64,000 bases of DNA from Nitrospirota bacterium. Lineage in GTDB: Bacteria > Nitrospirota > UBA9217. The notes under the pieces are model-generated. The model saw nothing but the letters and a program-made list of their open reading frames with translations. It searched no databases and was not told the origin of the DNA. The first letter of the stretch is position 1. Every line of letters begins with the position of its first letter. A program made the translations under genes and the position numbers. Positions 1 through 64,000 of this stretch are shown piece by piece. Where the stretch lies: positions 22,988-86,987 of the forward strand of contig JAGVOT010000070.1 of NCBI GenBank assembly GCA_020052615.1. Direction: 5' to 3'.

Positions 1-914
1 ATCAGGGTCGGCTCCTGGTAGGGGGCGAGGAGGTTCCCCTTCATGGCAGCGTCGAAGGAGAGCGTGATCCGGGCGACGTAGACATTCGAATCCTTGGCAC
101 CGGTGACCTTCAGGATGCCGTTCACCTTGTACAGCGTACCGTAGGACCGGCGCGTCTCCGGATGTTTGACCTTGTGGACCGGCTGGTAGATGGTGAAGCG
201 GTCACCAATGTTCACCGATTCCCGGGACCGGATGACGATGAAGACCTCGTCGTCGTACGCGAGGATGTTCGTCCCGTGGATGCCCTTGTACGGGTCATTT
301 GGTGACCCCTGGAGGAAATCCTTGCTGTTCTCCTCGCTCACAAAACCGGCGCTGAGCATTGCGTATTTGTCTATGATCGGGGTAGGGGCATCCTCCGGAA
401 GGATGAGACGGCTGCCGGTCACCGGTGTTTCCGGTTCGGGGGTCAGGCCTTCGATAGAGGTCCGCCTCTGGAAGATGGAAGGAGACTCCGCCTCTTCCTG
501 CGGCGCGGCTGCCGGCTGCTCCTGCGTCTTCTCAGCGACAGCCTTTTCCTCGACCGCTGTGTCCTCTGGGGTGCTCATGGCGTGTTCTACCGGAGCAAGG
601 CTCGGGATGACAAGGTTGCTGCCCGGATAGATGAGGTCCGGATCGTTCACGGAAGGATTCGATTTCCAGATGAGCGGCCAAAGAAAGGGATCACGGTAGA
701 AGGCATTGGCGATGTCCCAGAGCGTATCTCCCTCCCGGATCAGGTATGTTCCCTGTTGCTCCGGGGCGGGCGCTGCCTCGCCGTTCTGCTGCTGAGGGGA
801 CGCAGGGCCTGTCGGCTGTTCCTGGACCCATGCGGTCGTGGGCAACGATGCGGCGACGAGCAGGATAAGAACGCTCCGTACAGCACGGACTACGGGAATA
901 GACCAACTGGTCAT
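1..914 (-). CDS. LysM peptidoglycan-binding domain protein (C-terminus runs off the window)
   Basis: Reverse-strand reading MTSWSIPVVRAVRSVLILLVAASL...GTYLIREGDTLWDIANAFYRDPFLWPLIWKSNPSVNDPDLIYPGSNLVIPSLAP; classic LysM motif after a signal peptide. Not in the ORF track because it has no stop inside the window. Confidence 0.9.
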   Translation of the reverse strand, partial: MTSWSIPVVRAVRSVLILLVAASLPTTAWVQEQPTGPASPQQQNGEAAPAPEQQGTYLIREGDTLWDIANAFYRDPFLWPLIWKSNPSVNDPDLIYPGSNLVIPSLAPVEHAMSTPEDTAVEEKAVAEKTQEQPAAAPQEEAESPSIFQRRTSIEGLTPEPETPVTGSRLILPEDAPTPIIDKYAMLSAGFVSEENSKDFLQGSPNDPYKGIHGTNILAYDDEVFIVIRSRESVNIGDRFTIYQPVHKVKHPETRRSYGTLYKVNGILKVTGAKDSNVYVARITLSFDAAMKGNLLAPYQEPTL

Positions 915-1291
915 TGTTCCTGCCTCCTCACGGTTTTTTTCTTTTTTGCCTTCTTCTTTTTTACCGTCTTTTTCTTCTCCGGCGCGACCTTCGGCGTGGA
1001 AGACCGCTTGGACGTGATCTGGCGAGGGGTACGCGAGGCAGGAGCTATGGACTGGCGTTCTTCCAGCGCCTTGACTTTTGAGGAAAGGGCCTCGGTAATG
1101 GCTGCCTGCTCCTCGACCTTTTTCCTGTTCTCATTCTGGAGGTTCTGAAGTTCCAAAAGCTGTTTCTGCAGAACCGTGATCTGCCCATTGGCGGGATCTG
1201 CCGGTTGGGGTTGTACCGCCGGGGCGCATCCGATCAGCACGAATACGATGACTGCCGACAAGGCCGCAACGAATCCTGGACGACCCGTCAT
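911..1291 (-). CDS. Small lipoprotein with coiled-coil segment and Lys-rich C-terminus
   Basis: Lipobox VLIGC, Gln/Glu-rich coiled coil, tail KKKTVKKKKAKKKKTV; stop overlaps the LysM start (ATGA). Likely start is MTGRPG at 1291 within ORF 911..1309. Confidence 0.75.
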   Translation of the reverse strand: MTGRPGFVAALSAVIVFVLIGCAPAVQPQPADPANGQITVLQKQLLELQNLQNENRKKVEEQAAITEALSSKVKALEERQSIAPASRTPRQITSKRSSTPKVAPEKKKTVKKKKAKKKKTVRRQEQ

Positions 1292-1438
1292 CCTGCCACC
1301 CCTTCCCATCTCCTGCTTCCTGTCAAAATACGTATCATAAATTTTGTTAAAGATAGCTGAGAAACCTCTTGTTTGTCAAGAGAAAATTCAAAAGCTTGCC
1401 TTGCTTTTGAGTGACCTTTTTGGTATCCTGCTCGTGCT

Positions 1439-3601
1439 ATGAACACGACCAGTCGAGAGGAAACCACGGGCTTCAAGGGCATCATCACCGTGGTGGTTCT
1501 GCTGCTGCTGACCGCGGCCGCCATCGTCCTCCAGATCAGGTATCGCGGGTTCGAAGGGCCGTTATCGGACAACCTTCTCATTCTCATCCTCATCAATGCG
1601 AACTTTCTTCTCCTTGCGTCGGTCATCTTCCTGATCGGGCGCAACCTTTGGAAACTTTCAGTGGAGCGGAGGAGCAAGGTCCTCGGTGCGAAGTTCCGGA
1701 CCAAACTCGTCGCCGCATTCGTCAGCCTCTCATTTATCCCCACTGTCCTGCTGTTCATCATCGGGAGCGGCATGTATACCCGGGGCATTGAGCGGCTCTT
1801 CAGTCTTCGGCTTGAGACGGCGCTCCAGGATTCGGTGTCGGTCTCCCAGACCTATTATAACGGCCTGCGGGGACAGGCACTTGCCTTCAGCCGGCAGATC
1901 AGCCGGCAGATGAGCGACCAGCGGCTGGTCGAGCGGTTCGATGCTCCGGTGCTGAAGGAGTATCTTGCGAAAAAAGCTGCTGAATACGGGATCGGGGCCG
2001 TCGAGTTGTTCGATGGAGAACGCGCGACGCGCGCGCGGCTGGTGACCGAACAGTTCCCCGCCAGGACGTTCAAGGCGACGCCCGCCGACCTTATTGAACA
2101 GGCCTATGGCGATAACGAGGCGACCGGCGTGAGCGACCTCGGGAAAAAGGGCGAGATCATCCGGGCCATAGTGCCGCTTTACGCGGGAGAGAACGACAGG
2201 AGCGTCGCAGGCGCTGTCGCCGTCAGCTATTATGTTTCCTCGAGCCTCGCACACAAGATCGACGCGATCCGGGAGGGGTATTCCGAGTACCGGTCCTCCT
2301 TCAAGACCAAGGAGCTCTTGAAAGTGTCCTACCGGCTGGGATTTCTGGCCGTCATGCTGACACTGCTTCTTGCCGCCATCTGGGTCGCCCTTCGTGTCGC
2401 GGCGAGCATCACCGTGCCGATCCGCAAATTGGCGGAAGGGACGGTGGAAGTGGCGCGGGGGAACCTGGATTACCGTATCGAGGAACAATCGGGCGACGAG
2501 GTCGGGATGCTCGTGGAATCCTTCAACGGGATGACGGCGGATCTGAAGCACTCGAACGAGCGGCTCCGGCGGGAGATCACCAACCGGGAGATCATTCTTA
2601 CCAACATCGATGCCGGGGTCGTATCCCTGGACCGGACCGGCAGGATCACGACCATCAATCCTGCAGCGTCGCGCATCCTCGGCGTCATCCCGGAAGAAGT
2701 GATGAACAAACGGTATGACGAGGCCTTCCGGTTCATCGACCTGGGGCCGATACGGGGCCTCTTCCGGAAACTGGAAGAAGGCCAGGGGAGCGCCGAGGAG
2801 GAACTGTCGCTGGCGGTGAGGGGGAGGACCCTGTTCCTCCGCATGCGAGTTTCGACGATCCGGGAAAGCACGGGAGCGCTCCTGGGGACCGTCTTCACCT
2901 TTGATGATCTGACGGAGCTTCTCAGGGCAAAGAAGGCCGAGACCCGGCAGGACGTGGCGCGGAAGATAGCACACGAAGTGAAGAACCCTCTTACGCCGAT
3001 CAAGCTCTCTGCCGAGCGTCTCCGGAAAAAATACCTCGAAAAGGCCCCGGACTTCGACCGGGTCTTTGAGGAATCAAGCCAGACCATTATCCAGCAGGTC
3101 GACGGGCTGAAGAGGCTTCTGGACGAGTTTGCCGAATTTGCCCGTATGCCCCGGCCCAATCTTGTCTCCCAGGGGCTTCTCCCGGTGGTGGACGGCGTAA
3201 TCCGTCTCTACGAAGCGGCCCACAAAGATGTCACTTTCGTGAAGGAGGTCGGCGAGCTTCCCGAGCTGCTGCTGGACCAGGAGCAGATGAAACGGGTGTT
3301 TATAAACCTGTTCAAGAACGCAGTCGAGGTGATGGAGGGCGGCGGTGAGATCCGGGTATCGGCACGGCCTGCGGCGGGAGACGATAGAGTACGGATCGAG
3401 GTGTCCGATAATGGCCCCGGCATATCGGTGGAAGATGTGTCCCGTCTTTTTGAACCATACTTCTCGCGAAAGAAGAAAGGCGGCGGCCTTGGTCTTGCCA
3501 TCGTGGAGCGGATCATCGCGGACCACAATGGCTCCATTCATGCCGAACAGAACCATCCCCATGGCGCGCGATTTATCATTGAGCTGCCGGTCAGGAAATA
3601 G
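1439..3601 (+). CDS. NtrY-like membrane sensor histidine kinase (HAMP, PAS, HisKA, HATPase_c)
   Basis: N-terminal TM segments, HAMP (VPIRKLAEGTVEVARGNLDYRI), PAS, H-box KIAHEVKNPLTPIKLSAERLR, ATPase NLFKNAVEVM / DNGPGI / GGGLGLAIV. Confidence 0.95.
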   Translation: MNTTSREETTGFKGIITVVVLLLLTAAAIVLQIRYRGFEGPLSDNLLILILINANFLLLASVIFLIGRNLWKLSVERRSKVLGAKFRTKLVAAFVSLSFIPTVLLFIIGSGMYTRGIERLFSLRLETALQDSVSVSQTYYNGLRGQALAFSRQISRQMSDQRLVERFDAPVLKEYLAKKAAEYGIGAVELFDGERATRARLVTEQFPARTFKATPADLIEQAYGDNEATGVSDLGKKGEIIRAIVPLYAGENDRSVAGAVAVSYYVSSSLAHKIDAIREGYSEYRSSFKTKELLKVSYRLGFLAVMLTLLLAAIWVALRVAASITVPIRKLAEGTVEVARGNLDYRIEEQSGDEVGMLVESFNGMTADLKHSNERLRREITNREIILTNIDAGVVSLDRTGRITTINPAASRILGVIPEEVMNKRYDEAFRFIDLGPIRGLFRKLEEGQGSAEEELSLAVRGRTLFLRMRVSTIRESTGALLGTVFTFDDLTELLRAKKAETRQDVARKIAHEVKNPLTPIKLSAERLRKKYLEKAPDFDRVFEESSQTIIQQVDGLKRLLDEFAEFARMPRPNLVSQGLLPVVDGVIRLYEAAHKDVTFVKEVGELPELLLDQEQMKRVFINLFKNAVEVMEGGGEIRVSARPAAGDDRVRIEVSDNGPGISVEDVSRLFEPYFSRKKKGGGLGLAIVERIIADHNGSIHAEQNHPHGARFIIELPVRK

Positions 3602-3610
3602 GGAAAAAAT

Positions 3611-3687
3611 GCGGATTGCGGAATGCGGATTGCAGATTAGTAATGCGTGACAGAAGCAGTTCAACTCCGCAATTCGCAATTCGAAAT
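3611..3687. repeat. Inverted heptamer repeat cluster
   Basis: Four tandem 7-mers gcggatt-gcggaat-gcggatt-gcagatt (3611-3638) and three inverted 7-mers ccgcaat-tcgcaat-tcgaaat (3667-3687) between two genes. Confidence 0.8.
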
Positions 3688-3708
3688 CAAACGTGGGAGG
3701 TTTTCAGT

Positions 3709-4080
3709 TTGGATACTGCATCGATCGTTCTGTTAAGCCTGTTCGGCATCTATATCCTCATCAAGTTGCTGGGTTTCCTGAGCCGTCTCGGGATCAAACA
3801 GGTCCCGCCAAGCGTCCTTGACCAGATGAAGGGTATCACCCTGCTCGATACGCGGACGGATAAGGAATACAAACAGGGCCATATTCCCGGCGCCATCCAT
3901 ATTCCCCTCAGCGACATCGGGACCAAGGCCAAGAAGCTTCGGAAGGACAAGGAGATGGTGGTCTACTGCCAGAACGGGAACCGGAGCATCTGGGCCATCA
4001 AGCGCCTCATGGGCATGGGATTCACCAAACTCCATAATCTGAAGGGCGGATACGGTGCCTGGAAACGATCACACCGCTGA
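3709..4080 (+). CDS. Membrane-anchored rhodanese-like domain protein
   Basis: N-terminal TM then LLDTRTDKEYKQGHIPGAIHIP...VVYCQNGNRS...GGYGAWK; TTG start at 3709 proposed (ORF track begins at 3616). Confidence 0.85.
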   Translation: MDTASIVLLSLFGIYILIKLLGFLSRLGIKQVPPSVLDQMKGITLLDTRTDKEYKQGHIPGAIHIPLSDIGTKAKKLRKDKEMVVYCQNGNRSIWAIKRLMGMGFTKLHNLKGGYGAWKRSHR

Positions 4081-4708
4081 GCTCCGGAAGGACTATCGGA
4101 AGAAGCGGCGGGCCATCGAGCGGCGGCTCGCGGAGTTCCGGGCGGTCTACGAGCGAGGCGATGAGGCGATCTTCGAGGAGCTCTGCTTCTGCATCCTGAC
4201 CGCGGGCAGCAGCGCACGGATGGGCATGCGCACGATCGCGGCGCTCCGGGACATCCTCCTGTCCGGCACGGAGAAGGACCTGCAGGTGCGTGCGGCAGAG
4301 CACCGGGTCCGGTTCTGGCGGCTGAGGCCATCATACATCTACCGCACCCGAGAATACCTTAATGAATTTTGCGGCCTGAAGTTGCGGGAACTTCTGGATT
4401 CCTTCCGTGACCCCCAGGAGCGTCGCGACTTCTTCGCGAAGAACAAGGCGATCAAGGGGCTGGGCTACAAAGAGTCCAGCCACTTTCTGCGGAACATCGG
4501 TTTCCAGGGATATGCCATCCTGGACAAGCATATCGTGAACAGCCTCCGGGAAATGGGCGTGATCAGCAGGCGGCTCACCCCGGTCACGCGTAAGGGCTAT
4601 CTTGCCATCGAAAAGAAGCTCGCCGCGTTCGCCGGCGAGATCGGCATTGATATAGATCATCTGGATCTTCTCCTGTGGTCGAGAAAGACGGGGGAGATCC
4701 TGAAATAA
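4055..4708 (+). CDS. N-glycosylase/DNA lyase, OGG-type (8-oxoguanine DNA glycosylase)
   Basis: HhH segment IKGLGYKESSHFLRNIGFQGYAILDKHIVNSL with catalytic Lys and Asp; overlaps the rhodanese 3' end. Confidence 0.85.
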   Translation: MPGNDHTAELRKDYRKKRRAIERRLAEFRAVYERGDEAIFEELCFCILTAGSSARMGMRTIAALRDILLSGTEKDLQVRAAEHRVRFWRLRPSYIYRTREYLNEFCGLKLRELLDSFRDPQERRDFFAKNKAIKGLGYKESSHFLRNIGFQGYAILDKHIVNSLREMGVISRRLTPVTRKGYLAIEKKLAAFAGEIGIDIDHLDLLLWSRKTGEILK

Positions 4709-4862
4709 GTTCTGCGTGCGGAGTGAAAGACTAACGCCCATGCATCATGAATCCAGGAGCGAACGATCGATAAGGGTTGAAGAGTAAGCCGTTAGGATTG
4801 ATGATTCCCTGCATCTTGCTGAAGGGAACTAAAATTGCGCTTTCTGTTTCAGAGGATAAGGA

Positions 4863-5159
4863 GTGAGTGACAAAGGTCTAAAAAAAGCGGTGATCATTGG
4901 AGCGGCCATCGGAGCGGTCGTGACGCTCGGCGCTGCGATCTCCATGGATTATGTCCTGTCCAACTCCCTGCAGGGGACCTGGCGGGATGCGGCGGTCAAG
5001 GACGTGACCAAGATATTCGGCCCGGCGTGCGGGCAGAACTGGTATGCCGTCACCCTGGTCCTTGTCTCAGTCATGGCATTTCTCGCCTGTTTTGGCGCCG
5101 TCCTTGGCGCTGTGGCGGGCACCATCATGAACCGGTTCTTCAAGCTCCTGCTGAAGTGA
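4863..5159 (+). CDS. Small membrane protein, two predicted TM helices (full-length copy)
   Basis: GTG start; two hydrophobic helices; bases 4944-5159 are duplicated at 12468-12683. Confidence 0.65.
   Translation: MSDKGLKKAVIIGAAIGAVVTLGAAISMDYVLSNSLQGTWRDAAVKDVTKIFGPACGQNWYAVTLVLVSVMAFLACFGAVLGAVAGTIMNRFFKLLLK
4944..5159 (+). repeat. 216-bp direct repeat, copy 1
   Basis: Aligned by eye to 12468-12683: 12 mismatches, no gaps. Confidence 0.95.
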
Positions 5160-5259
5160 ATAATCCCGGGATTCTCCTACCCGCGTAGTCCCGCATTAGC
5201 CAAAGCATAATCTCAATATTTCGTCTCACAACACTTGATAGTTGTGTTGCTTCTAAACG

Positions 5260-5278
5260 ATACCCCAAAAATACCCCA
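5260..5278. repeat. Short direct repeat ATACCCCA-aaa-ATACCCCA
   Basis: Two ATACCCCA copies next to a small inverted repeat CACAAC-acttgata-GTTGTG (5227-5246). Confidence 0.6.
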
Positions 5279-5603
5279 CAATTATTGTTGACAAAGTGGT
5301 TCAAGTTCCTTAAACTCTCGCTCACCGTTGAAAATGCATTCCAGATTTCAGACGAACAACGCGTGCCTGTTGGAAGATGTCGATGTTGTGTAGAGTGATG
5401 TTGCATTTCCTTAATACCCTTTCTGATCGAAGCTGTTCCCTTCTGCATTACTAAGGCTTGAATAATTTATGCTCGATTGTGCCGCATGGTACGCTGCCGT
5501 TTTACGGATTCAGTAGCGATATGTCCTATCATGCGTCTGTGCGAACTGCAATATACACTGACTCCACTGATCCGGATCTTTGGTCGACGAGGGAAATCTA
5601 TCT

Positions 5604-5984
5604 ATGGTTTGGGCCGCATCAGAACGGGGAAAGGCCCGGGCGCTGTTCTTCTCGCTCACGTATCTCATTCTCCTATGCCCGGATCCCGGGTGGGCGGAAC
5701 CGGGCACAGCGATTGAGCAGCCGGGCAAGAGGAACGAACAAACCGTAGGCAAGTACAAAGAAGGGGAGCTCCTGGTGAAATTCAAAGCAGAAACGCCCAA
5801 AGATGTGGAGTCAGCATTGCATGGCAAACTCGGTTCGGAAGTCATCAAGGAATTTCATACGATCAAGGTCCAGCATGTCAGGCTGAAAAAGAGACTGAGC
5901 GTGGAGGAGGCCGTCCGTCTATATCAGGCGGACCCGAATGTCGAATACGCAGAACCTAATCATATCGTGGAAATACAGGAATGA
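5604..5984 (+). CDS. Stand-alone secreted subtilase-type (fervidolysin-like) prodomain protein, possible protease inhibitor or chaperone
   Basis: Signal peptide then YKEGELLVKFKAETP...LSVEEAVRLYQADPNVEYAEPNHIVEIQE, paralogous to the N-terminal prodomain of the next gene (KKGELIVKFKKEV...MTVEEAIARYMSDTDVEYAEPNYIIYAQD). ORF track starts at 5580. Confidence 0.8.
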   Translation: MVWAASERGKARALFFSLTYLILLCPDPGWAEPGTAIEQPGKRNEQTVGKYKEGELLVKFKAETPKDVESALHGKLGSEVIKEFHTIKVQHVRLKKRLSVEEAVRLYQADPNVEYAEPNHIVEIQE

Positions 5985-6017
5985 TATGTCTACTCAGCTA
6001 AAAAAAGGAGCAAAGAC

Positions 6018-9000
6018 ATGAAAACAGATTTTGTTAGAGCGTGTATATTTCCAGCACTTACGGTCTTCTTTTTTTCAGGAAGTGTTTTCGCAGTAGACGG
6101 ATTGCATGAAAAGCGGCCGGATCAAGGCCCCCTTGCGCAGAAACAGGAGAAAAATTTCAAGAAAGGTGAGCTTATTGTCAAATTCAAAAAGGAAGTAGCA
6201 GACCAGATAAAAAAGGGCAAACACGACAAACATGGCGCGAAGAGGCTCAAACAATTCAAGCATACTGGTGTTGAAATTGTTCAGCTTGCGACCGGGATGA
6301 CTGTTGAGGAGGCGATTGCCCGCTATATGTCGGACACGGACGTTGAGTACGCAGAACCAAACTATATTATTTATGCTCAGGACTTACCGAAAACTTTTCC
6401 TGATGATCCATATCTTAGCAACCAATGGGGCGTATATGGTTCCCTTTGGAGTCCCGGCATTATGGCGCCAGAGGCATGGAGTATAACGACGGGGAACAGT
6501 GATGTAGTCATCGCAGTAATTGACTCTGGAGTGGATTATACGCACGCAGATCTTACAACCAATATATGGGTTAATCCAGGAGAAATCTCCGGGAATGGTA
6601 TTGACGACGACAATAATGGATATATCGATGATATTCATGGCATCAATGCAATTAATGGTACTGGCAACCCCATGGATGACGGCTATCATGGAACCCATGT
6701 AGCAGGAACAATCGGTGCTGTTGGAAACAATGCTGTTGGCATAACAGGGGTAAGTTGGAATACAAAAATTATGGCATGTAAATTCATGTCAGGGAATCCA
6801 GCAAGAGGATCTTTGGCTGATGCCCTGGAATGTCTAGAATATGTCAAGGAGATGAAAAACAGGGGAGTCAATGTTGTTGCTACAAACAACAGCTACGGAG
6901 ACGCAACTATTCTATTTACCTCACTTTTTGATGCTATTAATCAACAGAGAGATATCCTTTTTGTGCAGGCTGCTGGAAACGCGCGCTATGATGTTGATTA
7001 TATCCAAGTTAGAGGTAATACTACCTCCTATTCAAGGTATTATTTGCCAAATTATATTGTAGTGGGAGCAACCACAAAACGCGATGAGCTCTGGTTCGTT
7101 TCTAACTATGGGCGCCATAGCGTTCATGTTGGAGCGCCTGGCGATCAGATTTACAGCACTATTCCCAATAACGGATACCAGATGGATAGTGGAACTTCTA
7201 TGGCAGTACCCCATGTCGCTGGCAACGCAGCGCTTATTGCTTCTCGCTACCCGACAAAATCAGCCGCTCAGATTCGAAACCTCATTTTGAGCGGCGGAGA
7301 TGTCATGGGGGATCTCGTTAGTAAAACACTTACTGGTAGGCGGATCAATGCATATGGATCGCTCACCTGCAGCAATTCACCCGTGTTTTCCATACTGAAG
7401 TATCCCATGGACTATTCAGTTGGAGTGACCCAGCATTTATCAGCTATAAGCATTAACTGTGATGAATCAATCGGTCCTGTCACCGTGACAACACACAGTG
7501 GTGAGATTGTTCAATTGCATGATGACGGAGTGTCCCCTGATCTCGCGGCAGGGGACGGTATATTTATGGGCACGTGGACGCCTTCAGTGCATGGCGATAA
7601 GCTTGTGTATTCATCTCCAATCGGCACGGATGAGGTCGTAACCACGCCGCTGTCAATACTGACAACGAGCGTGAAAAATGCTTTCCGCAATACGCCATAT
7701 AGCTTCTTGTTTAAAGCGTATGGTGGCGTGGCACCCCATGTCTGGAGAATTACTTCAGGGTCACTTCCTTCAGGACTTTCTTTGACTTCGCCAGGAGAGA
7801 TTGTTGGTATCCCTGCGGAAACAGGATCGTTTAGCTTTGGGATAGAGGCGAAGGATTTGTCCGGTCTGGTATCACAGGCGTGGTTAACAATAGCTGTCGA
7901 CGAATTTGACAGCAGTGCTTTTGAATTATGGGGCAAACAATATGATTCGGCTCCGGGTGTACTTGAAGTACATGAAGTTGGTAACAGCATTGCATCCGAT
8001 ACACTGGGCAATGTCTTTGTGGGAGGCGAGATTTCGAGATATGACTCTCAAACGTGGTTGCGGCCTTCGGATGCTTTTCTTGTTAAATACGATCAAGATG
8101 GAAATGTTGTTTGGACGCGGTCTTACGATACCGGTACTTATGATGGGGCTGTTTCGGTAGCTGTCGATAGTGAGAATAATATTTATACGGCTGGCTATGA
8201 GCACAATGGAATCAATCGTGGTTACCTTTTAGTTAAATATGATCAATTGGGCGACAAACTATGGAATACACGATATGAAGTAGACCAGTTGGATAGCGCA
8301 GTAACTGATATGGCAATAGACGCGAGTGACAATATTTATTTAATTGGTACAGCCAGTTCAAACAATATCGCTGTCTTTGATAAAAACGGAATTATGTTGC
8401 GTAGTTTCACTGCGCGTGTTAATTCAGGCATTGCTGTTGACAGCAGCGGTAATATCTATGCAGCTGGTCAAAATCTTTTAATAAAGCACAGCCCCGACGG
8501 CGGCGAAATATGGGCTGCGAATTCATTAGGAACAATAACTGATCTGGCATTAGATGTCAGCGGGAATGTATATATTTCAGGTGCTATTTTATATGGGAGT
8601 AACAAAGATTATTTAATAGAAAAATATTCGACTGGCGGCACACCGTTGTGGTCCAAAAACTATGATGGGACAAGTGATGACAATGCCAACGATATTGCCG
8701 TAGATAAGTTAGGAAATATATATGTGACTGGATACGCCGATTTAAATTTCTTAACGCTAAAATATTCTTTCGATGGAGTTCTCTTATGGAAAAAATTATA
8801 CGATACAGGCAACTCTGATTTTGCGAACGGGATAGCCGTTGATTTGAATGAGAATGTTTATGTGACCGGTAGATCCTACAATGAAAATCCAATTAGCGGC
8901 TCAAATGATGATTGTACAACAGTAAAATATAAAAACAATGACGTCATGATTGCCAATGGTGGGTTGGCGTCGGCGACAATTAATCTTGCCTATAACGCCG

Positions 9001-12000
9001 CCTTAACAGCTACGGGAGGGACACTCCCATATGCCTGGTCGCTTTTATCTGGAGCACTTCCTGATGGGGTCTCGTTAAATGCCGCCACGGGAGAAATCTA
9101 TGGGACACCTTCTACACTTGGGACATTTAATTTCTGGATTCTGGTGACAGACATTAACGGCGTCAGCGGGATAATGCCGTTTACAATTGTCGTTCATAAT
9201 AAGCCAATTCAAATTTTGTCGTCCCTGCTTCCTAACGGAAGCGTGTATAATTATTATTCTGGTACTCTAAATGCGGATGGAGGAACGCCACCCTACCAAT
9301 GGTCGATAACTGGGCAACCGCTCCCCAATGGATTGATACTAAATAACGTAACCGGAGAATTATCGGGCATTCCTGCGAATGCTGGAATATTTAGCTTTAC
9401 CGTTCTGGTAACCGACGCAGATTCTGTTAGCACTTCACGAGAGTTTGGCATTTCGATATTCCCTTACGGAATTGTTAAGGATTATATTTCAGTTTTTGAC
9501 AGTGGTGGAAATGAAACCCCAACTGGGATAGCGGTTGACCAAACAGGGAACATATATGTTTCGGGAAACAGTGATTCCGGTGCCTTTGTAATAAAGTTTA
9601 CGCCTGATGGAATGCAAGCATGGACAAGAATAATTGAGAATGCAAACGCCGAGGATATTTTTGTTGACCAAAATGGATTCATATACATCGCCGGCTATGT
9701 AGGCAATTCGTCAGGTTATGATTTCTTGCTGGTGCAGTACGATGCATCGGGCGTAGTAGTATGGCAAACAACGTACGACAATGGTGGTAATGACTATGCG
9801 TACGGCATTGCTGTTGATTCTGCAGGGAACATTTATATTGCTGGTACAGTCTATGATAGTATCGGTGATCGCGTTCTTGTTTTAAAATATGGCACGAGTA
9901 AAGATATTCTTTGGACACAACAGTATGATGATGGATATGATGACCGTGCAACCTCAATTACGGTTGATGCTAATCATAATGTCTACATTGGAGGCAAATT
10001 CAATAACGGTTCATATGACTATCGAACAATCAAGCTTGATGAAAATGGATCCATTGAGTGGGTAAGAACCTACGATGGCGGAGGCAGTGATTCCGGAAAT
10101 GATATCGACGTAACCGATAATGGCGAGGTACATATAACCGGGTCTTCAACAATCAATGCGGCTGGTGGCCCAAGCGTAGCCTATGTGACTATTAAATATG
10201 ATGCACAAGGGAACGAACTATGGGCCAAGATATTTGATAGAGTTGCCGCCTACGATTCTGCAAGAAGTGTGCAGGTAGATGGCCGGGGCGGTGTGTATGT
10301 AACTGGCGTTTCCACTAACTCTAATCATCGCGATTGCCAAACAATAAAATATGATTCGTCCGGCGATGAAATATGGTCGTATACGCTCGATAATGGCGCT
10401 GATGAATATTGTTATGATATGTATGTTGCCAACGAAACTGATGTATATATTGTAGGAAACTATTTTAATGGAATGAACACAGACATGTTTGTTGCAAAGT
10501 ATACCCAAGTCTATCCACTAATGATAGAAACAGTTGTTCTCCCCTTTGGCATCAGGAACATCTTTAATGCGCAGACTCTCACGGCCACGGGTGGGGCGCT
10601 ACCGTACCTCTGGACGATTGTTGGAGGGGGCTTGCCAACCGGATTAACCCTAAATTCGGCGACAGGTGAAATAGCAGGAGTGCCGACAACCGCCGGGATA
10701 TCGACCTTCACGGTACAGGTAACGGACGCACGGTCTGTATCGACGACAAAGGAGCTATCCATTGCGATTTACGAGCCGCTCGAAATAACAACATCATCAT
10801 TATCATCGGGCACGATCGGCACCTTGTATAGCACGACGCTTGCCGCGAATGGAGGTTTGCAGCCATATACATGGTCAGTGCCTGTCGGCAATCCGCCGAT
10901 CGGCTTAACATTGAGCAGCTCTACCGGAGAAATATCAGGAGAGCCGATAACCTCCGGCACATTGACCTTCATGGTGCAAGTGACGGATGCGCAGTCTATA
11001 TCGACGACAAAGGAACTGTCCATCGCGATTTACGAGCCTCTCGCAATCACGACCGGCAGTCTTGCCGGCGGAGCGTTGGGAACCAGCTACTCACAAACGC
11101 TCGCTGCAACAGGCGGATTGGCTCCTTATACATGGACAGTTGCATCGGGCAGTATACCTGCGGGATTGAGCCTCAACAGCGCGTCAGGAGACTTTTTCGG
11201 GACTCTGACATCAGCAGGTACATACAGCTTTACTATTCAGGTTGCTGATGCGAATGGATCAACCGGAGTCCGGGCATTTACCGTCCCTATCCATGTTGTC
11301 ATCGAAGCTGTCAGCGGGACGAATGGCGCCATTACACCTTCCGGACCGGTGTCGGTGAACGCCGGCGATTCGCAGGCCTTCACGATAACTCCCAATACCG
11401 GCTATCACGTCTCGGATGTGCTGGTGGACAGTGTATCCGTGGGCGCTGTAACAACGTACACATTCGACAGTGTAACCGCAAATCACACAATTCAGGCGAC
11501 CTTCGCGATCAATACCTACACCGTGACGCCGACTGCCGGACCGCACGGGACCATCAGTCCGGCAACGCCGCAGACGGTCAATTTCCTCCAGCCCGTCTCG
11601 TTCACGATCACGCCGAACACGGGCTATCACATCGCATCGGTCACGGGGTGCAACGGGACATTGAACGGCAGCACCTATACGACCGGACCGGTCACGGCAG
11701 ACTGCACGGTATCTGCGATGTTTGCGATCAACACCTATGCGCTCACGGTCACGAAAGCAGGCACAGGCAGCGGCACGGTTACGAGCTCGCCGGCCGGGAT
11801 CAATTGCGGATCCAGCTGCTCGGCGACCTACGACCACGGCACCGTCGTGACCCTGACAGCCGCATCCAGCGTTGACTCGCTCTTTGCCGGATGGAGCGGC
11901 GGTGGCTGTTCCGGCACCGGAACGTGTGTCACGTCCATGGACGCCGCAAAGACCGCGACCACCATATTCAACCAGCACATCACCGTTACCGTGCCGAACG

Positions 12001-12272
12001 GCGGAGAAAGCTGGACCAGGGGAACCACATACACTATCCGCTGGAACTATGTCGGCAATCCCGGGTCCAACGTGAAGATCGAACTTCTTAAAGGCGGTGT
12101 GCTTAGCCGCACCATCACGAGCAGCACATCCCGGGGAAGTGGCGGGATTGGCTCCTACAGCTGGAGGATTTCGAAAAGCCAAGCAACGGGGTCGGATTAC
12201 ACGATCAGGGTCACGAGCACATCGAACAGTAATTACAGAGATACGAGCAATGGAAATTTCACTATTCAGTAG
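6018..12272 (+). CDS. Modular S8 subtilisin-like serine protease with putative-Ig (He_PIG-like), SBBP-type propeller, InlB-B-like and C-terminal Ig-like modules
   Basis: Triad VIAVIDSGVDYTHADL / GYHGTHVAGTIG / GTSMAVPHVAG; repeated DxxGNxYVxG motifs; repeated LPxGLxLxxxTGEIxGxPxxxG units; C-terminal VPNGGESWTRGTTYTIRW module; RBS aaggag. Confidence 0.95.
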   Translation: MKTDFVRACIFPALTVFFFSGSVFAVDGLHEKRPDQGPLAQKQEKNFKKGELIVKFKKEVADQIKKGKHDKHGAKRLKQFKHTGVEIVQLATGMTVEEAIARYMSDTDVEYAEPNYIIYAQDLPKTFPDDPYLSNQWGVYGSLWSPGIMAPEAWSITTGNSDVVIAVIDSGVDYTHADLTTNIWVNPGEISGNGIDDDNNGYIDDIHGINAINGTGNPMDDGYHGTHVAGTIGAVGNNAVGITGVSWNTKIMACKFMSGNPARGSLADALECLEYVKEMKNRGVNVVATNNSYGDATILFTSLFDAINQQRDILFVQAAGNARYDVDYIQVRGNTTSYSRYYLPNYIVVGATTKRDELWFVSNYGRHSVHVGAPGDQIYSTIPNNGYQMDSGTSMAVPHVAGNAALIASRYPTKSAAQIRNLILSGGDVMGDLVSKTLTGRRINAYGSLTCSNSPVFSILKYPMDYSVGVTQHLSAISINCDESIGPVTVTTHSGEIVQLHDDGVSPDLAAGDGIFMGTWTPSVHGDKLVYSSPIGTDEVVTTPLSILTTSVKNAFRNTPYSFLFKAYGGVAPHVWRITSGSLPSGLSLTSPGEIVGIPAETGSFSFGIEAKDLSGLVSQAWLTIAVDEFDSSAFELWGKQYDSAPGVLEVHEVGNSIASDTLGNVFVGGEISRYDSQTWLRPSDAFLVKYDQDGNVVWTRSYDTGTYDGAVSVAVDSENNIYTAGYEHNGINRGYLLVKYDQLGDKLWNTRYEVDQLDSAVTDMAIDASDNIYLIGTASSNNIAVFDKNGIMLRSFTARVNSGIAVDSSGNIYAAGQNLLIKHSPDGGEIWAANSLGTITDLALDVSGNVYISGAILYGSNKDYLIEKYSTGGTPLWSKNYDGTSDDNANDIAVDKLGNIYVTGYADLNFLTLKYSFDGVLLWKKLYDTGNSDFANGIAVDLNENVYVTGRSYNENPISGSNDDCTTVKYKNNDVMIANGGLASATINLAYNAALTATGGTLPYAWSLLSGALPDGVSLNAATGEIYGTPSTLGTFNFWILVTDINGVSGIMPFTIVVHNKPIQILSSLLPNGSVYNYYSGTLNADGGTPPYQWSITGQPLPNGLILNNVTGELSGIPANAGIFSFTVLVTDADSVSTSREFGISIFPYGIVKDYISVFDSGGNETPTGIAVDQTGNIYVSGNSDSGAFVIKFTPDGMQAWTRIIENANAEDIFVDQNGFIYIAGYVGNSSGYDFLLVQYDASGVVVWQTTYDNGGNDYAYGIAVDSAGNIYIAGTVYDSIGDRVLVLKYGTSKDILWTQQYDDGYDDRATSITVDANHNVYIGGKFNNGSYDYRTIKLDENGSIEWVRTYDGGGSDSGNDIDVTDNGEVHITGSSTINAAGGPSVAYVTIKYDAQGNELWAKIFDRVAAYDSARSVQVDGRGGVYVTGVSTNSNHRDCQTIKYDSSGDEIWSYTLDNGADEYCYDMYVANETDVYIVGNYFNGMNTDMFVAKYTQVYPLMIETVVLPFGIRNIFNAQTLTATGGALPYLWTIVGGGLPTGLTLNSATGEIAGVPTTAGISTFTVQVTDARSVSTTKELSIAIYEPLEITTSSLSSGTIGTLYSTTLAANGGLQPYTWSVPVGNPPIGLTLSSSTGEISGEPITSGTLTFMVQVTDAQSISTTKELSIAIYEPLAITTGSLAGGALGTSYSQTLAATGGLAPYTWTVASGSIPAGLSLNSASGDFFGTLTSAGTYSFTIQVADANGSTGVRAFTVPIHVVIEAVSGTNGAITPSGPVSVNAGDSQAFTITPNTGYHVSDVLVDSVSVGAVTTYTFDSVTANHTIQATFAINTYTVTPTAGPHGTISPATPQTVNFLQPVSFTITPNTGYHIASVTGCNGTLNGSTYTTGPVTADCTVSAMFAINTYALTVTKAGTGSGTVTSSPAGINCGSSCSATYDHGTVVTLTAASSVDSLFAGWSGGGCSGTGTCVTSMDAAKTATTIFNQHITVTVPNGGESWTRGTTYTIRWNYVGNPGSNVKIELLKGGVLSRTITSSTSRGSGGIGSYSWRISKSQATGSDYTIRVTSTSNSNYRDTSNGNFTIQ
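10525..11280 (+). repeat. Three tandem ~260-bp putative-Ig (He_PIG-like) units within the subtilase gene
   Basis: Near-identical stretch tcgacgacaaaggagctatccattgcgatttacgagccgctcg (10740-10783) recurs about 260 bp later (11001-11044); a third unit is more diverged. Confidence 0.8.
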
Positions 12273-12280
12273 GTAGTGCG

Positions 12281-12313
12281 CAAGGGAGCAGGAATACTAT
12301 TCCTGCTCCCTTG
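12281..12313 (+). terminator. Perfect 16-bp inverted repeat after the subtilase, likely terminator
   Basis: caagggagcaggaata-c-tattcctgctcccttg, 8 nt after the stop; no long T tract. Confidence 0.65.
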
Positions 12314-12467
12314 CCATTCCTGCTCAGATTCCAGCCTGTACGGTCAGGGCTGGGGTCATGAGCGGGGATTGGGATTGCTCCGAAGAATCGATATTAATGG
12401 AGCGGAGAGAGAATGAATTTGCTTTGAGGGCTTCTCTGCCACGTTAGGAGGATGTTTCCAAACCCGC

Positions 12468-12683
12468 ATGGATAATCTCCTGTCCAACTCCCTCCAGGGG
12501 ACCTGGCGGGATGCGGCGGTCAAGGACGTGACCAAGATGTTCGGCCCGGCGTGCGGGCAGAACTGGTATGCCGTCACCCTGGTCCTTGTCTCAGTCATGG
12601 CATTTCTCGCCTGTTTTGGCGCCGTTCTGGGCGCTGTGGCGGGCACCATCATGAACCGGTTCTTTAAACTTCTGTTGAAATAA
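12468..12683 (+). pseudogene. N-terminally shortened copy of the small membrane protein at 4863, direct repeat copy 2
   Basis: 71-aa ORF MDNLLSNSLQGTWRD...; lacks the first 27 residues, including TM1. Could still be translated. Confidence 0.7.
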
Positions 12684-12793
12684 CCTCGCCCTCTCGATGA
12701 TCCAGCGGGGAGGGACAGAGCCCTGCGTGGTAACGTATGGCCGGTATTAATCAAAGAAAATACCCAATAAAAAAAGGTTTAAAATTATTTTAC

Positions 12794-12821
12794 TTGACAC
12801 CCGGTGAATTTACACTATTAT
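12794..12821 (+). promoter_or_regulatory. Sigma70-like promoter upstream of the 4-heme cytochrome
   Basis: TTGACA-N16-TATTAT in an AT-rich intergenic region; implies a ~280-nt 5' leader. Confidence 0.5.
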
Positions 12822-12848
12822 TGTAGTAATTGAAAATAGGTAATAAGC

Positions 12849-12904
12849 GTTGGTCCCTGAGTGGATGATTATAAACCAACAATGATATGAGCATAATCAC
12901 TCAG
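12849..12904 (+). ncRNA. Candidate structured 5' leader (stem plus possible pseudoknot)
   Basis: CTGAGTG 12857-12863 pairs with CACTCAG 12898-12904; ATTAT 12868-12872 with ATAAT 12893-12897; GTTGGT 12849-12854 can pair with ACCAAC 12875-12880 in the loop. Confidence 0.3.
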
Positions 12905-13036
12905 AATTACTGCAGAAGACCGTATGAAATACATAATAGCTACAAATCAGTCGTGATTAATATATTGATAAATTAAAACAAAATAATATAAGTAGCAAAT
13001 TGTTTTATGTGGTATTGATATTGCATTTTATTTTCC

Positions 13037-13070
13037 GATTGAGAAATAGATAAATGTTTGATTCTCAATC
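13037..13070. promoter_or_regulatory. Inverted repeat GATTGAGAA-N16-TTCTCAATC, possible operator or leader hairpin
   Basis: Perfect 9-bp arms, 40 bp upstream of the cytochrome start. Confidence 0.35.
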
Positions 13071-13109
13071 ATTTAGGAAAATAAACGTAGTTTAATCAAG
13101 GAGCTGCGC

Positions 13110-13934
13110 ATGGAAAGGGAAAAACTAACATCTAGAGCGGGATTCATAATTATATTGAGCATGCTCTATATAGTAGGAATCATGTGTGGCCCGACAGGGG
13201 CTGCTACTACGATCGTAGGCAGTAAACACGATTTTTCCGAAGGAAATAATACGGGTAATACGCCTTTTGCGAGGGCATTTGCCACCGATCCCCTCAACAT
13301 TGGTTTCGGTCTTTTGATCGATGAGGTCTGCGTATTTTGCCATACGCCTCATGGGGCGTCTACTGATGCGGCCAATGGAACGAATACGCTTCTTTGGAAC
13401 CGGGTATCTTCACCTTCACCGGGGTCCGGTTTTGCGGGTTATACCATGTATTCAAGCGCATCGTTTACGATCTCTCCTGCAGCCCCAACAGGCATCAGTA
13501 TGATGTGTATGAGCTGCCACGATGGCGTTACATCGGTCGCTGCAAATATGGGTGCCTTTCCCACCTTGCTGAATGCTCCGGGGACAGGGAATCCCACGGT
13601 CATTTACACTATTGACGGATCGAAGGATGGTGCTATCGGCGATGTGTATGATGGACCGACTGGTTTTTTAGGGATATGGGGAGCGAACATCGGTAATGCA
13701 CTTCCAGGCGGCGGCGGTACCATTGATCTCAGCAATGACCATCCGATCTCCTTTGCCTATCCAGCAACGTCAGCGGTTCTGCAGGAACCGACCGATCCGC
13801 GGTTAAGGCTGTTCGGAACAACAAAGAAACTGGAGTGCGCCACGTGTCACACCGTGCACGATAACACAAACGCGCCTTTTTTAGCGATGCCCAACACGAG
13901 CAGTCTTATGTGCCGAAATTGCCATACGTTGTAG
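13110..13934 (+). CDS. Tetraheme c-type cytochrome, secreted
   Basis: Signal peptide; CVFCH, CMSCH, CATCH, CRNCH. Confidence 0.93.
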   Translation: MEREKLTSRAGFIIILSMLYIVGIMCGPTGAATTIVGSKHDFSEGNNTGNTPFARAFATDPLNIGFGLLIDEVCVFCHTPHGASTDAANGTNTLLWNRVSSPSPGSGFAGYTMYSSASFTISPAAPTGISMMCMSCHDGVTSVAANMGAFPTLLNAPGTGNPTVIYTIDGSKDGAIGDVYDGPTGFLGIWGANIGNALPGGGGTIDLSNDHPISFAYPATSAVLQEPTDPRLRLFGTTKKLECATCHTVHDNTNAPFLAMPNTSSLMCRNCHTL

Positions 13935-13991
13935 CCGGAGAAGGCGAAGCAGTGCTATTTGACGAACGTGAAAGCGGTCCTGGAGGTGGAT

Positions 13992-16772
13992 ATGAGGTCT
14001 AGAACAATAATTCCCATGATCATAATGATCGCCATGACGGGCTTGCTGGTTGCCGGCGTCGTGCAGGCGGCACCCGTAGGGGTGGCGTCGATCACCGAGA
14101 AGATCGACAACCCCGGGCGTGTCGCAGTTGATGCCCAGGGCAACCTCTATGTGACCGAGGCCGCCAAGAACGTTGTTAAAAAATTCAGCAGCAAGGGCAG
14201 ATACCTAGCCTCCCTGACCGTTCCACGACCGCTTGGCATCGCTGCCGACGCCTCCGGATTCCTCTATATCGGCTCGGAAGGCGAAAAAAGAGTGAACGTC
14301 TATGACACCGCGCTCACCTTTGTTCGCAGCATCGGCACGGACGTCCAGAAGCCGAACTCCGTCGCCGTCGATGCCACCGGGATGGTCTATGTCACCGATA
14401 CCCTGCGCAACATTGTCAAGGTGTATGATCCGGCAGGCAGCAGTGTGAACTTCGTGTGGGGCGCTGCCTTCAGAAAGCCCATGGGTGTTGCGGTGAACGA
14501 CGAGGCTGGTGATATCTACGTTGTCGATGTTCCAAAATTGCCGACTTCCAATGGCGAAACCGATGGGACGCGGATCCTGGTTTTCAACAAGTCAGGCGCT
14601 TTCCAGCGGACCATCGGTCAGTCGGTTGGTCAGCAGGCAAAGTACACCGAGGTCGCCTGCGACAAGGGCGGTACGCTTTATGTTACCGACTCGATAGCGA
14701 ATGTCTTCCTATTCAATTCCGTGACCGGCGCTGCTCAAGGCACCCTGTCCGGTTCTGTAAAAGGCATCTTTAATCCCAAGGGTATCGCGATCAGCGGAAA
14801 CGGCCTCGTCTATGTGGCTTCCTATTCGGGCAAGAGCATCGAGGTCTTCGGCTTGGACGGCTACGCGACCATGGACGTTGGTCCGCTTTCGCTGACCTTT
14901 GTCGGTACGCAGTATGCCGGAAATCCCGACCCGATGACCATTGTGATCGCGAACACTGGAAGCGGCACCCTGAACTGGAGCGCAACGGTGGACCGGGATT
15001 GGATCACCCTCGGCAAGCAGGATCCGGTCGGCCCCATGAGCGCGGGCGGGCTCGCGGTCGGCGTGAATATCTCGGCATTCGTCATCGGGACGCAGAGCGG
15101 CACTATAATGATCGATTCCGGCTTCGGCCAGAAGCAGACGGTCAACGTGACTGCTGTTGTTGGCCCGGCGCCTCTTCTGAGCATCAGCAACGGCTGGCTG
15201 AATTTCAGCGCCAAGAAGGGGACGACCCCGGCAGCACAGGGGATCGCGCTCGGGATCGACAACCTGACCGGCCCCGTGGCCTGGAGCATTGCATCGGATT
15301 CGCCCTCGTGGCTTGCCGTATCCCCGGCATCGGGGACGATCTCCGCCTCGGCCGTGACGGGCGCGGCGACAGTCTCCGTGAACACCGCCGGCCTGAAGAT
15401 AGGTTCCTACTCAGGTATCCTGACCGTATCCGCGCCCGGCGTCATTGGGACCGGCGGCAAGATCACGGTCAACCTCACGGTCACTCCTTCCACCAAGATC
15501 AACGTAAACACGAACCGGCCTGACGCAACCTTCTCGGTAAGCGGCCCGGCCAGCTATAGCGGCAGCGGCGAAGTCTGGAGCATGGAGGATGTGCCTGCAG
15601 GCGACTATACGGTGACCTTTAACACGGTCGCCGGGTACAAGAAGCCCCTGCCCCAGGCCAAGTCCCTTGCTGGAGACGGAGAGGTGACGTTCGGCGGCAC
15701 TTACGCCTCGCTGCAGGAACTCGCAGCGAAGAAGAACATTGTCGTTGCCAAAGGCCCGGGCGCGAGGAATGACGCCCTGGTAAAGGCCTATAAGAACAAC
15801 GGGACGCCGGTCGCGTTCGACCTGGTCGCCCTGAGCACCCGCTTCGGCGCAAACGTCGCTGTAGGTGATATCGACAACGACGGCGAGGCCGAACTCATCG
15901 TCGGGGCTGGTGACGGAACAGCCAATCCCGCGACGGTGCGCGTGTTCAAAGCCGACAAGACGCAGGTCCTCGAGTTCGTGCCTTTCGGTTCTCTGAACGG
16001 CGTCCGCGTGACGGCGGCCGACCTGAATGGCGACGGCATGGCGGAGATCATCGTCTCTCCGGCCGGCGGAGCAGACAACGCGGGCAAGGTAGCGGTCTAC
16101 ACTTACGATGCGGCACAGAAGAAGATGGCTGCCACGGGCATTGAGTTCACTGCGTATACCCATGCCTACGGCGCGAACATCGCGGCTGCAGACATCGACG
16201 GCACCGGGAAGCCGGTGATTGTTACGGCACCCGGCCTTGGCAAGCAGAGCCCGGCCCTGGTCAAGCTCTGGAAGGTGGACACAACGCCTCCTGTCGGCAA
16301 ATGGACTGCCACGCTGCTGAAGGACATCTCGCTGGGCGGCGCATACGGCGCAACGGTCGCTGCCGGTGATGTAGACAGTGACGGCAATGACGAGATCATC
16401 GTAGGAACGAGCGGCGACAATGCGATGGTCACGATCGTGAAGGCCGACGGGTCCCGCTCGGGCTTCAAGGCCTTCGATAAGAATACGGTGAACGTGGCCG
16501 CGGCGGACCTGGACGGCGACGGCATTGCTGAGATTATCGCGGCCCAGGGCCCCAACATCAGCCAGACGGGCACAGCGGACAAGAGCGCAGGTAACGGCAA
16601 GCAGGGGAAGAAGAAGGACGGGAAGGAAAGGGAAGTTGAATACAGCGATGCAGACCAGGAGCGCGGCGTGGTACGGGTGTTCAGCGCCTCAGGCAAACTG
16701 AACTTTGTCATTGCTCCGTTCGAAGGTGCGCAGGACGGAATCAATATTGCAGTCGGTGATCTCGGCATCTAG
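13992..16772 (+). CDS. Secreted NHL propeller + BACON-like Ig + FG-GAP/VCBS repeat protein
   Basis: NHL-type repeats (NPGRVAVDAQGNLYVTEAAKNVVKKF...), BACON-like W(L)AVSPASGTISAS, and Ca-loop repeats GDIDNDGEAELIVG, ADLNGDGMAEIIVS, GDVDSDGNDEIIVG, ADLDGDGIAEIIA. ATG at 13992 has RBS ggaggt. Confidence 0.9.
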   Translation: MRSRTIIPMIIMIAMTGLLVAGVVQAAPVGVASITEKIDNPGRVAVDAQGNLYVTEAAKNVVKKFSSKGRYLASLTVPRPLGIAADASGFLYIGSEGEKRVNVYDTALTFVRSIGTDVQKPNSVAVDATGMVYVTDTLRNIVKVYDPAGSSVNFVWGAAFRKPMGVAVNDEAGDIYVVDVPKLPTSNGETDGTRILVFNKSGAFQRTIGQSVGQQAKYTEVACDKGGTLYVTDSIANVFLFNSVTGAAQGTLSGSVKGIFNPKGIAISGNGLVYVASYSGKSIEVFGLDGYATMDVGPLSLTFVGTQYAGNPDPMTIVIANTGSGTLNWSATVDRDWITLGKQDPVGPMSAGGLAVGVNISAFVIGTQSGTIMIDSGFGQKQTVNVTAVVGPAPLLSISNGWLNFSAKKGTTPAAQGIALGIDNLTGPVAWSIASDSPSWLAVSPASGTISASAVTGAATVSVNTAGLKIGSYSGILTVSAPGVIGTGGKITVNLTVTPSTKINVNTNRPDATFSVSGPASYSGSGEVWSMEDVPAGDYTVTFNTVAGYKKPLPQAKSLAGDGEVTFGGTYASLQELAAKKNIVVAKGPGARNDALVKAYKNNGTPVAFDLVALSTRFGANVAVGDIDNDGEAELIVGAGDGTANPATVRVFKADKTQVLEFVPFGSLNGVRVTAADLNGDGMAEIIVSPAGGADNAGKVAVYTYDAAQKKMAATGIEFTAYTHAYGANIAAADIDGTGKPVIVTAPGLGKQSPALVKLWKVDTTPPVGKWTATLLKDISLGGAYGATVAAGDVDSDGNDEIIVGTSGDNAMVTIVKADGSRSGFKAFDKNTVNVAAADLDGDGIAEIIAAQGPNISQTGTADKSAGNGKQGKKKDGKEREVEYSDADQERGVVRVFSASGKLNFVIAPFEGAQDGINIAVGDLGI

Positions 16773-16822
16773 ACATACTCAATTAACGAAAAAGGCGCGG
16801 CATGCAAGAAGGAGCGTTGAAC

Positions 16823-19800
16823 ATGAAAAGATCAATCATAGGAAGACTCTTGATCCCTGTTGTGCTGGTCGTCCTGTGCCTGAGTGCACAGACGGCGGAT
16901 GCGCTCGATGCGCCTCACAACAATCTGGATAAGAACGAGTTGATAACCTGTTCAAGCTGCCACTATTCCGCCGCCAGCCCGCCGGCATGGGTATCGTCGG
17001 CGACCCCGACCGGCGATACTACCAAGTGGAACCTTCTCTGCTTCCAGTGCCATTCGACCGGGAACCTTCCTCATGGTGCAAAGTACGAGGACGTCCAGAC
17101 CCACTCCAGCGCGGTTATAGAGTCGGCTAAGTACGGCACCTGGAACGTGGAATGCCGTGTTTGCCATTCTGCGCACTATCAGCAGCAGGCGCTCAGCTAC
17201 AGCACTGATGCGGCGAGCTACCTGGCCACCGGGACCGTGGGCGGCTTGGTTACTGCAGCGGCTGCAGTTACTTCGACCATCACTGACACGAGCGCTCCGT
17301 TCGTTGCGGGCGCTTATGAAAATTATCTTCTCATTCCGAACCTGGCCTATCCGACGACGATGTACAGGATCCAAGGGAACACGAACAGCGTGATCACCGT
17401 GTACGGTGCGATCAATCCGTACTATGCCTCGGTCGGCAAGACCTATGCGATCAAGTACGGTAAGATGGTGAACCAAAGCATCGAAACGCCGTCGAGCGGC
17501 ATGCGCCAGGTAAAGTACTATGATGCCACAGGCGTGAACTCCTTCGGCTCCGGCACAACATCGGCGACGACCGCCGTCTGCCAGGTCTGCCATACCAGTA
17601 CCACATCGTTCAATAATAGCGGCGCGCAAGAGGCGGGTCTCCATCCTACCGGTGTTGTTGCCGCTAACCAGCCCTGCACCGACTGTCACAGCCATGCATC
17701 CGGCTTCAAGCCAGGCGGGTGTACCAACTGCCACGGCACCCCGCCGGTCGACAGCGGCACGCTGGTGTTCAAGGATAAAGATGGAACTGATGTTACCTCG
17801 CAGTCACCGGGAGCCGGTGCGCATCTCAAGCATACGACCGACGCGAACCTGTCCTGCAGCAACTGCCATACCGGCGGCATGACTTCCGCGCAGGCCGGCG
17901 ATTTCAGGATCAATCTCGGCCTTCGGCTCGGATCGACCGACCTGGACGGCAACTACGATACCACGAGCAGAATAACGTATACCGTTATCGGCACACCGCC
18001 GACGACGGTGACCTACGGCGGCAGTCTGCAGTGTTCGAACCTTTACTGCCACAGCACGGTGCAGGCGGATGGCGGGGTAGGCGCTCCCACTTACAAGACC
18101 CCGACATGGACAGGCACCGTTGCGTGCGGCGACTGCCATAATGCTGATGGCGTGCCCAACACGATGGATACGGGCGGCCATACGTCCCACCTTGCTTCAA
18201 CGGTCGGCGCGACCTGCGATACCTGCCACAGCGGCAATACCCATGCCAACGGAAATATAGAGGTAACCAACGTTTCTTATACCATGGGCGGGACTCCGAG
18301 CAACGGCTATGGATCGTGCTCGGCAGCGTCCTGCCACATGAGCGCTTATGATGCGGTGATGGTGATGACCCCGACCTGGGGCAATAGTGCCGGTTGCACG
18401 GCCTGCCACACCGTTCCGATCGACGCGACGGGACCGAACACGGGCAGCCATGCCGTGCACAACGTGACGGATTGCTCGCAGTGCCATGCCGGCGCATTGA
18501 ACAGTACAACGACCCCGACCCTGAACCATACCGACGGCAACATCGACGCTACCAACGGCTACCCGGCAACTGTCAAGCACGCGGCAGGGACCTATGCCGG
18601 TACCTGTAATTCAGCATCGTGCCATCAGACGGGCATTTCGACGAACGATTACACGATTACGCCCGTCTGGGGTGATACTACAGCGCCGAATTGCACCGTC
18701 TGCCACGCTGCGGTTCCTGCGACAGGCGCCCATAGCGTCCATGTGACCAGTTCATCGTATGACTGTTCTCAGTGCCATACGGGTGCGATCAAGGATACGA
18801 GTTATGCAAGCGCGCAGCACCGCGACCTGAACATCGACATTTCCGTCGGCGGCTATCCGACGAACAGGCCCATGGGATCTGCCAAACAGTCCTGCTCCGC
18901 GACCCAGTGCCACGGCACTACGTCGCCGGCCTGGGACAACCTTGCCGGCACGACCGGCGATTGTTCACTTTGCCACGGCATGTCGGCAAACCCTGCCGAT
19001 GGACGGGACACGGCCGGCCACACGGCGCCGACGGATTCGCAAGTGGGCGCCCATGTTGCCCATCTGACAGGCACAAGCAACTACAGCTCCGTTGTCGTCT
19101 GCTCGGATTGCCATGCGGTACCTGCCAGCGTTGCGGCGGCCGGCCATATTGACAGTGCGCTGCCCGCAGAAGTCGTATTCAGCGGCCTGTCAGTATCAAA
19201 CAGCGCCGCAGCTAACTATAACACGGGGACCTGTTCGACCGTGTACTGCCACGGCGGCAAGATGATCTATCTGTCAACCAACGGCACGGATACGAGGCCG
19301 GTGTGGAACGCGATCTCCTATCTGAACTCAATACCCTCGAAGACTGGAGACTGCGGCGTATGTCATGGAGCACCGCCGTCAGGGTATGCGCCAAACAGCC
19401 ACAGTGGCTCAGAGACGCTTGCCGAGTGTAGCGGCTGCCACAACCATTTGAGATCAGACGGGACCTTTAGCGCACCGGCACTTCATATAGATGGCACGGT
19501 ACAGGCCAGCGGCTGCACGGGTTGCCACGGCCAGCCGCCTGTTGATGCGGCTACCATGGTGACGAGCCCGCCCGCGGGTGCAGAGACCGGCCGGAAAGTT
19601 GGCTTCGCGTCGTCTAATGGTGGCGCCGGTGCTCACGATTTCCATATGAACAGCCTGAGCTTTGTCAGCTGCAACCGCTGCCACAGCGGCGGCGGCGGCG
19701 GGACCCACCAGACCGCGTTAAAGATCACCTTCGGATTCACCTACGGATTGAACAAAGGTACGTACACTGCACCGGCCCTTTCAAACGGATATACCCTGAC

Positions 19801-21871
19801 CTCGGGCGATCCGGGAACGACGGTTGGGACATCGGCAGCACGGAACTGCACCAACTATTGCCACAGCTCCGGCCAGGCGGCGAACGGACAGGCTGGCGAC
19901 CCGGTCTTCGCTACGCCGGACTGGGATAATATCGCTTCCGGAGACTGCGGAGCCTGCCACGTGGTGGCCGGCATGAACACGGGCAGCCATACGAAGCACA
20001 TAGCGGCAGACAGCAACTGCGGCAACTGCCATACCGATGCCACCCTTTCCTCGTATGCCTCTACAAGCCATGTGAACACGTCGATCGACGTGGCCACAAG
20101 TCTGAGCTACACGGGCAGCGGGCTCGCGGGCAACGGCTACGCAACCTGCCAGGCTGCCAGCTGCCACGATACCGGCCGCAATGTCATCGTCGCGACTCCG
20201 CTGTGGGGCACGACGATCAACGACTGTTCTACCTGCCATGCCAAGCAGCCTGCAACGGGCAGCCATACCAAGCACTTGACCGGCACGGCTTACCACAAGG
20301 CGGTCTGCGGCGATTGCCACGGAACTGCCGTGGAGGGTTCGACCGCGATGGCATCTCACCCGACCGGCTCGGTGGATGTGTATGACGTGGCGGCCGGCGA
20401 CCTTGGATATCCCGCGGTCGCGAAGCATAATAACGATATCTTCCAGAGCTGCACGACGGCATACTGCCACAGCTCCGGCCAGGCGGCTGACGGCGGATCC
20501 ACGCCGGTCTATTCTTCGGTGACCTGGAGCAGCGGTTCGCTGAACTGCGGCTCCTGCCATAAGAACATGGACGGCGATAGCACCGCTCCCGGCAGCCACG
20601 TTGCCCACGCGCAGAGCGCGGCAATTTCGTGCGGAAACTGCCACAATGGCTACACGGAAACGACCGCGAACGTTACGACGCACGTGGATAAGCTGATCTT
20701 CACGAGCTTCACCGGCACTGCAGCAGGGACGACCTACTCGCAGGCAAGCACGTCGGCGGTCGGCAACAACTTCGGCACCTGCTCCGCGAGCTCATGCCAT
20801 GGATCTGCAACCGTGGCGTGGGGCGCGAACACAACCAACAACACCTGCACCAAGTGCCACGGAACGGGCACGGCCGGGACTGTGGACGGGACCAATCGGT
20901 ACGTGGTCGCACCGCCGCAGGATCTTGCGGGCAACAGCGGAACTTATAGCGACCTTGGGCAGGTCAGCAACGACCCCCAGGTCGGCGCCCATCAGACCCA
21001 TCTGCGGGTCTTCAACGGGCTGACCTCGACGACGGGCCAGTTCACGCTGGACAACCGGTGCGAATTCTGTCACGGTACGCTCCCGACATCGGGTATGCAT
21101 GCCAACGGCAGTGCGGTGCCGGTGTTCTCGGGCCTTTCAACGTCGGGCGGGAAGGTTTCCGCAGCTTATAGCAATGGAGCATGCAGCAATACCTATTGCC
21201 ATAATCCGGCCGGGGCGACCGGAGGCCTTGCAGCCGGGAATGCCGGTCTGGCAACGGCACCGACCTGGACGCAGGCCAGCTACGTCAGTGGAAACACGAA
21301 GACCCAGACCAACTGCAACAGGTGCCATCTGGTGCCTGACGATGGGGCATTTACGTCGTCTACCAATCACACCGGCTATACTGTTTCCGTCACCGACTGC
21401 TCCGGTTGCCATGGCCATAACGGTGACAACCAAGGCTCATTAGGCCAGCGTCATATGGACGGTATAAAGTACGGCGGCGGCAGCTGCGACTCCTGCCACG
21501 GCTATCAGACAACCTCCTGGGCGTCGGCGACCCAGCGCGCCATCGAGGGCAAGGGAGCTCATGCGAAACATGTTGCGTATCTCGCAACGCTCGGTACCGT
21601 GACGTCGAATCCGGCGACCGATCAGTTCGGCAACGGCGTGTTCTGGGATGCCGTCTGCGGCAAGTGCCACGGCGGCGCCACGCATACGACGAGCGAACCG
21701 ATTGGCGGAACCGGCCGGCAGATAACGGTCGCTTCCGAGTATGTGTTCAGCACGGGGACGACGACATATAATGCATGGAATTCGATCAACCAGTCATCGT
21801 CGGTAAACCCGAAGACCTGCTCGAACATCAGTTGTCATTACCAGACTACGCCGGTTTGGTCAGCCTATTAG
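16823..21871 (+). CDS. Giant multiheme c-type cytochrome (CxxCH / CxxxxCH repeat family)
   Basis: Signal peptide; 31 CXXCH, 10 CX4CH (e.g. CSNLYCH, CSAASCH, CSTVYCH), 1 CX3CH (CTNYCH), counted by hand in the supplied translation. ORF track starts at 16802. Confidence 0.95.
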   Translation: MKRSIIGRLLIPVVLVVLCLSAQTADALDAPHNNLDKNELITCSSCHYSAASPPAWVSSATPTGDTTKWNLLCFQCHSTGNLPHGAKYEDVQTHSSAVIESAKYGTWNVECRVCHSAHYQQQALSYSTDAASYLATGTVGGLVTAAAAVTSTITDTSAPFVAGAYENYLLIPNLAYPTTMYRIQGNTNSVITVYGAINPYYASVGKTYAIKYGKMVNQSIETPSSGMRQVKYYDATGVNSFGSGTTSATTAVCQVCHTSTTSFNNSGAQEAGLHPTGVVAANQPCTDCHSHASGFKPGGCTNCHGTPPVDSGTLVFKDKDGTDVTSQSPGAGAHLKHTTDANLSCSNCHTGGMTSAQAGDFRINLGLRLGSTDLDGNYDTTSRITYTVIGTPPTTVTYGGSLQCSNLYCHSTVQADGGVGAPTYKTPTWTGTVACGDCHNADGVPNTMDTGGHTSHLASTVGATCDTCHSGNTHANGNIEVTNVSYTMGGTPSNGYGSCSAASCHMSAYDAVMVMTPTWGNSAGCTACHTVPIDATGPNTGSHAVHNVTDCSQCHAGALNSTTTPTLNHTDGNIDATNGYPATVKHAAGTYAGTCNSASCHQTGISTNDYTITPVWGDTTAPNCTVCHAAVPATGAHSVHVTSSSYDCSQCHTGAIKDTSYASAQHRDLNIDISVGGYPTNRPMGSAKQSCSATQCHGTTSPAWDNLAGTTGDCSLCHGMSANPADGRDTAGHTAPTDSQVGAHVAHLTGTSNYSSVVVCSDCHAVPASVAAAGHIDSALPAEVVFSGLSVSNSAAANYNTGTCSTVYCHGGKMIYLSTNGTDTRPVWNAISYLNSIPSKTGDCGVCHGAPPSGYAPNSHSGSETLAECSGCHNHLRSDGTFSAPALHIDGTVQASGCTGCHGQPPVDAATMVTSPPAGAETGRKVGFASSNGGAGAHDFHMNSLSFVSCNRCHSGGGGGTHQTALKITFGFTYGLNKGTYTAPALSNGYTLTSGDPGTTVGTSAARNCTNYCHSSGQAANGQAGDPVFATPDWDNIASGDCGACHVVAGMNTGSHTKHIAADSNCGNCHTDATLSSYASTSHVNTSIDVATSLSYTGSGLAGNGYATCQAASCHDTGRNVIVATPLWGTTINDCSTCHAKQPATGSHTKHLTGTAYHKAVCGDCHGTAVEGSTAMASHPTGSVDVYDVAAGDLGYPAVAKHNNDIFQSCTTAYCHSSGQAADGGSTPVYSSVTWSSGSLNCGSCHKNMDGDSTAPGSHVAHAQSAAISCGNCHNGYTETTANVTTHVDKLIFTSFTGTAAGTTYSQASTSAVGNNFGTCSASSCHGSATVAWGANTTNNTCTKCHGTGTAGTVDGTNRYVVAPPQDLAGNSGTYSDLGQVSNDPQVGAHQTHLRVFNGLTSTTGQFTLDNRCEFCHGTLPTSGMHANGSAVPVFSGLSTSGGKVSAAYSNGACSNTYCHNPAGATGGLAAGNAGLATAPTWTQASYVSGNTKTQTNCNRCHLVPDDGAFTSSTNHTGYTVSVTDCSGCHGHNGDNQGSLGQRHMDGIKYGGGSCDSCHGYQTTSWASATQRAIEGKGAHAKHVAYLATLGTVTSNPATDQFGNGVFWDAVCGKCHGGATHTTSEPIGGTGRQITVASEYVFSTGTTTYNAWNSINQSSSVNPKTCSNISCHYQTTPVWSAY

Positions 21872-21881
21872 GAGGATGACA

Positions 21882-24602
21882 ATGACCAAACAGGGTGATA
21901 TAATGGCCAAGATAAAAACTTCGAATGGTGAGGTCTGTATGAGAACGAAAATGACAAAGACTCTTGAATCTTCAGGTTGGCTGGCATGGGTCAGTCGAGT
22001 ACTGATCTTCACCATGATGTTCGGTCTTGCCATGCTTCCGGGCTGGAATGCGACGATGACCGCGCAGGCGGCAACGCTGCCTTCCACCATTACCTCCTGC
22101 GGCGACTGTCACGGCAATCCGCCGGTGGACAGCGGGACCCGGGACGCGAGCGTAGGGCGGTTCCCCGGATCCCATAATAAGCATTCGAACACGACGACAG
22201 GATACGCCTATGCCTGTTCGGTCTGCCATGTCGAGCCGGCAACGTATAATCATCGGAACGGCAACATTCAGATGGCGAACCCCATTAACGGAGACGCCGG
22301 TGCGGCATACGGCAAGGGGACGAGCTGGGCGCAGACCAATACGCCGTCGGCATTCGAAGACTGCACCAGCACCTATTGCCACAGCCAGGGCGTGAGCCAG
22401 ACCGGCCAGCCGGGCGATACGAGGACTATTTCGGCGCCGGTCACGACGCTCGGATGGAGCAGCACCGGCGCCTGCGGGTCCTGTCACGGTGCTCCTCCGG
22501 CATATGCGAACGGAACCGCACTTTGGGGAGCAGCCAAGGCGAACAGCCATGGTCCTCACAGCAGTTATAACTGCAGCTTATGCCACTACGGCACCACGAC
22601 AGATGGTGCGACAATTACGGATAAGACAAAGCATATCAACCGAACGTACGATATTTTAGACAATGGGGTCGAGAGCATCGCCTCCTATTCCTATACTGCA
22701 ACCGGCGGGACATGCAATACCGTATCCTGCCATGCAAATACCGGCGGCATCTGGGGCGACCCGAACAGTGTGAGCTGCCTGACCTGCCACAATGCGGCAG
22801 TGGGCAGCAGGGCGGCAGTGATCCCGGCGTTCAATGCCCAGTCGCACCATATACAGAAGGTCGGTGGCCCTCTCACCACGGACTGCGCCGCCTGCCACTG
22901 GGAAGCTCAAGTTGGCGGTAAAGCCGACGCTGCATACCACAAGAATGGAGTTGTCGATCTCGTTACAAACTATACGACAACACGGCCGGCCACTCCCGCG
23001 GGCAATATTGTATCCTATTACACGGCGAGTGCGACCCGGACCGAATACGCGAAGCTGAACACCCATTGTCTTGGCTGCCACGATGCGAACTCTGCGACGG
23101 CCCAGCCTTTCGGCGACGGAAAAACGCCGCAGCAGTACGCCTGGGACTCGTTGAGCATTGATTCGCGATACTCCCAGGCCGGGACAACGGCGTGGGGCAA
23201 ATACAGCGGTCTCAACACGACGCCAAAGAATACCCAGAGAAAGGCCCTCTCGGCGCACGGGAACGCGGCAGCGAATCAGCGTGGCTGGAATACGACGGAA
23301 ACCTGGCCGAATACAAGCGGAACCGCGCAGATCCTATGCTTCGACTGCCATAATTCCCATGGTTCGAGCGTGGCAGGGGCGACGGTAAGCTACGCTACCG
23401 GTACGGGCGGCATTTTGAAGGATGTTCTCACCGGCGTGGGCGGATACACGGTCACCTACAAGCCGACAACCGGAGGGAATGCCTTAGCGCATAACGTATA
23501 CAATCCGGGCGCAGGCATCTGCTTTGACTGCCACGAAAATGCCAACATGAACGCTGCGGTCAGCGGCGGTAATACGCCTTGGGGCTATACCGGCACATTT
23601 GGAGCGTCGCAGCCCATCAGAGGGTATTTCGACAAGGCCTATTGGAATGGCCTGGATGTAGCCCAGAACGGCGCCCAGCAAAGGTTCCCGAACACGAAGG
23701 GAACGAGGACGGTCGCTGGAGGACATTTCGGCGCATCATCAACACCAGGCAAGACGGTGAGCGGTACGATCGGCGGTCTCTGTACGCCGTGCCATGACCC
23801 GCACGGCGTCAGCACAAGCCTGGGAGCGGATAACATCTACGCCGTGCCGCTCTTGAAGGGCACCTGGATGACCTCGCCCTACAAAGAAGATGCAGGAATA
23901 GTCGGTGCTTTTGGCAGAAGAGGCGGTCGTTCAAGTTCTACCTCCGGGGCATGGACTACTGGAGCGAACAACCCTGGCATGGGCCAGAACGGGTATCATA
24001 TTGACCAGAACACGTTCCAGTCTACAAATGGTACTCTTTATACGCGCACAAAGCCGGCGACGATCACCCAGACCGCAGCCCAGTTCGGCGGCTTGTGTCT
24101 GAACTGCCATACGGCTATGCAGCCCCCGCAAGGGGCGGCGCAACCTGCCTGGTCGAGCGTCGACAGGATCCACAATAGCGTCAAAGGCTGGGCGAGCACG
24201 GCAACGACCGCCAAGAACGTGAATAACGACGTACATGCCTATGTCTGCTCAAAGTGCCACACGTCGCATAATACCTGTCTGCCTCGTCTAGCGATCACCA
24301 ACTGCCTGGATTTCAAGCACCGGCAGCAGCGCGTTTCCGGCGGCACGGCAGGCCAGCATCTGGGCAGCAGCAGCCGGGGTTCGGGAAGGGGCAGGTTCCC
24401 CGGCGGCGGCGGCGGCGCTTCCTCTAGCGGTACGAGCAGCGCGTACATGAACGGCAGATGGTACTTTGGCACGGCTGGTACAAACAGCTCGAGCGCTACA
24501 AACTGGAGCAGTGCGCGCGCGACGAATTGCCATACCACGAAGACTGCGAACGGTACGGCAGCATGGCCTAACAACACGTGGAATAGTATTACACAGTGGT
24601 AA
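21882..24602 (+). CDS. Multiheme c-type cytochrome with Cys/Gly-rich non-heme tail
   Basis: 12 CXXCH and 2 CX4CH (CTSTYCH, CNTVSCH); RBS ggagg 6 nt before ATG 21882; tail HNTCLPRLAITNCLDF...GRGRFPGGGGGASSS...ATNCHTT. Confidence 0.93.
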   Translation: MTKQGDIMAKIKTSNGEVCMRTKMTKTLESSGWLAWVSRVLIFTMMFGLAMLPGWNATMTAQAATLPSTITSCGDCHGNPPVDSGTRDASVGRFPGSHNKHSNTTTGYAYACSVCHVEPATYNHRNGNIQMANPINGDAGAAYGKGTSWAQTNTPSAFEDCTSTYCHSQGVSQTGQPGDTRTISAPVTTLGWSSTGACGSCHGAPPAYANGTALWGAAKANSHGPHSSYNCSLCHYGTTTDGATITDKTKHINRTYDILDNGVESIASYSYTATGGTCNTVSCHANTGGIWGDPNSVSCLTCHNAAVGSRAAVIPAFNAQSHHIQKVGGPLTTDCAACHWEAQVGGKADAAYHKNGVVDLVTNYTTTRPATPAGNIVSYYTASATRTEYAKLNTHCLGCHDANSATAQPFGDGKTPQQYAWDSLSIDSRYSQAGTTAWGKYSGLNTTPKNTQRKALSAHGNAAANQRGWNTTETWPNTSGTAQILCFDCHNSHGSSVAGATVSYATGTGGILKDVLTGVGGYTVTYKPTTGGNALAHNVYNPGAGICFDCHENANMNAAVSGGNTPWGYTGTFGASQPIRGYFDKAYWNGLDVAQNGAQQRFPNTKGTRTVAGGHFGASSTPGKTVSGTIGGLCTPCHDPHGVSTSLGADNIYAVPLLKGTWMTSPYKEDAGIVGAFGRRGGRSSSTSGAWTTGANNPGMGQNGYHIDQNTFQSTNGTLYTRTKPATITQTAAQFGGLCLNCHTAMQPPQGAAQPAWSSVDRIHNSVKGWASTATTAKNVNNDVHAYVCSKCHTSHNTCLPRLAITNCLDFKHRQQRVSGGTAGQHLGSSSRGSGRGRFPGGGGGASSSGTSSAYMNGRWYFGTAGTNSSSATNWSSARATNCHTTKTANGTAAWPNNTWNSITQW

Positions 24603-24663
24603 TGGAAAGCATGAATTATCAGGAGAATCGATACCAGCAGAAGACCAGGAAAGGAGGTGCAAG

Positions 24664-24726
24664 ATGAAGAAACTGACCTATGTGAAGCCGAGAGTGGTTG
24701 GCACTGCCAATGTGCATCCCTGCTAA
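24664..24726 (+). CDS. 20-codon micro-ORF, MKKLTYVKPRVVGTANVHPC; candidate RiPP-like precursor or cytochrome-associated peptide
   Basis: GGAGGTG at 24653-24659, 4-5 nt before ATG; TAA stop; lies 61 nt after the cytochrome stop and immediately upstream of a strong terminator. Visible only as the C-terminus of the 86-aa ORF 24466..24726 in the track. Confidence 0.65.
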   Translation: MKKLTYVKPRVVGTANVHPC

Positions 24727-24748
24727 GTACTACGCATAGTGAATTTAC

Positions 24749-24790
24749 GAGAGGTGAAGCGCGGTATGGCTTCACCTCTCTCTTTTTTTT
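24749..24790 (+). terminator. Rho-independent terminator ending the cytochrome operon
   Basis: gagaggtgaagc-gcggtatg-gcttcacctctc followed by tctttttttt. Confidence 0.95.
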
Positions 24791-24819
24791 GCGTCTGCGG
24801 CCAGGCGACGCATTTTTAA

Positions 24820-24848
24820 TTGACGTACCTGGGAGAGCCGGGTACTAT
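24820..24848 (+). promoter_or_regulatory. Sigma70-like promoter
   Basis: TTGACG-N17-TACTAT upstream of the 24923 gene, just after the terminator. Confidence 0.55.
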
Positions 24849-24922
24849 GATGGCGCGGAACTCATGAGCGGGTATAGCCTAAGCAGGCTCGCTGCTGTTC
24901 GTAGGGGAAGGAGAATACAGAG

Positions 24923-25759
24923 ATGTCCTTTGCGTTGTCTCGTTTCGTGCTTTCGCTATTCGTTATGTGCAGTGCATTCTCCTCCGGGGCTGCAGCTGCC
25001 GCTGCCGAGACACGGCAGGAGCCAGTACAAGTCCTGAAATCCGGTACGATAACAGGCCGGGTTCTGGCCAAGGGAGGGGTGCCCCTTTCCTGGGGAGAGG
25101 TGATGTTCTATGATGTTTCCGCCGGACCGCCTCCCCGTCCTGACCTGTATGAGAGGACGCCTGACATATCGAAAAGCCTCGATGCCGACGGGCGGTTCAA
25201 GGTAACAGTTCCGCCGGGGAAATATTACCTGGGGGCAGTTAAACGGATGTCGGGTGAGCGCTTTGGCCCCCCCCGGGAAGGGGATTATGTTCTGAAAGCT
25301 GTGGATGATAAAGGCAAACCGCTGCTTTTCGACGTGAAGGCAGGAGCTGAACTCAATGTGGGAAAACTTCCTGAGGCCGTGCCCGTTGACGCGAAGGACC
25401 TTGCAAAGCGGGCAATGACCACCGGGATTCAGGGAGTGGTTGTCGATGTCGATGGGAATCCAATAAGCGACGCTGTTGTCCTTGCCTTTGTAACTCCGTC
25501 CCTGAAGGGCCGGCCGATCTTCATTTCAGACACGTCAGGCATCGACGGCATCTATCACCTGAGGCTGACAGAAGGCACGTACTATCTGAGAGTGAGAAAC
25601 AGTTCTGCGAGCGGGCCTCCGGAACCGGGCCAGATCGTCGGTCATTACGGTGATGGCTCACCGGAAGCGGTCACGGTCAAAACCGGCGAGATCAAGAGCG
25701 GCATCGATTTTCGGGTCGTTCTGTTCGGCGGCCGCGGGCCCAGGTCGGGAGAGCAATGA
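24923..25759 (+). CDS. Secreted protein with carboxypeptidase-regulatory-like / prealbumin-like folds
   Basis: Signal peptide; GTITGRVLAKGGVPLSWGEVMFYD...GRFKVTVPPGKYYLGAV and GIQGVVVDVDGNPISDAVVLAF...YHLRLTEGTYYLRV. Confidence 0.75.
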   Translation: MSFALSRFVLSLFVMCSAFSSGAAAAAAETRQEPVQVLKSGTITGRVLAKGGVPLSWGEVMFYDVSAGPPPRPDLYERTPDISKSLDADGRFKVTVPPGKYYLGAVKRMSGERFGPPREGDYVLKAVDDKGKPLLFDVKAGAELNVGKLPEAVPVDAKDLAKRAMTTGIQGVVVDVDGNPISDAVVLAFVTPSLKGRPIFISDTSGIDGIYHLRLTEGTYYLRVRNSSASGPPEPGQIVGHYGDGSPEAVTVKTGEIKSGIDFRVVLFGGRGPRSGEQ

Positions 25760-25785
25760 CATCATTCCGGATCGCCTAACCGCGC

Positions 25786-26781
25786 ATGCGCTATACCTAT
25801 ACTCAATCCCTCCAAACCATCTGCTGTCTCCTGCTCTTGACCGCGTCCATCACCGTTGCCGGGGAAGCGGCAGATACCGGGAGAAAGACCGCGGCGGGCC
25901 GCACGCAGCTGGTCCTTCTGGGGACCGGCAATCCGCAGCCGGACCCTGACCGCTCCGGTCCGTCCATGGCGGTCGTGGTGAACGGTACCGCCTATCTCGT
26001 GGATTTCGGTCCGGGAGTCGTAAGGCGGGCCGCGGCGGCGTTTCGCGACAAGGGTGTTCAGTCAATGGACCCCATGGCTATCCGCATCGCCTTCCTCACG
26101 CATCTTCATTCCGATCATACTGCAGGCTACCCCGATCTGATCCTGACCCCCTGGGTCATGGGGAGGCGGGACCCGCTCCGTGTCTACGGGCCCAAAGGGA
26201 CCAGGTCCATGACCGACCATGTCCTTGCTGCGTACGCGGAAGATATCAGGATCAGGACAGAAGGCATGGAGCGCATCCCGCCGGAAAGCCTGCAGGTCCA
26301 GGTCCAGGAGATACGCGCCGGCCTGGTTTACCGGGACGAGAACGTCAGGGTCACCGCCTTCCCGACGAAGCACGGCGATTGGAAAGAGTCCTACGGGTAC
26401 CGGTTCGACACTGCGGACCGCAGTATAGTCATCACCGGCGACACTACGCCGACGCAAGCCACGATCGATGCCTGCAACGGCTGCGATATCCTGGTGCACG
26501 AAGCAATGACCGAGAAGTTCCTTGCCCGGCCGGGCCGGCCGAATCCGCAGAGATTCGATATCAAGGCTTATGCGGCAAAGTATCACACTACAACCACACA
26601 ACTCGCCGCGCTCGCGTCAAAGGCGAAGCCGGGGCTGCTGGTGCTGGTGCATAACCCGATCACGCTCAAGCCCGTGGCGTCCCGGCCCCTGGCGTCGACG
26701 CCCCAGGACCTCCTCGATGAGATCCAGGCAGCGGGGTACAACGGCAAAGTGGTCGTGGGACGAGACCTCGATATCTACTGA
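25786..26781 (+). CDS. MBL-fold metallohydrolase (secreted, RNase Z/AtsA-like)
   Basis: LGTGNPQPDPDRSGPSMAVVVNGTAYLVDFGPG; HLHSDHTAGYPDL; ITGDTTPT. Confidence 0.88.
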   Translation: MRYTYTQSLQTICCLLLLTASITVAGEAADTGRKTAAGRTQLVLLGTGNPQPDPDRSGPSMAVVVNGTAYLVDFGPGVVRRAAAAFRDKGVQSMDPMAIRIAFLTHLHSDHTAGYPDLILTPWVMGRRDPLRVYGPKGTRSMTDHVLAAYAEDIRIRTEGMERIPPESLQVQVQEIRAGLVYRDENVRVTAFPTKHGDWKESYGYRFDTADRSIVITGDTTPTQATIDACNGCDILVHEAMTEKFLARPGRPNPQRFDIKAYAAKYHTTTTQLAALASKAKPGLLVLVHNPITLKPVASRPLASTPQDLLDEIQAAGYNGKVVVGRDLDIY

Positions 26782-26825
26782 CGGCCGGAACAGCCGCTTA
26801 TCACATTACGGGGAAAGGGGATTCT

Positions 26826-28304
26826 ATGAACAGGAAGCATAATACCACGGTACTCACCATCATGCGTTCGGCGCTGGCAGCGCTTGCCGTTGCCGGCCTG
26901 ATCGCCTGTACGACAGGACAGGGCGGACACGCCAGCGCGGGGAAGCCTGCCGCGGATGTTGCTAAGAAAGAGTTGAAGTACAGGGATTACAACGTGGTCC
27001 TGGTGAGCTTTGACGCTCTCCAGGCCGCTCATGTGCATTCGTTGGGCTATCCCAGGGATATCACGCCGACCATCGACGCAATGGCCGGACAGGGCTTCAA
27101 TTTCACCAACGCCATCTCTGTTGCTTCGTGGACGGTGCCTGCCTCGATGACCTGGTTCACCGGCGTCTATCCGTCGGAGCACCGGCTGACCAACAAGTTT
27201 GCGGTCTACGAGCCGCCGCTGACCAAGCTTTCGAACTTGAAGGAGCTCTCGCCGAACATCATGACCCTTGCCGAGGTCCTGAAGCAGAACGGCTATGCGA
27301 CAGGCGGGTTCACGGGCAACGCTGGGGTGAACGGATTCTTCGGCTACGGCCAGGGGTTCGATGTCTACTCCTTCGAGAAGGGCAAGTTCGGCAGCATGGA
27401 CCAGAGCGTCCCCAAGGCGCTTGAGTGGCTGGCGGCGAACAAGGACAAGAAATTCTTTCTCTTCCTCCATGGCTACGACATTCACGGCCAGAACGTGCCG
27501 GCCGGAGGGTTCGACTACCGCTTCGTGGACAAGGGCTACGACAAAAGATATTCCGGATCCAGGGAGGAACAGGAGGCGCTGCGCGAAGAAGGCCTGGAAA
27601 AGGGCGAGCTGAAGCTGCGCGACGAGGACGTAAAGTTCTGGCGGGCGATTTACGACGAGAAGATCAGCCGGACCGACGCCCGTTTCAAGGAGTTCCTTCA
27701 GGAGTTCGACAAGCTTGGACTGACCGGCAAGACGATCTTCGTGCTCACCTCGGACCACGGCACGGAATTCTACGAGCACCGTCACTTCGATCACGGATTC
27801 AGTCTCTATGACGAACTGATCCATGTGCCGCTGGTCATCAAGCTTCCGGGCGTGACTGCCGGCAAAGCCATCGCGGACCAGGTGAGCAGCCTCGACGTCA
27901 TGCCGACCATCCTCGACCTGCTGGATGTCAGAATGCCGGAGGCCGCAAAGAATCAGCTGCGCGGAGCGAGCCTGGCCCCGGCGCTCAAGGGCGAGACCGT
28001 CGCCAAGGATGTCTATTCCGAGACCGATTACCGCCTCTATACTTACAAGCGTTCCGTGATCACGAAGGACGGGTGGAAGTTTATCTATACCCTGGAGAAC
28101 AAGCAGCGGGAGCTGTATAATCTGAAGAACGACCCCGCCGAGACCGCGAACCTCGTCGAGAAGGAGCCGAGACTGGCCTACGAGCTCGAACAGAAATTGT
28201 TCGGCCATTTCAAATCCATCGGTCACGATCTTACAGCGCGGCAGTGGGTGACCGGGCTGAACCCGGTCTACGACTCGCAGGCGAAGGGGGCTTCGAAGAA
28301 ATGA
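26826..28304 (+). CDS. Sulfatase-like alkaline-phosphatase-superfamily lipoprotein
   Basis: Lipobox GLIACTT; VVLVSFDALQAAH; SWTVPASMTWFTG; TSDHGTEFYEH; C-terminal YNLKNDPAETANL. Confidence 0.85.
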   Translation: MNRKHNTTVLTIMRSALAALAVAGLIACTTGQGGHASAGKPAADVAKKELKYRDYNVVLVSFDALQAAHVHSLGYPRDITPTIDAMAGQGFNFTNAISVASWTVPASMTWFTGVYPSEHRLTNKFAVYEPPLTKLSNLKELSPNIMTLAEVLKQNGYATGGFTGNAGVNGFFGYGQGFDVYSFEKGKFGSMDQSVPKALEWLAANKDKKFFLFLHGYDIHGQNVPAGGFDYRFVDKGYDKRYSGSREEQEALREEGLEKGELKLRDEDVKFWRAIYDEKISRTDARFKEFLQEFDKLGLTGKTIFVLTSDHGTEFYEHRHFDHGFSLYDELIHVPLVIKLPGVTAGKAIADQVSSLDVMPTILDLLDVRMPEAAKNQLRGASLAPALKGETVAKDVYSETDYRLYTYKRSVITKDGWKFIYTLENKQRELYNLKNDPAETANLVEKEPRLAYELEQKLFGHFKSIGHDLTARQWVTGLNPVYDSQAKGASKK

Positions 28305-29965
28305 GGACACGGGCCGGCCGGCATCGTCTTAACGCACTTACGGCGTTCCTGTTGATGTGCTGCACCGCGGGAATGCCGGCGCAGGCCGCCCAGCCGGCAT
28401 CCGCACCTTCTCCGGCGCTCCACGAATATGCCAATGTCATTCTTGTTTCCCTTCAGTGCCTGCGGCCGGATCATCTCGGGACCTACGGCTACCAGCGGGA
28501 TGTGAGCAGGAACATCGACGCCTTAGCGCGGCGGTCGGTGGTCTTCGAGAACGCCATCGCCCAGGCCAGCCTGACGCCGGTAGCGCAGATGAGCATCCTT
28601 ACGTCGCAGTACGCACGGATCCACGGCATGGTTTCCTTCGAGGTCGCCAAGGACCAGGTGACCCCGCGCAGTCTCCCCGAGATCCTGAAGTTCTATGGGT
28701 ACACCAACACGGCCGTTATCAGTTCGCCCGAGTTCTTCGTGCGGTTCAACAGCGCCACGGGGACGACGATCAACACCGGCGACGTCTATTCGAGATCCTT
28801 CGACGAGGTCGTAAACACGCGGCGCGGCCTCGGGCCCCGGAATATCCGCAAGATCCCCGACGAGTCCCTGGAGTGGATCCGGGCGAACAAGGATGGGAAG
28901 TTCTTCCTCTGGATCGCCAGCGGTTTGCTGCACATGCCCTACGGTGCTGCAGTGCCCGAGCAGCACCGGGCACGGTTCGATCCGCCCGGCTACACGCCTT
29001 TCTGGAAACGGCTGCCGCAGCTTCCCCGGGAGGTCGCATCGAATCCGGACCCTGCCTATAATGTGCTGTCGCGGGTCTACCGGAACGAGTTCTTCTGGGA
29101 GTTCGCGCCGGTCTATCGTCTCCAGCCCGAGGACATCGCCTATGTGAACGCCCGGTACGACGCCGGTGTGTTCTACACCGACCGCTTCATCGGCGAGCTG
29201 GTGAAGCTCCTGGACGAGTTGGGGCTCACGGAGAAGACGCTGGTCGTCCTGCACTCGAGCCACGGCGACGATCTGGGCGAACGGGACGGCTTCTTTCACT
29301 ATGACGTCACCGAAGGGGTGGTCAGGGATGCGCTGATCGTGCAGTTCCCCGGCAGGGAATTCGGCGGCAGGCGTGTGCCGCAGCAGGTGCAGAGCATCGA
29401 CATCATGCCGACCGTGCTCGACTATCTCGGCATTCCTTCGCCCCACGAGGCGCAGGGCGGGAGCCTGATGCCGCTGGTCCGCGGAGAGCGGACCAGCGCG
29501 CCGAGCGAGTACGCGTATATCGACCGTATCCCCTGGTGGGAATACACCCTGAGCAAGTGGTACCTCGAATTTCAGGGCGGCAGGGGCGCGCACTTCGCCG
29601 TTTCGGAGCGGCCGGCGCTGAAGGAATACCAGGCGATGCTGCGCAGGAACTTCGACCCCCTTGGCTATCCGCCGGGTGACATCGCCATCAGGACGAACGA
29701 ATGGAAGCTCATCGTTCGCAAGGACCTTGAGATGCTGAACCGCGTATCCTGGTGGAGCTTCATCACCGGGAAGCGGCATGACGTGGCGGAGATCGAGCTG
29801 TATGATCTCAAGAACGACCCCACGGAGCAGGTGAACGTAGCGGCGAAGCACCCCGAGGTGGTTGCGAAGCTGAAAGAGAAGGTCCTGGCCTGGGACCGGT
29901 CCGTGGAAAAGCGAAAGGCACGCTATGAGAAAAACGATACTCGATTCATCATTCCCTATCCCTGA
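28301..29965 (+). CDS. Sulfatase-like protein with substituted metal ligands
   Basis: ATGA overlap with the previous gene; sulfatase fold motifs but VSLQCLRPDH and LHSSHGDD replace FDALR / SDHG; C-terminal YDLKNDPTEQVNVA. Confidence 0.8.
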   Translation: MRTRAGRHRLNALTAFLLMCCTAGMPAQAAQPASAPSPALHEYANVILVSLQCLRPDHLGTYGYQRDVSRNIDALARRSVVFENAIAQASLTPVAQMSILTSQYARIHGMVSFEVAKDQVTPRSLPEILKFYGYTNTAVISSPEFFVRFNSATGTTINTGDVYSRSFDEVVNTRRGLGPRNIRKIPDESLEWIRANKDGKFFLWIASGLLHMPYGAAVPEQHRARFDPPGYTPFWKRLPQLPREVASNPDPAYNVLSRVYRNEFFWEFAPVYRLQPEDIAYVNARYDAGVFYTDRFIGELVKLLDELGLTEKTLVVLHSSHGDDLGERDGFFHYDVTEGVVRDALIVQFPGREFGGRRVPQQVQSIDIMPTVLDYLGIPSPHEAQGGSLMPLVRGERTSAPSEYAYIDRIPWWEYTLSKWYLEFQGGRGAHFAVSERPALKEYQAMLRRNFDPLGYPPGDIAIRTNEWKLIVRKDLEMLNRVSWWSFITGKRHDVAEIELYDLKNDPTEQVNVAAKHPEVVAKLKEKVLAWDRSVEKRKARYEKNDTRFIIPYP

Positions 29966-30043
29966 TTTACGCAGCGGCAGCCTCGGGACGCAGTTCCGGC
30001 CGCGATCGGTCCATGCGCCAGAAACGGCGAGGTGCACTCCCCA

Positions 30044-30727
30044 ATGAAGGTATCAGTCGTCATCCCCGCCTATAACGAGAAGGCGACGATCAGGCAGATT
30101 CTTGAGCGTGTCCTGGACGTTGACATCGACAAAGAGGTGATCCTGGTGGACGACGGGTCCACTGACGGTACGCGGGAGATCGTGGAGGACATGGCGAGCG
30201 ACAGGGTCCGCATTTACCTCCACGACCGCAACAGGGGAAAGGGAGCGGCCCTGAGGACCGGCTTTCAGCATGCGACCGGGGACATCGTGATCGTCCAGGA
30301 CGCCGACATGGAGTATGACCCGGACGAATACGCAAAACTGATCAAACCGATACTTGAAGGCAAGGCAGATGTCGTATACGGATCCCGCTTTGTCAGCGGA
30401 GAATACCGGAGGGTGCTGTTTTTTTGGCATATGCTGGGCAATAAGTTCCTTACGTTGTTGTCGAACCTGTTGACGAACCTGAATCTTACTGATATGTATA
30501 CCTGTTATAAAGTCTTCAGACGGCCTTTACTGGAGAAGATCGCTATCGAGGAAGATCGTTTCGGTTTTGATCCCGAGATCACCGCCAAGTTCGCCCACTT
30601 GAAAGTGCGAATGTATGAGGTCGGCATTTCCTATTCGGGAAGGACCTATAAGGAAGGCAAGAAGATCGGTTGGAAGGACGGCTTCTCCGCACTGTGGTGC
30701 ATTCTCAAGTACAACCTTGCGCATTGA
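30044..30727 (+). CDS. GT2 glycosyltransferase, dolichyl/polyprenyl-phosphate mannosyltransferase-like
   Basis: [20 protein letters not shown]...[16 protein letters not shown]...[13 protein letters not shown]...[14 protein letters not shown] gaggtg before ATG 30044. Confidence 0.9.
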
Positions 30728-30822
30728 AGGCGCATACCTCAATAGAGGAGCGATCGGAACGCCTCGGTCATTACCTGGTTCCCTGAAATAGCAGATTAAC
30801 GGCCCCGGGGAAAAGCAACCAT

Positions 30823-31878
30823 ATGAAAAAAATGCTTATTACCGGCTCATCCGGCCTGGTTGGCTCAGAGGTCGCTGCCTTCTTCCATAGATTTGGTTTT
30901 GCCGTTCATGGGATCGACAGCAATCAGAGGGCTGTGTTCTTCGGTCCGACAGGCGACACCCGCTGGAACCAGCGGCGACTTGTGGAGACATTGCCGAATT
31001 TCAGGCACCATGAACTGGACATTCGTGACCGGCAGGGGTTGCTTGATCTCGTCAGAGAACTCAAACCCTCGGGGATCGTCCATGCCGCGGCCCAGCCTTC
31101 CCATGATCGCGCCGCCGCAATCCCTTTTGATGACTTTGATACAAATGCCGTGGGAACACTGAATCTTCTGGAGGCTGCCCATCAGGCCTGTCCTGAAGCG
31201 CCTTTCATATTTATGTCCACGAATAAGGTCTACGGCGACTTGCCCAACAGTATCCCGCTTGTGGAGATGGAAACCCGTTGGGACTATGCCGACCCCGCCT
31301 TTTTCAACGGTATTCCTGAGACTTTTTCGATAGATCAAAGCAAGCATTCCCTGTTCGGGGCCTCGAAGGCCGCCGCTGATATCCTGGTGCAGGAGTACGG
31401 CCGGTATTTCAATATGCCCACCTGCTGTCTCCGTGGCGGTTGTCTCACCGGCCCGAACCATTCGGGAGTAGAACTTCATGGCTTTCTGAGCTATCTCGTC
31501 AAGTGCAACGTGGAAGGCCGGGAATACACCATATTCGGATACAAGGGAAAGCAGGTTCGGGACAATATTCACGCAGAGGATGTTGCCCGCTTCATCTTCG
31601 CGTTCTATCATGCGCCCCGCTCCGGCGAGGTCTACAACCTGGGCGGAGGCAAGGCCAATTCGTGCTCGATCCTCGAGGCGTTCTCGCTAGTGCAGGATCT
31701 GACCGGCAATCGTCAGCTCTATCGCTACAACGACGAGAACCGGATCGGAGACCATATCTGCTATTACAGCGATCTGACAAAAATGAAGGCCCACTACCCG
31801 CAGTGGAGCATTTCCCGGCCACTCCGGGAAATACTGACGGAGATCGTCGAGTCCTGGAAAGAGCGTCTGCCACTATGA
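30823..31878 (+). CDS. NAD-dependent epimerase/dehydratase (CDP-paratose 2-epimerase-like)
   Basis: [60 protein letters not shown]. Confidence 0.88.
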
Positions 31879-32948
31879 AAATACTTATAACCGGCATCTG
31901 CGGTTTTACCGGGAGCACGCTGGCCCGGGCATTGCTGGAGGCGGAGTCCGGGATCACGGTCTACGGAATTGATAACTTCGCCCGTCCGGGAAGCGAGCAG
32001 AACAGGGGCCCGCTCCGGGACCTCGGCATCACGGTCTTCCACGGCGACATCCGGGCAGCGGCAGACCTCGACAAACTCCCTGCAGTCGATTGGGTCATCG
32101 ATGCGGCCGCGAATCCCAGCGTTCTGGCCGGGATCGACGGCAGGACCACGAGCCGCGATCTGGTCGACACCAACCTCTTGGGAACGATAAACGTTCTGGA
32201 GTACTGCAAGAGACATCAGGCCGGATTCATCCTGCTCAGCACCAGCCGGGTTTACTCGATAGCGGCACTGACAGAGATCGCAGTAACGACGGAAGCAGAG
32301 TGCTTTCGGCTGGAGACGGGACAGAAACTTCCCCCGGGCGTCACCGAACGAGGCCTGAATGAAAGCTTCAGCACACTCCCGCCTCTCTCGCTGTATGGCT
32401 GCACCAAACTTGCTTCGGAGCTGCTCGCCCTGGAATACGGCGAAACCTTCAATTTTCCCGTCTGGATCGACCGCTGCGGGGTCCTGGCGGGCGCAGGCCA
32501 GTTTGGCAGGCCCGATCAGGGGATCTTCGCTTACTGGATCAATTCCTGGATCAGGAGGCGACCGCTGAAATATCTCGGTTTCGGCGGGAAGGGCTTCCAG
32601 GTGCGCGACTGCCTCCATCCCCGCGACCTGGTCCCTCTCATCAGAAAGCAGGTCGCTTCGCCGGCAGTCTCCGGCTCCGTTCGCACGATCAACCTGGGCG
32701 GAGGGAAGGACCGTGCCATTTCTCTCGCAGGGCTGAGCGGCTGGTGCCGGGATCGGTTTGGCGATCATACGGTGTCCGGTGATCCTGCACTGCGCCGGTT
32801 CGATATTCCCTGGTTGATCATGGATTCCTCACTCGCGGAATCGACCTGGAACTGGCGGCCCGAGACCACGCTCCCGGCAATTCTCGAGGAGATCGCTCGG
32901 CACGCGGAGCTGCATCCGCGCTGGCTTGAACTTTCAGGAGTCCCATGA
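31875..32948 (+). CDS. NAD-dependent epimerase/dehydratase (second paralogue)
   Basis: [55 protein letters not shown] overlap with the previous gene. Confidence 0.88.
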
Positions 32949-33706
32949 GCGCGCCCATCGAACGAGAGCCGTTGAAACTGCTGTCCGTTGTCATGCCTGC
33001 CCGGGACGAAGAGGGATGCGTCGGCGCCACGGTGGAAAAGCTCTCCCGTGAACTGCGCCTGCACCGCATTCCGCACGAGATCGTCGTTGTCGACGACGGC
33101 AGCAGGGACCGGACCTGGCCGCTGCTGCAGGATCTTAGCGAGCGCGTACCGGAACTGAGGCCGGTGCAGAATGCCGGCGAGCACGGATTCGGCAGGGCCG
33201 TCGTGGCAGGACTCGACCGGATCAACGGGGACGCCGTGGTCTTCGTGATGGCCGACGGGTCCGACGACCGCGGCGACGTGGTCCGGTACTGGCTGGAGCT
33301 GAACAAGGGTTTTGATTGTGTCTTCGGCAGCAGGTTCGTAAAGGGCGGCCGCACCATCGATTATCCTTTCTTCAAGCTCGTCCTGAACCGTCTGGCAAAC
33401 ACCTTCATTCGTCTCCTGTTCCGCATCAAGCTGAACGACACGACCAACGCCTTCAAGGCCTATCGCCGCGAAGTCATTGATGGGTGCCGTCCCCTGATCG
33501 CGCCGCATTTCAACCTGACCGTGGAGCTGCCGCTCAAGGCCATAGTCCGGGGGTTCACCTGGACGGTAGTGCCGATAACGTGGCGGAACCGGCGGTCCGG
33601 CGAGACGAAGCTCAAGATCAAGGAGATGGGAAGCCGGTACCTGTTCATCTGCCTCTATGTCTGGTTCGAAAAATATTTTTCCTGCGGAGATTACCGGAAG
33701 AAATGA
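32945..33706 (+). CDS. GT2 glycosyltransferase (polyprenyl-phosphate sugar synthase-like)
   Basis: LSVVMPARDEEGCVGATVEKL...EIVVVDDGSRDRTW...VMADGSDDRGD...TTNAFKAYRREV; ATGA overlap. Confidence 0.9.
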   Translation: MSAPIEREPLKLLSVVMPARDEEGCVGATVEKLSRELRLHRIPHEIVVVDDGSRDRTWPLLQDLSERVPELRPVQNAGEHGFGRAVVAGLDRINGDAVVFVMADGSDDRGDVVRYWLELNKGFDCVFGSRFVKGGRTIDYPFFKLVLNRLANTFIRLLFRIKLNDTTNAFKAYRREVIDGCRPLIAPHFNLTVELPLKAIVRGFTWTVVPITWRNRRSGETKLKIKEMGSRYLFICLYVWFEKYFSCGDYRKK

Positions 33707-33772
33707 CGCCCTTGGGCCTGAATCCCGATGCAGCAAAGGCGGGTTGCGGCATGCCTCGCCAGGCGCAAAGCC

Positions 33773-35263
33773 ATGAGCTCTGAGCGTCGGCGCATACCCT
33801 TCAGTAAGTGGACCTCCCGCTTCCTCTGGGCCGCGGTCATCGTTTTCCTCGCCCTGTACGCGTTGTTCTTCCTGAAGTTCTCCGTTTCCCTCATTGCCTA
33901 TCCCTTTGACTGGGAAGAGACCGATGGGCAAGTCCTTATCACTTCCCGCCTGATCGCTCAGGGGCGTTCGATCTATGAAGATCCTCTCCAATTCCCCATG
34001 TTCACGTACATCTATCCCCCCCTTTACCCGGGACTCGTAGCCTTTCTGATGCGGTTCTTCGGGGAGGGGCTCGCGGTCGCGCGCGCGGTATCGCTCCTAT
34101 CAACGATCGGCATCGTTTTCATGATATACCGTATCGTCCGGAAAAGCGGCTCCTCAGCCCTGATCGCTTCAGTATCGGCGCTCCTGTTGTTCGCGTTTCC
34201 TCTGGGAACCGAGTGGCTCACCTCTACGAGAACGGACGCCTTGTTCTGCCTCCTCCTGCTTGCCGGTTTTTCCATGCTGCCCTGGGCGGCAGACCGGGAA
34301 AGCAGCAGGCTCCGGCTGCTGGCTCCCGCGGCCGTGCTTCTGCTCGCCATGCTCACCAAACAACACGGCATCTCGGCGGCGGTTGTCGCCGCTCTTGTAG
34401 TCGGGGCGGTCAGCGTGCCGCGGGGGCTGATCTTTTCCAGCGTCTTCGGCTTGGGATCCCTGCTCGTATTCCAGATTCTCCAGGAATGGTCTTCCGGGTG
34501 GTTTTACAAGGACGTCATCGGTCATGCCGCACATCTTGCCTTGACGCTTCCCATTGATGCGGGCCGTCTTCGGGAATACAGCGCCGAATTCCTGACCGCC
34601 TACGGTGCGCCCATCGCGGTCATAGCGGCAGCCGCGGTCAAGTTCCGGCTTCGCCGGGAGCATTTGGCATGGTATCTGTTGTTCGTGCTCGCGGCATCAT
34701 GGGGGATGCAGACAGGACGGAACGGCTTCGCTCATAACCATTTCATCCCTTCGGCGGCAGCGACCTGCATCCTGTTCGGAATATCACTCGAGACCTGGCG
34801 GCATTGGCTCAGAACGTCCTTCCCCGGAAGGGTTCATCAGATCAGCGCCCTGGTTGCTGCAGGCCTGCTGGTGGCGCTGCTCTTTCCACGTAACCAGTTG
34901 ATAACGCTGACGCCGCCGTCCGGAGACGATGCTCGGGTGTGGTCGGAAACGGTCGATTTCATGCGCGATTCCCCCGGTGCGGTGCTTGCGGACTATGTTC
35001 CGGCAGCTGCCGCAGTCTCGGGAAAATGGGAATACGCAACGGATTCGGTCAACCTGATGTTCTCCGGTCTGGACGACTCTTCCCGGATCGTGCCCCTGCT
35101 TGAAGAAAGGCGGTTTTCAGCGATCGTACTGTACGAACATACGTTCTTCTCGCAAGAGATCAAGAACACTATCCTGAACCGCTACCGTCTGGTAAGAAGG
35201 CTTCCTGTGCACACTGCAGAGTTCGACATGGAACGATCTCTACTGTGGTTCGTTCCTAAGTGA
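33773..35263 (+). CDS. Polytopic GT-C-like glycosyltransferase (ArnT/GT39/DUF2029-like)
   Basis: Multiple TM helices; FDWEETDGQVLITSRLIAQGRSIYEDP...YPPLYPGLVAFLMRFFGEG. ORF track starts at 33728. Confidence 0.75.
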   Translation: MSSERRRIPFSKWTSRFLWAAVIVFLALYALFFLKFSVSLIAYPFDWEETDGQVLITSRLIAQGRSIYEDPLQFPMFTYIYPPLYPGLVAFLMRFFGEGLAVARAVSLLSTIGIVFMIYRIVRKSGSSALIASVSALLLFAFPLGTEWLTSTRTDALFCLLLLAGFSMLPWAADRESSRLRLLAPAAVLLLAMLTKQHGISAAVVAALVVGAVSVPRGLIFSSVFGLGSLLVFQILQEWSSGWFYKDVIGHAAHLALTLPIDAGRLREYSAEFLTAYGAPIAVIAAAAVKFRLRREHLAWYLLFVLAASWGMQTGRNGFAHNHFIPSAAATCILFGISLETWRHWLRTSFPGRVHQISALVAAGLLVALLFPRNQLITLTPPSGDDARVWSETVDFMRDSPGAVLADYVPAAAAVSGKWEYATDSVNLMFSGLDDSSRIVPLLEERRFSAIVLYEHTFFSQEIKNTILNRYRLVRRLPVHTAEFDMERSLLWFVPK

Positions 35264-35289
35264 ACACGCCAGTGCCTTCAAAGTATGTA

Positions 35290-35318
35290 TTGACAGCCAA
35301 AATCCGGTAGCTTATGAT
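35290..35318 (+). promoter_or_regulatory. Near-consensus sigma70 promoter
   Basis: TTGACA-N17-TATGAT, 45 bp upstream of the UbiA start. Confidence 0.7.
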
Positions 35319-35362
35319 TCACGAAGCCTAACGTACTAATAACTCAGGATTTTACGCTAAAT

Positions 35363-36280
35363 ATGGGGGACAATGCGGTCGCGGCGCGGGAGAACATGAA
35401 AAAATACCTGCTCATGTACAGTAGGGCGCTGCGGGTCCATCAGCACGTAAAGAATCTGCTCGTCTTCGTTCCCGTGGTGACGGCGCAGCGGTTCACGGAC
35501 CCCGCCGTACTGCTCCAGGCGTCCATTGCTTTTCTCGCCTTCAGTCTTTGCACCTCGAGCGGATATCTCCTGAACGATTATCTGGACCTGCGAAACGACC
35601 GCCTGCATCCCACGAAAAAGACGCGGCCCCTGGCATCGGGCGAATTGCCGCTCCTGCACATGCTGGTGCTGGTTCCCCTGCTGTTCCTGCTGGCGCTCGC
35701 GACCGCCATGCTCCTCCCCGGGGCGTTCCTCGCCACGCTGCTGCTCTACTATTGTCTGACGTTCTGCTATTCGCTCTGGCTGAAGCGTCTCATGGTCCTC
35801 GATGTCATGATCCTGGCTTTCTTATATTCCGCCCGGATCGTCGCGGGCCTGGCTGCAACAACGATCGCCTTCTCGTTCTGGCTGCTGGCATTCTCCTTCT
35901 TCCTGTTCCTGAGCCTGGCCTTCGTCAAACGGTACACGGAGCTTGCGTGGGCACGGGACGAGCGGCACGGCGCCATCGTCCAGGGGCGGGGGTATGAGGT
36001 CGGCGATATACCGCTTGTCGCATCGCTGGGAGGGGCGAGCGGATATCTCGCCGTTCTGGTCTTGGCATTCTATCTGAACAGCCAGGATGTTATGAAACTG
36101 TACCGCGACCCGAAGGTTCTCTGGTTATTATGCCCCATCATGCTTTACTGGATCAGCCGTGTGTGGTTCATAACGCAGCGGGGTGAAATGACGGATGATC
36201 CCGTTGTCTTTGCCCTTGAGGACAAGGTAAGCCTGTTCATGGGGCTCCTGGTCGCCGGCATCATCCTGGCGGCACGATAA
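35363..36280 (+). CDS. UbiA-family prenyltransferase (decaprenyl-phosphate phosphoribosyltransferase-like)
   Basis: SSGYLLNDYLDLRNDRLHPTKKTRPLASGELP, polytopic. Confidence 0.88.
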   Translation: MGDNAVAARENMKKYLLMYSRALRVHQHVKNLLVFVPVVTAQRFTDPAVLLQASIAFLAFSLCTSSGYLLNDYLDLRNDRLHPTKKTRPLASGELPLLHMLVLVPLLFLLALATAMLLPGAFLATLLLYYCLTFCYSLWLKRLMVLDVMILAFLYSARIVAGLAATTIAFSFWLLAFSFFLFLSLAFVKRYTELAWARDERHGAIVQGRGYEVGDIPLVASLGGASGYLAVLVLAFYLNSQDVMKLYRDPKVLWLLCPIMLYWISRVWFITQRGEMTDDPVVFALEDKVSLFMGLLVAGIILAAR

Positions 36281-36284
36281 ACGA

Positions 36285-36626
36285 ATGCCCTTTTTTTATT
36301 CAACCGTCTCCGCCCTTGTCGATGCGCTCATCCCTGTTCCGGGAGGCCGGGAACAATACCGGGAGACGCGGTGCAAGGTCTTTGATTTCGTCATACGACA
36401 ATACAGGAGAACGCCAAATCATCTTCGGCTGGGATTGTTTGCTGCCGCTCTGCTCCTGGGTCTGTGGCCGATCCCGCGGTTCCGTAGCTCTTTTCGCGCA
36501 CTCTCGGAGGCGCAGCAACTCGTTATCGTCGATCGATGGCGCAGGGGAGGCCTGCTCATGCGCGCCCTGATCCTGTACTTTGAGACCTTGTCGGTATTCG
36601 CATGGTATTCCTATCATGAACACTAG
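36285..36626 (+). CDS. Small protein preceding and overlapping the GMC oxidoreductase (gluconate dehydrogenase subunit 3 / GMC N-terminal-like)
   Basis: 113 aa, LSEAQQLVIVDRWRRGGLLMRALILYFETLSVFAWYSYHEH; 11-bp overlap with next gene. Confidence 0.55.
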   Translation: MPFFYSTVSALVDALIPVPGGREQYRETRCKVFDFVIRQYRRTPNHLRLGLFAAALLLGLWPIPRFRSSFRALSEAQQLVIVDRWRRGGLLMRALILYFETLSVFAWYSYHEH

Positions 36627-38085
36627 ACCGGATATCCTCCAGCCTGACCCGTTGTTCCGCAGTCGTCTGGAGGCGGACATTGTCGTGATCGGCTCCGGGC
36701 CCGGGGGAGCGTTGACAGCCTGTTTGCTCGCCGAAGCAGGGCGGGATGTGTTGCTTGTTGAGGAAGGGCCGTCTTTTCCCCAAACGTCGGCTGCTCCTTT
36801 TTCGCTGGATGAAATGGAGTCGAAATACCGGAACGGCGGCATCACGTTCGCTGCAGGGCGGCCGAACGTCTCATACGTTGAAGGACGGTGCGTCGGCGGC
36901 GGCAGCGAGATAAACGCCTGTCTGTACCACAGGGCGCCTGAAGAGGTACTGCATGCATGGACGGAGAGCCATCGCGTCGACGGGCTCGACAGCCGAGGAA
37001 TGGAGCCTTTCTTTGAAGCCAATGAGCGGGAACTGGGGGTGACGGACGTTCCGGCCGATCCTTGCCCGGCTGCCCTGAGACTGAGGGAAGGGGCAACGCT
37101 GCTTGGGTGGAGATCGGTCTCGGTCCCGCATTTTATCAGGAACGGTCCGGGTTCTCCCGGATCCTCTGCGGGACTGCTGCGGCAATCCATGACGGAGACC
37201 TTTCTCCCCCGGTTCACAAGAGCAGGCGGACGAATGCTTGCGCAGACACGGGTCACGAAACTGGTACGAACGTCTTCGGGGGGGGGCTGGCAGGTATCGG
37301 CAGCGTTCGCGGACGATCGGCGCGTTACGATCAATGCCATGAACGTCTTTCTGGCGGCAGGCGCCGTTCAAACCCCCGCCTTGTTGCGGCAGAGCGGCAT
37401 AAAACGCAATATCGGCAACAGCCTCCGCTTGCACCCGACGGTCCGTGTTGTTGCCGAATTTTCGGAAACGGTTTCGGCCGGGAAACGAGTTCCCCGGGAG
37501 CAGGTCAAGGAGTTCTCGCCCTGGTACAGCTTCGGGTGTTCGGTCAGCACACTCCCGCACCTTTCCGCAGCTCTTGTCAATCATCCCGAACAACTCCCGG
37601 GACTGGAGGAGAGGTGGCATCGAATGGCAATCTTCTACGTCATGACAGCCGCCGGGACCGGCGCGGTTCGACGGCCGCGGTTTTTATCAGCGCCTGTTGT
37701 CCGATATGATGTCGGCCATGACGGTCTTCGTCTGCTCTCCGAGGGCCTTAAGCGATTGTGCCGGTTATTGCTTGCTGCCGGAGCGACGGCCTTGTATCCG
37801 ACGATCGCGGGGGTACGGGGGATCCGGTCGACAGCCGACATCGAGTCCATCGCCGACCCGCTGCCCGGCGACAGGACCGGCCTGGTGACCCTGCACCTGA
37901 TGGGAAGTTGCCCCATGGGAGAGGACCCCTCCGTACGCGCTGTCGATTCCTATGGCCTTGTCCCGGGTGAACGGGGCCTGTTCGTTAATGACGCATCGCT
38001 CTTCTGTTCCGCTGTGGGCGTCAATCCGCAGGGAACCATCATGGCCCTGGCTCGCAGGAATGTGATGCATTTTCTGAATTCGTGA
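36616..38085 (+). CDS. GMC-family FAD oxidoreductase
   Basis: DIVVIGSGPGGALTACLLAEAGRDVLLVEEG; C-terminal NDASLFCSAVGVNPQGTIMALARR. Confidence 0.92.
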   Translation: MNTRPDILQPDPLFRSRLEADIVVIGSGPGGALTACLLAEAGRDVLLVEEGPSFPQTSAAPFSLDEMESKYRNGGITFAAGRPNVSYVEGRCVGGGSEINACLYHRAPEEVLHAWTESHRVDGLDSRGMEPFFEANERELGVTDVPADPCPAALRLREGATLLGWRSVSVPHFIRNGPGSPGSSAGLLRQSMTETFLPRFTRAGGRMLAQTRVTKLVRTSSGGGWQVSAAFADDRRVTINAMNVFLAAGAVQTPALLRQSGIKRNIGNSLRLHPTVRVVAEFSETVSAGKRVPREQVKEFSPWYSFGCSVSTLPHLSAALVNHPEQLPGLEERWHRMAIFYVMTAAGTGAVRRPRFLSAPVVRYDVGHDGLRLLSEGLKRLCRLLLAAGATALYPTIAGVRGIRSTADIESIADPLPGDRTGLVTLHLMGSCPMGEDPSVRAVDSYGLVPGERGLFVNDASLFCSAVGVNPQGTIMALARRNVMHFLNS

Positions 38086-38101
38086 AGGAACAGGGGACCT
38101 C

Positions 38102-39166
38102 ATGGGGTTGCATCTCATAACAGGCGGGAACGGGTATGTTGGGAGCTTCCTGGCACGGAAACTTGCCGCCCTGGGAGAGCGCGTTCGTTGCGTCGACCTG
38201 TCCGGGGAGGCATCTCACGTTCCCGGTGTGGACTACCGCCGCATGGACATTCTCGACGCTCCGGCGCTCCGGAGCGCCATGCAGGGAGTTGAGTATGTCC
38301 ACCACAACGCCGCCCTGGTCCCTTTAAGAAAGGCAGGCAAACGGTTCTGGCAGGTCAACGTGGAGGGGACCCGCGCCGTTCTCATGGCTGCCGAGGAAGC
38401 AGGCGTCAGGCATTTCTCGCACATGAGCTCATCGGCAGTCTACGGCACTGTCAGCGAGGACATGTGTCCCCTCCGAACAACGACCCCGCCGCGGCCCGTC
38501 GAAGCATATGGCAGATCGAAATATGCTGCCGAACAGATCATATTGGAACAGAGGGACGGGAGCAGGCACATGACTTGCTCCATCATCAGGCCCAAAACGA
38601 TCCTGGGGCCCGAACGGCTGGGTATATTCCAGATCCTGTTCGAATGGATCAGCGAAGGGGCGAATGTCTACATCATCGGCGACGGCTCGAACCGTTTCCA
38701 ATTCGCGTATATTGACGATATCGTTGCCGTCAGCATCGAGACGGCGATGAGAGAAAAGAGCGGGATATTCAACATCGGGACAGACCGGTACGGGTCGCTT
38801 CGGGAGGCGCTTGAAGGGCTATGCCGCCACGCCGCCACCGGATCGAGGGTCATCGGGCTGCCGGTTCCGCTGAGCATTGCCGCTTTATGGATCGCCGACA
38901 TGCTCAGGGTCTCGCCCCTCGCACCATGGCATTACCTGACCTATCACAGGCCCTTTTATTGTGACCTGAGCAATGAATTCCGGGAGCTTGAATGGCGGCC
39001 CGCCTATTCGAACGAGGAAATGCTGATCGCTTCGTATGAGTGGTACCTGAACAACCGGAGCAGCCTGGGCCGCGCATTCGAGACCTACGGACACCGGGGC
39101 AAGCTCGATCAGGGGATCCTGCGGCTCTTAAAGCTGCTCTCTCAAAGCGGCAAAGCCCGTCGCTGA
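38102..39166 (+). CDS. NAD-dependent epimerase/dehydratase (3-beta-HSD-like extended SDR)
   Basis: LHLITGGNGYVGSFLARKLAALG; MSSSAVYG; EAYGRSKYAAEQIIL. Confidence 0.9.
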   Translation: MGLHLITGGNGYVGSFLARKLAALGERVRCVDLSGEASHVPGVDYRRMDILDAPALRSAMQGVEYVHHNAALVPLRKAGKRFWQVNVEGTRAVLMAAEEAGVRHFSHMSSSAVYGTVSEDMCPLRTTTPPRPVEAYGRSKYAAEQIILEQRDGSRHMTCSIIRPKTILGPERLGIFQILFEWISEGANVYIIGDGSNRFQFAYIDDIVAVSIETAMREKSGIFNIGTDRYGSLREALEGLCRHAATGSRVIGLPVPLSIAALWIADMLRVSPLAPWHYLTYHRPFYCDLSNEFRELEWRPAYSNEEMLIASYEWYLNNRSSLGRAFETYGHRGKLDQGILRLLKLLSQSGKARR

Positions 39167-39179
39167 CCGGTATTGCCGG

Positions 39180-40805
39180 ATGAAGCTATGGAGATCGTGC
39201 ATGAGTGATACGTTGACGTCCGGAGCCGACCGGTTCGACAGGCTGGTGACGTTGTCGATGACAGGGCTCGCTGTCCTCGCCGCGATCATCCAGCTCCTCC
39301 ACGTGCTCACACACTTTCCGTTCTTCGATGAGACGCTGCATGTGCGATACTTATGGCTCTTTTCGATGGATCTGAGGCCGGAGCAGGACTTTTTCTGCAT
39401 CTATCCGGCACTGGGCTATCTGATGACGCTCCCCTTTATGCGTCTCTTTCCCGAGTCCGCCTTTGTCGTTCTTGCACTGCGGTGCCTGTCCCTCGTCGCG
39501 ACCGTGCTCCTCGGCCTCCTGTTCTATCATCACGGACAGCGGAACGGGCGCAATGGCATGCCGGCAGTCCTGGCCTATCTCCTGATCGTCACGGCTCCGC
39601 CCCTGGGGGTCTTTTTCTCCGAGTACAGCATCGATCATCCGGCGGCGTTTGCCGCTATCGCAGCAATGCTGCTGTTCTTCGGCGAGCCCCGGCTGTCCCG
39701 GATCGGCTCTGCGTCCGCGCTGACTGTCCTCTCTGTCGTCATCATGCCGAAGTACCCGTTGCCGCTTTTCCTGGGCATGGGAGGCCTTCTCGCAGCATAT
39801 TATCGGAATAATCGCGGGATCATGCAGGCAGCTGCGGCAGCCGCGGCTGGCGCCCTTTCGGCCCTTGCCCTGGTCTGGACGTATTTTTTTCTGAATAACG
39901 CGTCCCTGTACGAAAACATCATTCATTCCCACGTTCTGCAGTACCGGTGGAGCAGACTGACTGCTTTCTTCGGATTCCACGGCGGCTCGGAGCCGCTCAT
40001 CGTTGCCGTCGCGGAATTCTTCCGCGACAATCCGGCCGCCGCCGTCCTCGTCGCTCTCGGCGTTGCGGGATGGGCCCGACGGTCCTGGCGCAACCCGGAC
40101 GGTGTTTCCCTCGGGGGAGCGGGAGTCCTGCTGGGTACGCTGATCAGTGCTATTCTCGTCAAGGACTTTCACGCCCAGTATCTCGCGCCCGTCGTCTTGT
40201 GCCTTGCATTGTTCGTTCCTTACGCTCCCGCGCTCCATACCCCGAGCCGTCTTTTCAGGGTGGCGACCGCGGTGCTTCTGTCCCTAACACTGGTGATCCT
40301 TTCCTTTCGCATGGCTGCGGTTGCCCGGGAATTCCAGGAGACGCCATTCAATGTCCGCGCGGCGACGAGGACCGCCGAGCGCTCGGTTGATCTGATCGTG
40401 ATGGCTCCGCCGGCCATGAGCGTTCTGAACGAATATGAAGAATTGCTGAAGATGATCCCGCGCGACGAGCGTGTAGTGGCCATGTGGCCGGAGCATCCCC
40501 TGTTCAGAAGGGATGTCGGCGTTTTTGTCCATGACGAGAAGCCAAGCTATTTTACAGCTCTCTCTGAAGGGGACCCGCTGCGCAAGCAGTTCGATCCGAA
40601 AGCATTTCGCAGAGCCCTTGACGTACGGCCGCCAGCGCTGTTCTCGCCGCTTGGGCAGGATATGACCTACCCTCCGGGTTATGTCGAGGAGATCCAGGAT
40701 TTTCTGGCACGGCACAGAGACCTTTATATCGTGGTCCGGCTCGGGGTGTCCGGTTACGTAGTTCGGAGGGACCTGGTCAAGGGCCTGCCGCGCGGCGCCC
40801 GATGA
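39180..40805 (+). CDS. Polytopic GT-C-like membrane glycosyltransferase
   Basis: About 10 hydrophobic helices; FFDETLHVRYLWLFSMDLRPEQDFFCIYPALGYLMTLPFMRLFPES early loop. Start may be 39201. Confidence 0.7.
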   Translation: MKLWRSCMSDTLTSGADRFDRLVTLSMTGLAVLAAIIQLLHVLTHFPFFDETLHVRYLWLFSMDLRPEQDFFCIYPALGYLMTLPFMRLFPESAFVVLALRCLSLVATVLLGLLFYHHGQRNGRNGMPAVLAYLLIVTAPPLGVFFSEYSIDHPAAFAAIAAMLLFFGEPRLSRIGSASALTVLSVVIMPKYPLPLFLGMGGLLAAYYRNNRGIMQAAAAAAAGALSALALVWTYFFLNNASLYENIIHSHVLQYRWSRLTAFFGFHGGSEPLIVAVAEFFRDNPAAAVLVALGVAGWARRSWRNPDGVSLGGAGVLLGTLISAILVKDFHAQYLAPVVLCLALFVPYAPALHTPSRLFRVATAVLLSLTLVILSFRMAAVAREFQETPFNVRAATRTAERSVDLIVMAPPAMSVLNEYEELLKMIPRDERVVAMWPEHPLFRRDVGVFVHDEKPSYFTALSEGDPLRKQFDPKAFRRALDVRPPALFSPLGQDMTYPPGYVEEIQDFLARHRDLYIVVRLGVSGYVVRRDLVKGLPRGAR

Positions 40806-40950
40806 CAGCGGCAGTCGCCGGGTGGCCTGAACCCTGTAAAATGTCTGCAAGAGGAGCGCCTGACCGTTTATAATGACAGCCGTGACCCGCGTAACGGCCT
40901 ATGGTTGATAAAATGAAATCAGTGATAAAAGAATTGCAGGACGGGACGTC

Positions 40951-42177
40951 ATGAACTGGAAGCTTATCAGGATCATCGACGCCTATGCCGGGATACCCCT
41001 TCTCTACGCGCTCGCGGCGTTCCGGAAGCTGTTCAACCGGAGAAGCAGCCGACACGTTCCGCCGCTCGTGCGCACGATCCTGCTCGTAAAATTCTGGGGC
41101 ATCGGCAATATCTTCATGATGCTGCCGTCGGCAGCGGCCCTGCGTCGGACCTATCCTGATGCGGAGATCGATCTGCTGACACTGGAATCCAGCAGGCAGG
41201 CGGCGGAGTGCGCGGGCGCCTTCAACAGGATCGAGACCGTGGACACGCGGGGGGGCTTCGAATTCCTGAAGACCACGAGATCGATGATCTTGGCGCTGCG
41301 GCGCAGGGAGTATGACGTGATCGTCGATTTCGAACAATTCGCACGCTTTTCGGCGATCTGCATCGCATTGATCGGGAAAAGAACGACGATCGGGTTCAAT
41401 ACGGCCGCGCAGCGCCGCCATTATCTGTTCACCCGGCCGGTGGCGTATGATAATACGATGCATGTCACTCGGTCGTACTGCACCCTGGTAGAGTCTGCCG
41501 GGACAGCGGCAGGGTCGTGCCATGCATCGAGCCTGTCCATCCTCCCTGAACCGCAGGAACGCGCAGCGGGAGCATGGGCACGACTCGGCATCGGGGCGGA
41601 TCCGTTCATCATATTCCATGTAGGTACGAGCAGCAATTTCAAGGAGAGGCGCTGGCCGGCATCGAGCTATGCTGCACTTGCGGACAGTCTTATCGAGAAA
41701 CATGGTGTGCGGATCGTGTTGACAGGCCTTGCAGAGGAGCGTTTCGTCGCTTCCGAGGTCATCGCGCTGGTTCGCTCCCGTGACCGGTTGGTGAATGCAG
41801 CCGGCATCGTCAGCTTCCAGGAGTATTTCGACCTGATACGATCGAGCAGGCTCGTTATTTCCGCAGATACTGCGGCGGTGCATATCGCCTCAGCGATCGG
41901 GGTGCCTGTCGTCGGGCTGTACGGACCGAACACGCCGCAGCTTTACGGCCCTTGGGAAGAGCGCGGCCTGGCAGTGTACGAACAGTTGTCCTGCAGTCCC
42001 TGCATCACGAATTTCAATGCCAAGACCCATAACTGTCGGCATCCTCAGGGAAAAGGCGCCTGCATGCGGAAGATAAGCGCGAAAGACGTCGATCGGCTGA
42101 TCGAGGAACATTATGGGGACCTGTTCACCTCCCCGGATCCGGCCGAGCAGGAGAGGGTGGAGCCATGTTCCCGCTGA
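40951..42177 (+). CDS. GT9 heptosyltransferase-family glycosyltransferase
   Basis: TILLVKFWGIGNIFMMLPSAAALRRTYPDAEIDLLT; FHVGTSSNFKERRWPASSYAALADSL; SADTAAVHIASAIGVPVVGLYGPNTP. Confidence 0.93.
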   Translation: MNWKLIRIIDAYAGIPLLYALAAFRKLFNRRSSRHVPPLVRTILLVKFWGIGNIFMMLPSAAALRRTYPDAEIDLLTLESSRQAAECAGAFNRIETVDTRGGFEFLKTTRSMILALRRREYDVIVDFEQFARFSAICIALIGKRTTIGFNTAAQRRHYLFTRPVAYDNTMHVTRSYCTLVESAGTAAGSCHASSLSILPEPQERAAGAWARLGIGADPFIIFHVGTSSNFKERRWPASSYAALADSLIEKHGVRIVLTGLAEERFVASEVIALVRSRDRLVNAAGIVSFQEYFDLIRSSRLVISADTAAVHIASAIGVPVVGLYGPNTPQLYGPWEERGLAVYEQLSCSPCITNFNAKTHNCRHPQGKGACMRKISAKDVDRLIEEHYGDLFTSPDPAEQERVEPCSR

Positions 42178-43220
42178 TCCGCCTGGCAAAACAGATCGCC
42201 GTCAGCAACATGACGGAGCTGAAGGCGCCCTACCGCCTCACCTATGCGCTTACGTACCGTTGCCAGCTCAAGTGCGGCATGTGCAACATCTGGAAGAAGA
42301 AGCCGCTTCGCGAACTGGACGCCGCCGAGATCGGGGAGTTCTTCCGGCGGTTCCCGCATTTTTCCTGGATCAACCTGAGCGGCGGCGAGATCTTCCTTCG
42401 GCCGGACCTGCCCGAGATCATTGCCGCCATCACGGGAGCCTGCAAACGCCTCTATCTCCTCAACTTCCCGACCAACGGCTATGAGACCGAACGTATCGTG
42501 GGAATGGTCAGGGAGATCGTGCGGTCCCGCACGGTCCCGAAGCTGCTCGTCACGGTCAGTCTTGACGGGACGCCGCCTCTGCACGACCGCATCAGGAACG
42601 CGCCGGGATCATGGGACCGGGCGATCGAGACCTACCGCGGCCTTCGGCAGCTCAAAGGCAGGGGCTTCGGCGTGTTCTTCGGCATGACGCTCCAGAACGC
42701 GAATGCCGATGCGTTTGAGGAGACGCTCCGCGCTGCAGCGGAGCGGGTACCGGGCTTGCGGGCGGCCGATTTCCATGTCAATGTCGTTCACGCTTCGGGA
42801 CACTACTACGAAAACACAGGCTGCGATTCGGACCTGGACAGGCAGGGCCTGCTCGGCCGGATGCGGCAGATCGGGAAGCTCAGGCAAACGTCGCTGCTGA
42901 ACCCGGTCGATTTCCTGGAGCGCAGGTACCAGCGGATCGCGGCCGGGTATCTCGGCGGTGATCCCGTGCCCGTCACCTGCCAGGCGCTGGGCGCCTCCCT
43001 GTTCATGGACCCGGCCGGCACGGTCTATCCCTGCACGGTATTCGACCGGCCGCTGGGAAACATCCGTGAGGCCGGGTACGATCTGCGCCGGCTCTGGAAC
43101 GGCGAGGAGCGGCGTTCCCTGAGGCATGAGATCGTTCAAGGACTTTGCCCGCGTTGCTGGACCCCCTGCGAAGCCTACCAGTCCATCCTTGCGGACCTGC
43201 TGCCGGGATTCAAGAGGTGA
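42165..43220 (+). CDS. Radical SAM protein with C-terminal SPASM/twitch-like Cys motif
   Basis: ALTYRCQLKCGMCNIWKKK (CX3CX2C); C-terminal DPAGTVYPCTVFDRPLGNI...GLCPRCWTPCEAYQS. Confidence 0.9.
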   Translation: MFPLIRLAKQIAVSNMTELKAPYRLTYALTYRCQLKCGMCNIWKKKPLRELDAAEIGEFFRRFPHFSWINLSGGEIFLRPDLPEIIAAITGACKRLYLLNFPTNGYETERIVGMVREIVRSRTVPKLLVTVSLDGTPPLHDRIRNAPGSWDRAIETYRGLRQLKGRGFGVFFGMTLQNANADAFEETLRAAAERVPGLRAADFHVNVVHASGHYYENTGCDSDLDRQGLLGRMRQIGKLRQTSLLNPVDFLERRYQRIAAGYLGGDPVPVTCQALGASLFMDPAGTVYPCTVFDRPLGNIREAGYDLRRLWNGEERRSLRHEIVQGLCPRCWTPCEAYQSILADLLPGFKR

Positions 43221-43224
43221 TGCA

Positions 43225-44340
43225 ATGATCCGGAAGGTCTATCTCGACTTCATACGGGACAAACTGGCCGGCCGCGAGCTGCGCTGGCTCCTGTCGCGTG
43301 CCGTCCAGTACGGCCTCCTCCACGCTTCCTACCTGTTCAAAAAGCCCTTCTGCGGCCCTGTCCTGGGGACCCTGGTCACGAACTACTCCTGCAATTACCG
43401 GTGCGTCATGTGCGACCTGCGTTTGCGCGACCAGGAGCTGCGTGGCCGGGGGCTCCGCGAACTGGACACCGCGGGAATGAAAAAAGTGCTGAGCTCCTTT
43501 GCGGCCCTGGGCACGTCGGGCATCGGGTTCACCGGCGGCGAACCCCTCCTCCGGAAGGACATCTTCGAACTGCTGGCTTACACAAAAGCCTCAGGTATGA
43601 TCTCCCACCTGAACACGAACGGATCGCTGCTGGACGAGGAGAACGTCAGGAGGATCCTGGCGGCAAAAGTGGATTCCCTCAACATCTCCCTGGACGGGGC
43701 CCGCGCTGCCACCCACGACTCCCTGCGCGGAATCCCGGGCGCCTTTGCCAGGGCAGTAGAGGGCGTGGAAAGGGTCAACACGCTCCGGAAGAGGGAAGGT
43801 GCCCGGCTTCGCATCAAGACCGTTGCCGTGCTGCAGGAGGGCAATGTCGACGAGGTTCCTGACCTGGTGCGTCTGGCTGAAGACCTGGGCGTGGACTGCA
43901 TCGAATTCATACCGCGGCAGCAGTTCCTGTCACGACCTGACCGGTCTCCCGCGCCGGCCCCGGCGTTCCTGAAAAAGATCGAGCAGGTTTCACAGTACCT
44001 TCTGGGGCAGGAGCACGGGAAGGTCAGGATAGAGAACTCGCGGACCCATCTCCGGCTGTTTCCCGCTTCCTTCCGGAACGAACCGTCTCCGCTCAAATGC
44101 TATGCAGGCTACAATTCCCTTGCCGTCGACTGCTATGGGGAGGTCTATCCTTGCGTTCCCTGGTACAATTGGCGCCGGTCCGCCGGGAACGTCCGGGACA
44201 AGGGGCTGGCAGATCTCTGGTATTCGAAGGGATACGACGAGGTCCGCCGGGAGGTCCGGAGCTGCCGGAGCTGTTATCTCAACTGCCAGGCGGAATTGAA
44301 CATCCTCTTCGACCTGGGCGCATCAGGGAGGATCAGATAG
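43225..44340 (+). CDS. Radical SAM/SPASM-domain protein
   Basis: VTNYSCNYRCVMCDLR (CX3CX2C); FTGGEPLLRKDIFELL; C-terminal KCYAGYNSLAVDCYGEVYPCVPWYN...SCRSCYLNCQAE. ORF track starts at 43126. Confidence 0.92.
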   Translation: MIRKVYLDFIRDKLAGRELRWLLSRAVQYGLLHASYLFKKPFCGPVLGTLVTNYSCNYRCVMCDLRLRDQELRGRGLRELDTAGMKKVLSSFAALGTSGIGFTGGEPLLRKDIFELLAYTKASGMISHLNTNGSLLDEENVRRILAAKVDSLNISLDGARAATHDSLRGIPGAFARAVEGVERVNTLRKREGARLRIKTVAVLQEGNVDEVPDLVRLAEDLGVDCIEFIPRQQFLSRPDRSPAPAPAFLKKIEQVSQYLLGQEHGKVRIENSRTHLRLFPASFRNEPSPLKCYAGYNSLAVDCYGEVYPCVPWYNWRRSAGNVRDKGLADLWYSKGYDEVRREVRSCRSCYLNCQAELNILFDLGASGRIR

Positions 44341-44342
44341 CT

Positions 44343-46193
44343 ATGGCCAGCGTTCCCGGTGCCGGCGTATCCGTCCCGACATCACGCAGTTCGGGTTGGC
44401 GCCTCCCGGCTTTCGTCGTCTCGCTGTTGACCTTCCTGGCGTTCCTGCCGTCTCTCCGGAACGATTTCGTCATATGGGACGACGATCTCTACATCCTGAA
44501 TAACCAGCATATCCGCTCTTTGGATGGGGAATTCCTCCGATGGGCCTTCACTGAGCACCTGGTCAACTACTGGCATCCACTCACCTGGATATCCCATGCC
44601 CTGGACTATGCGGTCTGGGGGCTCAATCCCTTCGGTCATCATCTGACAGCGGTCCTGCTGCACGCGCTCAATACTTTTTTCGTGACCCTGTTGGCTGCCG
44701 AACTGGTCAGGAAGTCATTGTCCCTGCGTGCCCGTACCGGGGGTGCGTTCGGGCAGGGGATGGCGTCCGGCGAGGACAGCGGGCGGAGCATGCTGATCGC
44801 GGCGTGCGTGACCGGACTGCTCTTCGGGCTCCATCCGCTGCATGTGGAGTCCGTGGCCTGGGTAAGTGAACGCAAGGACCTGCTCTGCGCCCTGTTCTTC
44901 GTGCTCAGCATGATGGCGTACGTGCGCGCCTTTGAACCGGGAGGGCCGGTCCGGGTACGGGAAACGATGGCGAACCGGCGCTATCAGGTGTCGCTGCTGT
45001 TCTTTGCCCTTGCCCTCGCAAGCAAGCCCATGGCGGTGACGCTCCCCGCGGTCCTCCTGGTCCTTGACGGGTATCCGCTCAGGCGGATCGGCACGGCAAA
45101 GGATGCCGCGGCGGTCTTCCTGGAGAAGCTGCCGTTCATTGCCCTGAGCGTCCTTGTCGCGGCGGTGACCTTCACCGCCCAGCGGGAGATCGGGGCCATG
45201 GCGTCCCTGGCGGACATCTCGCTGATGGACCGCATACTCATGGCCCTGCGGACGATCGTCCTTTACCTGTGGAACATGATTCTGCCTGTCGGACTGCTGC
45301 CGTACTATCCCGATCCGCCCTCCCTATCGGTCCAGTGGGCGGAATACGCCGGTGCGCTGTTCATGGTCGCCGCCGCGACCGCCGTCTGCATCGCGGTCAT
45401 GAAAAAGCAGCCCTTCTGGCTCGCGGCATGGGCCTGTTACCTGGTGACGCTGCTGCCGGTGCTCGGGATCGTCAAGGTCGGCCCCGTTTCCGTGGCCGAC
45501 CGGTTCACCTATCTGCCCAGCCTGGGACCGTTCCTTCTTGCAGGGCTCGGCGCGGCATGGCTCTGGGGCCGGGCAGGCAGGGGACAAGCAGGACGCCCGA
45601 GGCTGCGCGGCTTCCTCGTCCTTGCCGCCTGCGGCCTCCTGGTCGCAATGTCGTGGCTGACGGTCCGGCAGATCGCCGTCTGGAAGGATACGGAAACGCT
45701 CTGGACCACGGTGATTGAGAAGGAGCCGCTCCGCGTACCGATCGCCTACTTCAACCGGGGATTGGCGCGGGGCAGGGCAGGCCGGTACGCCCAGGCGCTT
45801 GACGATTTTACGGCTGCTCTTTCCCTGGAGTCCGACTACAAAGAGGCCTATATGAACCGCGGCGCAGCGCTTGGCGCCTTGGGGCGCTATGACGAAGCCA
45901 TCGAGGACCTGAACACGGCGCTGCGGCTGAACCCGGAAAACGTCCAGGCCTACCACAACCGGGGACTGGCCCATGCAAGCGTTGGGCGCGTCCAGGACGC
46001 GATCGTGGATTACGGCGAGGTGATCAGGCTCGCGCCCGGCCTTGTGAGCGCTTACCTCGACCGCGGAGCCCTGTTCTCAAGGACCGGCCGCGCGCAGCTC
46101 GCTGCGGAGGATTTCCGGGAGGCATGCTCCCGGGGCAGCGAAGAGGGATGCGCGGCCCTGCGCGGACTTCGACCGGGGGAGGACCGGCCATGA
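44343..46193 (+). CDS. TMTC/GT-C-like polytopic TPR protein, array member 1
   Basis: NDFVIWDDDLYILNNQHIRSLDGEF...YWHPLTWISHALDYAVWGLNPFGHHLT; TPRs; AEDFREACSRGSEEGC cap. ORF track starts at 44097. Confidence 0.88.
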   Translation: MASVPGAGVSVPTSRSSGWRLPAFVVSLLTFLAFLPSLRNDFVIWDDDLYILNNQHIRSLDGEFLRWAFTEHLVNYWHPLTWISHALDYAVWGLNPFGHHLTAVLLHALNTFFVTLLAAELVRKSLSLRARTGGAFGQGMASGEDSGRSMLIAACVTGLLFGLHPLHVESVAWVSERKDLLCALFFVLSMMAYVRAFEPGGPVRVRETMANRRYQVSLLFFALALASKPMAVTLPAVLLVLDGYPLRRIGTAKDAAAVFLEKLPFIALSVLVAAVTFTAQREIGAMASLADISLMDRILMALRTIVLYLWNMILPVGLLPYYPDPPSLSVQWAEYAGALFMVAAATAVCIAVMKKQPFWLAAWACYLVTLLPVLGIVKVGPVSVADRFTYLPSLGPFLLAGLGAAWLWGRAGRGQAGRPRLRGFLVLAACGLLVAMSWLTVRQIAVWKDTETLWTTVIEKEPLRVPIAYFNRGLARGRAGRYAQALDDFTAALSLESDYKEAYMNRGAALGALGRYDEAIEDLNTALRLNPENVQAYHNRGLAHASVGRVQDAIVDYGEVIRLAPGLVSAYLDRGALFSRTGRAQLAAEDFREACSRGSEEGCAALRGLRPGEDRP

Positions 46194-47956
46194 CGGGGAA
46201 AAGAGTTCTGGACCATGCGGCGTTCCTCGTCTCCCTCCTCGTGTTCGCAGTCTATCTTCCCGCCCTCAAGAACGGATTCGTCAACTGGGACGATCCCATG
46301 TGGGTCGTGGGCAATCCCCACATCCGGTCGCTGGACCGGGAGTTCATCGTCTGGGCTCTCACCGACATCAAAGCCGCAGGCAACTGGCACCCGATCACCT
46401 GGCTGTCCCTGGGCCTGGACCACGCGATCTGGGGCATGGACCCCTTCGGATTCCATCTCACCGGTATTTTTCTGCATGCTGTCAACAGCGGCCTGGTCGT
46501 GTGGCTGGCGCAGACCCTGCTGACGCGGGCCGGCTCGTTTCAGGCCGTGACCTTCCTGAACGGGCGCACCGTTCCGATCGCCGCGGTGACGGCCGGCCTG
46601 CTGTTCGGCCTCCATCCGGCGAACGTGGAGCCTGCGTCCTGGATCGCCGACAGGAGGGACCTGCTCTGCGCGCTGTTCTCCCTGCTGACCCTTGTTTCTT
46701 ATGTCCGTCACGCCGCAGCGCAGCCGGGCGGGCAGGCAGGAACTGTCCTTACGGGGAACTACTTCGCTGCACTGATCTTCTTCGCCCTGGCCCTGGGGAG
46801 CAAGGCCACGGCCATCATGCTGCCCTTCGTCCTGTTCCTCCTTGATTGGTATCCGCTCGGCAGGATGTCCTACGGAAAGCACATGCTCCGCGTGGTGTTC
46901 GAGAAGGTCCCTTTTCTGCTGCTCGGGCTGGGCACGGTCCTGGCCGCGTATCTGGCGCTGCAGGACATCGGCGTACTGGCACTGCAGGACGTATCTCCCC
47001 TGATGATGCGGCTCGGGGTTGCTTCGCGGTCCCTTGTTCTTTCCCTCAGGAACCTTGCTGCGCCCCTTTTCCTTCGTCCGGTCTATCCTTATCCGGAAGG
47101 GGCGTCCTTTGCTGTTGTACCGTCCCTCCTGTGGATATGCGTTGCATCGAGCATTACTGCTGTCGCTTTCGCTGCGGCCAGGAAACAGTCTGCCTGGCTG
47201 GCTGCCTGGGGATTCTATGTGATCACCATGCTGCCGGTCACGGGCATCGTCAGATTGGGCGGCCATGCCATGGCGGACCGGTATCTCTACCTGCCGGGCC
47301 TGGGGCCGCTCCTGCTTGCCGGGATCGGAGCTGCATGGCTGTGGGACAGGGCCGGGGGAATGTCAGCGCGAAGGGGCGCCGCGCGGGTGGCGCTTGCCGC
47401 GGTCGCCGGGATCGTACTGTTCAGTCTTGCGGTCATGACCGTTCGGCAGATCGGCGTGTGGCGGAATTCCATCACCTATTGGAGCCATGTCGTGGCGAAA
47501 GAACCCTCCGCGATGCCGCTGGCCTATTACCTTCGGGGGCTGGCGTATACCGAGCAAGGAGAATACGCCCTGGCCGAACAGGATTTTACCTCAGCCATCT
47601 TTCTGGATCCCGGGTATGCGGCGGCATATATGAGCCGCGGCGCGGCATTGGGCGCCCTGGGGCGGTTCTCAGAAGCAGTGGAGGACCTTGACCTGGCCCT
47701 GCGGCTTAAACCGGAAAGCGTGCAGGCCTATCTGAACAGGGGGCTGGCCTATGAGGGCATGGGAAGGCATGACCGGGCCATAGAGGACTATACCCGGGCG
47801 ATCGAGGCGGATCCGGAGTTTGCCAGGGGCTACGTGGACCGCGGCAATCTCTATGTGAAGACCGGGAGGCCGGAGAGTGCGGATATTGATTTTCAAAAGG
47901 CCTGCGATCTGGGTAACGATGAGGGATGCCTTGCAGTAAGGAAGCCGCGGAGGTAG
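46190..47956 (+). CDS. TMTC/GT-C-like polytopic TPR protein, array member 2
   Basis: NGFVNWDDPMWVVGNPHIRSLD...NWHPITWLSLGLDHAIWGMDPFGFHLT; cap DFQKACDLGNDEGC; ATGA overlap with member 1. Confidence 0.88.
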   Translation: MTGKRVLDHAAFLVSLLVFAVYLPALKNGFVNWDDPMWVVGNPHIRSLDREFIVWALTDIKAAGNWHPITWLSLGLDHAIWGMDPFGFHLTGIFLHAVNSGLVVWLAQTLLTRAGSFQAVTFLNGRTVPIAAVTAGLLFGLHPANVEPASWIADRRDLLCALFSLLTLVSYVRHAAAQPGGQAGTVLTGNYFAALIFFALALGSKATAIMLPFVLFLLDWYPLGRMSYGKHMLRVVFEKVPFLLLGLGTVLAAYLALQDIGVLALQDVSPLMMRLGVASRSLVLSLRNLAAPLFLRPVYPYPEGASFAVVPSLLWICVASSITAVAFAAARKQSAWLAAWGFYVITMLPVTGIVRLGGHAMADRYLYLPGLGPLLLAGIGAAWLWDRAGGMSARRGAARVALAAVAGIVLFSLAVMTVRQIGVWRNSITYWSHVVAKEPSAMPLAYYLRGLAYTEQGEYALAEQDFTSAIFLDPGYAAAYMSRGAALGALGRFSEAVEDLDLALRLKPESVQAYLNRGLAYEGMGRHDRAIEDYTRAIEADPEFARGYVDRGNLYVKTGRPESADIDFQKACDLGNDEGCLAVRKPRR

Positions 47957-48043
47957 CGAACGCCCGGCAGCGCCGGTTCAAGGCGCCGACCCGCCGGGAA
48001 CGTCCTGAAAACGCGCTTCACCGGGCATGCCATGCCTGCGAAG

Positions 48044-49177
48044 TTATTTTTTGATTTCGAACAGGAGAATGCGGTTATTGCTTGTATCGGAGACCCACAG
48101 CTGGTTGTCTTTGTAATAGACGCCCTCGGGGTTGAACAGGGTCCGCGCTGTCGGCGGGCGGGTGAAGGTGGTCTCGCTCGGTGGAGCTCCATTGGCCCCC
48201 GAACTGTCGAAGTTTCCCTGCCCGAGAACGGCAGTAGGCAGTTCACCGGTTTTCAGGGGGAATTTGTCCCAGATGAGGATGCGGTTATTAAGGGAGTCCG
48301 AGACGAACAGCTTTGATCCGTCCGACGCGACCGCATAGGGCTCGTTGAACTGGTTCCGGCCGCTCCCTGCGGTTCCGGTCCCCAGGACGATATCGGCATC
48401 ATCCGTCGGACTGGCCGGGATCCGGCTCCAGATCAGGACACGATGATTTCCGAAGTCCGCGACGACCAGCTTCGTTCCATCTGTCCATACACCCCTTGGC
48501 GCGGAGAACGTGTGCCTGGTTGAACCGGTCGTGTCCGGGCTGCAATCGGTATTGCCGAGAATAAGTTCGGCAGTGATCGGCTTTGCGCGGTCGGTGCCGG
48601 CAGGGATCTTGTTCCAGATCAGGACGCGGTTATTGTCCATTTCGGATACGATCAGTTTGTCCTTTGAAGCGAAAAGTGCACGGGGAGAGTTCATATGTGA
48701 ACAGTCCCCGACCGGAGGACCCGTCAGGTCCGCCTGCCCCAGCACGATGTCCGGCGCCGAGCTTATCGTCGGGACCTTATTCCAGATGAGCACCCTGTGG
48801 TTGCCCGCATCAGCCACGAACATCTTATCATCGGCGATGCTCAGCCCGAACGGTTCGTTGAAGTTGGTCCATTGTGCAGGGTCGCTGGACTGAATGACAG
48901 CCGCGGCGGCGGGGTAGTTTGTTGCAGGCACGGGGGAGAACCGGAGGATCCGGTTGTTGCCGGAATCAATGACGTACAGCGAATCGCCGTACAGAGCGAC
49001 CGGTCCGCCGGGATACTGAAGGGACGTGAGCGAGGCGCCGTCCTGGCCCGCATCCTTATTCTTGAAGTCCGGCTGGCCGATCACGAGGCGCGCTGCCGGG
49101 GCGCAGCCCTGCAACGCGATAGCGGACGCGAATGCGATCGTCATGATGAATGCCTGGATGGATCGCTTGGTAAACAT
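48044..49177 (-). CDS. NHL-repeat lipoprotein
   Basis: Lipobox ALQGCAPA; repeated RLVIGQPDF / DIVLGQADL / AELILGNTD / TAVLGQGNF and NNRILIWxK motifs; GAGGTG RBS before MFTKRS at 49177. Confidence 0.88.
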   Translation of the reverse strand: MFTKRSIQAFIMTIAFASAIALQGCAPAARLVIGQPDFKNKDAGQDGASLTSLQYPGGPVALYGDSLYVIDSGNNRILRFSPVPATNYPAAAAVIQSSDPAQWTNFNEPFGLSIADDKMFVADAGNHRVLIWNKVPTISSAPDIVLGQADLTGPPVGDCSHMNSPRALFASKDKLIVSEMDNNRVLIWNKIPAGTDRAKPITAELILGNTDCSPDTTGSTRHTFSAPRGVWTDGTKLVVADFGNHRVLIWSRIPASPTDDADIVLGTGTAGSGRNQFNEPYAVASDGSKLFVSDSLNNRILIWDKFPLKTGELPTAVLGQGNFDSSGANGAPPSETTFTRPPTARTLFNPEGVYYKDNQLWVSDTSNNRILLFEIKK

Positions 49178-49263
49178 TATGCACCTCACTTATGATTATA
49201 CATATCCGAAATTTTATGGCACGGTGCGATCTGGAGAAAAAATCCATCGCCATTGTAGTAATT

Positions 49264-49292
49264 AACGTACCGCACCCAGCCGGTCCTGTCAA
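49264..49292 (-). promoter_or_regulatory. Possible promoter for the NHL lipoprotein gene
   Basis: Minus strand TTGACA-N17-TACGTT (weak -10). Confidence 0.35.
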
Positions 49293-49323
49293 GTTCGAAA
49301 TGGCCTAAAAGAGGCAATCATGC

Positions 49324-49352
49324 TTGACCCAAGGCGGTGCATGGCTTAGAAT
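49324..49352 (+). promoter_or_regulatory. Sigma70-like promoter for array members 3 onward
   Basis: TTGACC-N17-TAGAAT, 65 bp upstream of the 49418 start. Confidence 0.5.
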
Positions 49353-49417
49353 GCGAAGATGATCGTTCCGCGAATGTTAGGGAAACGCCGCGGCAGAGTT
49401 CATTCTTCTATGATGAT

Positions 49418-51418
49418 ATGAAGAGAAAAAATACCAGATATTTGCTTGCGGCGGTCGTCTCCCTTGTTACCGCAGTCGTTTACCTGCCCGCTCTCCGGAA
49501 TGATTTTGTCATATGGGACGATGATCTGTTTATCGTCGACAATCCCTTTATCCGCTCTCTCAGCCGGGAATTCTTCATGTGGGCTTTTACCGACGCGTCG
49601 ACGGACTTCTGGCGCCCGGTGATCTGGATCTCCCATGCCCTTGATTATGCCGTCTGGGGGCTGAATCCCGCGGGCCATCACCTGACCAGCCTGCTTCTTC
49701 ATTCCCTGAACACCTTTCTGGTGGTCTGTCTGGTCATCAAACTCCTTGAGACGTTCAACGAAAACAGGGCGCAGGTTGAACGGTTTCCCGCCCTGAGCAG
49801 CCGGAGTATTTTGATAACAGGCGCGGCGACCGGCGCGCTTTTTGGCCTTCATCCGGTTCATGTGGAATCCGTGGCCTGGGTCACAACCAGAACGGACCTT
49901 CTGTATTCCCTGTTTTTCCTGTTAAGCATCATGTTCTATGCAGACTATGCGGCATCTTTGCGGAACAGACCGGCGGACAAACCTGCCGGTATCATATTGT
50001 TTGACCGCAATTATGCAATTGCGCTCGGCCTGTTTGCGCTGTCCCTGATGAGCAAACCCATGGCGGTGACGCTGCCTCTGATCCTGCTGCTTCTTGACTG
50101 GTATCCTCTGCGAAGACCTCACCGGCTGCGGGACGCGTTTCCCCTCCTTGTCGAAAAGATCCCGTTCCTTGCGGCAAGCGCGGCCGTATCGGGAGTGACG
50201 CTGCTCCTGACCCCGCGCGTGACCAGCAATATGACCACCCTCGCGGAGGTCCCGTTCCTTGCCCGCATGCTGGTGGCGGCGAAGGCGCTGGTCCTGTATT
50301 TGTGGAACATGTTCCTCCCCGTTCATTTAAGCCCCTTTTACCCTTATCCGGACACGGTGTCGTTCACATCGCCGGAGTACTTCGGGGCTACCGCGCTTGT
50401 CTGCGGCATCACGGCAGGGTGCCTTCTCGCGGTCAGAAAACATCCTCTCTGGCTGTTCCTGTGGGGTTATTATGTCATCAGTTTGGTGCCGGTGCTCGGT
50501 CTTGTCAGAGGACGGTATGCCTTTATGGCGGACCGGTATACCTATCTGTCCAGCATAGGCCCTTTTCTGCTCGCAGGTCTGGGCGCGGCATGGCTTTGGG
50601 AGAAGGCGGATTCCCTGCGAACGTGCTCCAGGGAGGCCATGTACGGCATGGCCGCTGCCGGGATCATGCTTGCCGTGCCGCTGTCCGTGCAGACGGTGAA
50701 CCAGATCGCCGTCTGGAAAGACAGCGTGAGCCTCTGGAGCTTTGTTATCGCTGAAGAGCCTGTTCGGGTGCCGATCGCCTATAATAACAGGGGCGTGGAG
50801 CGGAGGAAAAAAGGACAGCTTGACCTGGCTCTGCAGGATTACACCAGGGCCATTGAGCTGGATCCGAAGAATGCCAAGTTCTATACGAACAGGGGTATTG
50901 CCTTTGGTGAAACAGGACAGATGAGACTTGCACTGGAGGATATTGACCGGGCGCTCTCCCTGGATCCCGACTATGCCGATGCCTATACGAGCCGCGGCCT
51001 GGTCTTTGCGGAAACCGGGCAGTTCGATCAGGCGATACAGGACTACACCAGGGCGCTCGTATTGAACGCCGTCAGCGTTGATGCCTACTATAACCGGGGG
51101 ATCGCGTATGAGCGCATGGACAGGCCCGGCCTGGCGCTGGAGGACTTTACCAGGGCGATAACCGTTGATCCCTCGGACCATCAGCTGTACATCGAAAGGG
51201 CGCGGGTCCATGGCAGGCTGGGTCATGACGAAAAAGCATTGGAAGATTATTCTCAAGCGATTGCGATAAGGCCTGATTTTGCCGCCGCCTATCTCTATCG
51301 TGGAGACTGGTATCTGAGGCGGGGCAGGTCGGAACTGGCGAAGCTGGATTATGAGCTGGCATGCCGGTTGGGGAGTGAAGAGGGCTGCAACACCCTGAAC
51401 ACCTTCGGGGGACGCTAG
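49418..51418 (+). CDS. TMTC/GT-C-like polytopic TPR protein, array member 3
   Basis: NDFVIWDDDLFIVDNPFIRSLSREF...DFWRPVIWISHALDYAVWGLNPAGHHLT; multiple TPRs; cap ACRLGSEEGC. ORF track starts at 49337. Confidence 0.88.
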   Translation: MKRKNTRYLLAAVVSLVTAVVYLPALRNDFVIWDDDLFIVDNPFIRSLSREFFMWAFTDASTDFWRPVIWISHALDYAVWGLNPAGHHLTSLLLHSLNTFLVVCLVIKLLETFNENRAQVERFPALSSRSILITGAATGALFGLHPVHVESVAWVTTRTDLLYSLFFLLSIMFYADYAASLRNRPADKPAGIILFDRNYAIALGLFALSLMSKPMAVTLPLILLLLDWYPLRRPHRLRDAFPLLVEKIPFLAASAAVSGVTLLLTPRVTSNMTTLAEVPFLARMLVAAKALVLYLWNMFLPVHLSPFYPYPDTVSFTSPEYFGATALVCGITAGCLLAVRKHPLWLFLWGYYVISLVPVLGLVRGRYAFMADRYTYLSSIGPFLLAGLGAAWLWEKADSLRTCSREAMYGMAAAGIMLAVPLSVQTVNQIAVWKDSVSLWSFVIAEEPVRVPIAYNNRGVERRKKGQLDLALQDYTRAIELDPKNAKFYTNRGIAFGETGQMRLALEDIDRALSLDPDYADAYTSRGLVFAETGQFDQAIQDYTRALVLNAVSVDAYYNRGIAYERMDRPGLALEDFTRAITVDPSDHQLYIERARVHGRLGHDEKALEDYSQAIAIRPDFAAAYLYRGDWYLRRGRSELAKLDYELACRLGSEEGCNTLNTFGGR

Positions 51419-51431
51419 GACGCATACTGCT

Positions 51432-53588
51432 ATGTTCATGAAGAAGCGATATCTGAGATATTTTCCTGCGGCCTTTGCTGCGGCGATCACGCTTGCCCTG
51501 TTTTCTCCTGCGCTCCGGAATGATTTTATCAACTGGGACGATAATTTGTATGTCGTCAATAATCCCAACATCCGTTCGTTCGACCTGGCCTTCCTCTGGT
51601 GGGCGTTGACCGATACCAGTTCGGTAGTTTACTGGCAGCCGCTTACCTGGATATCTTATGCCCTGGATTACCTGTCCTGGGGCCTTGATCCGTTCGGATA
51701 TCATCTGACCAACATTCTTCTTCACGGGATGAACACCTTTATCGTCGTGCTCCTGGTGCTAAAGCTCCTTGAAACAGACGGTATGCCTCGCAGGGCGCTG
51801 TTGGCAGCGGGGGGCGCGGAAGGTGGCTGTTCACGCCCTCGCCTTCATGAGCGCACCCTGTGGATAGCAGCGGGCCTGACCGGCCTTTTCTTCGGTCTGC
51901 ATCCGCTGCGTGTGGAATCAGTGGCGTGGGTCGCGGAGCGAAAGGACCTTCTTTATTTCCTGTTCTACCTGCTCGGCATCATGGCGTATACGAGCTATGG
52001 GATGCGTCGTGCACAGGAAACAGGCCGGCATGATGGGGGGAATTTCCTGCTGAACAGGCATTATCTCCTGACGCTGGGCTGGTATGTTCTTGCACTGGCG
52101 AGCAAACCGATGGCCGTCACCTTCCCGGTCATCCTGCTTCTTCTGGACTGGTACCCTTTCGACAGGGTGGGTTCCTGGAAAGCTCTGAAAATTGCCCTTG
52201 GGGAAAAGGTGCCTTTTCTGGCGCTGAGCGCAGCGGTGTCCGTCATTACCATCATTGCCCAGAGGGACGTCGAGGCCATGGTCTCGCTGGATGTGCTGCC
52301 ATTGTCAGACCGTATCGCGACGGCATTCAGGGGACTCATGATGTACCTCGTCAAGACGGTGCTTCCGTTTGATCTGGTCCCCCTCTATCCTTACCCGAAG
52401 GACATATCCTTGTTTTCTTTTGAATATCTTTCCGCCATCGCACTTGTTTGCGCCATCACCGCTGTCTGCGTGGCCCTGCTGAAACGAGAAAAGGTGTTCA
52501 TGGCTGCCTGGGCCTTTTTTGTGATCACCCTCTTTCCCGTCCTGGGATTCTTCCAGGCAGGCGCCCACTCCATGGCAGACAGGTTTACGTACCTGCCCGG
52601 CCTTGGACCGGCGCTGCTGGTCGGGCTAGCCTCTTCATGGGGCTGGGAGAGGACCCGTTCGCTGCGGCGGTCGGGAAGAGGGGTCAGATCCATCATGGTC
52701 GCCGCTGCAATAATCCTGCTGGTTTCCCTCTCGTTCCTTACGCTGAAGCAGATCGGTGTTTGGAAGAACAGCATCGACTTCTGGACCTACCTGATCGAGA
52801 AGGAACCCGGCCGTGTCCCGGTGGCGCATATCAATCGCGGCGTCGCATTCAAGGAGGAGCGCCGGTATGACCGGGCGATAGAGGACTTTAATGCTGTGCT
52901 GGCCGGCGGCTACAGCCCGCGGGACTCGAACCTGGCCTACAATTATCGGGGAGCGGCCCTGGTGGAAATGGGACTGCTGGAGCAGGGCATGGAGGACTTT
53001 ACCGCCGCGATCGCGCTGGAACCTTCAAAGCATTTGGCATACTGCAATCGCGGTCTTGTGCTGGGGAAAATGGGCCGGTATCCGCAGGCCATAGAGGACT
53101 TTACCCGGTCGATCGAACTGAATCCCGATGATGAAAATACCTATATTGGGCGCGGGCTTGCCCTTGCGGAGACGGGACAGCTTGACCGGGCAAGGGAAGA
53201 CCTGGATAAGGCGATTGCCTTGAATCGGTATCATGCCGATGCGTATCTGAACAGGGGACTGGTGTTCGAGCGCAAAGGCATGCTGGAGCGCGCCCTGGCG
53301 GATTACTCCCGGGTGATCGAGCTGGATCCCGCTGATTACCTGGCCTATGCCAACCGGGGCGTTGTCCTGGACAAGAGGGGGGAGTTCGACAGGGCCATCG
53401 AGGACTACACCCGGGCGATCGGCCTGAATTCCGATTACGTCAGGGCTTATCTCGAGCGGGGCGGTCTCCTGTCGAGAACGGGCAGCAAGGACCTCGCGGC
53501 CGCGGATTTTCAGAAGGCCTGCGAACTTGGCAGCAAAGCAGGATGCGACGCGCTGCATGGTACGGGGAGCCTCCTCCATGCGCGGTGA
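51432..53588 (+). CDS. TMTC/GT-C-like polytopic TPR protein, array member 4
   Basis: NDFINWDDNLYVVNNPNIRSFD...YWQPLTWISYALDYLSWGLDPFGYHLT; TPRs; cap ACELGSKAGC. Confidence 0.88.
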   Translation: MFMKKRYLRYFPAAFAAAITLALFSPALRNDFINWDDNLYVVNNPNIRSFDLAFLWWALTDTSSVVYWQPLTWISYALDYLSWGLDPFGYHLTNILLHGMNTFIVVLLVLKLLETDGMPRRALLAAGGAEGGCSRPRLHERTLWIAAGLTGLFFGLHPLRVESVAWVAERKDLLYFLFYLLGIMAYTSYGMRRAQETGRHDGGNFLLNRHYLLTLGWYVLALASKPMAVTFPVILLLLDWYPFDRVGSWKALKIALGEKVPFLALSAAVSVITIIAQRDVEAMVSLDVLPLSDRIATAFRGLMMYLVKTVLPFDLVPLYPYPKDISLFSFEYLSAIALVCAITAVCVALLKREKVFMAAWAFFVITLFPVLGFFQAGAHSMADRFTYLPGLGPALLVGLASSWGWERTRSLRRSGRGVRSIMVAAAIILLVSLSFLTLKQIGVWKNSIDFWTYLIEKEPGRVPVAHINRGVAFKEERRYDRAIEDFNAVLAGGYSPRDSNLAYNYRGAALVEMGLLEQGMEDFTAAIALEPSKHLAYCNRGLVLGKMGRYPQAIEDFTRSIELNPDDENTYIGRGLALAETGQLDRAREDLDKAIALNRYHADAYLNRGLVFERKGMLERALADYSRVIELDPADYLAYANRGVVLDKRGEFDRAIEDYTRAIGLNSDYVRAYLERGGLLSRTGSKDLAAADFQKACELGSKAGCDALHGTGSLLHAR

Positions 53589-55596
53589 CCGGACCATGCA
53601 GGGGAACCGATTTCGCGCCGCTCTGGCAGCAGGTGTTTCGCTTGCCGCCGTCGCTCTCTATCTGCCGGCATTGCGGAACGGATTTGTCATCTGGGACGAC
53701 GACGTTTTCATCGTGAACAATCCCCACATCCGCTCCTTGAACGCAGATTTCTTCCGGTGGGCCTTTACCGACATGTCCATGGACTTCTGGCGCCCCGTCG
53801 TCTGGATCTCCCAGGCGCTGGATTATGCGTTCTGGGGCCTGAACCCGGCGGGACACCACTTGACCGGCGTCCTGCTCCATGGTCTGAACACCGGTATTGT
53901 CGCGCTCCTGGTCATGAGGCTGCTCGATGTTTTTTCGGCCGCCCGGCCCGGAGACCTGCCTTCGCTCCAGGAACGGGACATCCTGATATCGGCAGGGACC
54001 GCGGGGCTGCTCTTCGGGATCCATCCGCTCCATGTCGAGTCGGTGGCATGGGTCACGACGCGGACGGACCTTCTCTACTCCCTGTTCTTCCTGCTGAGCA
54101 TCCTGTCCTACCTCCCCTACGCGGCAGGACCGGCGAGACGCACGGAGCGGGGAGCAGGGCGGTATGGTTCACTGAACCGATGGTATGTCCTGTCCCTGGG
54201 GCTGTTCGTTCTTGCCGCCGCAAGCAAGCCCATGGCGGTCACGCTTCCCCTGGTGCTCCTGGTCCTGGACTGGCATCCCCTGGGAAGACTGCAAAACCTG
54301 CGGGACCTGTTCCTCCTGGCACGGGAGAAGATCCTTTTTTTCATCATCAGTTTTGCCGTATCCGTCGTGACCATGACCGGCGAGCGCGCGCTCGACACCA
54401 TCACGTCCCTCGATGCCGTCCCCCTGTCCGTGCGGATCCTGGTGGCGGCCAAGGCCGTGCTGGGGTATATCGGGAAGATGGTGCTGCCGGTCCAACTGCT
54501 CCCCTATTATCCCTATCCGCGGTCGGTGTCCCTGGGGAACCTGGAATACGCTTCCGCTGCCGCTCTCGTCATCGCGATAACGGCGGCCTGCTTTCTTGCC
54601 GCGCGAAAACGGCCGGTCTGGCCGGCCGTCTGGGCCTTCTACCTGATAAGCCTGCTGCCGGTACTCGGCCTGGTCAAGGCCAGGGGCGCTTCCCTGGCGG
54701 ACCGGTACACCTACCTGACCACCCTGGGACTGTTCCTTTTGGCAGGCCTGGGTGCGACAAGGATCTGGAAAAAAGCCGAGCTGCGGGGCCGCGCGTTCAA
54801 ACTGACCGCGGCCGCAGCGGCTGCGGCGATCGTCGTTGTCCTGTGCTTCCTTACGCTGAAGCAGATCGCGGTATGGAACAACACCCTATCCCTCTGGACC
54901 TCGGTGATCGAGGCCGTGCCGAACCGGGTTCCCACGGCGTATAACAACCGGGGAATGGCGTTCGAGGACCTGGGGATGTTCGACCGGGCGGTCGCCGACT
55001 TCACCGCAGCCATTGAACTGGATCCGTCCGATCCCAGACATTATGTGAACCGCGGCAGGGTGCTGGGCAACCTGGGACGGCACGAGGCCGCCATCGCCGA
55101 TGCGAGCAAGGCGATCGCCCTGAATCCGGCGTATGCCGAAGCCTATACCAACCGGGGGCTCGAGTACCTGGAAACCGGGCGGTTCGACCGCGCGCTGGAG
55201 GACTTCACCGCTGCGGTCCGGTCCAAGCCTTCCTATGCCGACGCCTACCTCAACCGGGGCGTCCTCTACGAACGGACGGGACGGCCCGCGCTCGCCCTGG
55301 CGGATTATGACGCTGCGATCGCGCTCGACCCCGGCGATCACCTGGCATACGGCAACCGCGCAGGGGTGTACGGCAAGCTCGGCCGGTCCGACAAGGCCAT
55401 TGAAGACTGGTCGATGGTGATCGCGCTGCAACCGGGATACGCCGAGCCCTATCTCCTCAGGGCCAGGCTGTATGCCGGGACCGGCAGGCAGGATCTCGCG
55501 GAACGGGACCTCGAGACTGCTTGCAGCCTGGAAAGCGAGGCGGGCTGCGAGGCGCTGCAGGGCAGGGACGCCCGGCCGTTGGCGGGTGCACCATGA
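53578..55596 (+). CDS. TMTC/GT-C-like polytopic TPR protein, array member 5
   Basis: NGFVIWDDDVFIVNNPHIRSLN...DFWRPVVWISQALDYAFWGLNPAGHHLT; TPRs; cap ACSLESEAGC. ORF track starts at 53527; MQGNRF at 53596 is an alternative start. Confidence 0.87.
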   Translation: MRGDRTMQGNRFRAALAAGVSLAAVALYLPALRNGFVIWDDDVFIVNNPHIRSLNADFFRWAFTDMSMDFWRPVVWISQALDYAFWGLNPAGHHLTGVLLHGLNTGIVALLVMRLLDVFSAARPGDLPSLQERDILISAGTAGLLFGIHPLHVESVAWVTTRTDLLYSLFFLLSILSYLPYAAGPARRTERGAGRYGSLNRWYVLSLGLFVLAAASKPMAVTLPLVLLVLDWHPLGRLQNLRDLFLLAREKILFFIISFAVSVVTMTGERALDTITSLDAVPLSVRILVAAKAVLGYIGKMVLPVQLLPYYPYPRSVSLGNLEYASAAALVIAITAACFLAARKRPVWPAVWAFYLISLLPVLGLVKARGASLADRYTYLTTLGLFLLAGLGATRIWKKAELRGRAFKLTAAAAAAAIVVVLCFLTLKQIAVWNNTLSLWTSVIEAVPNRVPTAYNNRGMAFEDLGMFDRAVADFTAAIELDPSDPRHYVNRGRVLGNLGRHEAAIADASKAIALNPAYAEAYTNRGLEYLETGRFDRALEDFTAAVRSKPSYADAYLNRGVLYERTGRPALALADYDAAIALDPGDHLAYGNRAGVYGKLGRSDKAIEDWSMVIALQPGYAEPYLLRARLYAGTGRQDLAERDLETACSLESEAGCEALQGRDARPLAGAP

Positions 55597-57467
55597 GCAA
55601 GAAGGATCGTTCACTGGCCTATGTTGCCGCGCTTGTGTCGCTTGCCACGCTGCTCCTCTATCTTCGGGCGCTGGGGAACGGTTTTGTCAACTGGGACGAT
55701 GATACCTATATCCTGAACAACGAGCATATCAGGTCCCTGGACGGCTCGTTGCTCACATGGGCGTTCACGAACTTCCACGGGGCGAACTGGCATCCGCTCA
55801 CCTGGATCTCCCACGCCGTCGATATCTCGCTCTGGGGCCTCGACCCCTTCGGCCATCATCTGACGAACGTCCTTCTCCATGCGCTGAACGCCTCTCTTGT
55901 CGTGGTCCTGGCCGCGCGCCTGATCGAGGCCGGGCGACCGGGCCCGCAGGGGGGACGGGCAGTGCTCATCGCCGCGTCCATCACGGGCATCCTGTTCGGC
56001 ATACATCCCCTGCATGTGGAGTCCGTGGCGTGGGTGGCCGAACGAAAGGACCTGCTCAGCGGACTCTTCTTCCTGCTCAGCATCCTGGCATATGTTCGGC
56101 ATTTCCGAACGGCGCCCTCCGGACCGGATCAGGGGAGATCGCCGTCGGGTGCCCCGCGCCGGTACCCCCTGGGCAGTCTCGCATTGTTCGCACTCGCCCT
56201 CCTGAGCAAACCGATGGCGATCACCCTGCCGGTCGTGCTGCTGATCCTGGACTGGCATCCCCTCCGGCGGATCACGTCGGGAAGGTCATTCCGCGCGGCG
56301 CTGGCGGGGAAGACGCCGTTCTTCCTTCTCAGCATCGCATCGGCGATAGTGACGGTCCTGGCGCAGGAATCGGGCGGCGCGATCGCTCCCCTGGAGGTCT
56401 ATCCGCTGCAGACGCGGGTGCTGGTGGCCTTTCGGGCGCTCGCTGCCTATCTGGGAAAGATGGCATGGCCCGCGGGGCTGAGCCCTTATTACGCCTATCC
56501 GCAGTCGGCTTCGCTGCTCCAGCCGGAATATCTTGTTCCGGTCCTCCTGGCCGCCGCGGCTTCTGCGTGCTGCCTGGTCATTGCCCGGAGGCGACCTGTC
56601 TGGTCTGCTGCGTGGGGCTATTACGTGGTGACCCTCATGCCGGTGCTCGGGATCATCCAGGTGGGGAATCAGCCCATGGCGGACCGGTATACCTATCTCC
56701 CGAGCCTCGGGCCGTTCCTCCTTGCCGGGTTGGGCGCGGCATGGGGCTGGCAGAAGGCAGCCGGCACGGCGAAACTCGGAGCGCGGCGGATCGCGGCGGT
56801 CCTCTTGCTCGCGCTCTGCGCGATACTCTCGTACCGGACCTTCGATCAGATAGGCGTCTGGAAGGACAGCATCGGTTTCTGGAACCATGTCATTGAACGG
56901 GAACCGCGGGTGGGGGCGGTCCCCTATAACATCCGGGGAGAGATGTATTACTCCCTGGGACAATATGACCGCGCCCTCAGTGACCTGACGGAGGCCATCG
57001 CCCTGTCCCCGACCGATGCAACGTTCTACAACAACCGGGGAGTCACCTGGGAAAAGCTCGGCAGGGTTCCCGAGGCGATCGCCGACTATGACAGGGCCCT
57101 GGCACTGGATCCGTCCCATGTAAAGGCCTACTACAACCGGGGGATCCTGGCGTTCAAGCAGGGGCGGAGGGATCAGGCGCTGCAGGATTTCAATGCGGCA
57201 GTTTTACTCGATCCTTCCGACGCCGCTATCTTCAATAACCGGGGCATCGTTCTCGACAGCATGGGCGAATCCACCCGGGCGCTCGCGGACTTCGACCGGG
57301 CGATCGCCGTCGCTCCCGGCCATGTTTCGGCCTATCTGAACCGGGGGAACGCCCATCTGCGGTCAGGAAGGAAGGACCTGGCAGGGATGGATTTTCAGAC
57401 GGCCTGCCGGCTGGGAAATGCTCAAGGCTGCGAAGCGCTGAGCGCGCTCCGGGAGCGCGATCCATGA
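55593..57467 (+). CDS. TMTC/GT-C-like polytopic TPR protein, array member 6
   Basis: NGFVNWDDDTYILNNEHIRSLD...NWHPLTWISHAVDISLWGLDPFGHHLT; cap ACRLGNAQGC; ATGA overlap. Confidence 0.88.
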   Translation: MSKKDRSLAYVAALVSLATLLLYLRALGNGFVNWDDDTYILNNEHIRSLDGSLLTWAFTNFHGANWHPLTWISHAVDISLWGLDPFGHHLTNVLLHALNASLVVVLAARLIEAGRPGPQGGRAVLIAASITGILFGIHPLHVESVAWVAERKDLLSGLFFLLSILAYVRHFRTAPSGPDQGRSPSGAPRRYPLGSLALFALALLSKPMAITLPVVLLILDWHPLRRITSGRSFRAALAGKTPFFLLSIASAIVTVLAQESGGAIAPLEVYPLQTRVLVAFRALAAYLGKMAWPAGLSPYYAYPQSASLLQPEYLVPVLLAAAASACCLVIARRRPVWSAAWGYYVVTLMPVLGIIQVGNQPMADRYTYLPSLGPFLLAGLGAAWGWQKAAGTAKLGARRIAAVLLLALCAILSYRTFDQIGVWKDSIGFWNHVIEREPRVGAVPYNIRGEMYYSLGQYDRALSDLTEAIALSPTDATFYNNRGVTWEKLGRVPEAIADYDRALALDPSHVKAYYNRGILAFKQGRRDQALQDFNAAVLLDPSDAAIFNNRGIVLDSMGESTRALADFDRAIAVAPGHVSAYLNRGNAHLRSGRKDLAGMDFQTACRLGNAQGCEALSALRERDP

Positions 57468-59590
57468 CGCATTCGATCGAACGACACCGGAGCGTATATT
57501 TCCTCGCCGCCGCCGCCGCACTCGCGACGCTTGCCGTCTTTCTTCCGTCGCTCCGGCACGGGTTCGTCAACTGGGATGATTATGCCTATATCGTCGATAA
57601 TCCCCACATCCGCCGCCTGAACGGGGCCTTCCTGAAATGGGCCTTGACGGACACCGCCACGGATTACTGGCTTCCGCTTACCTGGCTGTCCCATGCCCTC
57701 GATCACGCTGTCTGGGGCCTGAACCCGCTCGGCCATCATTTGACCAGCGTCGTGATCCACGCGCTCAACACGTTCGTCGTTGTCGTTCTGGCCGCCATGC
57801 TGCTGGAAGCCGGACAGGCGGCCGGAGAACGCCGCAGGCGGGGCCCGGCTGATGCCGGAGGCTTGTCGATATCCGCTGCCCCCGGAACGACGCGGGCGAC
57901 CGCCCTCATAACGGGGCTTCTTTTCGGCCTTCATCCGCTGCGCGTGGAATCCGTGGCGTGGGTGAGCGAGCGCAAGGACCTGCTCTGCGCCCTGTTCTTT
58001 CTGCTGAGCATCATGGCCTATCTCCTGCGATTCAGGAAGGGAGAGGAGGGAGCTGGACGCGGTAGAGAGGCCGGCTGGTGGTCGAGCCGATGGCATCATC
58101 TGTCCCTGGTGCTGTTCGTCCTTGCGCTGTTCAGCAAGCCGATGGCGGTGACCCTTCCCGCCGTGCTGCTACTCCTCGATTGGCATCCCCTGGGAAGGCT
58201 TGTCTCTCGGAAGAGCATCGTTCCGCTGATCATCGAGAAACTTCCCCCTATTGCGCTGAGCCTGGGCGTTTCCTTTGCGGCGTTCGCCGCCCAGCAGGCG
58301 AACAAGGCCGTGATCTCCCTGGACCAGGTATCCCTTGCGGACCGGATCGGGACCTCAGCACATGCGCTGGTCTCCTATCTGGGAAAGATAGCGGCCCCTG
58401 TTCATTTACTGCCGGTCTATCCCTCCACGAGGGGAGGGGTCTTGCAGGCCCCGGAACAGCTCTGGGCTGCGGTCATCGTTTGCGGCATCACAGCCCTTTG
58501 CGTTATCAGGCTGCGGAAGGAGAGGCTCCTTCCGGCTGTCTGGGCCTATTATTGCATTACCCTGCTGCCGGTGCTCGGTCTTATCAGGGTGGGCGCTGTT
58601 TCAGTTGCGGACCGGTTCACCTATCTGCCCGCGGCAGGGCCTTTCCTGCTGGCCGGGCTCGGCGCGGCGTGGGTATGGGAAGAGGCCTATCGCCGGTGGG
58701 GAGGGGCAGGACGGACGGGTACGGCCGTTGCGGGGATCGCGCTGCTGGTCCTCCTGTCCGCGGGGACCGTTAAACAGATCGGGATCTGGAACAACAGCAT
58801 CGCTCTCTGGAACGCCGTGATTGAACGGGAGCCCGGCGTCCCCCTTGCCTACAACAACCGCGGCATGGCATGGGAAGAAGCAGGGCGCATCGACCTTGCG
58901 CTCGCCGATTTCAACAGGGCCATAGCCCTCGATCCGGCCTATCCCGATGTGTACCGGAGCCGCGGTCTCCTGTACCAGCGGACCGGCCGTCTTGACCGGG
59001 CGATCGAGGACCTTTCCGCGGTCGCCGCGCTGCGGCCCAACGACGCCTCCGCATTCGTCGATCGGGGGCAGGCGTATGAGGCGTCAGGACGTACCGACCT
59101 GGCTGTGGCTGACTATACAATCGCGATCGCTCTTGATCCGGCGTCCGCAGATGCCTATATGCATCGGGGCATGGCCTTGAAAGCGGAAGGACGGTTCGAG
59201 CGCGCGATACAGGAGTATACCGCCGCTATTTCACGGGATCCGCTCAGCGCCGCCGCTTTTAACAACCGGGGCGTGGCGTTCAAGCACCTGAACCGGCTCG
59301 ATCGGGCGCTCTCCGACTTCGATGCCGCGATCGCGATCGATCCCTCCTTCGCCCTGGCATTCGTGAACCGCGGGGTGGTCCTGGGCATGCTGGGCCGGGA
59401 CAGCGGGGCCTTCGCGGATTATACGAAGGCGCTTTCCCTGCAGCCGGATTTTGCGGCAGCCTATTTGTTCCGCGGCAGACTGCATCACAAGGCGGGCCGC
59501 AGGTTGCTCGCGGAAAAGGATTTTCAAAAAGCCTGCGAACTGGGAAACGAAGAGGGGTGCCGCGCCGCCGGATCGGGCAGAAAACCATGA
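57464..59590 (+). CDS. TMTC/GT-C-like polytopic TPR protein, array member 7
   Basis: HGFVNWDDYAYIVDNPHIRRLN...YWLPLTWLSHALDHAVWGLNPLGHHLT; cap ACELGNEEGC; ATGA overlap. Confidence 0.88.
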   Translation: MTHSIERHRSVYFLAAAAALATLAVFLPSLRHGFVNWDDYAYIVDNPHIRRLNGAFLKWALTDTATDYWLPLTWLSHALDHAVWGLNPLGHHLTSVVIHALNTFVVVVLAAMLLEAGQAAGERRRRGPADAGGLSISAAPGTTRATALITGLLFGLHPLRVESVAWVSERKDLLCALFFLLSIMAYLLRFRKGEEGAGRGREAGWWSSRWHHLSLVLFVLALFSKPMAVTLPAVLLLLDWHPLGRLVSRKSIVPLIIEKLPPIALSLGVSFAAFAAQQANKAVISLDQVSLADRIGTSAHALVSYLGKIAAPVHLLPVYPSTRGGVLQAPEQLWAAVIVCGITALCVIRLRKERLLPAVWAYYCITLLPVLGLIRVGAVSVADRFTYLPAAGPFLLAGLGAAWVWEEAYRRWGGAGRTGTAVAGIALLVLLSAGTVKQIGIWNNSIALWNAVIEREPGVPLAYNNRGMAWEEAGRIDLALADFNRAIALDPAYPDVYRSRGLLYQRTGRLDRAIEDLSAVAALRPNDASAFVDRGQAYEASGRTDLAVADYTIAIALDPASADAYMHRGMALKAEGRFERAIQEYTAAISRDPLSAAAFNNRGVAFKHLNRLDRALSDFDAAIAIDPSFALAFVNRGVVLGMLGRDSGAFADYTKALSLQPDFAAAYLFRGRLHHKAGRRLLAEKDFQKACELGNEEGCRAAGSGRKP

Positions 59591-61470
59591 GGAGCCAGCG
59601 TTCTCGTGAATATACCGTTGCCGCCGCTGTCTTCCTGGCGACCCTGGCCGTTTATCTTCCTGCGCTGAAGAACGACTTCGTCGGATGGGACGACACCTCC
59701 TACGTGATCGAGAACCAGCAGCTGCTCACGCGGGGATCGGACCTGCTTGCCTGGGCCTTCAGCACGTTCGATCAACGTACCTGGCACCCGCTGACCTGGA
59801 TCTCCCATGCCCTGGACCGCGCCATATGGGGCCTCGATCCCTTCGGGCACCACCTGACCAGCATCGTCCTTCACGGGCTGAACGCCTTCCTTGTCGTGCT
59901 GCTTGCGGGACGGCTCGCAGCCGCGAAGGGGATGATGGATGCTAAAACCGGAGCGATGCCCTTTCTCGATGGCAACGGGTTGCTCCTGTTCGCCGGGGCC
60001 ACCGGCCTGCTCTTCGGCCTCCATCCCCTGCATGTGGAGCCTGCGGCCTGGATCTCGGGACGGAAGGAGCTTCTGTCCGCATTTTTCTACATTGCCGCGG
60101 TCCTGCAGTATCTGCGCCATGCAGCGGTCGCTGTCGGAACCGGGCGAGCGTCTGTCCCGGGCAGGCACTACTGGTTCGCGTTGGGCTTCTTTGTGCTTGC
60201 CCTGCTCAGCAAGACAATGGCGGTGACCCTTCCGGCAGTGCTCCTAATCCTCGACTGGTATCTCGGGGACCGGCTGAGATCCCGGGCAACCTCGAAGTCC
60301 GCCTGGGTCGAAAAGGTCCCCTTCGTTTTCTTGAGCGCGGCCGCGGCGGTCCTGGTCGTGGCTGCCAACAGCTCCGATGTGGTGACGGGGGAAGTGCCAT
60401 TCGGCCTTCGTCTGGTCGCTGCGGTCCATGCCATCGGTTTCTATCTCGGGAAGATGCTGCTGCCGGTGTACCTGCTGCCCTTCTACGTTTATCCCGACGA
60501 TGCAACGCTGCGGTCGCTTGCGTATGAGGGAACGGTCGTTCTGGGGGCAGGGATGGTCCTGTTCTGTGCCTTTGCCGCGCGGAAGAGAAGTCTCTGGCCG
60601 GCCCTGGGGAGCGTGTACCTCATAACCCTGCTTCCCGTTCTCGGCCTGGTACAGATATCCGAGCATGCCGCCGCGGACCGGTATGCCTATCTTCCCAGTG
60701 TCGCTCCATTCCTGGCGCTCGGACTGGCCGCCGCGTGGACCTGGAAGAGGACCGCGTCTCCTGGAGGGGGCATATCCGTCTCGAGGACCGCTCTCATCGC
60801 CCTGTTCCTGGCGACGATCAGCGTTCTGGCAGTGCTCACGGAGAAACAGATCGCGGTCTGGAACAATACCCTGTCTCTCTGGAGCCATGTGATCGAGAAT
60901 GAACCTGACCGCATCGCGGTGGCCTACAATAACCGCGGGTGGGCCTATTACGAAGCGGGCAGAGCTGACCTGGCCGTCAAGGACTACGACCGCGCCATCG
61001 CGCTTGTCCCCGATTCAGATATGGCGTACGAGAACCGCGGGATGGCGCTTCAAGCCCTGGGACGGACCGCCCAGGCATTGGAGGACTACAACCGGGCGAT
61101 CATGCTGAATCCCTTTAGCGCCGGGGCATACAACGAGCGGGGACGCGCCCTGGCAGGCATGGGATGGCATGAACAGGCGATCGCCGACTTTGATGCCGCC
61201 ATTGCCCTGGATCCGCTCCGCGCGGATTATTTCCGGAACCGGGGACAGGCGCGCGAATCGGTGACGCAGCTTCGGAGGGCTATCGAGGATTATACCCGGG
61301 CCCTTTTCCTGAAACCGGACTATGCAGAAGTATATGCCCGCCGAGGCGAACTGTACCGGAGCGTGCGGGAGCCGGGGCTTGCGCTCCCCGACCTCCGAAA
61401 GGCGTGCGACCTGGGGCATGACGAGTCCTGCGGCGCGCTGAACCGGGAGGGGGCGGCGGATGAGCAGTGA
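59587..61470 (+). CDS. TMTC/GT-C-like polytopic TPR protein, array member 8
   Basis: NDFVGWDDTSYVIENQQLLTRGSDLLAWAF...TWHPLTWISHALDRAIWGLDPFGHHLT; cap ACDLGHDESC; ATGA overlap. Confidence 0.88.
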   Translation: MRSQRSREYTVAAAVFLATLAVYLPALKNDFVGWDDTSYVIENQQLLTRGSDLLAWAFSTFDQRTWHPLTWISHALDRAIWGLDPFGHHLTSIVLHGLNAFLVVLLAGRLAAAKGMMDAKTGAMPFLDGNGLLLFAGATGLLFGLHPLHVEPAAWISGRKELLSAFFYIAAVLQYLRHAAVAVGTGRASVPGRHYWFALGFFVLALLSKTMAVTLPAVLLILDWYLGDRLRSRATSKSAWVEKVPFVFLSAAAAVLVVAANSSDVVTGEVPFGLRLVAAVHAIGFYLGKMLLPVYLLPFYVYPDDATLRSLAYEGTVVLGAGMVLFCAFAARKRSLWPALGSVYLITLLPVLGLVQISEHAAADRYAYLPSVAPFLALGLAAAWTWKRTASPGGGISVSRTALIALFLATISVLAVLTEKQIAVWNNTLSLWSHVIENEPDRIAVAYNNRGWAYYEAGRADLAVKDYDRAIALVPDSDMAYENRGMALQALGRTAQALEDYNRAIMLNPFSAGAYNERGRALAGMGWHEQAIADFDAAIALDPLRADYFRNRGQARESVTQLRRAIEDYTRALFLKPDYAEVYARRGELYRSVREPGLALPDLRKACDLGHDESCGALNREGAADEQ

Positions 61471-61534
61471 TCGGCCCTGTTCCGCGGAGGGCCGGGTTCG
61501 GCAGTACCTAAGGAAGCGGACGGCGTGGTTTTAC

Positions 61535-61563
61535 TTGCCCCGATGGCCCTGACCTTCTATAAT
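61535..61563 (+). promoter_or_regulatory. Sigma70-like promoter inside the array
   Basis: TTGCCC-N17-TATAAT, about 125 bp upstream of the 61689 gene. Confidence 0.45.
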
Positions 61564-61688
61564 GAGTGCGGCGTCGCGCCCGGACAGGCGGACGCCGGGC
61601 CGGATGCAACCTGCAGCGCATTGTTCGGGGAGGACCCTGCCGCGCACCGAACGCCGCCGAGGCGATCGGGACCGTCTGACATCTCAAC

Positions 61689-63779
61689 ATGAAGAACGAA
61701 CGAATCCATCTTGCTGTTGCGGCGTGCATTGCCGCTGCCACGCTGGCGGTGTATCTGCCGGCGCTCCGGTTTGCCTTTGTCTGGGACGATTTCGACTATG
61801 TCGTCAGAAATGTCAACATCCGCTCGTTCGATGCCGCGTTCCTGAAGTGGGCCTTCGGGGAGTTCCACCTGAACAACTGGCATCCCGTCACCTGGCTCTC
61901 CCATGCCGTAGATCATGCGCTCTGGGGGCTGAATCCCCGGGGGCATCACCTGACCAGCATCGTGCTCCACAGCCTGAACACCTTTCTCGTCGTGCTCCTG
62001 TGCCATCGCCTGCTTGACGCAGGAGAGGGTGATCAGGCCGCGCACGCGGGGCGGCGAAACGGCCTGATCGCCGCCGGGGCAGCGGGGATCCTGTTCGGTC
62101 TGCACCCTGTGCATGTTGAGTCGGCTGTCTGGATCACGGACCGGAAGGACCTGCTGTGCGGCCTTTTCTTCCTGCTGAGCCTCCTCGCTTACGCAGGCCA
62201 CGCAGGTACGGCCGCGCGGGCCGCAGCCGCAGGGGACAGCCAGGAACGACGGTGGGGTGGTTCCTATCTGCTGTCGCTCCTGTTCTTCATCCTCGCACTG
62301 ATGAGCAAGCCGATGGCAGTGACCCTCCCGGTCGTTCTCTTCCTGCTCGACTGGTATCCGTTCCGCCGCCTGCAACGCGGGAGCCCGATCAGACCGCTTC
62401 TCATTGAAAAGCTGCCTTTTCTGGCGCTCAGCGTCGTGCTGTCCGTGATCGCGATCATGGCGCAGCGCGCCGGGAACGCGATGCAGCTCATGGAGCAAGT
62501 GCCTCTCGGCAGCCGCCTGCTCGTTTCAGTGCGGTCAATGGGCGCGCTGGTGCAGAACATCGTACTGCCCACCGGTCTTCACCCCTTTTATCCTTATCCT
62601 GAACCGCAGGAGATCACGCTCCGTTCACCTGAGTACGCTCTTCCTTTCCTGCTCCTGATCGCGGCCACCGTCGTCCTGGTCCTGGCGGCGAAACGACAAC
62701 GAATATGGCTGTGGGCGTGGATCTATTTCGGAGCGACGCTGCTTCCCGTGATCGGCATCATCCAGGTCGGCGAGCAGTCGATGGCCGACCGCTATCTCTA
62801 CATCCCTGTCCTCGGACCGTTCCTTGTCCTCGGGCTGGCGGCGAGTAGGTGCTGGAGCCGCGCCTCCTTGCCGCGGTACGGGCGCACCGCCGCGCGAAGT
62901 GCCGCCGCTGCCGCCGCGGTTTCCCTGGTGGTCGCCCTCTCCTACGGATCGCTTCAGCAGATGTCCATCTGGGAGAACAGCGTCGATCTCTGGGACCACA
63001 TCATCGAAATGGAGCCCAGGCGACTTCCTCTTGCGTACAACAACCGGGGGCTGGCATACCGAAAGCTCGGTGAACTCGACCGCGCAATAGAGGATTACTC
63101 GACAGCCATCAGGCTCAACCCCGCGTTCTACCTCGCCTATAGCAACCGGGGGCTTGCCTTTGAGGCTTCTCGGCAATTCGACCGTGCGCTGGGGGATTTC
63201 ACCGCGGCGGCCGCCCTTCAACCCTCGCTGTCGGAACCGTACAGGAACCGGGGCAGGGTCCTGCGAAAGATGGGGAGGCCCGCCGAGGCGCTGAAGGACT
63301 GCAACACGGCGATCCTTTTGAACCCCTTTTCTGCCAGGACCTACAACGATCGCGGTCTTGCGCTGATGGCGATCGGCTGGTATGAAGAGGCCATCAAAGA
63401 CTTTTCCCTGGCCGTCACTTTGGACGCGAAGTTCGCGAATGCCTTCCGGAACCGGGGCCGCGCTTTCACCGAAACGGGCAGCCTTGACCGCGCCCTCGAT
63501 GATCTTACGAGAGCGATAGCCATCCATCCGGGCCGCGCCGAGCTTTATATCTCCCGGGCGATGGTCCTGGAGAAGAGCGGAATGACCGGGAATGCCCTGG
63601 CCGATTACGACAGGGCGCTGTCCCTCAAACCGGACTACGCCGAGGCCTATGCTGACCGGGGCGAACTGCTCCTGAGCGCGGGAAACCAGGACCGCGCGTT
63701 TCGTGACCTTCAGCGGGCCTGCACGATGGGGATCGAAGACGCGTGCGACCTCCTGAAAAAGGATGACGATGAAGAGTGA
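61689..63779 (+). CDS. TMTC/GT-C-like polytopic TPR protein, array member 9
   Basis: FAFVWDDFDYVVRNVNIRSFD...NWHPVTWLSHAVDHALWGLNPRGHHLT; TPRs; cap ACTMGIEDAC. Confidence 0.88.
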   Translation: MKNERIHLAVAACIAAATLAVYLPALRFAFVWDDFDYVVRNVNIRSFDAAFLKWAFGEFHLNNWHPVTWLSHAVDHALWGLNPRGHHLTSIVLHSLNTFLVVLLCHRLLDAGEGDQAAHAGRRNGLIAAGAAGILFGLHPVHVESAVWITDRKDLLCGLFFLLSLLAYAGHAGTAARAAAAGDSQERRWGGSYLLSLLFFILALMSKPMAVTLPVVLFLLDWYPFRRLQRGSPIRPLLIEKLPFLALSVVLSVIAIMAQRAGNAMQLMEQVPLGSRLLVSVRSMGALVQNIVLPTGLHPFYPYPEPQEITLRSPEYALPFLLLIAATVVLVLAAKRQRIWLWAWIYFGATLLPVIGIIQVGEQSMADRYLYIPVLGPFLVLGLAASRCWSRASLPRYGRTAARSAAAAAAVSLVVALSYGSLQQMSIWENSVDLWDHIIEMEPRRLPLAYNNRGLAYRKLGELDRAIEDYSTAIRLNPAFYLAYSNRGLAFEASRQFDRALGDFTAAAALQPSLSEPYRNRGRVLRKMGRPAEALKDCNTAILLNPFSARTYNDRGLALMAIGWYEEAIKDFSLAVTLDAKFANAFRNRGRAFTETGSLDRALDDLTRAIAIHPGRAELYISRAMVLEKSGMTGNALADYDRALSLKPDYAEAYADRGELLLSAGNQDRAFRDLQRACTMGIEDACDLLKKDDDEE

Positions 63780-63829
63780 GCCGGGGAGGGGCAAAGCGGC
63801 AGCATGAAAGAACGAACGAAGGATACCCT

Positions 63830-64000
63830 ATGTCCGGCCTGTTGAATAGACCGCGCGGGCCGTTTTTGCTTGCGGGCATCATTGCGCTCATCGCCGTGAT
63901 GGTCTATCTTCCGTCCCTTCGCGGCGAATTCGTGAGCTGGGACGACGATATCTACGTCTACAACAATCCGAACATCCGTTCGTTGAACTGGTCGTTCATC
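63830..64000 (+). CDS. TMTC/GT-C-like protein, array member 10 (5' fragment, truncated by window edge)
   Basis: MSGLLNRPRGPFLLAGIIALIAVMVYLPSLRGEFVSWDDDIYVYNNPNIRSLNWSFI; same N-terminal signature, open to the window end. Confidence 0.85.
   Translation, partial: MSGLLNRPRGPFLLAGIIALIAVMVYLPSLRGEFVSWDDDIYVYNNPNIRSLNWSFI

Follow-up and report, generated by a model that had tools for sequence, protein, structure and literature searches.

The closest described systems to the locus reported here are GeoRSP, mycofactocin (MftA/MftB/MftC) and PQQ (PqqA/PqqD/PqqE). Three NCBIfam families make up GeoRSP: TIGR04302, a PqqD-like chaperone; TIGR04303, a radical SAM/SPASM protein (GeoRSP_rSAM); and TIGR04304, a SPASM-only partner (GeoRSP_SPASM). 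No mention of GeoRSP in this sense, or of the peptide, was found in the literature searched; the NCBIfam description texts were not covered, so an informal mention of the peptide is not excluded. The leader motif bound by lasso-type PqqD-like RRE domains is [Y/W]xxPx[L/V/I/F/A] (PMC13381572). Here, we report that a 20-codon micro-ORF in the window (the whole 64,000-nucleotide stretch of DNA that was analysed) is a genuine gene of a widespread, conserved micropeptide family, and that its product is very likely a GeoRSP precursor.

The features of the locus were read from the window and are collected in Table 1. The first-pass annotation, made from sequence alone, had described a 20-codon ORF with GGAGGTG ahead of it and a terminator 22 nt after its stop, at the end of a cytochrome operon; all of this held when the sequence was re-read, with the terminator stem beginning 22 nt past the stop and no gene lying between. 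The window cytochrome matched the TIGR01904 domain (CxxCH/CxxxxCH multiheme cytochrome) at 41.6 bits (cut-off, 27). Of 126 loci, 47 had a member of the CarboxypepD_reg-like family near the peptide gene. Elsewhere in the window, a 405-residue open frame scored weakly as radical SAM (TIGR04303, 77 bits; match at 43378-43908).

Table 1. Features of the micropeptide locus (positions within the window).
Feature	Position	Strand	Details
NHL/BACON/FG-GAP secreted protein	13959..16772	+	First gene of the run
Second multiheme cytochrome	16802..21871	+	Same run; 31 CxxCH, 10 CxxxxCH; client tail absent
Multiheme c-type cytochrome	21876..24602	+	Directly upstream of micro-ORF; 12 CxxCH, 2 CxxxxCH
C-terminal "client" domain	24072..24599	+	176 residues; conserved in an alignment with 19 further cytochromes linked to the peptide
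TNCLD motif, first lone Cys	24297..24311	+	C78 of domain, C810 of ORF
Orphan Cys-His	24528..24533	+	C153-H154 of domain, C885 of ORF; CH without a CxxCH partner Cys
C-terminal tail	24579..24599	+	WNSITQW (family WNxKTPW)
Shine-Dalgarno GGAGGTG of micro-ORF	24653..24659	+	Inside AAAGGAGGTG; read from sequence
Micropeptide gene (very likely of GeoRSP precursor type)	24664..24726	+	ATG 24664, 20 codons, TAA ending 24726; MKKLTYVKPRVVGTANVHPC
Parts of MKKLTYVKPRVVGTANVHPC			Leader motif Y6xxP9xV11; core V17H18P19C20; then stop
Intrinsic terminator	24749..24790	+	Closes the transcript; 12-bp stem 24749-24780, then eight T
CarboxypepD_reg-like protein	24923..25759	+	Exported; downstream of micro-ORF

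Homologues of the 20-mer with a VHPC-stop end were identified by tblastn in 11 of 61 Nitrospirota genomes, several of which carried more than one copy (four in G006). The family (17 to 21 aa) follows the consensus M-K(x)-Y-x-x-P-[KR]-[VI]-V-G-[ST]-[AS]-x-V-H-P-C-stop. A degenerate DNA pattern made from it (40 bits; chance expectation, 6e-6 per 4-Mb genome and 0.4 in the 264-Gb collection) matched at least 118 contig stretches of that collection, and the 80 listed titles were almost all Desulfuromonadia/Geobacterales, unspecified Deltaproteobacteria or Nitrospirota. One to five copies per genome were present in the 16 genomes checked, and a reversed control pattern gave zero matches in the genomes checked. 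Nearly all homologues were preceded by a strong Shine-Dalgarno sequence. Plasmids yielded no peptide match by DNA or by tblastn in the collection searched, and no Pfam or NCBIfam model, those of the mycofactocin and PQQ precursors included, matched the peptide at E values up to 10, so that this test was not met.

Conservation extended to positions that the pattern left wholly free, with K before the Pro in 94 of 130 copies and R/K after it in 113 of 130. Pairwise difference was 0.60 at third codon positions versus 0.24 at first and 0.21 at second positions, a contrast partly imposed by the search pattern itself, which fixes many first and second positions. When 141 Geobacterales genomes were searched with a pattern-free profile, the C-terminal variants IHPC, LHPC, VYPC and VQPC were recovered, and the Pro and the terminal Cys-stop were kept in every one. 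A "single C-terminal Cys" had been remarked upon in the first-pass annotation, which was correct and understated, the whole VHPC end being nearly invariant; its stated refutation, the lack of a conserved homologue behind related cytochromes, was not met, many homologues lying directly behind cytochromes. One natural VYPC variant (L220; G061:C1:147927-147986) adjoins a tail cytochrome about 10 kb from a GeoRSP rSAM gene.

Linkage of the family to GeoRSP was shown by gene content and gene order. The genome from which the window derives encodes all three GeoRSP proteins above cut-off (PqqD, 164 bits against 100; rSAM, 599 against 400; SPASM, 339 against 300) next to a cupin protein on contig G000:C110, a different contig from that of the window's peptide copy; its PqqD-like RRE protein also matched PF05402 (66 bits, beside 164 bits to TIGR04302). 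The CxxxCxxC motif is present in the GeoRSP rSAM and absent from the SPASM partner. After GeoRSP itself, the next-best matches of the rSAM were, among others, NirJ2, AhbD and NirJ, then MftC slightly lower, enzymes that act on heme or on a C-terminal peptide. Peptide and TIGR04303 enzyme (counted only when over the TIGR04303 cut-off) occurred together in 33 of 141 Geobacterales genomes, with 3 having the peptide only, 2 the enzyme only and 103 neither (Fisher P, 2e-26); the corresponding counts for 296 Nitrospirota genomes were 14, 3, 2 and 277 (Fisher P, 2e-19). These P values overstate independence, the genomes being related. Several of the six peptide-only genomes (three in each group) are evidently small or incomplete; G033, however, reaches 93% completeness. 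That genome carries two peptides and no over-cut-off rSAM; a PqqD-like fragment was seen there beside a divergent radical SAM gene (scoring 93 bits against TIGR04303; G033:C4, L229, about 4976-6039), which could be a substitute maturase.

The order GeoRSP_rSAM-peptide-GeoRSP_SPASM was found in 11 loci, and the peptide gene stood directly behind GeoRSP_rSAM in 17. Where coordinates were compared, at least 12 of the 33 Geobacterales genomes proved to have a copy no more than about 12 kb from the rSAM gene; many other copies lie far from GeoRSP genes. The leader of the window peptide (YVKPRV) matches the RRE motif, which is kept in the pattern-free variants except L226. In a related genome (G010), the GeoRSP neighbourhood includes a YedE-type selenium/sulfur transporter, PhnD-like and OpuAC-like binding proteins, a ResB-like protein and a permease. 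In some Desulfuromonadales loci, the GeoRSP genes have a cysteine desulfurase-family protein (TIGR01977) and a YedE transporter on their flanks (L155:346-1530 and L116:3531-4601); these neighbours suggest a supply of sulfur or selenium, and its addition in GeoRSP chemistry is conceivable. Separately, a BchE-like B12-binding radical SAM protein was observed near the peptide in nine loci (L117:1723-3237 and eight more); its score of 401 bits falls short of the BchE cut-off of 481.

A second linkage, shown as co-occurrence and adjacency in the two groups searched and newly seen here, ties GeoRSP and the peptide to the C-terminal client domain of multiheme cytochromes. In the alignment of the window domain with the 19 others, TNC, CH and W-N...W were invariant. 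Among 124 proteins examined directly upstream of peptide copies, 39 had at least four CxxCH and 29 ended in the tail WNx[KVI][ST]xW. The last Cys-His before the tail lacked a partner Cys in all 29, in which 402 of the 419 other CH pairs formed complete CxxCH/CxxxxCH. Both lone Cys (the orphan CH and T-N-C-L-D or a close variant) were found in 51 of 51 distinct tail cytochromes. Multiheme tail proteins were present in 7 of 11 Nitrospirota genomes with the peptide and in none of 50 others (61 searched), and the tail in 24 of the 38 Geobacterales genomes that have GeoRSP, the peptide or both, and in none of 103 others (141 searched); the remaining pattern matches were a few short frames without heme motifs and were not counted as multiheme tail proteins. 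Some tail cytochromes lie nowhere near a peptide gene (for example, two in G034 and five in G095), and a product of the system would therefore act in trans. No solved structure was found for the window cytochrome, and AlphaFold gave no usable model of its client domain (mean pLDDT, 44; pTM, 0.19). The idea that the orphan Cys is a free thiol awaiting the Cys of the peptide was weakened, as the second lone Cys (TNCLD) in 51 of 51 tails is a potential partner.

Two other kinds of protein were observed around the peptide genes. Immediately ahead of the peptide gene, nine loci (L090, L203, L058, L126, L071, L169, L209, L204 and L211) encode secreted FN3-type proteins that reach 2300 aa and carry a Cys among their five C-terminal residues (..G[DA][GN]TC(x)); these may form a second client class. 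NosD-like right-handed beta-helix proteins were seen near the peptide in L102 (5348-7999) and about 30 loci. NosD-type proteins assist copper-sulfur centre assembly.

In outline, the micro-ORF product is very likely a GeoRSP precursor peptide, recognised by PqqD through YxxPx[VI] and altered by radical chemistry in its VHPC core. We make this assignment because of the rSAM-SPASM gene sandwiching, the genome co-occurrence and the RRE leader motif; the binding and the modification are themselves inferred. The same evidence supports the earlier proposal, in the first-pass annotation, of a cytochrome-tied modified peptide serving as a PqqD-radical SAM substrate as in Geobacter-like genomes, while its alternatives of a thiol/heme-handling peptide or an assembly cofactor are still possible and unsupported by direct evidence. 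In the proposed pathway, the 20-mer would be translated along with its cytochrome, and the PqqD-type RRE (TIGR04302) would bind the YxxPx[VI] leader, as inferred from motif and neighbours. GeoRSP_rSAM and the SPASM-only partner would then modify the C-terminal VHPC core, most plausibly Cys20, also by inference. A thioether or crosslink, or a C-terminal decarboxylation as performed by MftC in mycofactocin, is plausible and unproven; for chemistry of the decarboxylating or crosslinking kind at that Cys, the plausibility comes from the scores of the rSAM against heme-modifying NirJ2/AhbD/NirJ and against MftC.

In the last step, the product (a modified peptide or small cofactor) would exit the cytoplasm and serve secreted clients in trans, chiefly multiheme cytochromes whose C-terminal domain has TNCLD, the orphan CH and WNxKTPW. 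Export is inferred, and the peptide has no signal sequence, although this step would put the peptide or its product at the cell surface. Adjacency and exclusive co-occurrence are the grounds for inferring that the client domain is where the product acts, and we regard this as falling a little short of an even chance; the linkage may instead reflect a common cytochrome family and lifestyle. A bolder reading, in which a VHPC-derived cofactor or crosslinker would be installed at the two lone Cys or orphan Cys-His of the client domain, is unlikely. Within that reading, completion of a heme c site in trans would be one option; another would be a new redox/metal centre at the outer end of electron-conducting proteins.

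The rival that survives best opposes only the client step and leaves the precursor assignment untouched. It reads the client tail as a covalent heme site of an unusual kind (TNC ... CH) with its own lyase, or as a plain disulfide, and the peptide as a separate matter of shared habitat. Such a site remains possible: both lone Cys are present in every distinct tail cytochrome, dedicated lyases are known for long CXnCH heme sites (for example, the CX15CH of sulfite reductase; PMC6976685), and ResB-like genes occur in GeoRSP neighbourhoods. Against it stand the finding of the tail, within the two groups searched, solely where GeoRSP or the peptide is present and the 29 of 124 upstream proteins that carry the tail directly before the peptide. 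A second rival, which makes the peptide an unmodified thiol/His micro-subunit or chaperone binding heme or the lone Cys of the cytochrome, with GeoRSP a mere neighbour, draws on the single C-terminal Cys beside a His and on the many copies directly behind cytochromes. It is very unlikely given the rSAM-peptide-SPASM order, the near one-to-one co-occurrence with GeoRSP, the RRE-type leader and the presence of some peptide genes behind non-heme genes. Somewhat less probable still is a secreted RiPP with antimicrobial activity, or a signalling peptide: the RiPP-like logic is there (PqqD-type RRE, radical SAM/SPASM enzyme and YxxP leader), but no obvious protease/ABC exporter pair was found in the GeoRSP neighbourhoods scanned, the core is near invariant, and the one to five copies per genome sit beside structural surface proteins. 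A translated leader/attenuator or spurious 3' UTR ORF, to which the shortness of the frame and the terminator behind it might point, was rejected and is all but excluded by cross-phylum amino-acid conservation, the invariant C-terminus and the absence of any gene before the terminator directly behind the ORF.

With the GeoRSP precursor assignment as the preferred reading, an orphan radical SAM/SPASM system gains a concrete substrate candidate in metal-reducing and related bacteria and is tied to one specific domain of extracellular multiheme cytochromes. GeoRSP chemistry, and a possible unseen peptide-derived modification on extracellular electron-transfer cytochromes, become testable. A family of genes for 17 to 21 aa, in one to five copies per genome, is also added outside the Pfam and NCBIfam models.

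Among known systems, the CXnCH sites of the MccA/SirA sulfite reductase are like the client tail in being heme sites unlike CxxCH with dedicated maturation (PMC6976685); the tail differs in that a variable stretch of tens of residues separates its lone Cys from the CH, and covalent heme there is unproven. Lasso-peptide and LPP leaders share the YxxPx[VI] RRE-binding motif (PMC13381572), whereas the core of the VHPC peptide is only four residues and no leader peptidase or cyclase was found in the scanned neighbourhoods. The GeoRSP system itself is the nearest match, with its three proteins in the genome of the window and, elsewhere, the peptide gene between or near GeoRSP genes and co-occurring with them; it has been catalogued through proteins alone, the peptide having no Pfam or NCBIfam model. 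Mycofactocin and PQQ resemble it in their short ribosomal precursor, PqqD-like RRE, radical SAM/SPASM enzyme and conserved C-terminus, and in a product likely for the producer's own use rather than an antibiotic. Unlike MftA or PqqA, the GeoRSP peptide ends in VHPC, its copies are dispersed beside secreted cytochromes, and its system has an extra SPASM-only partner.
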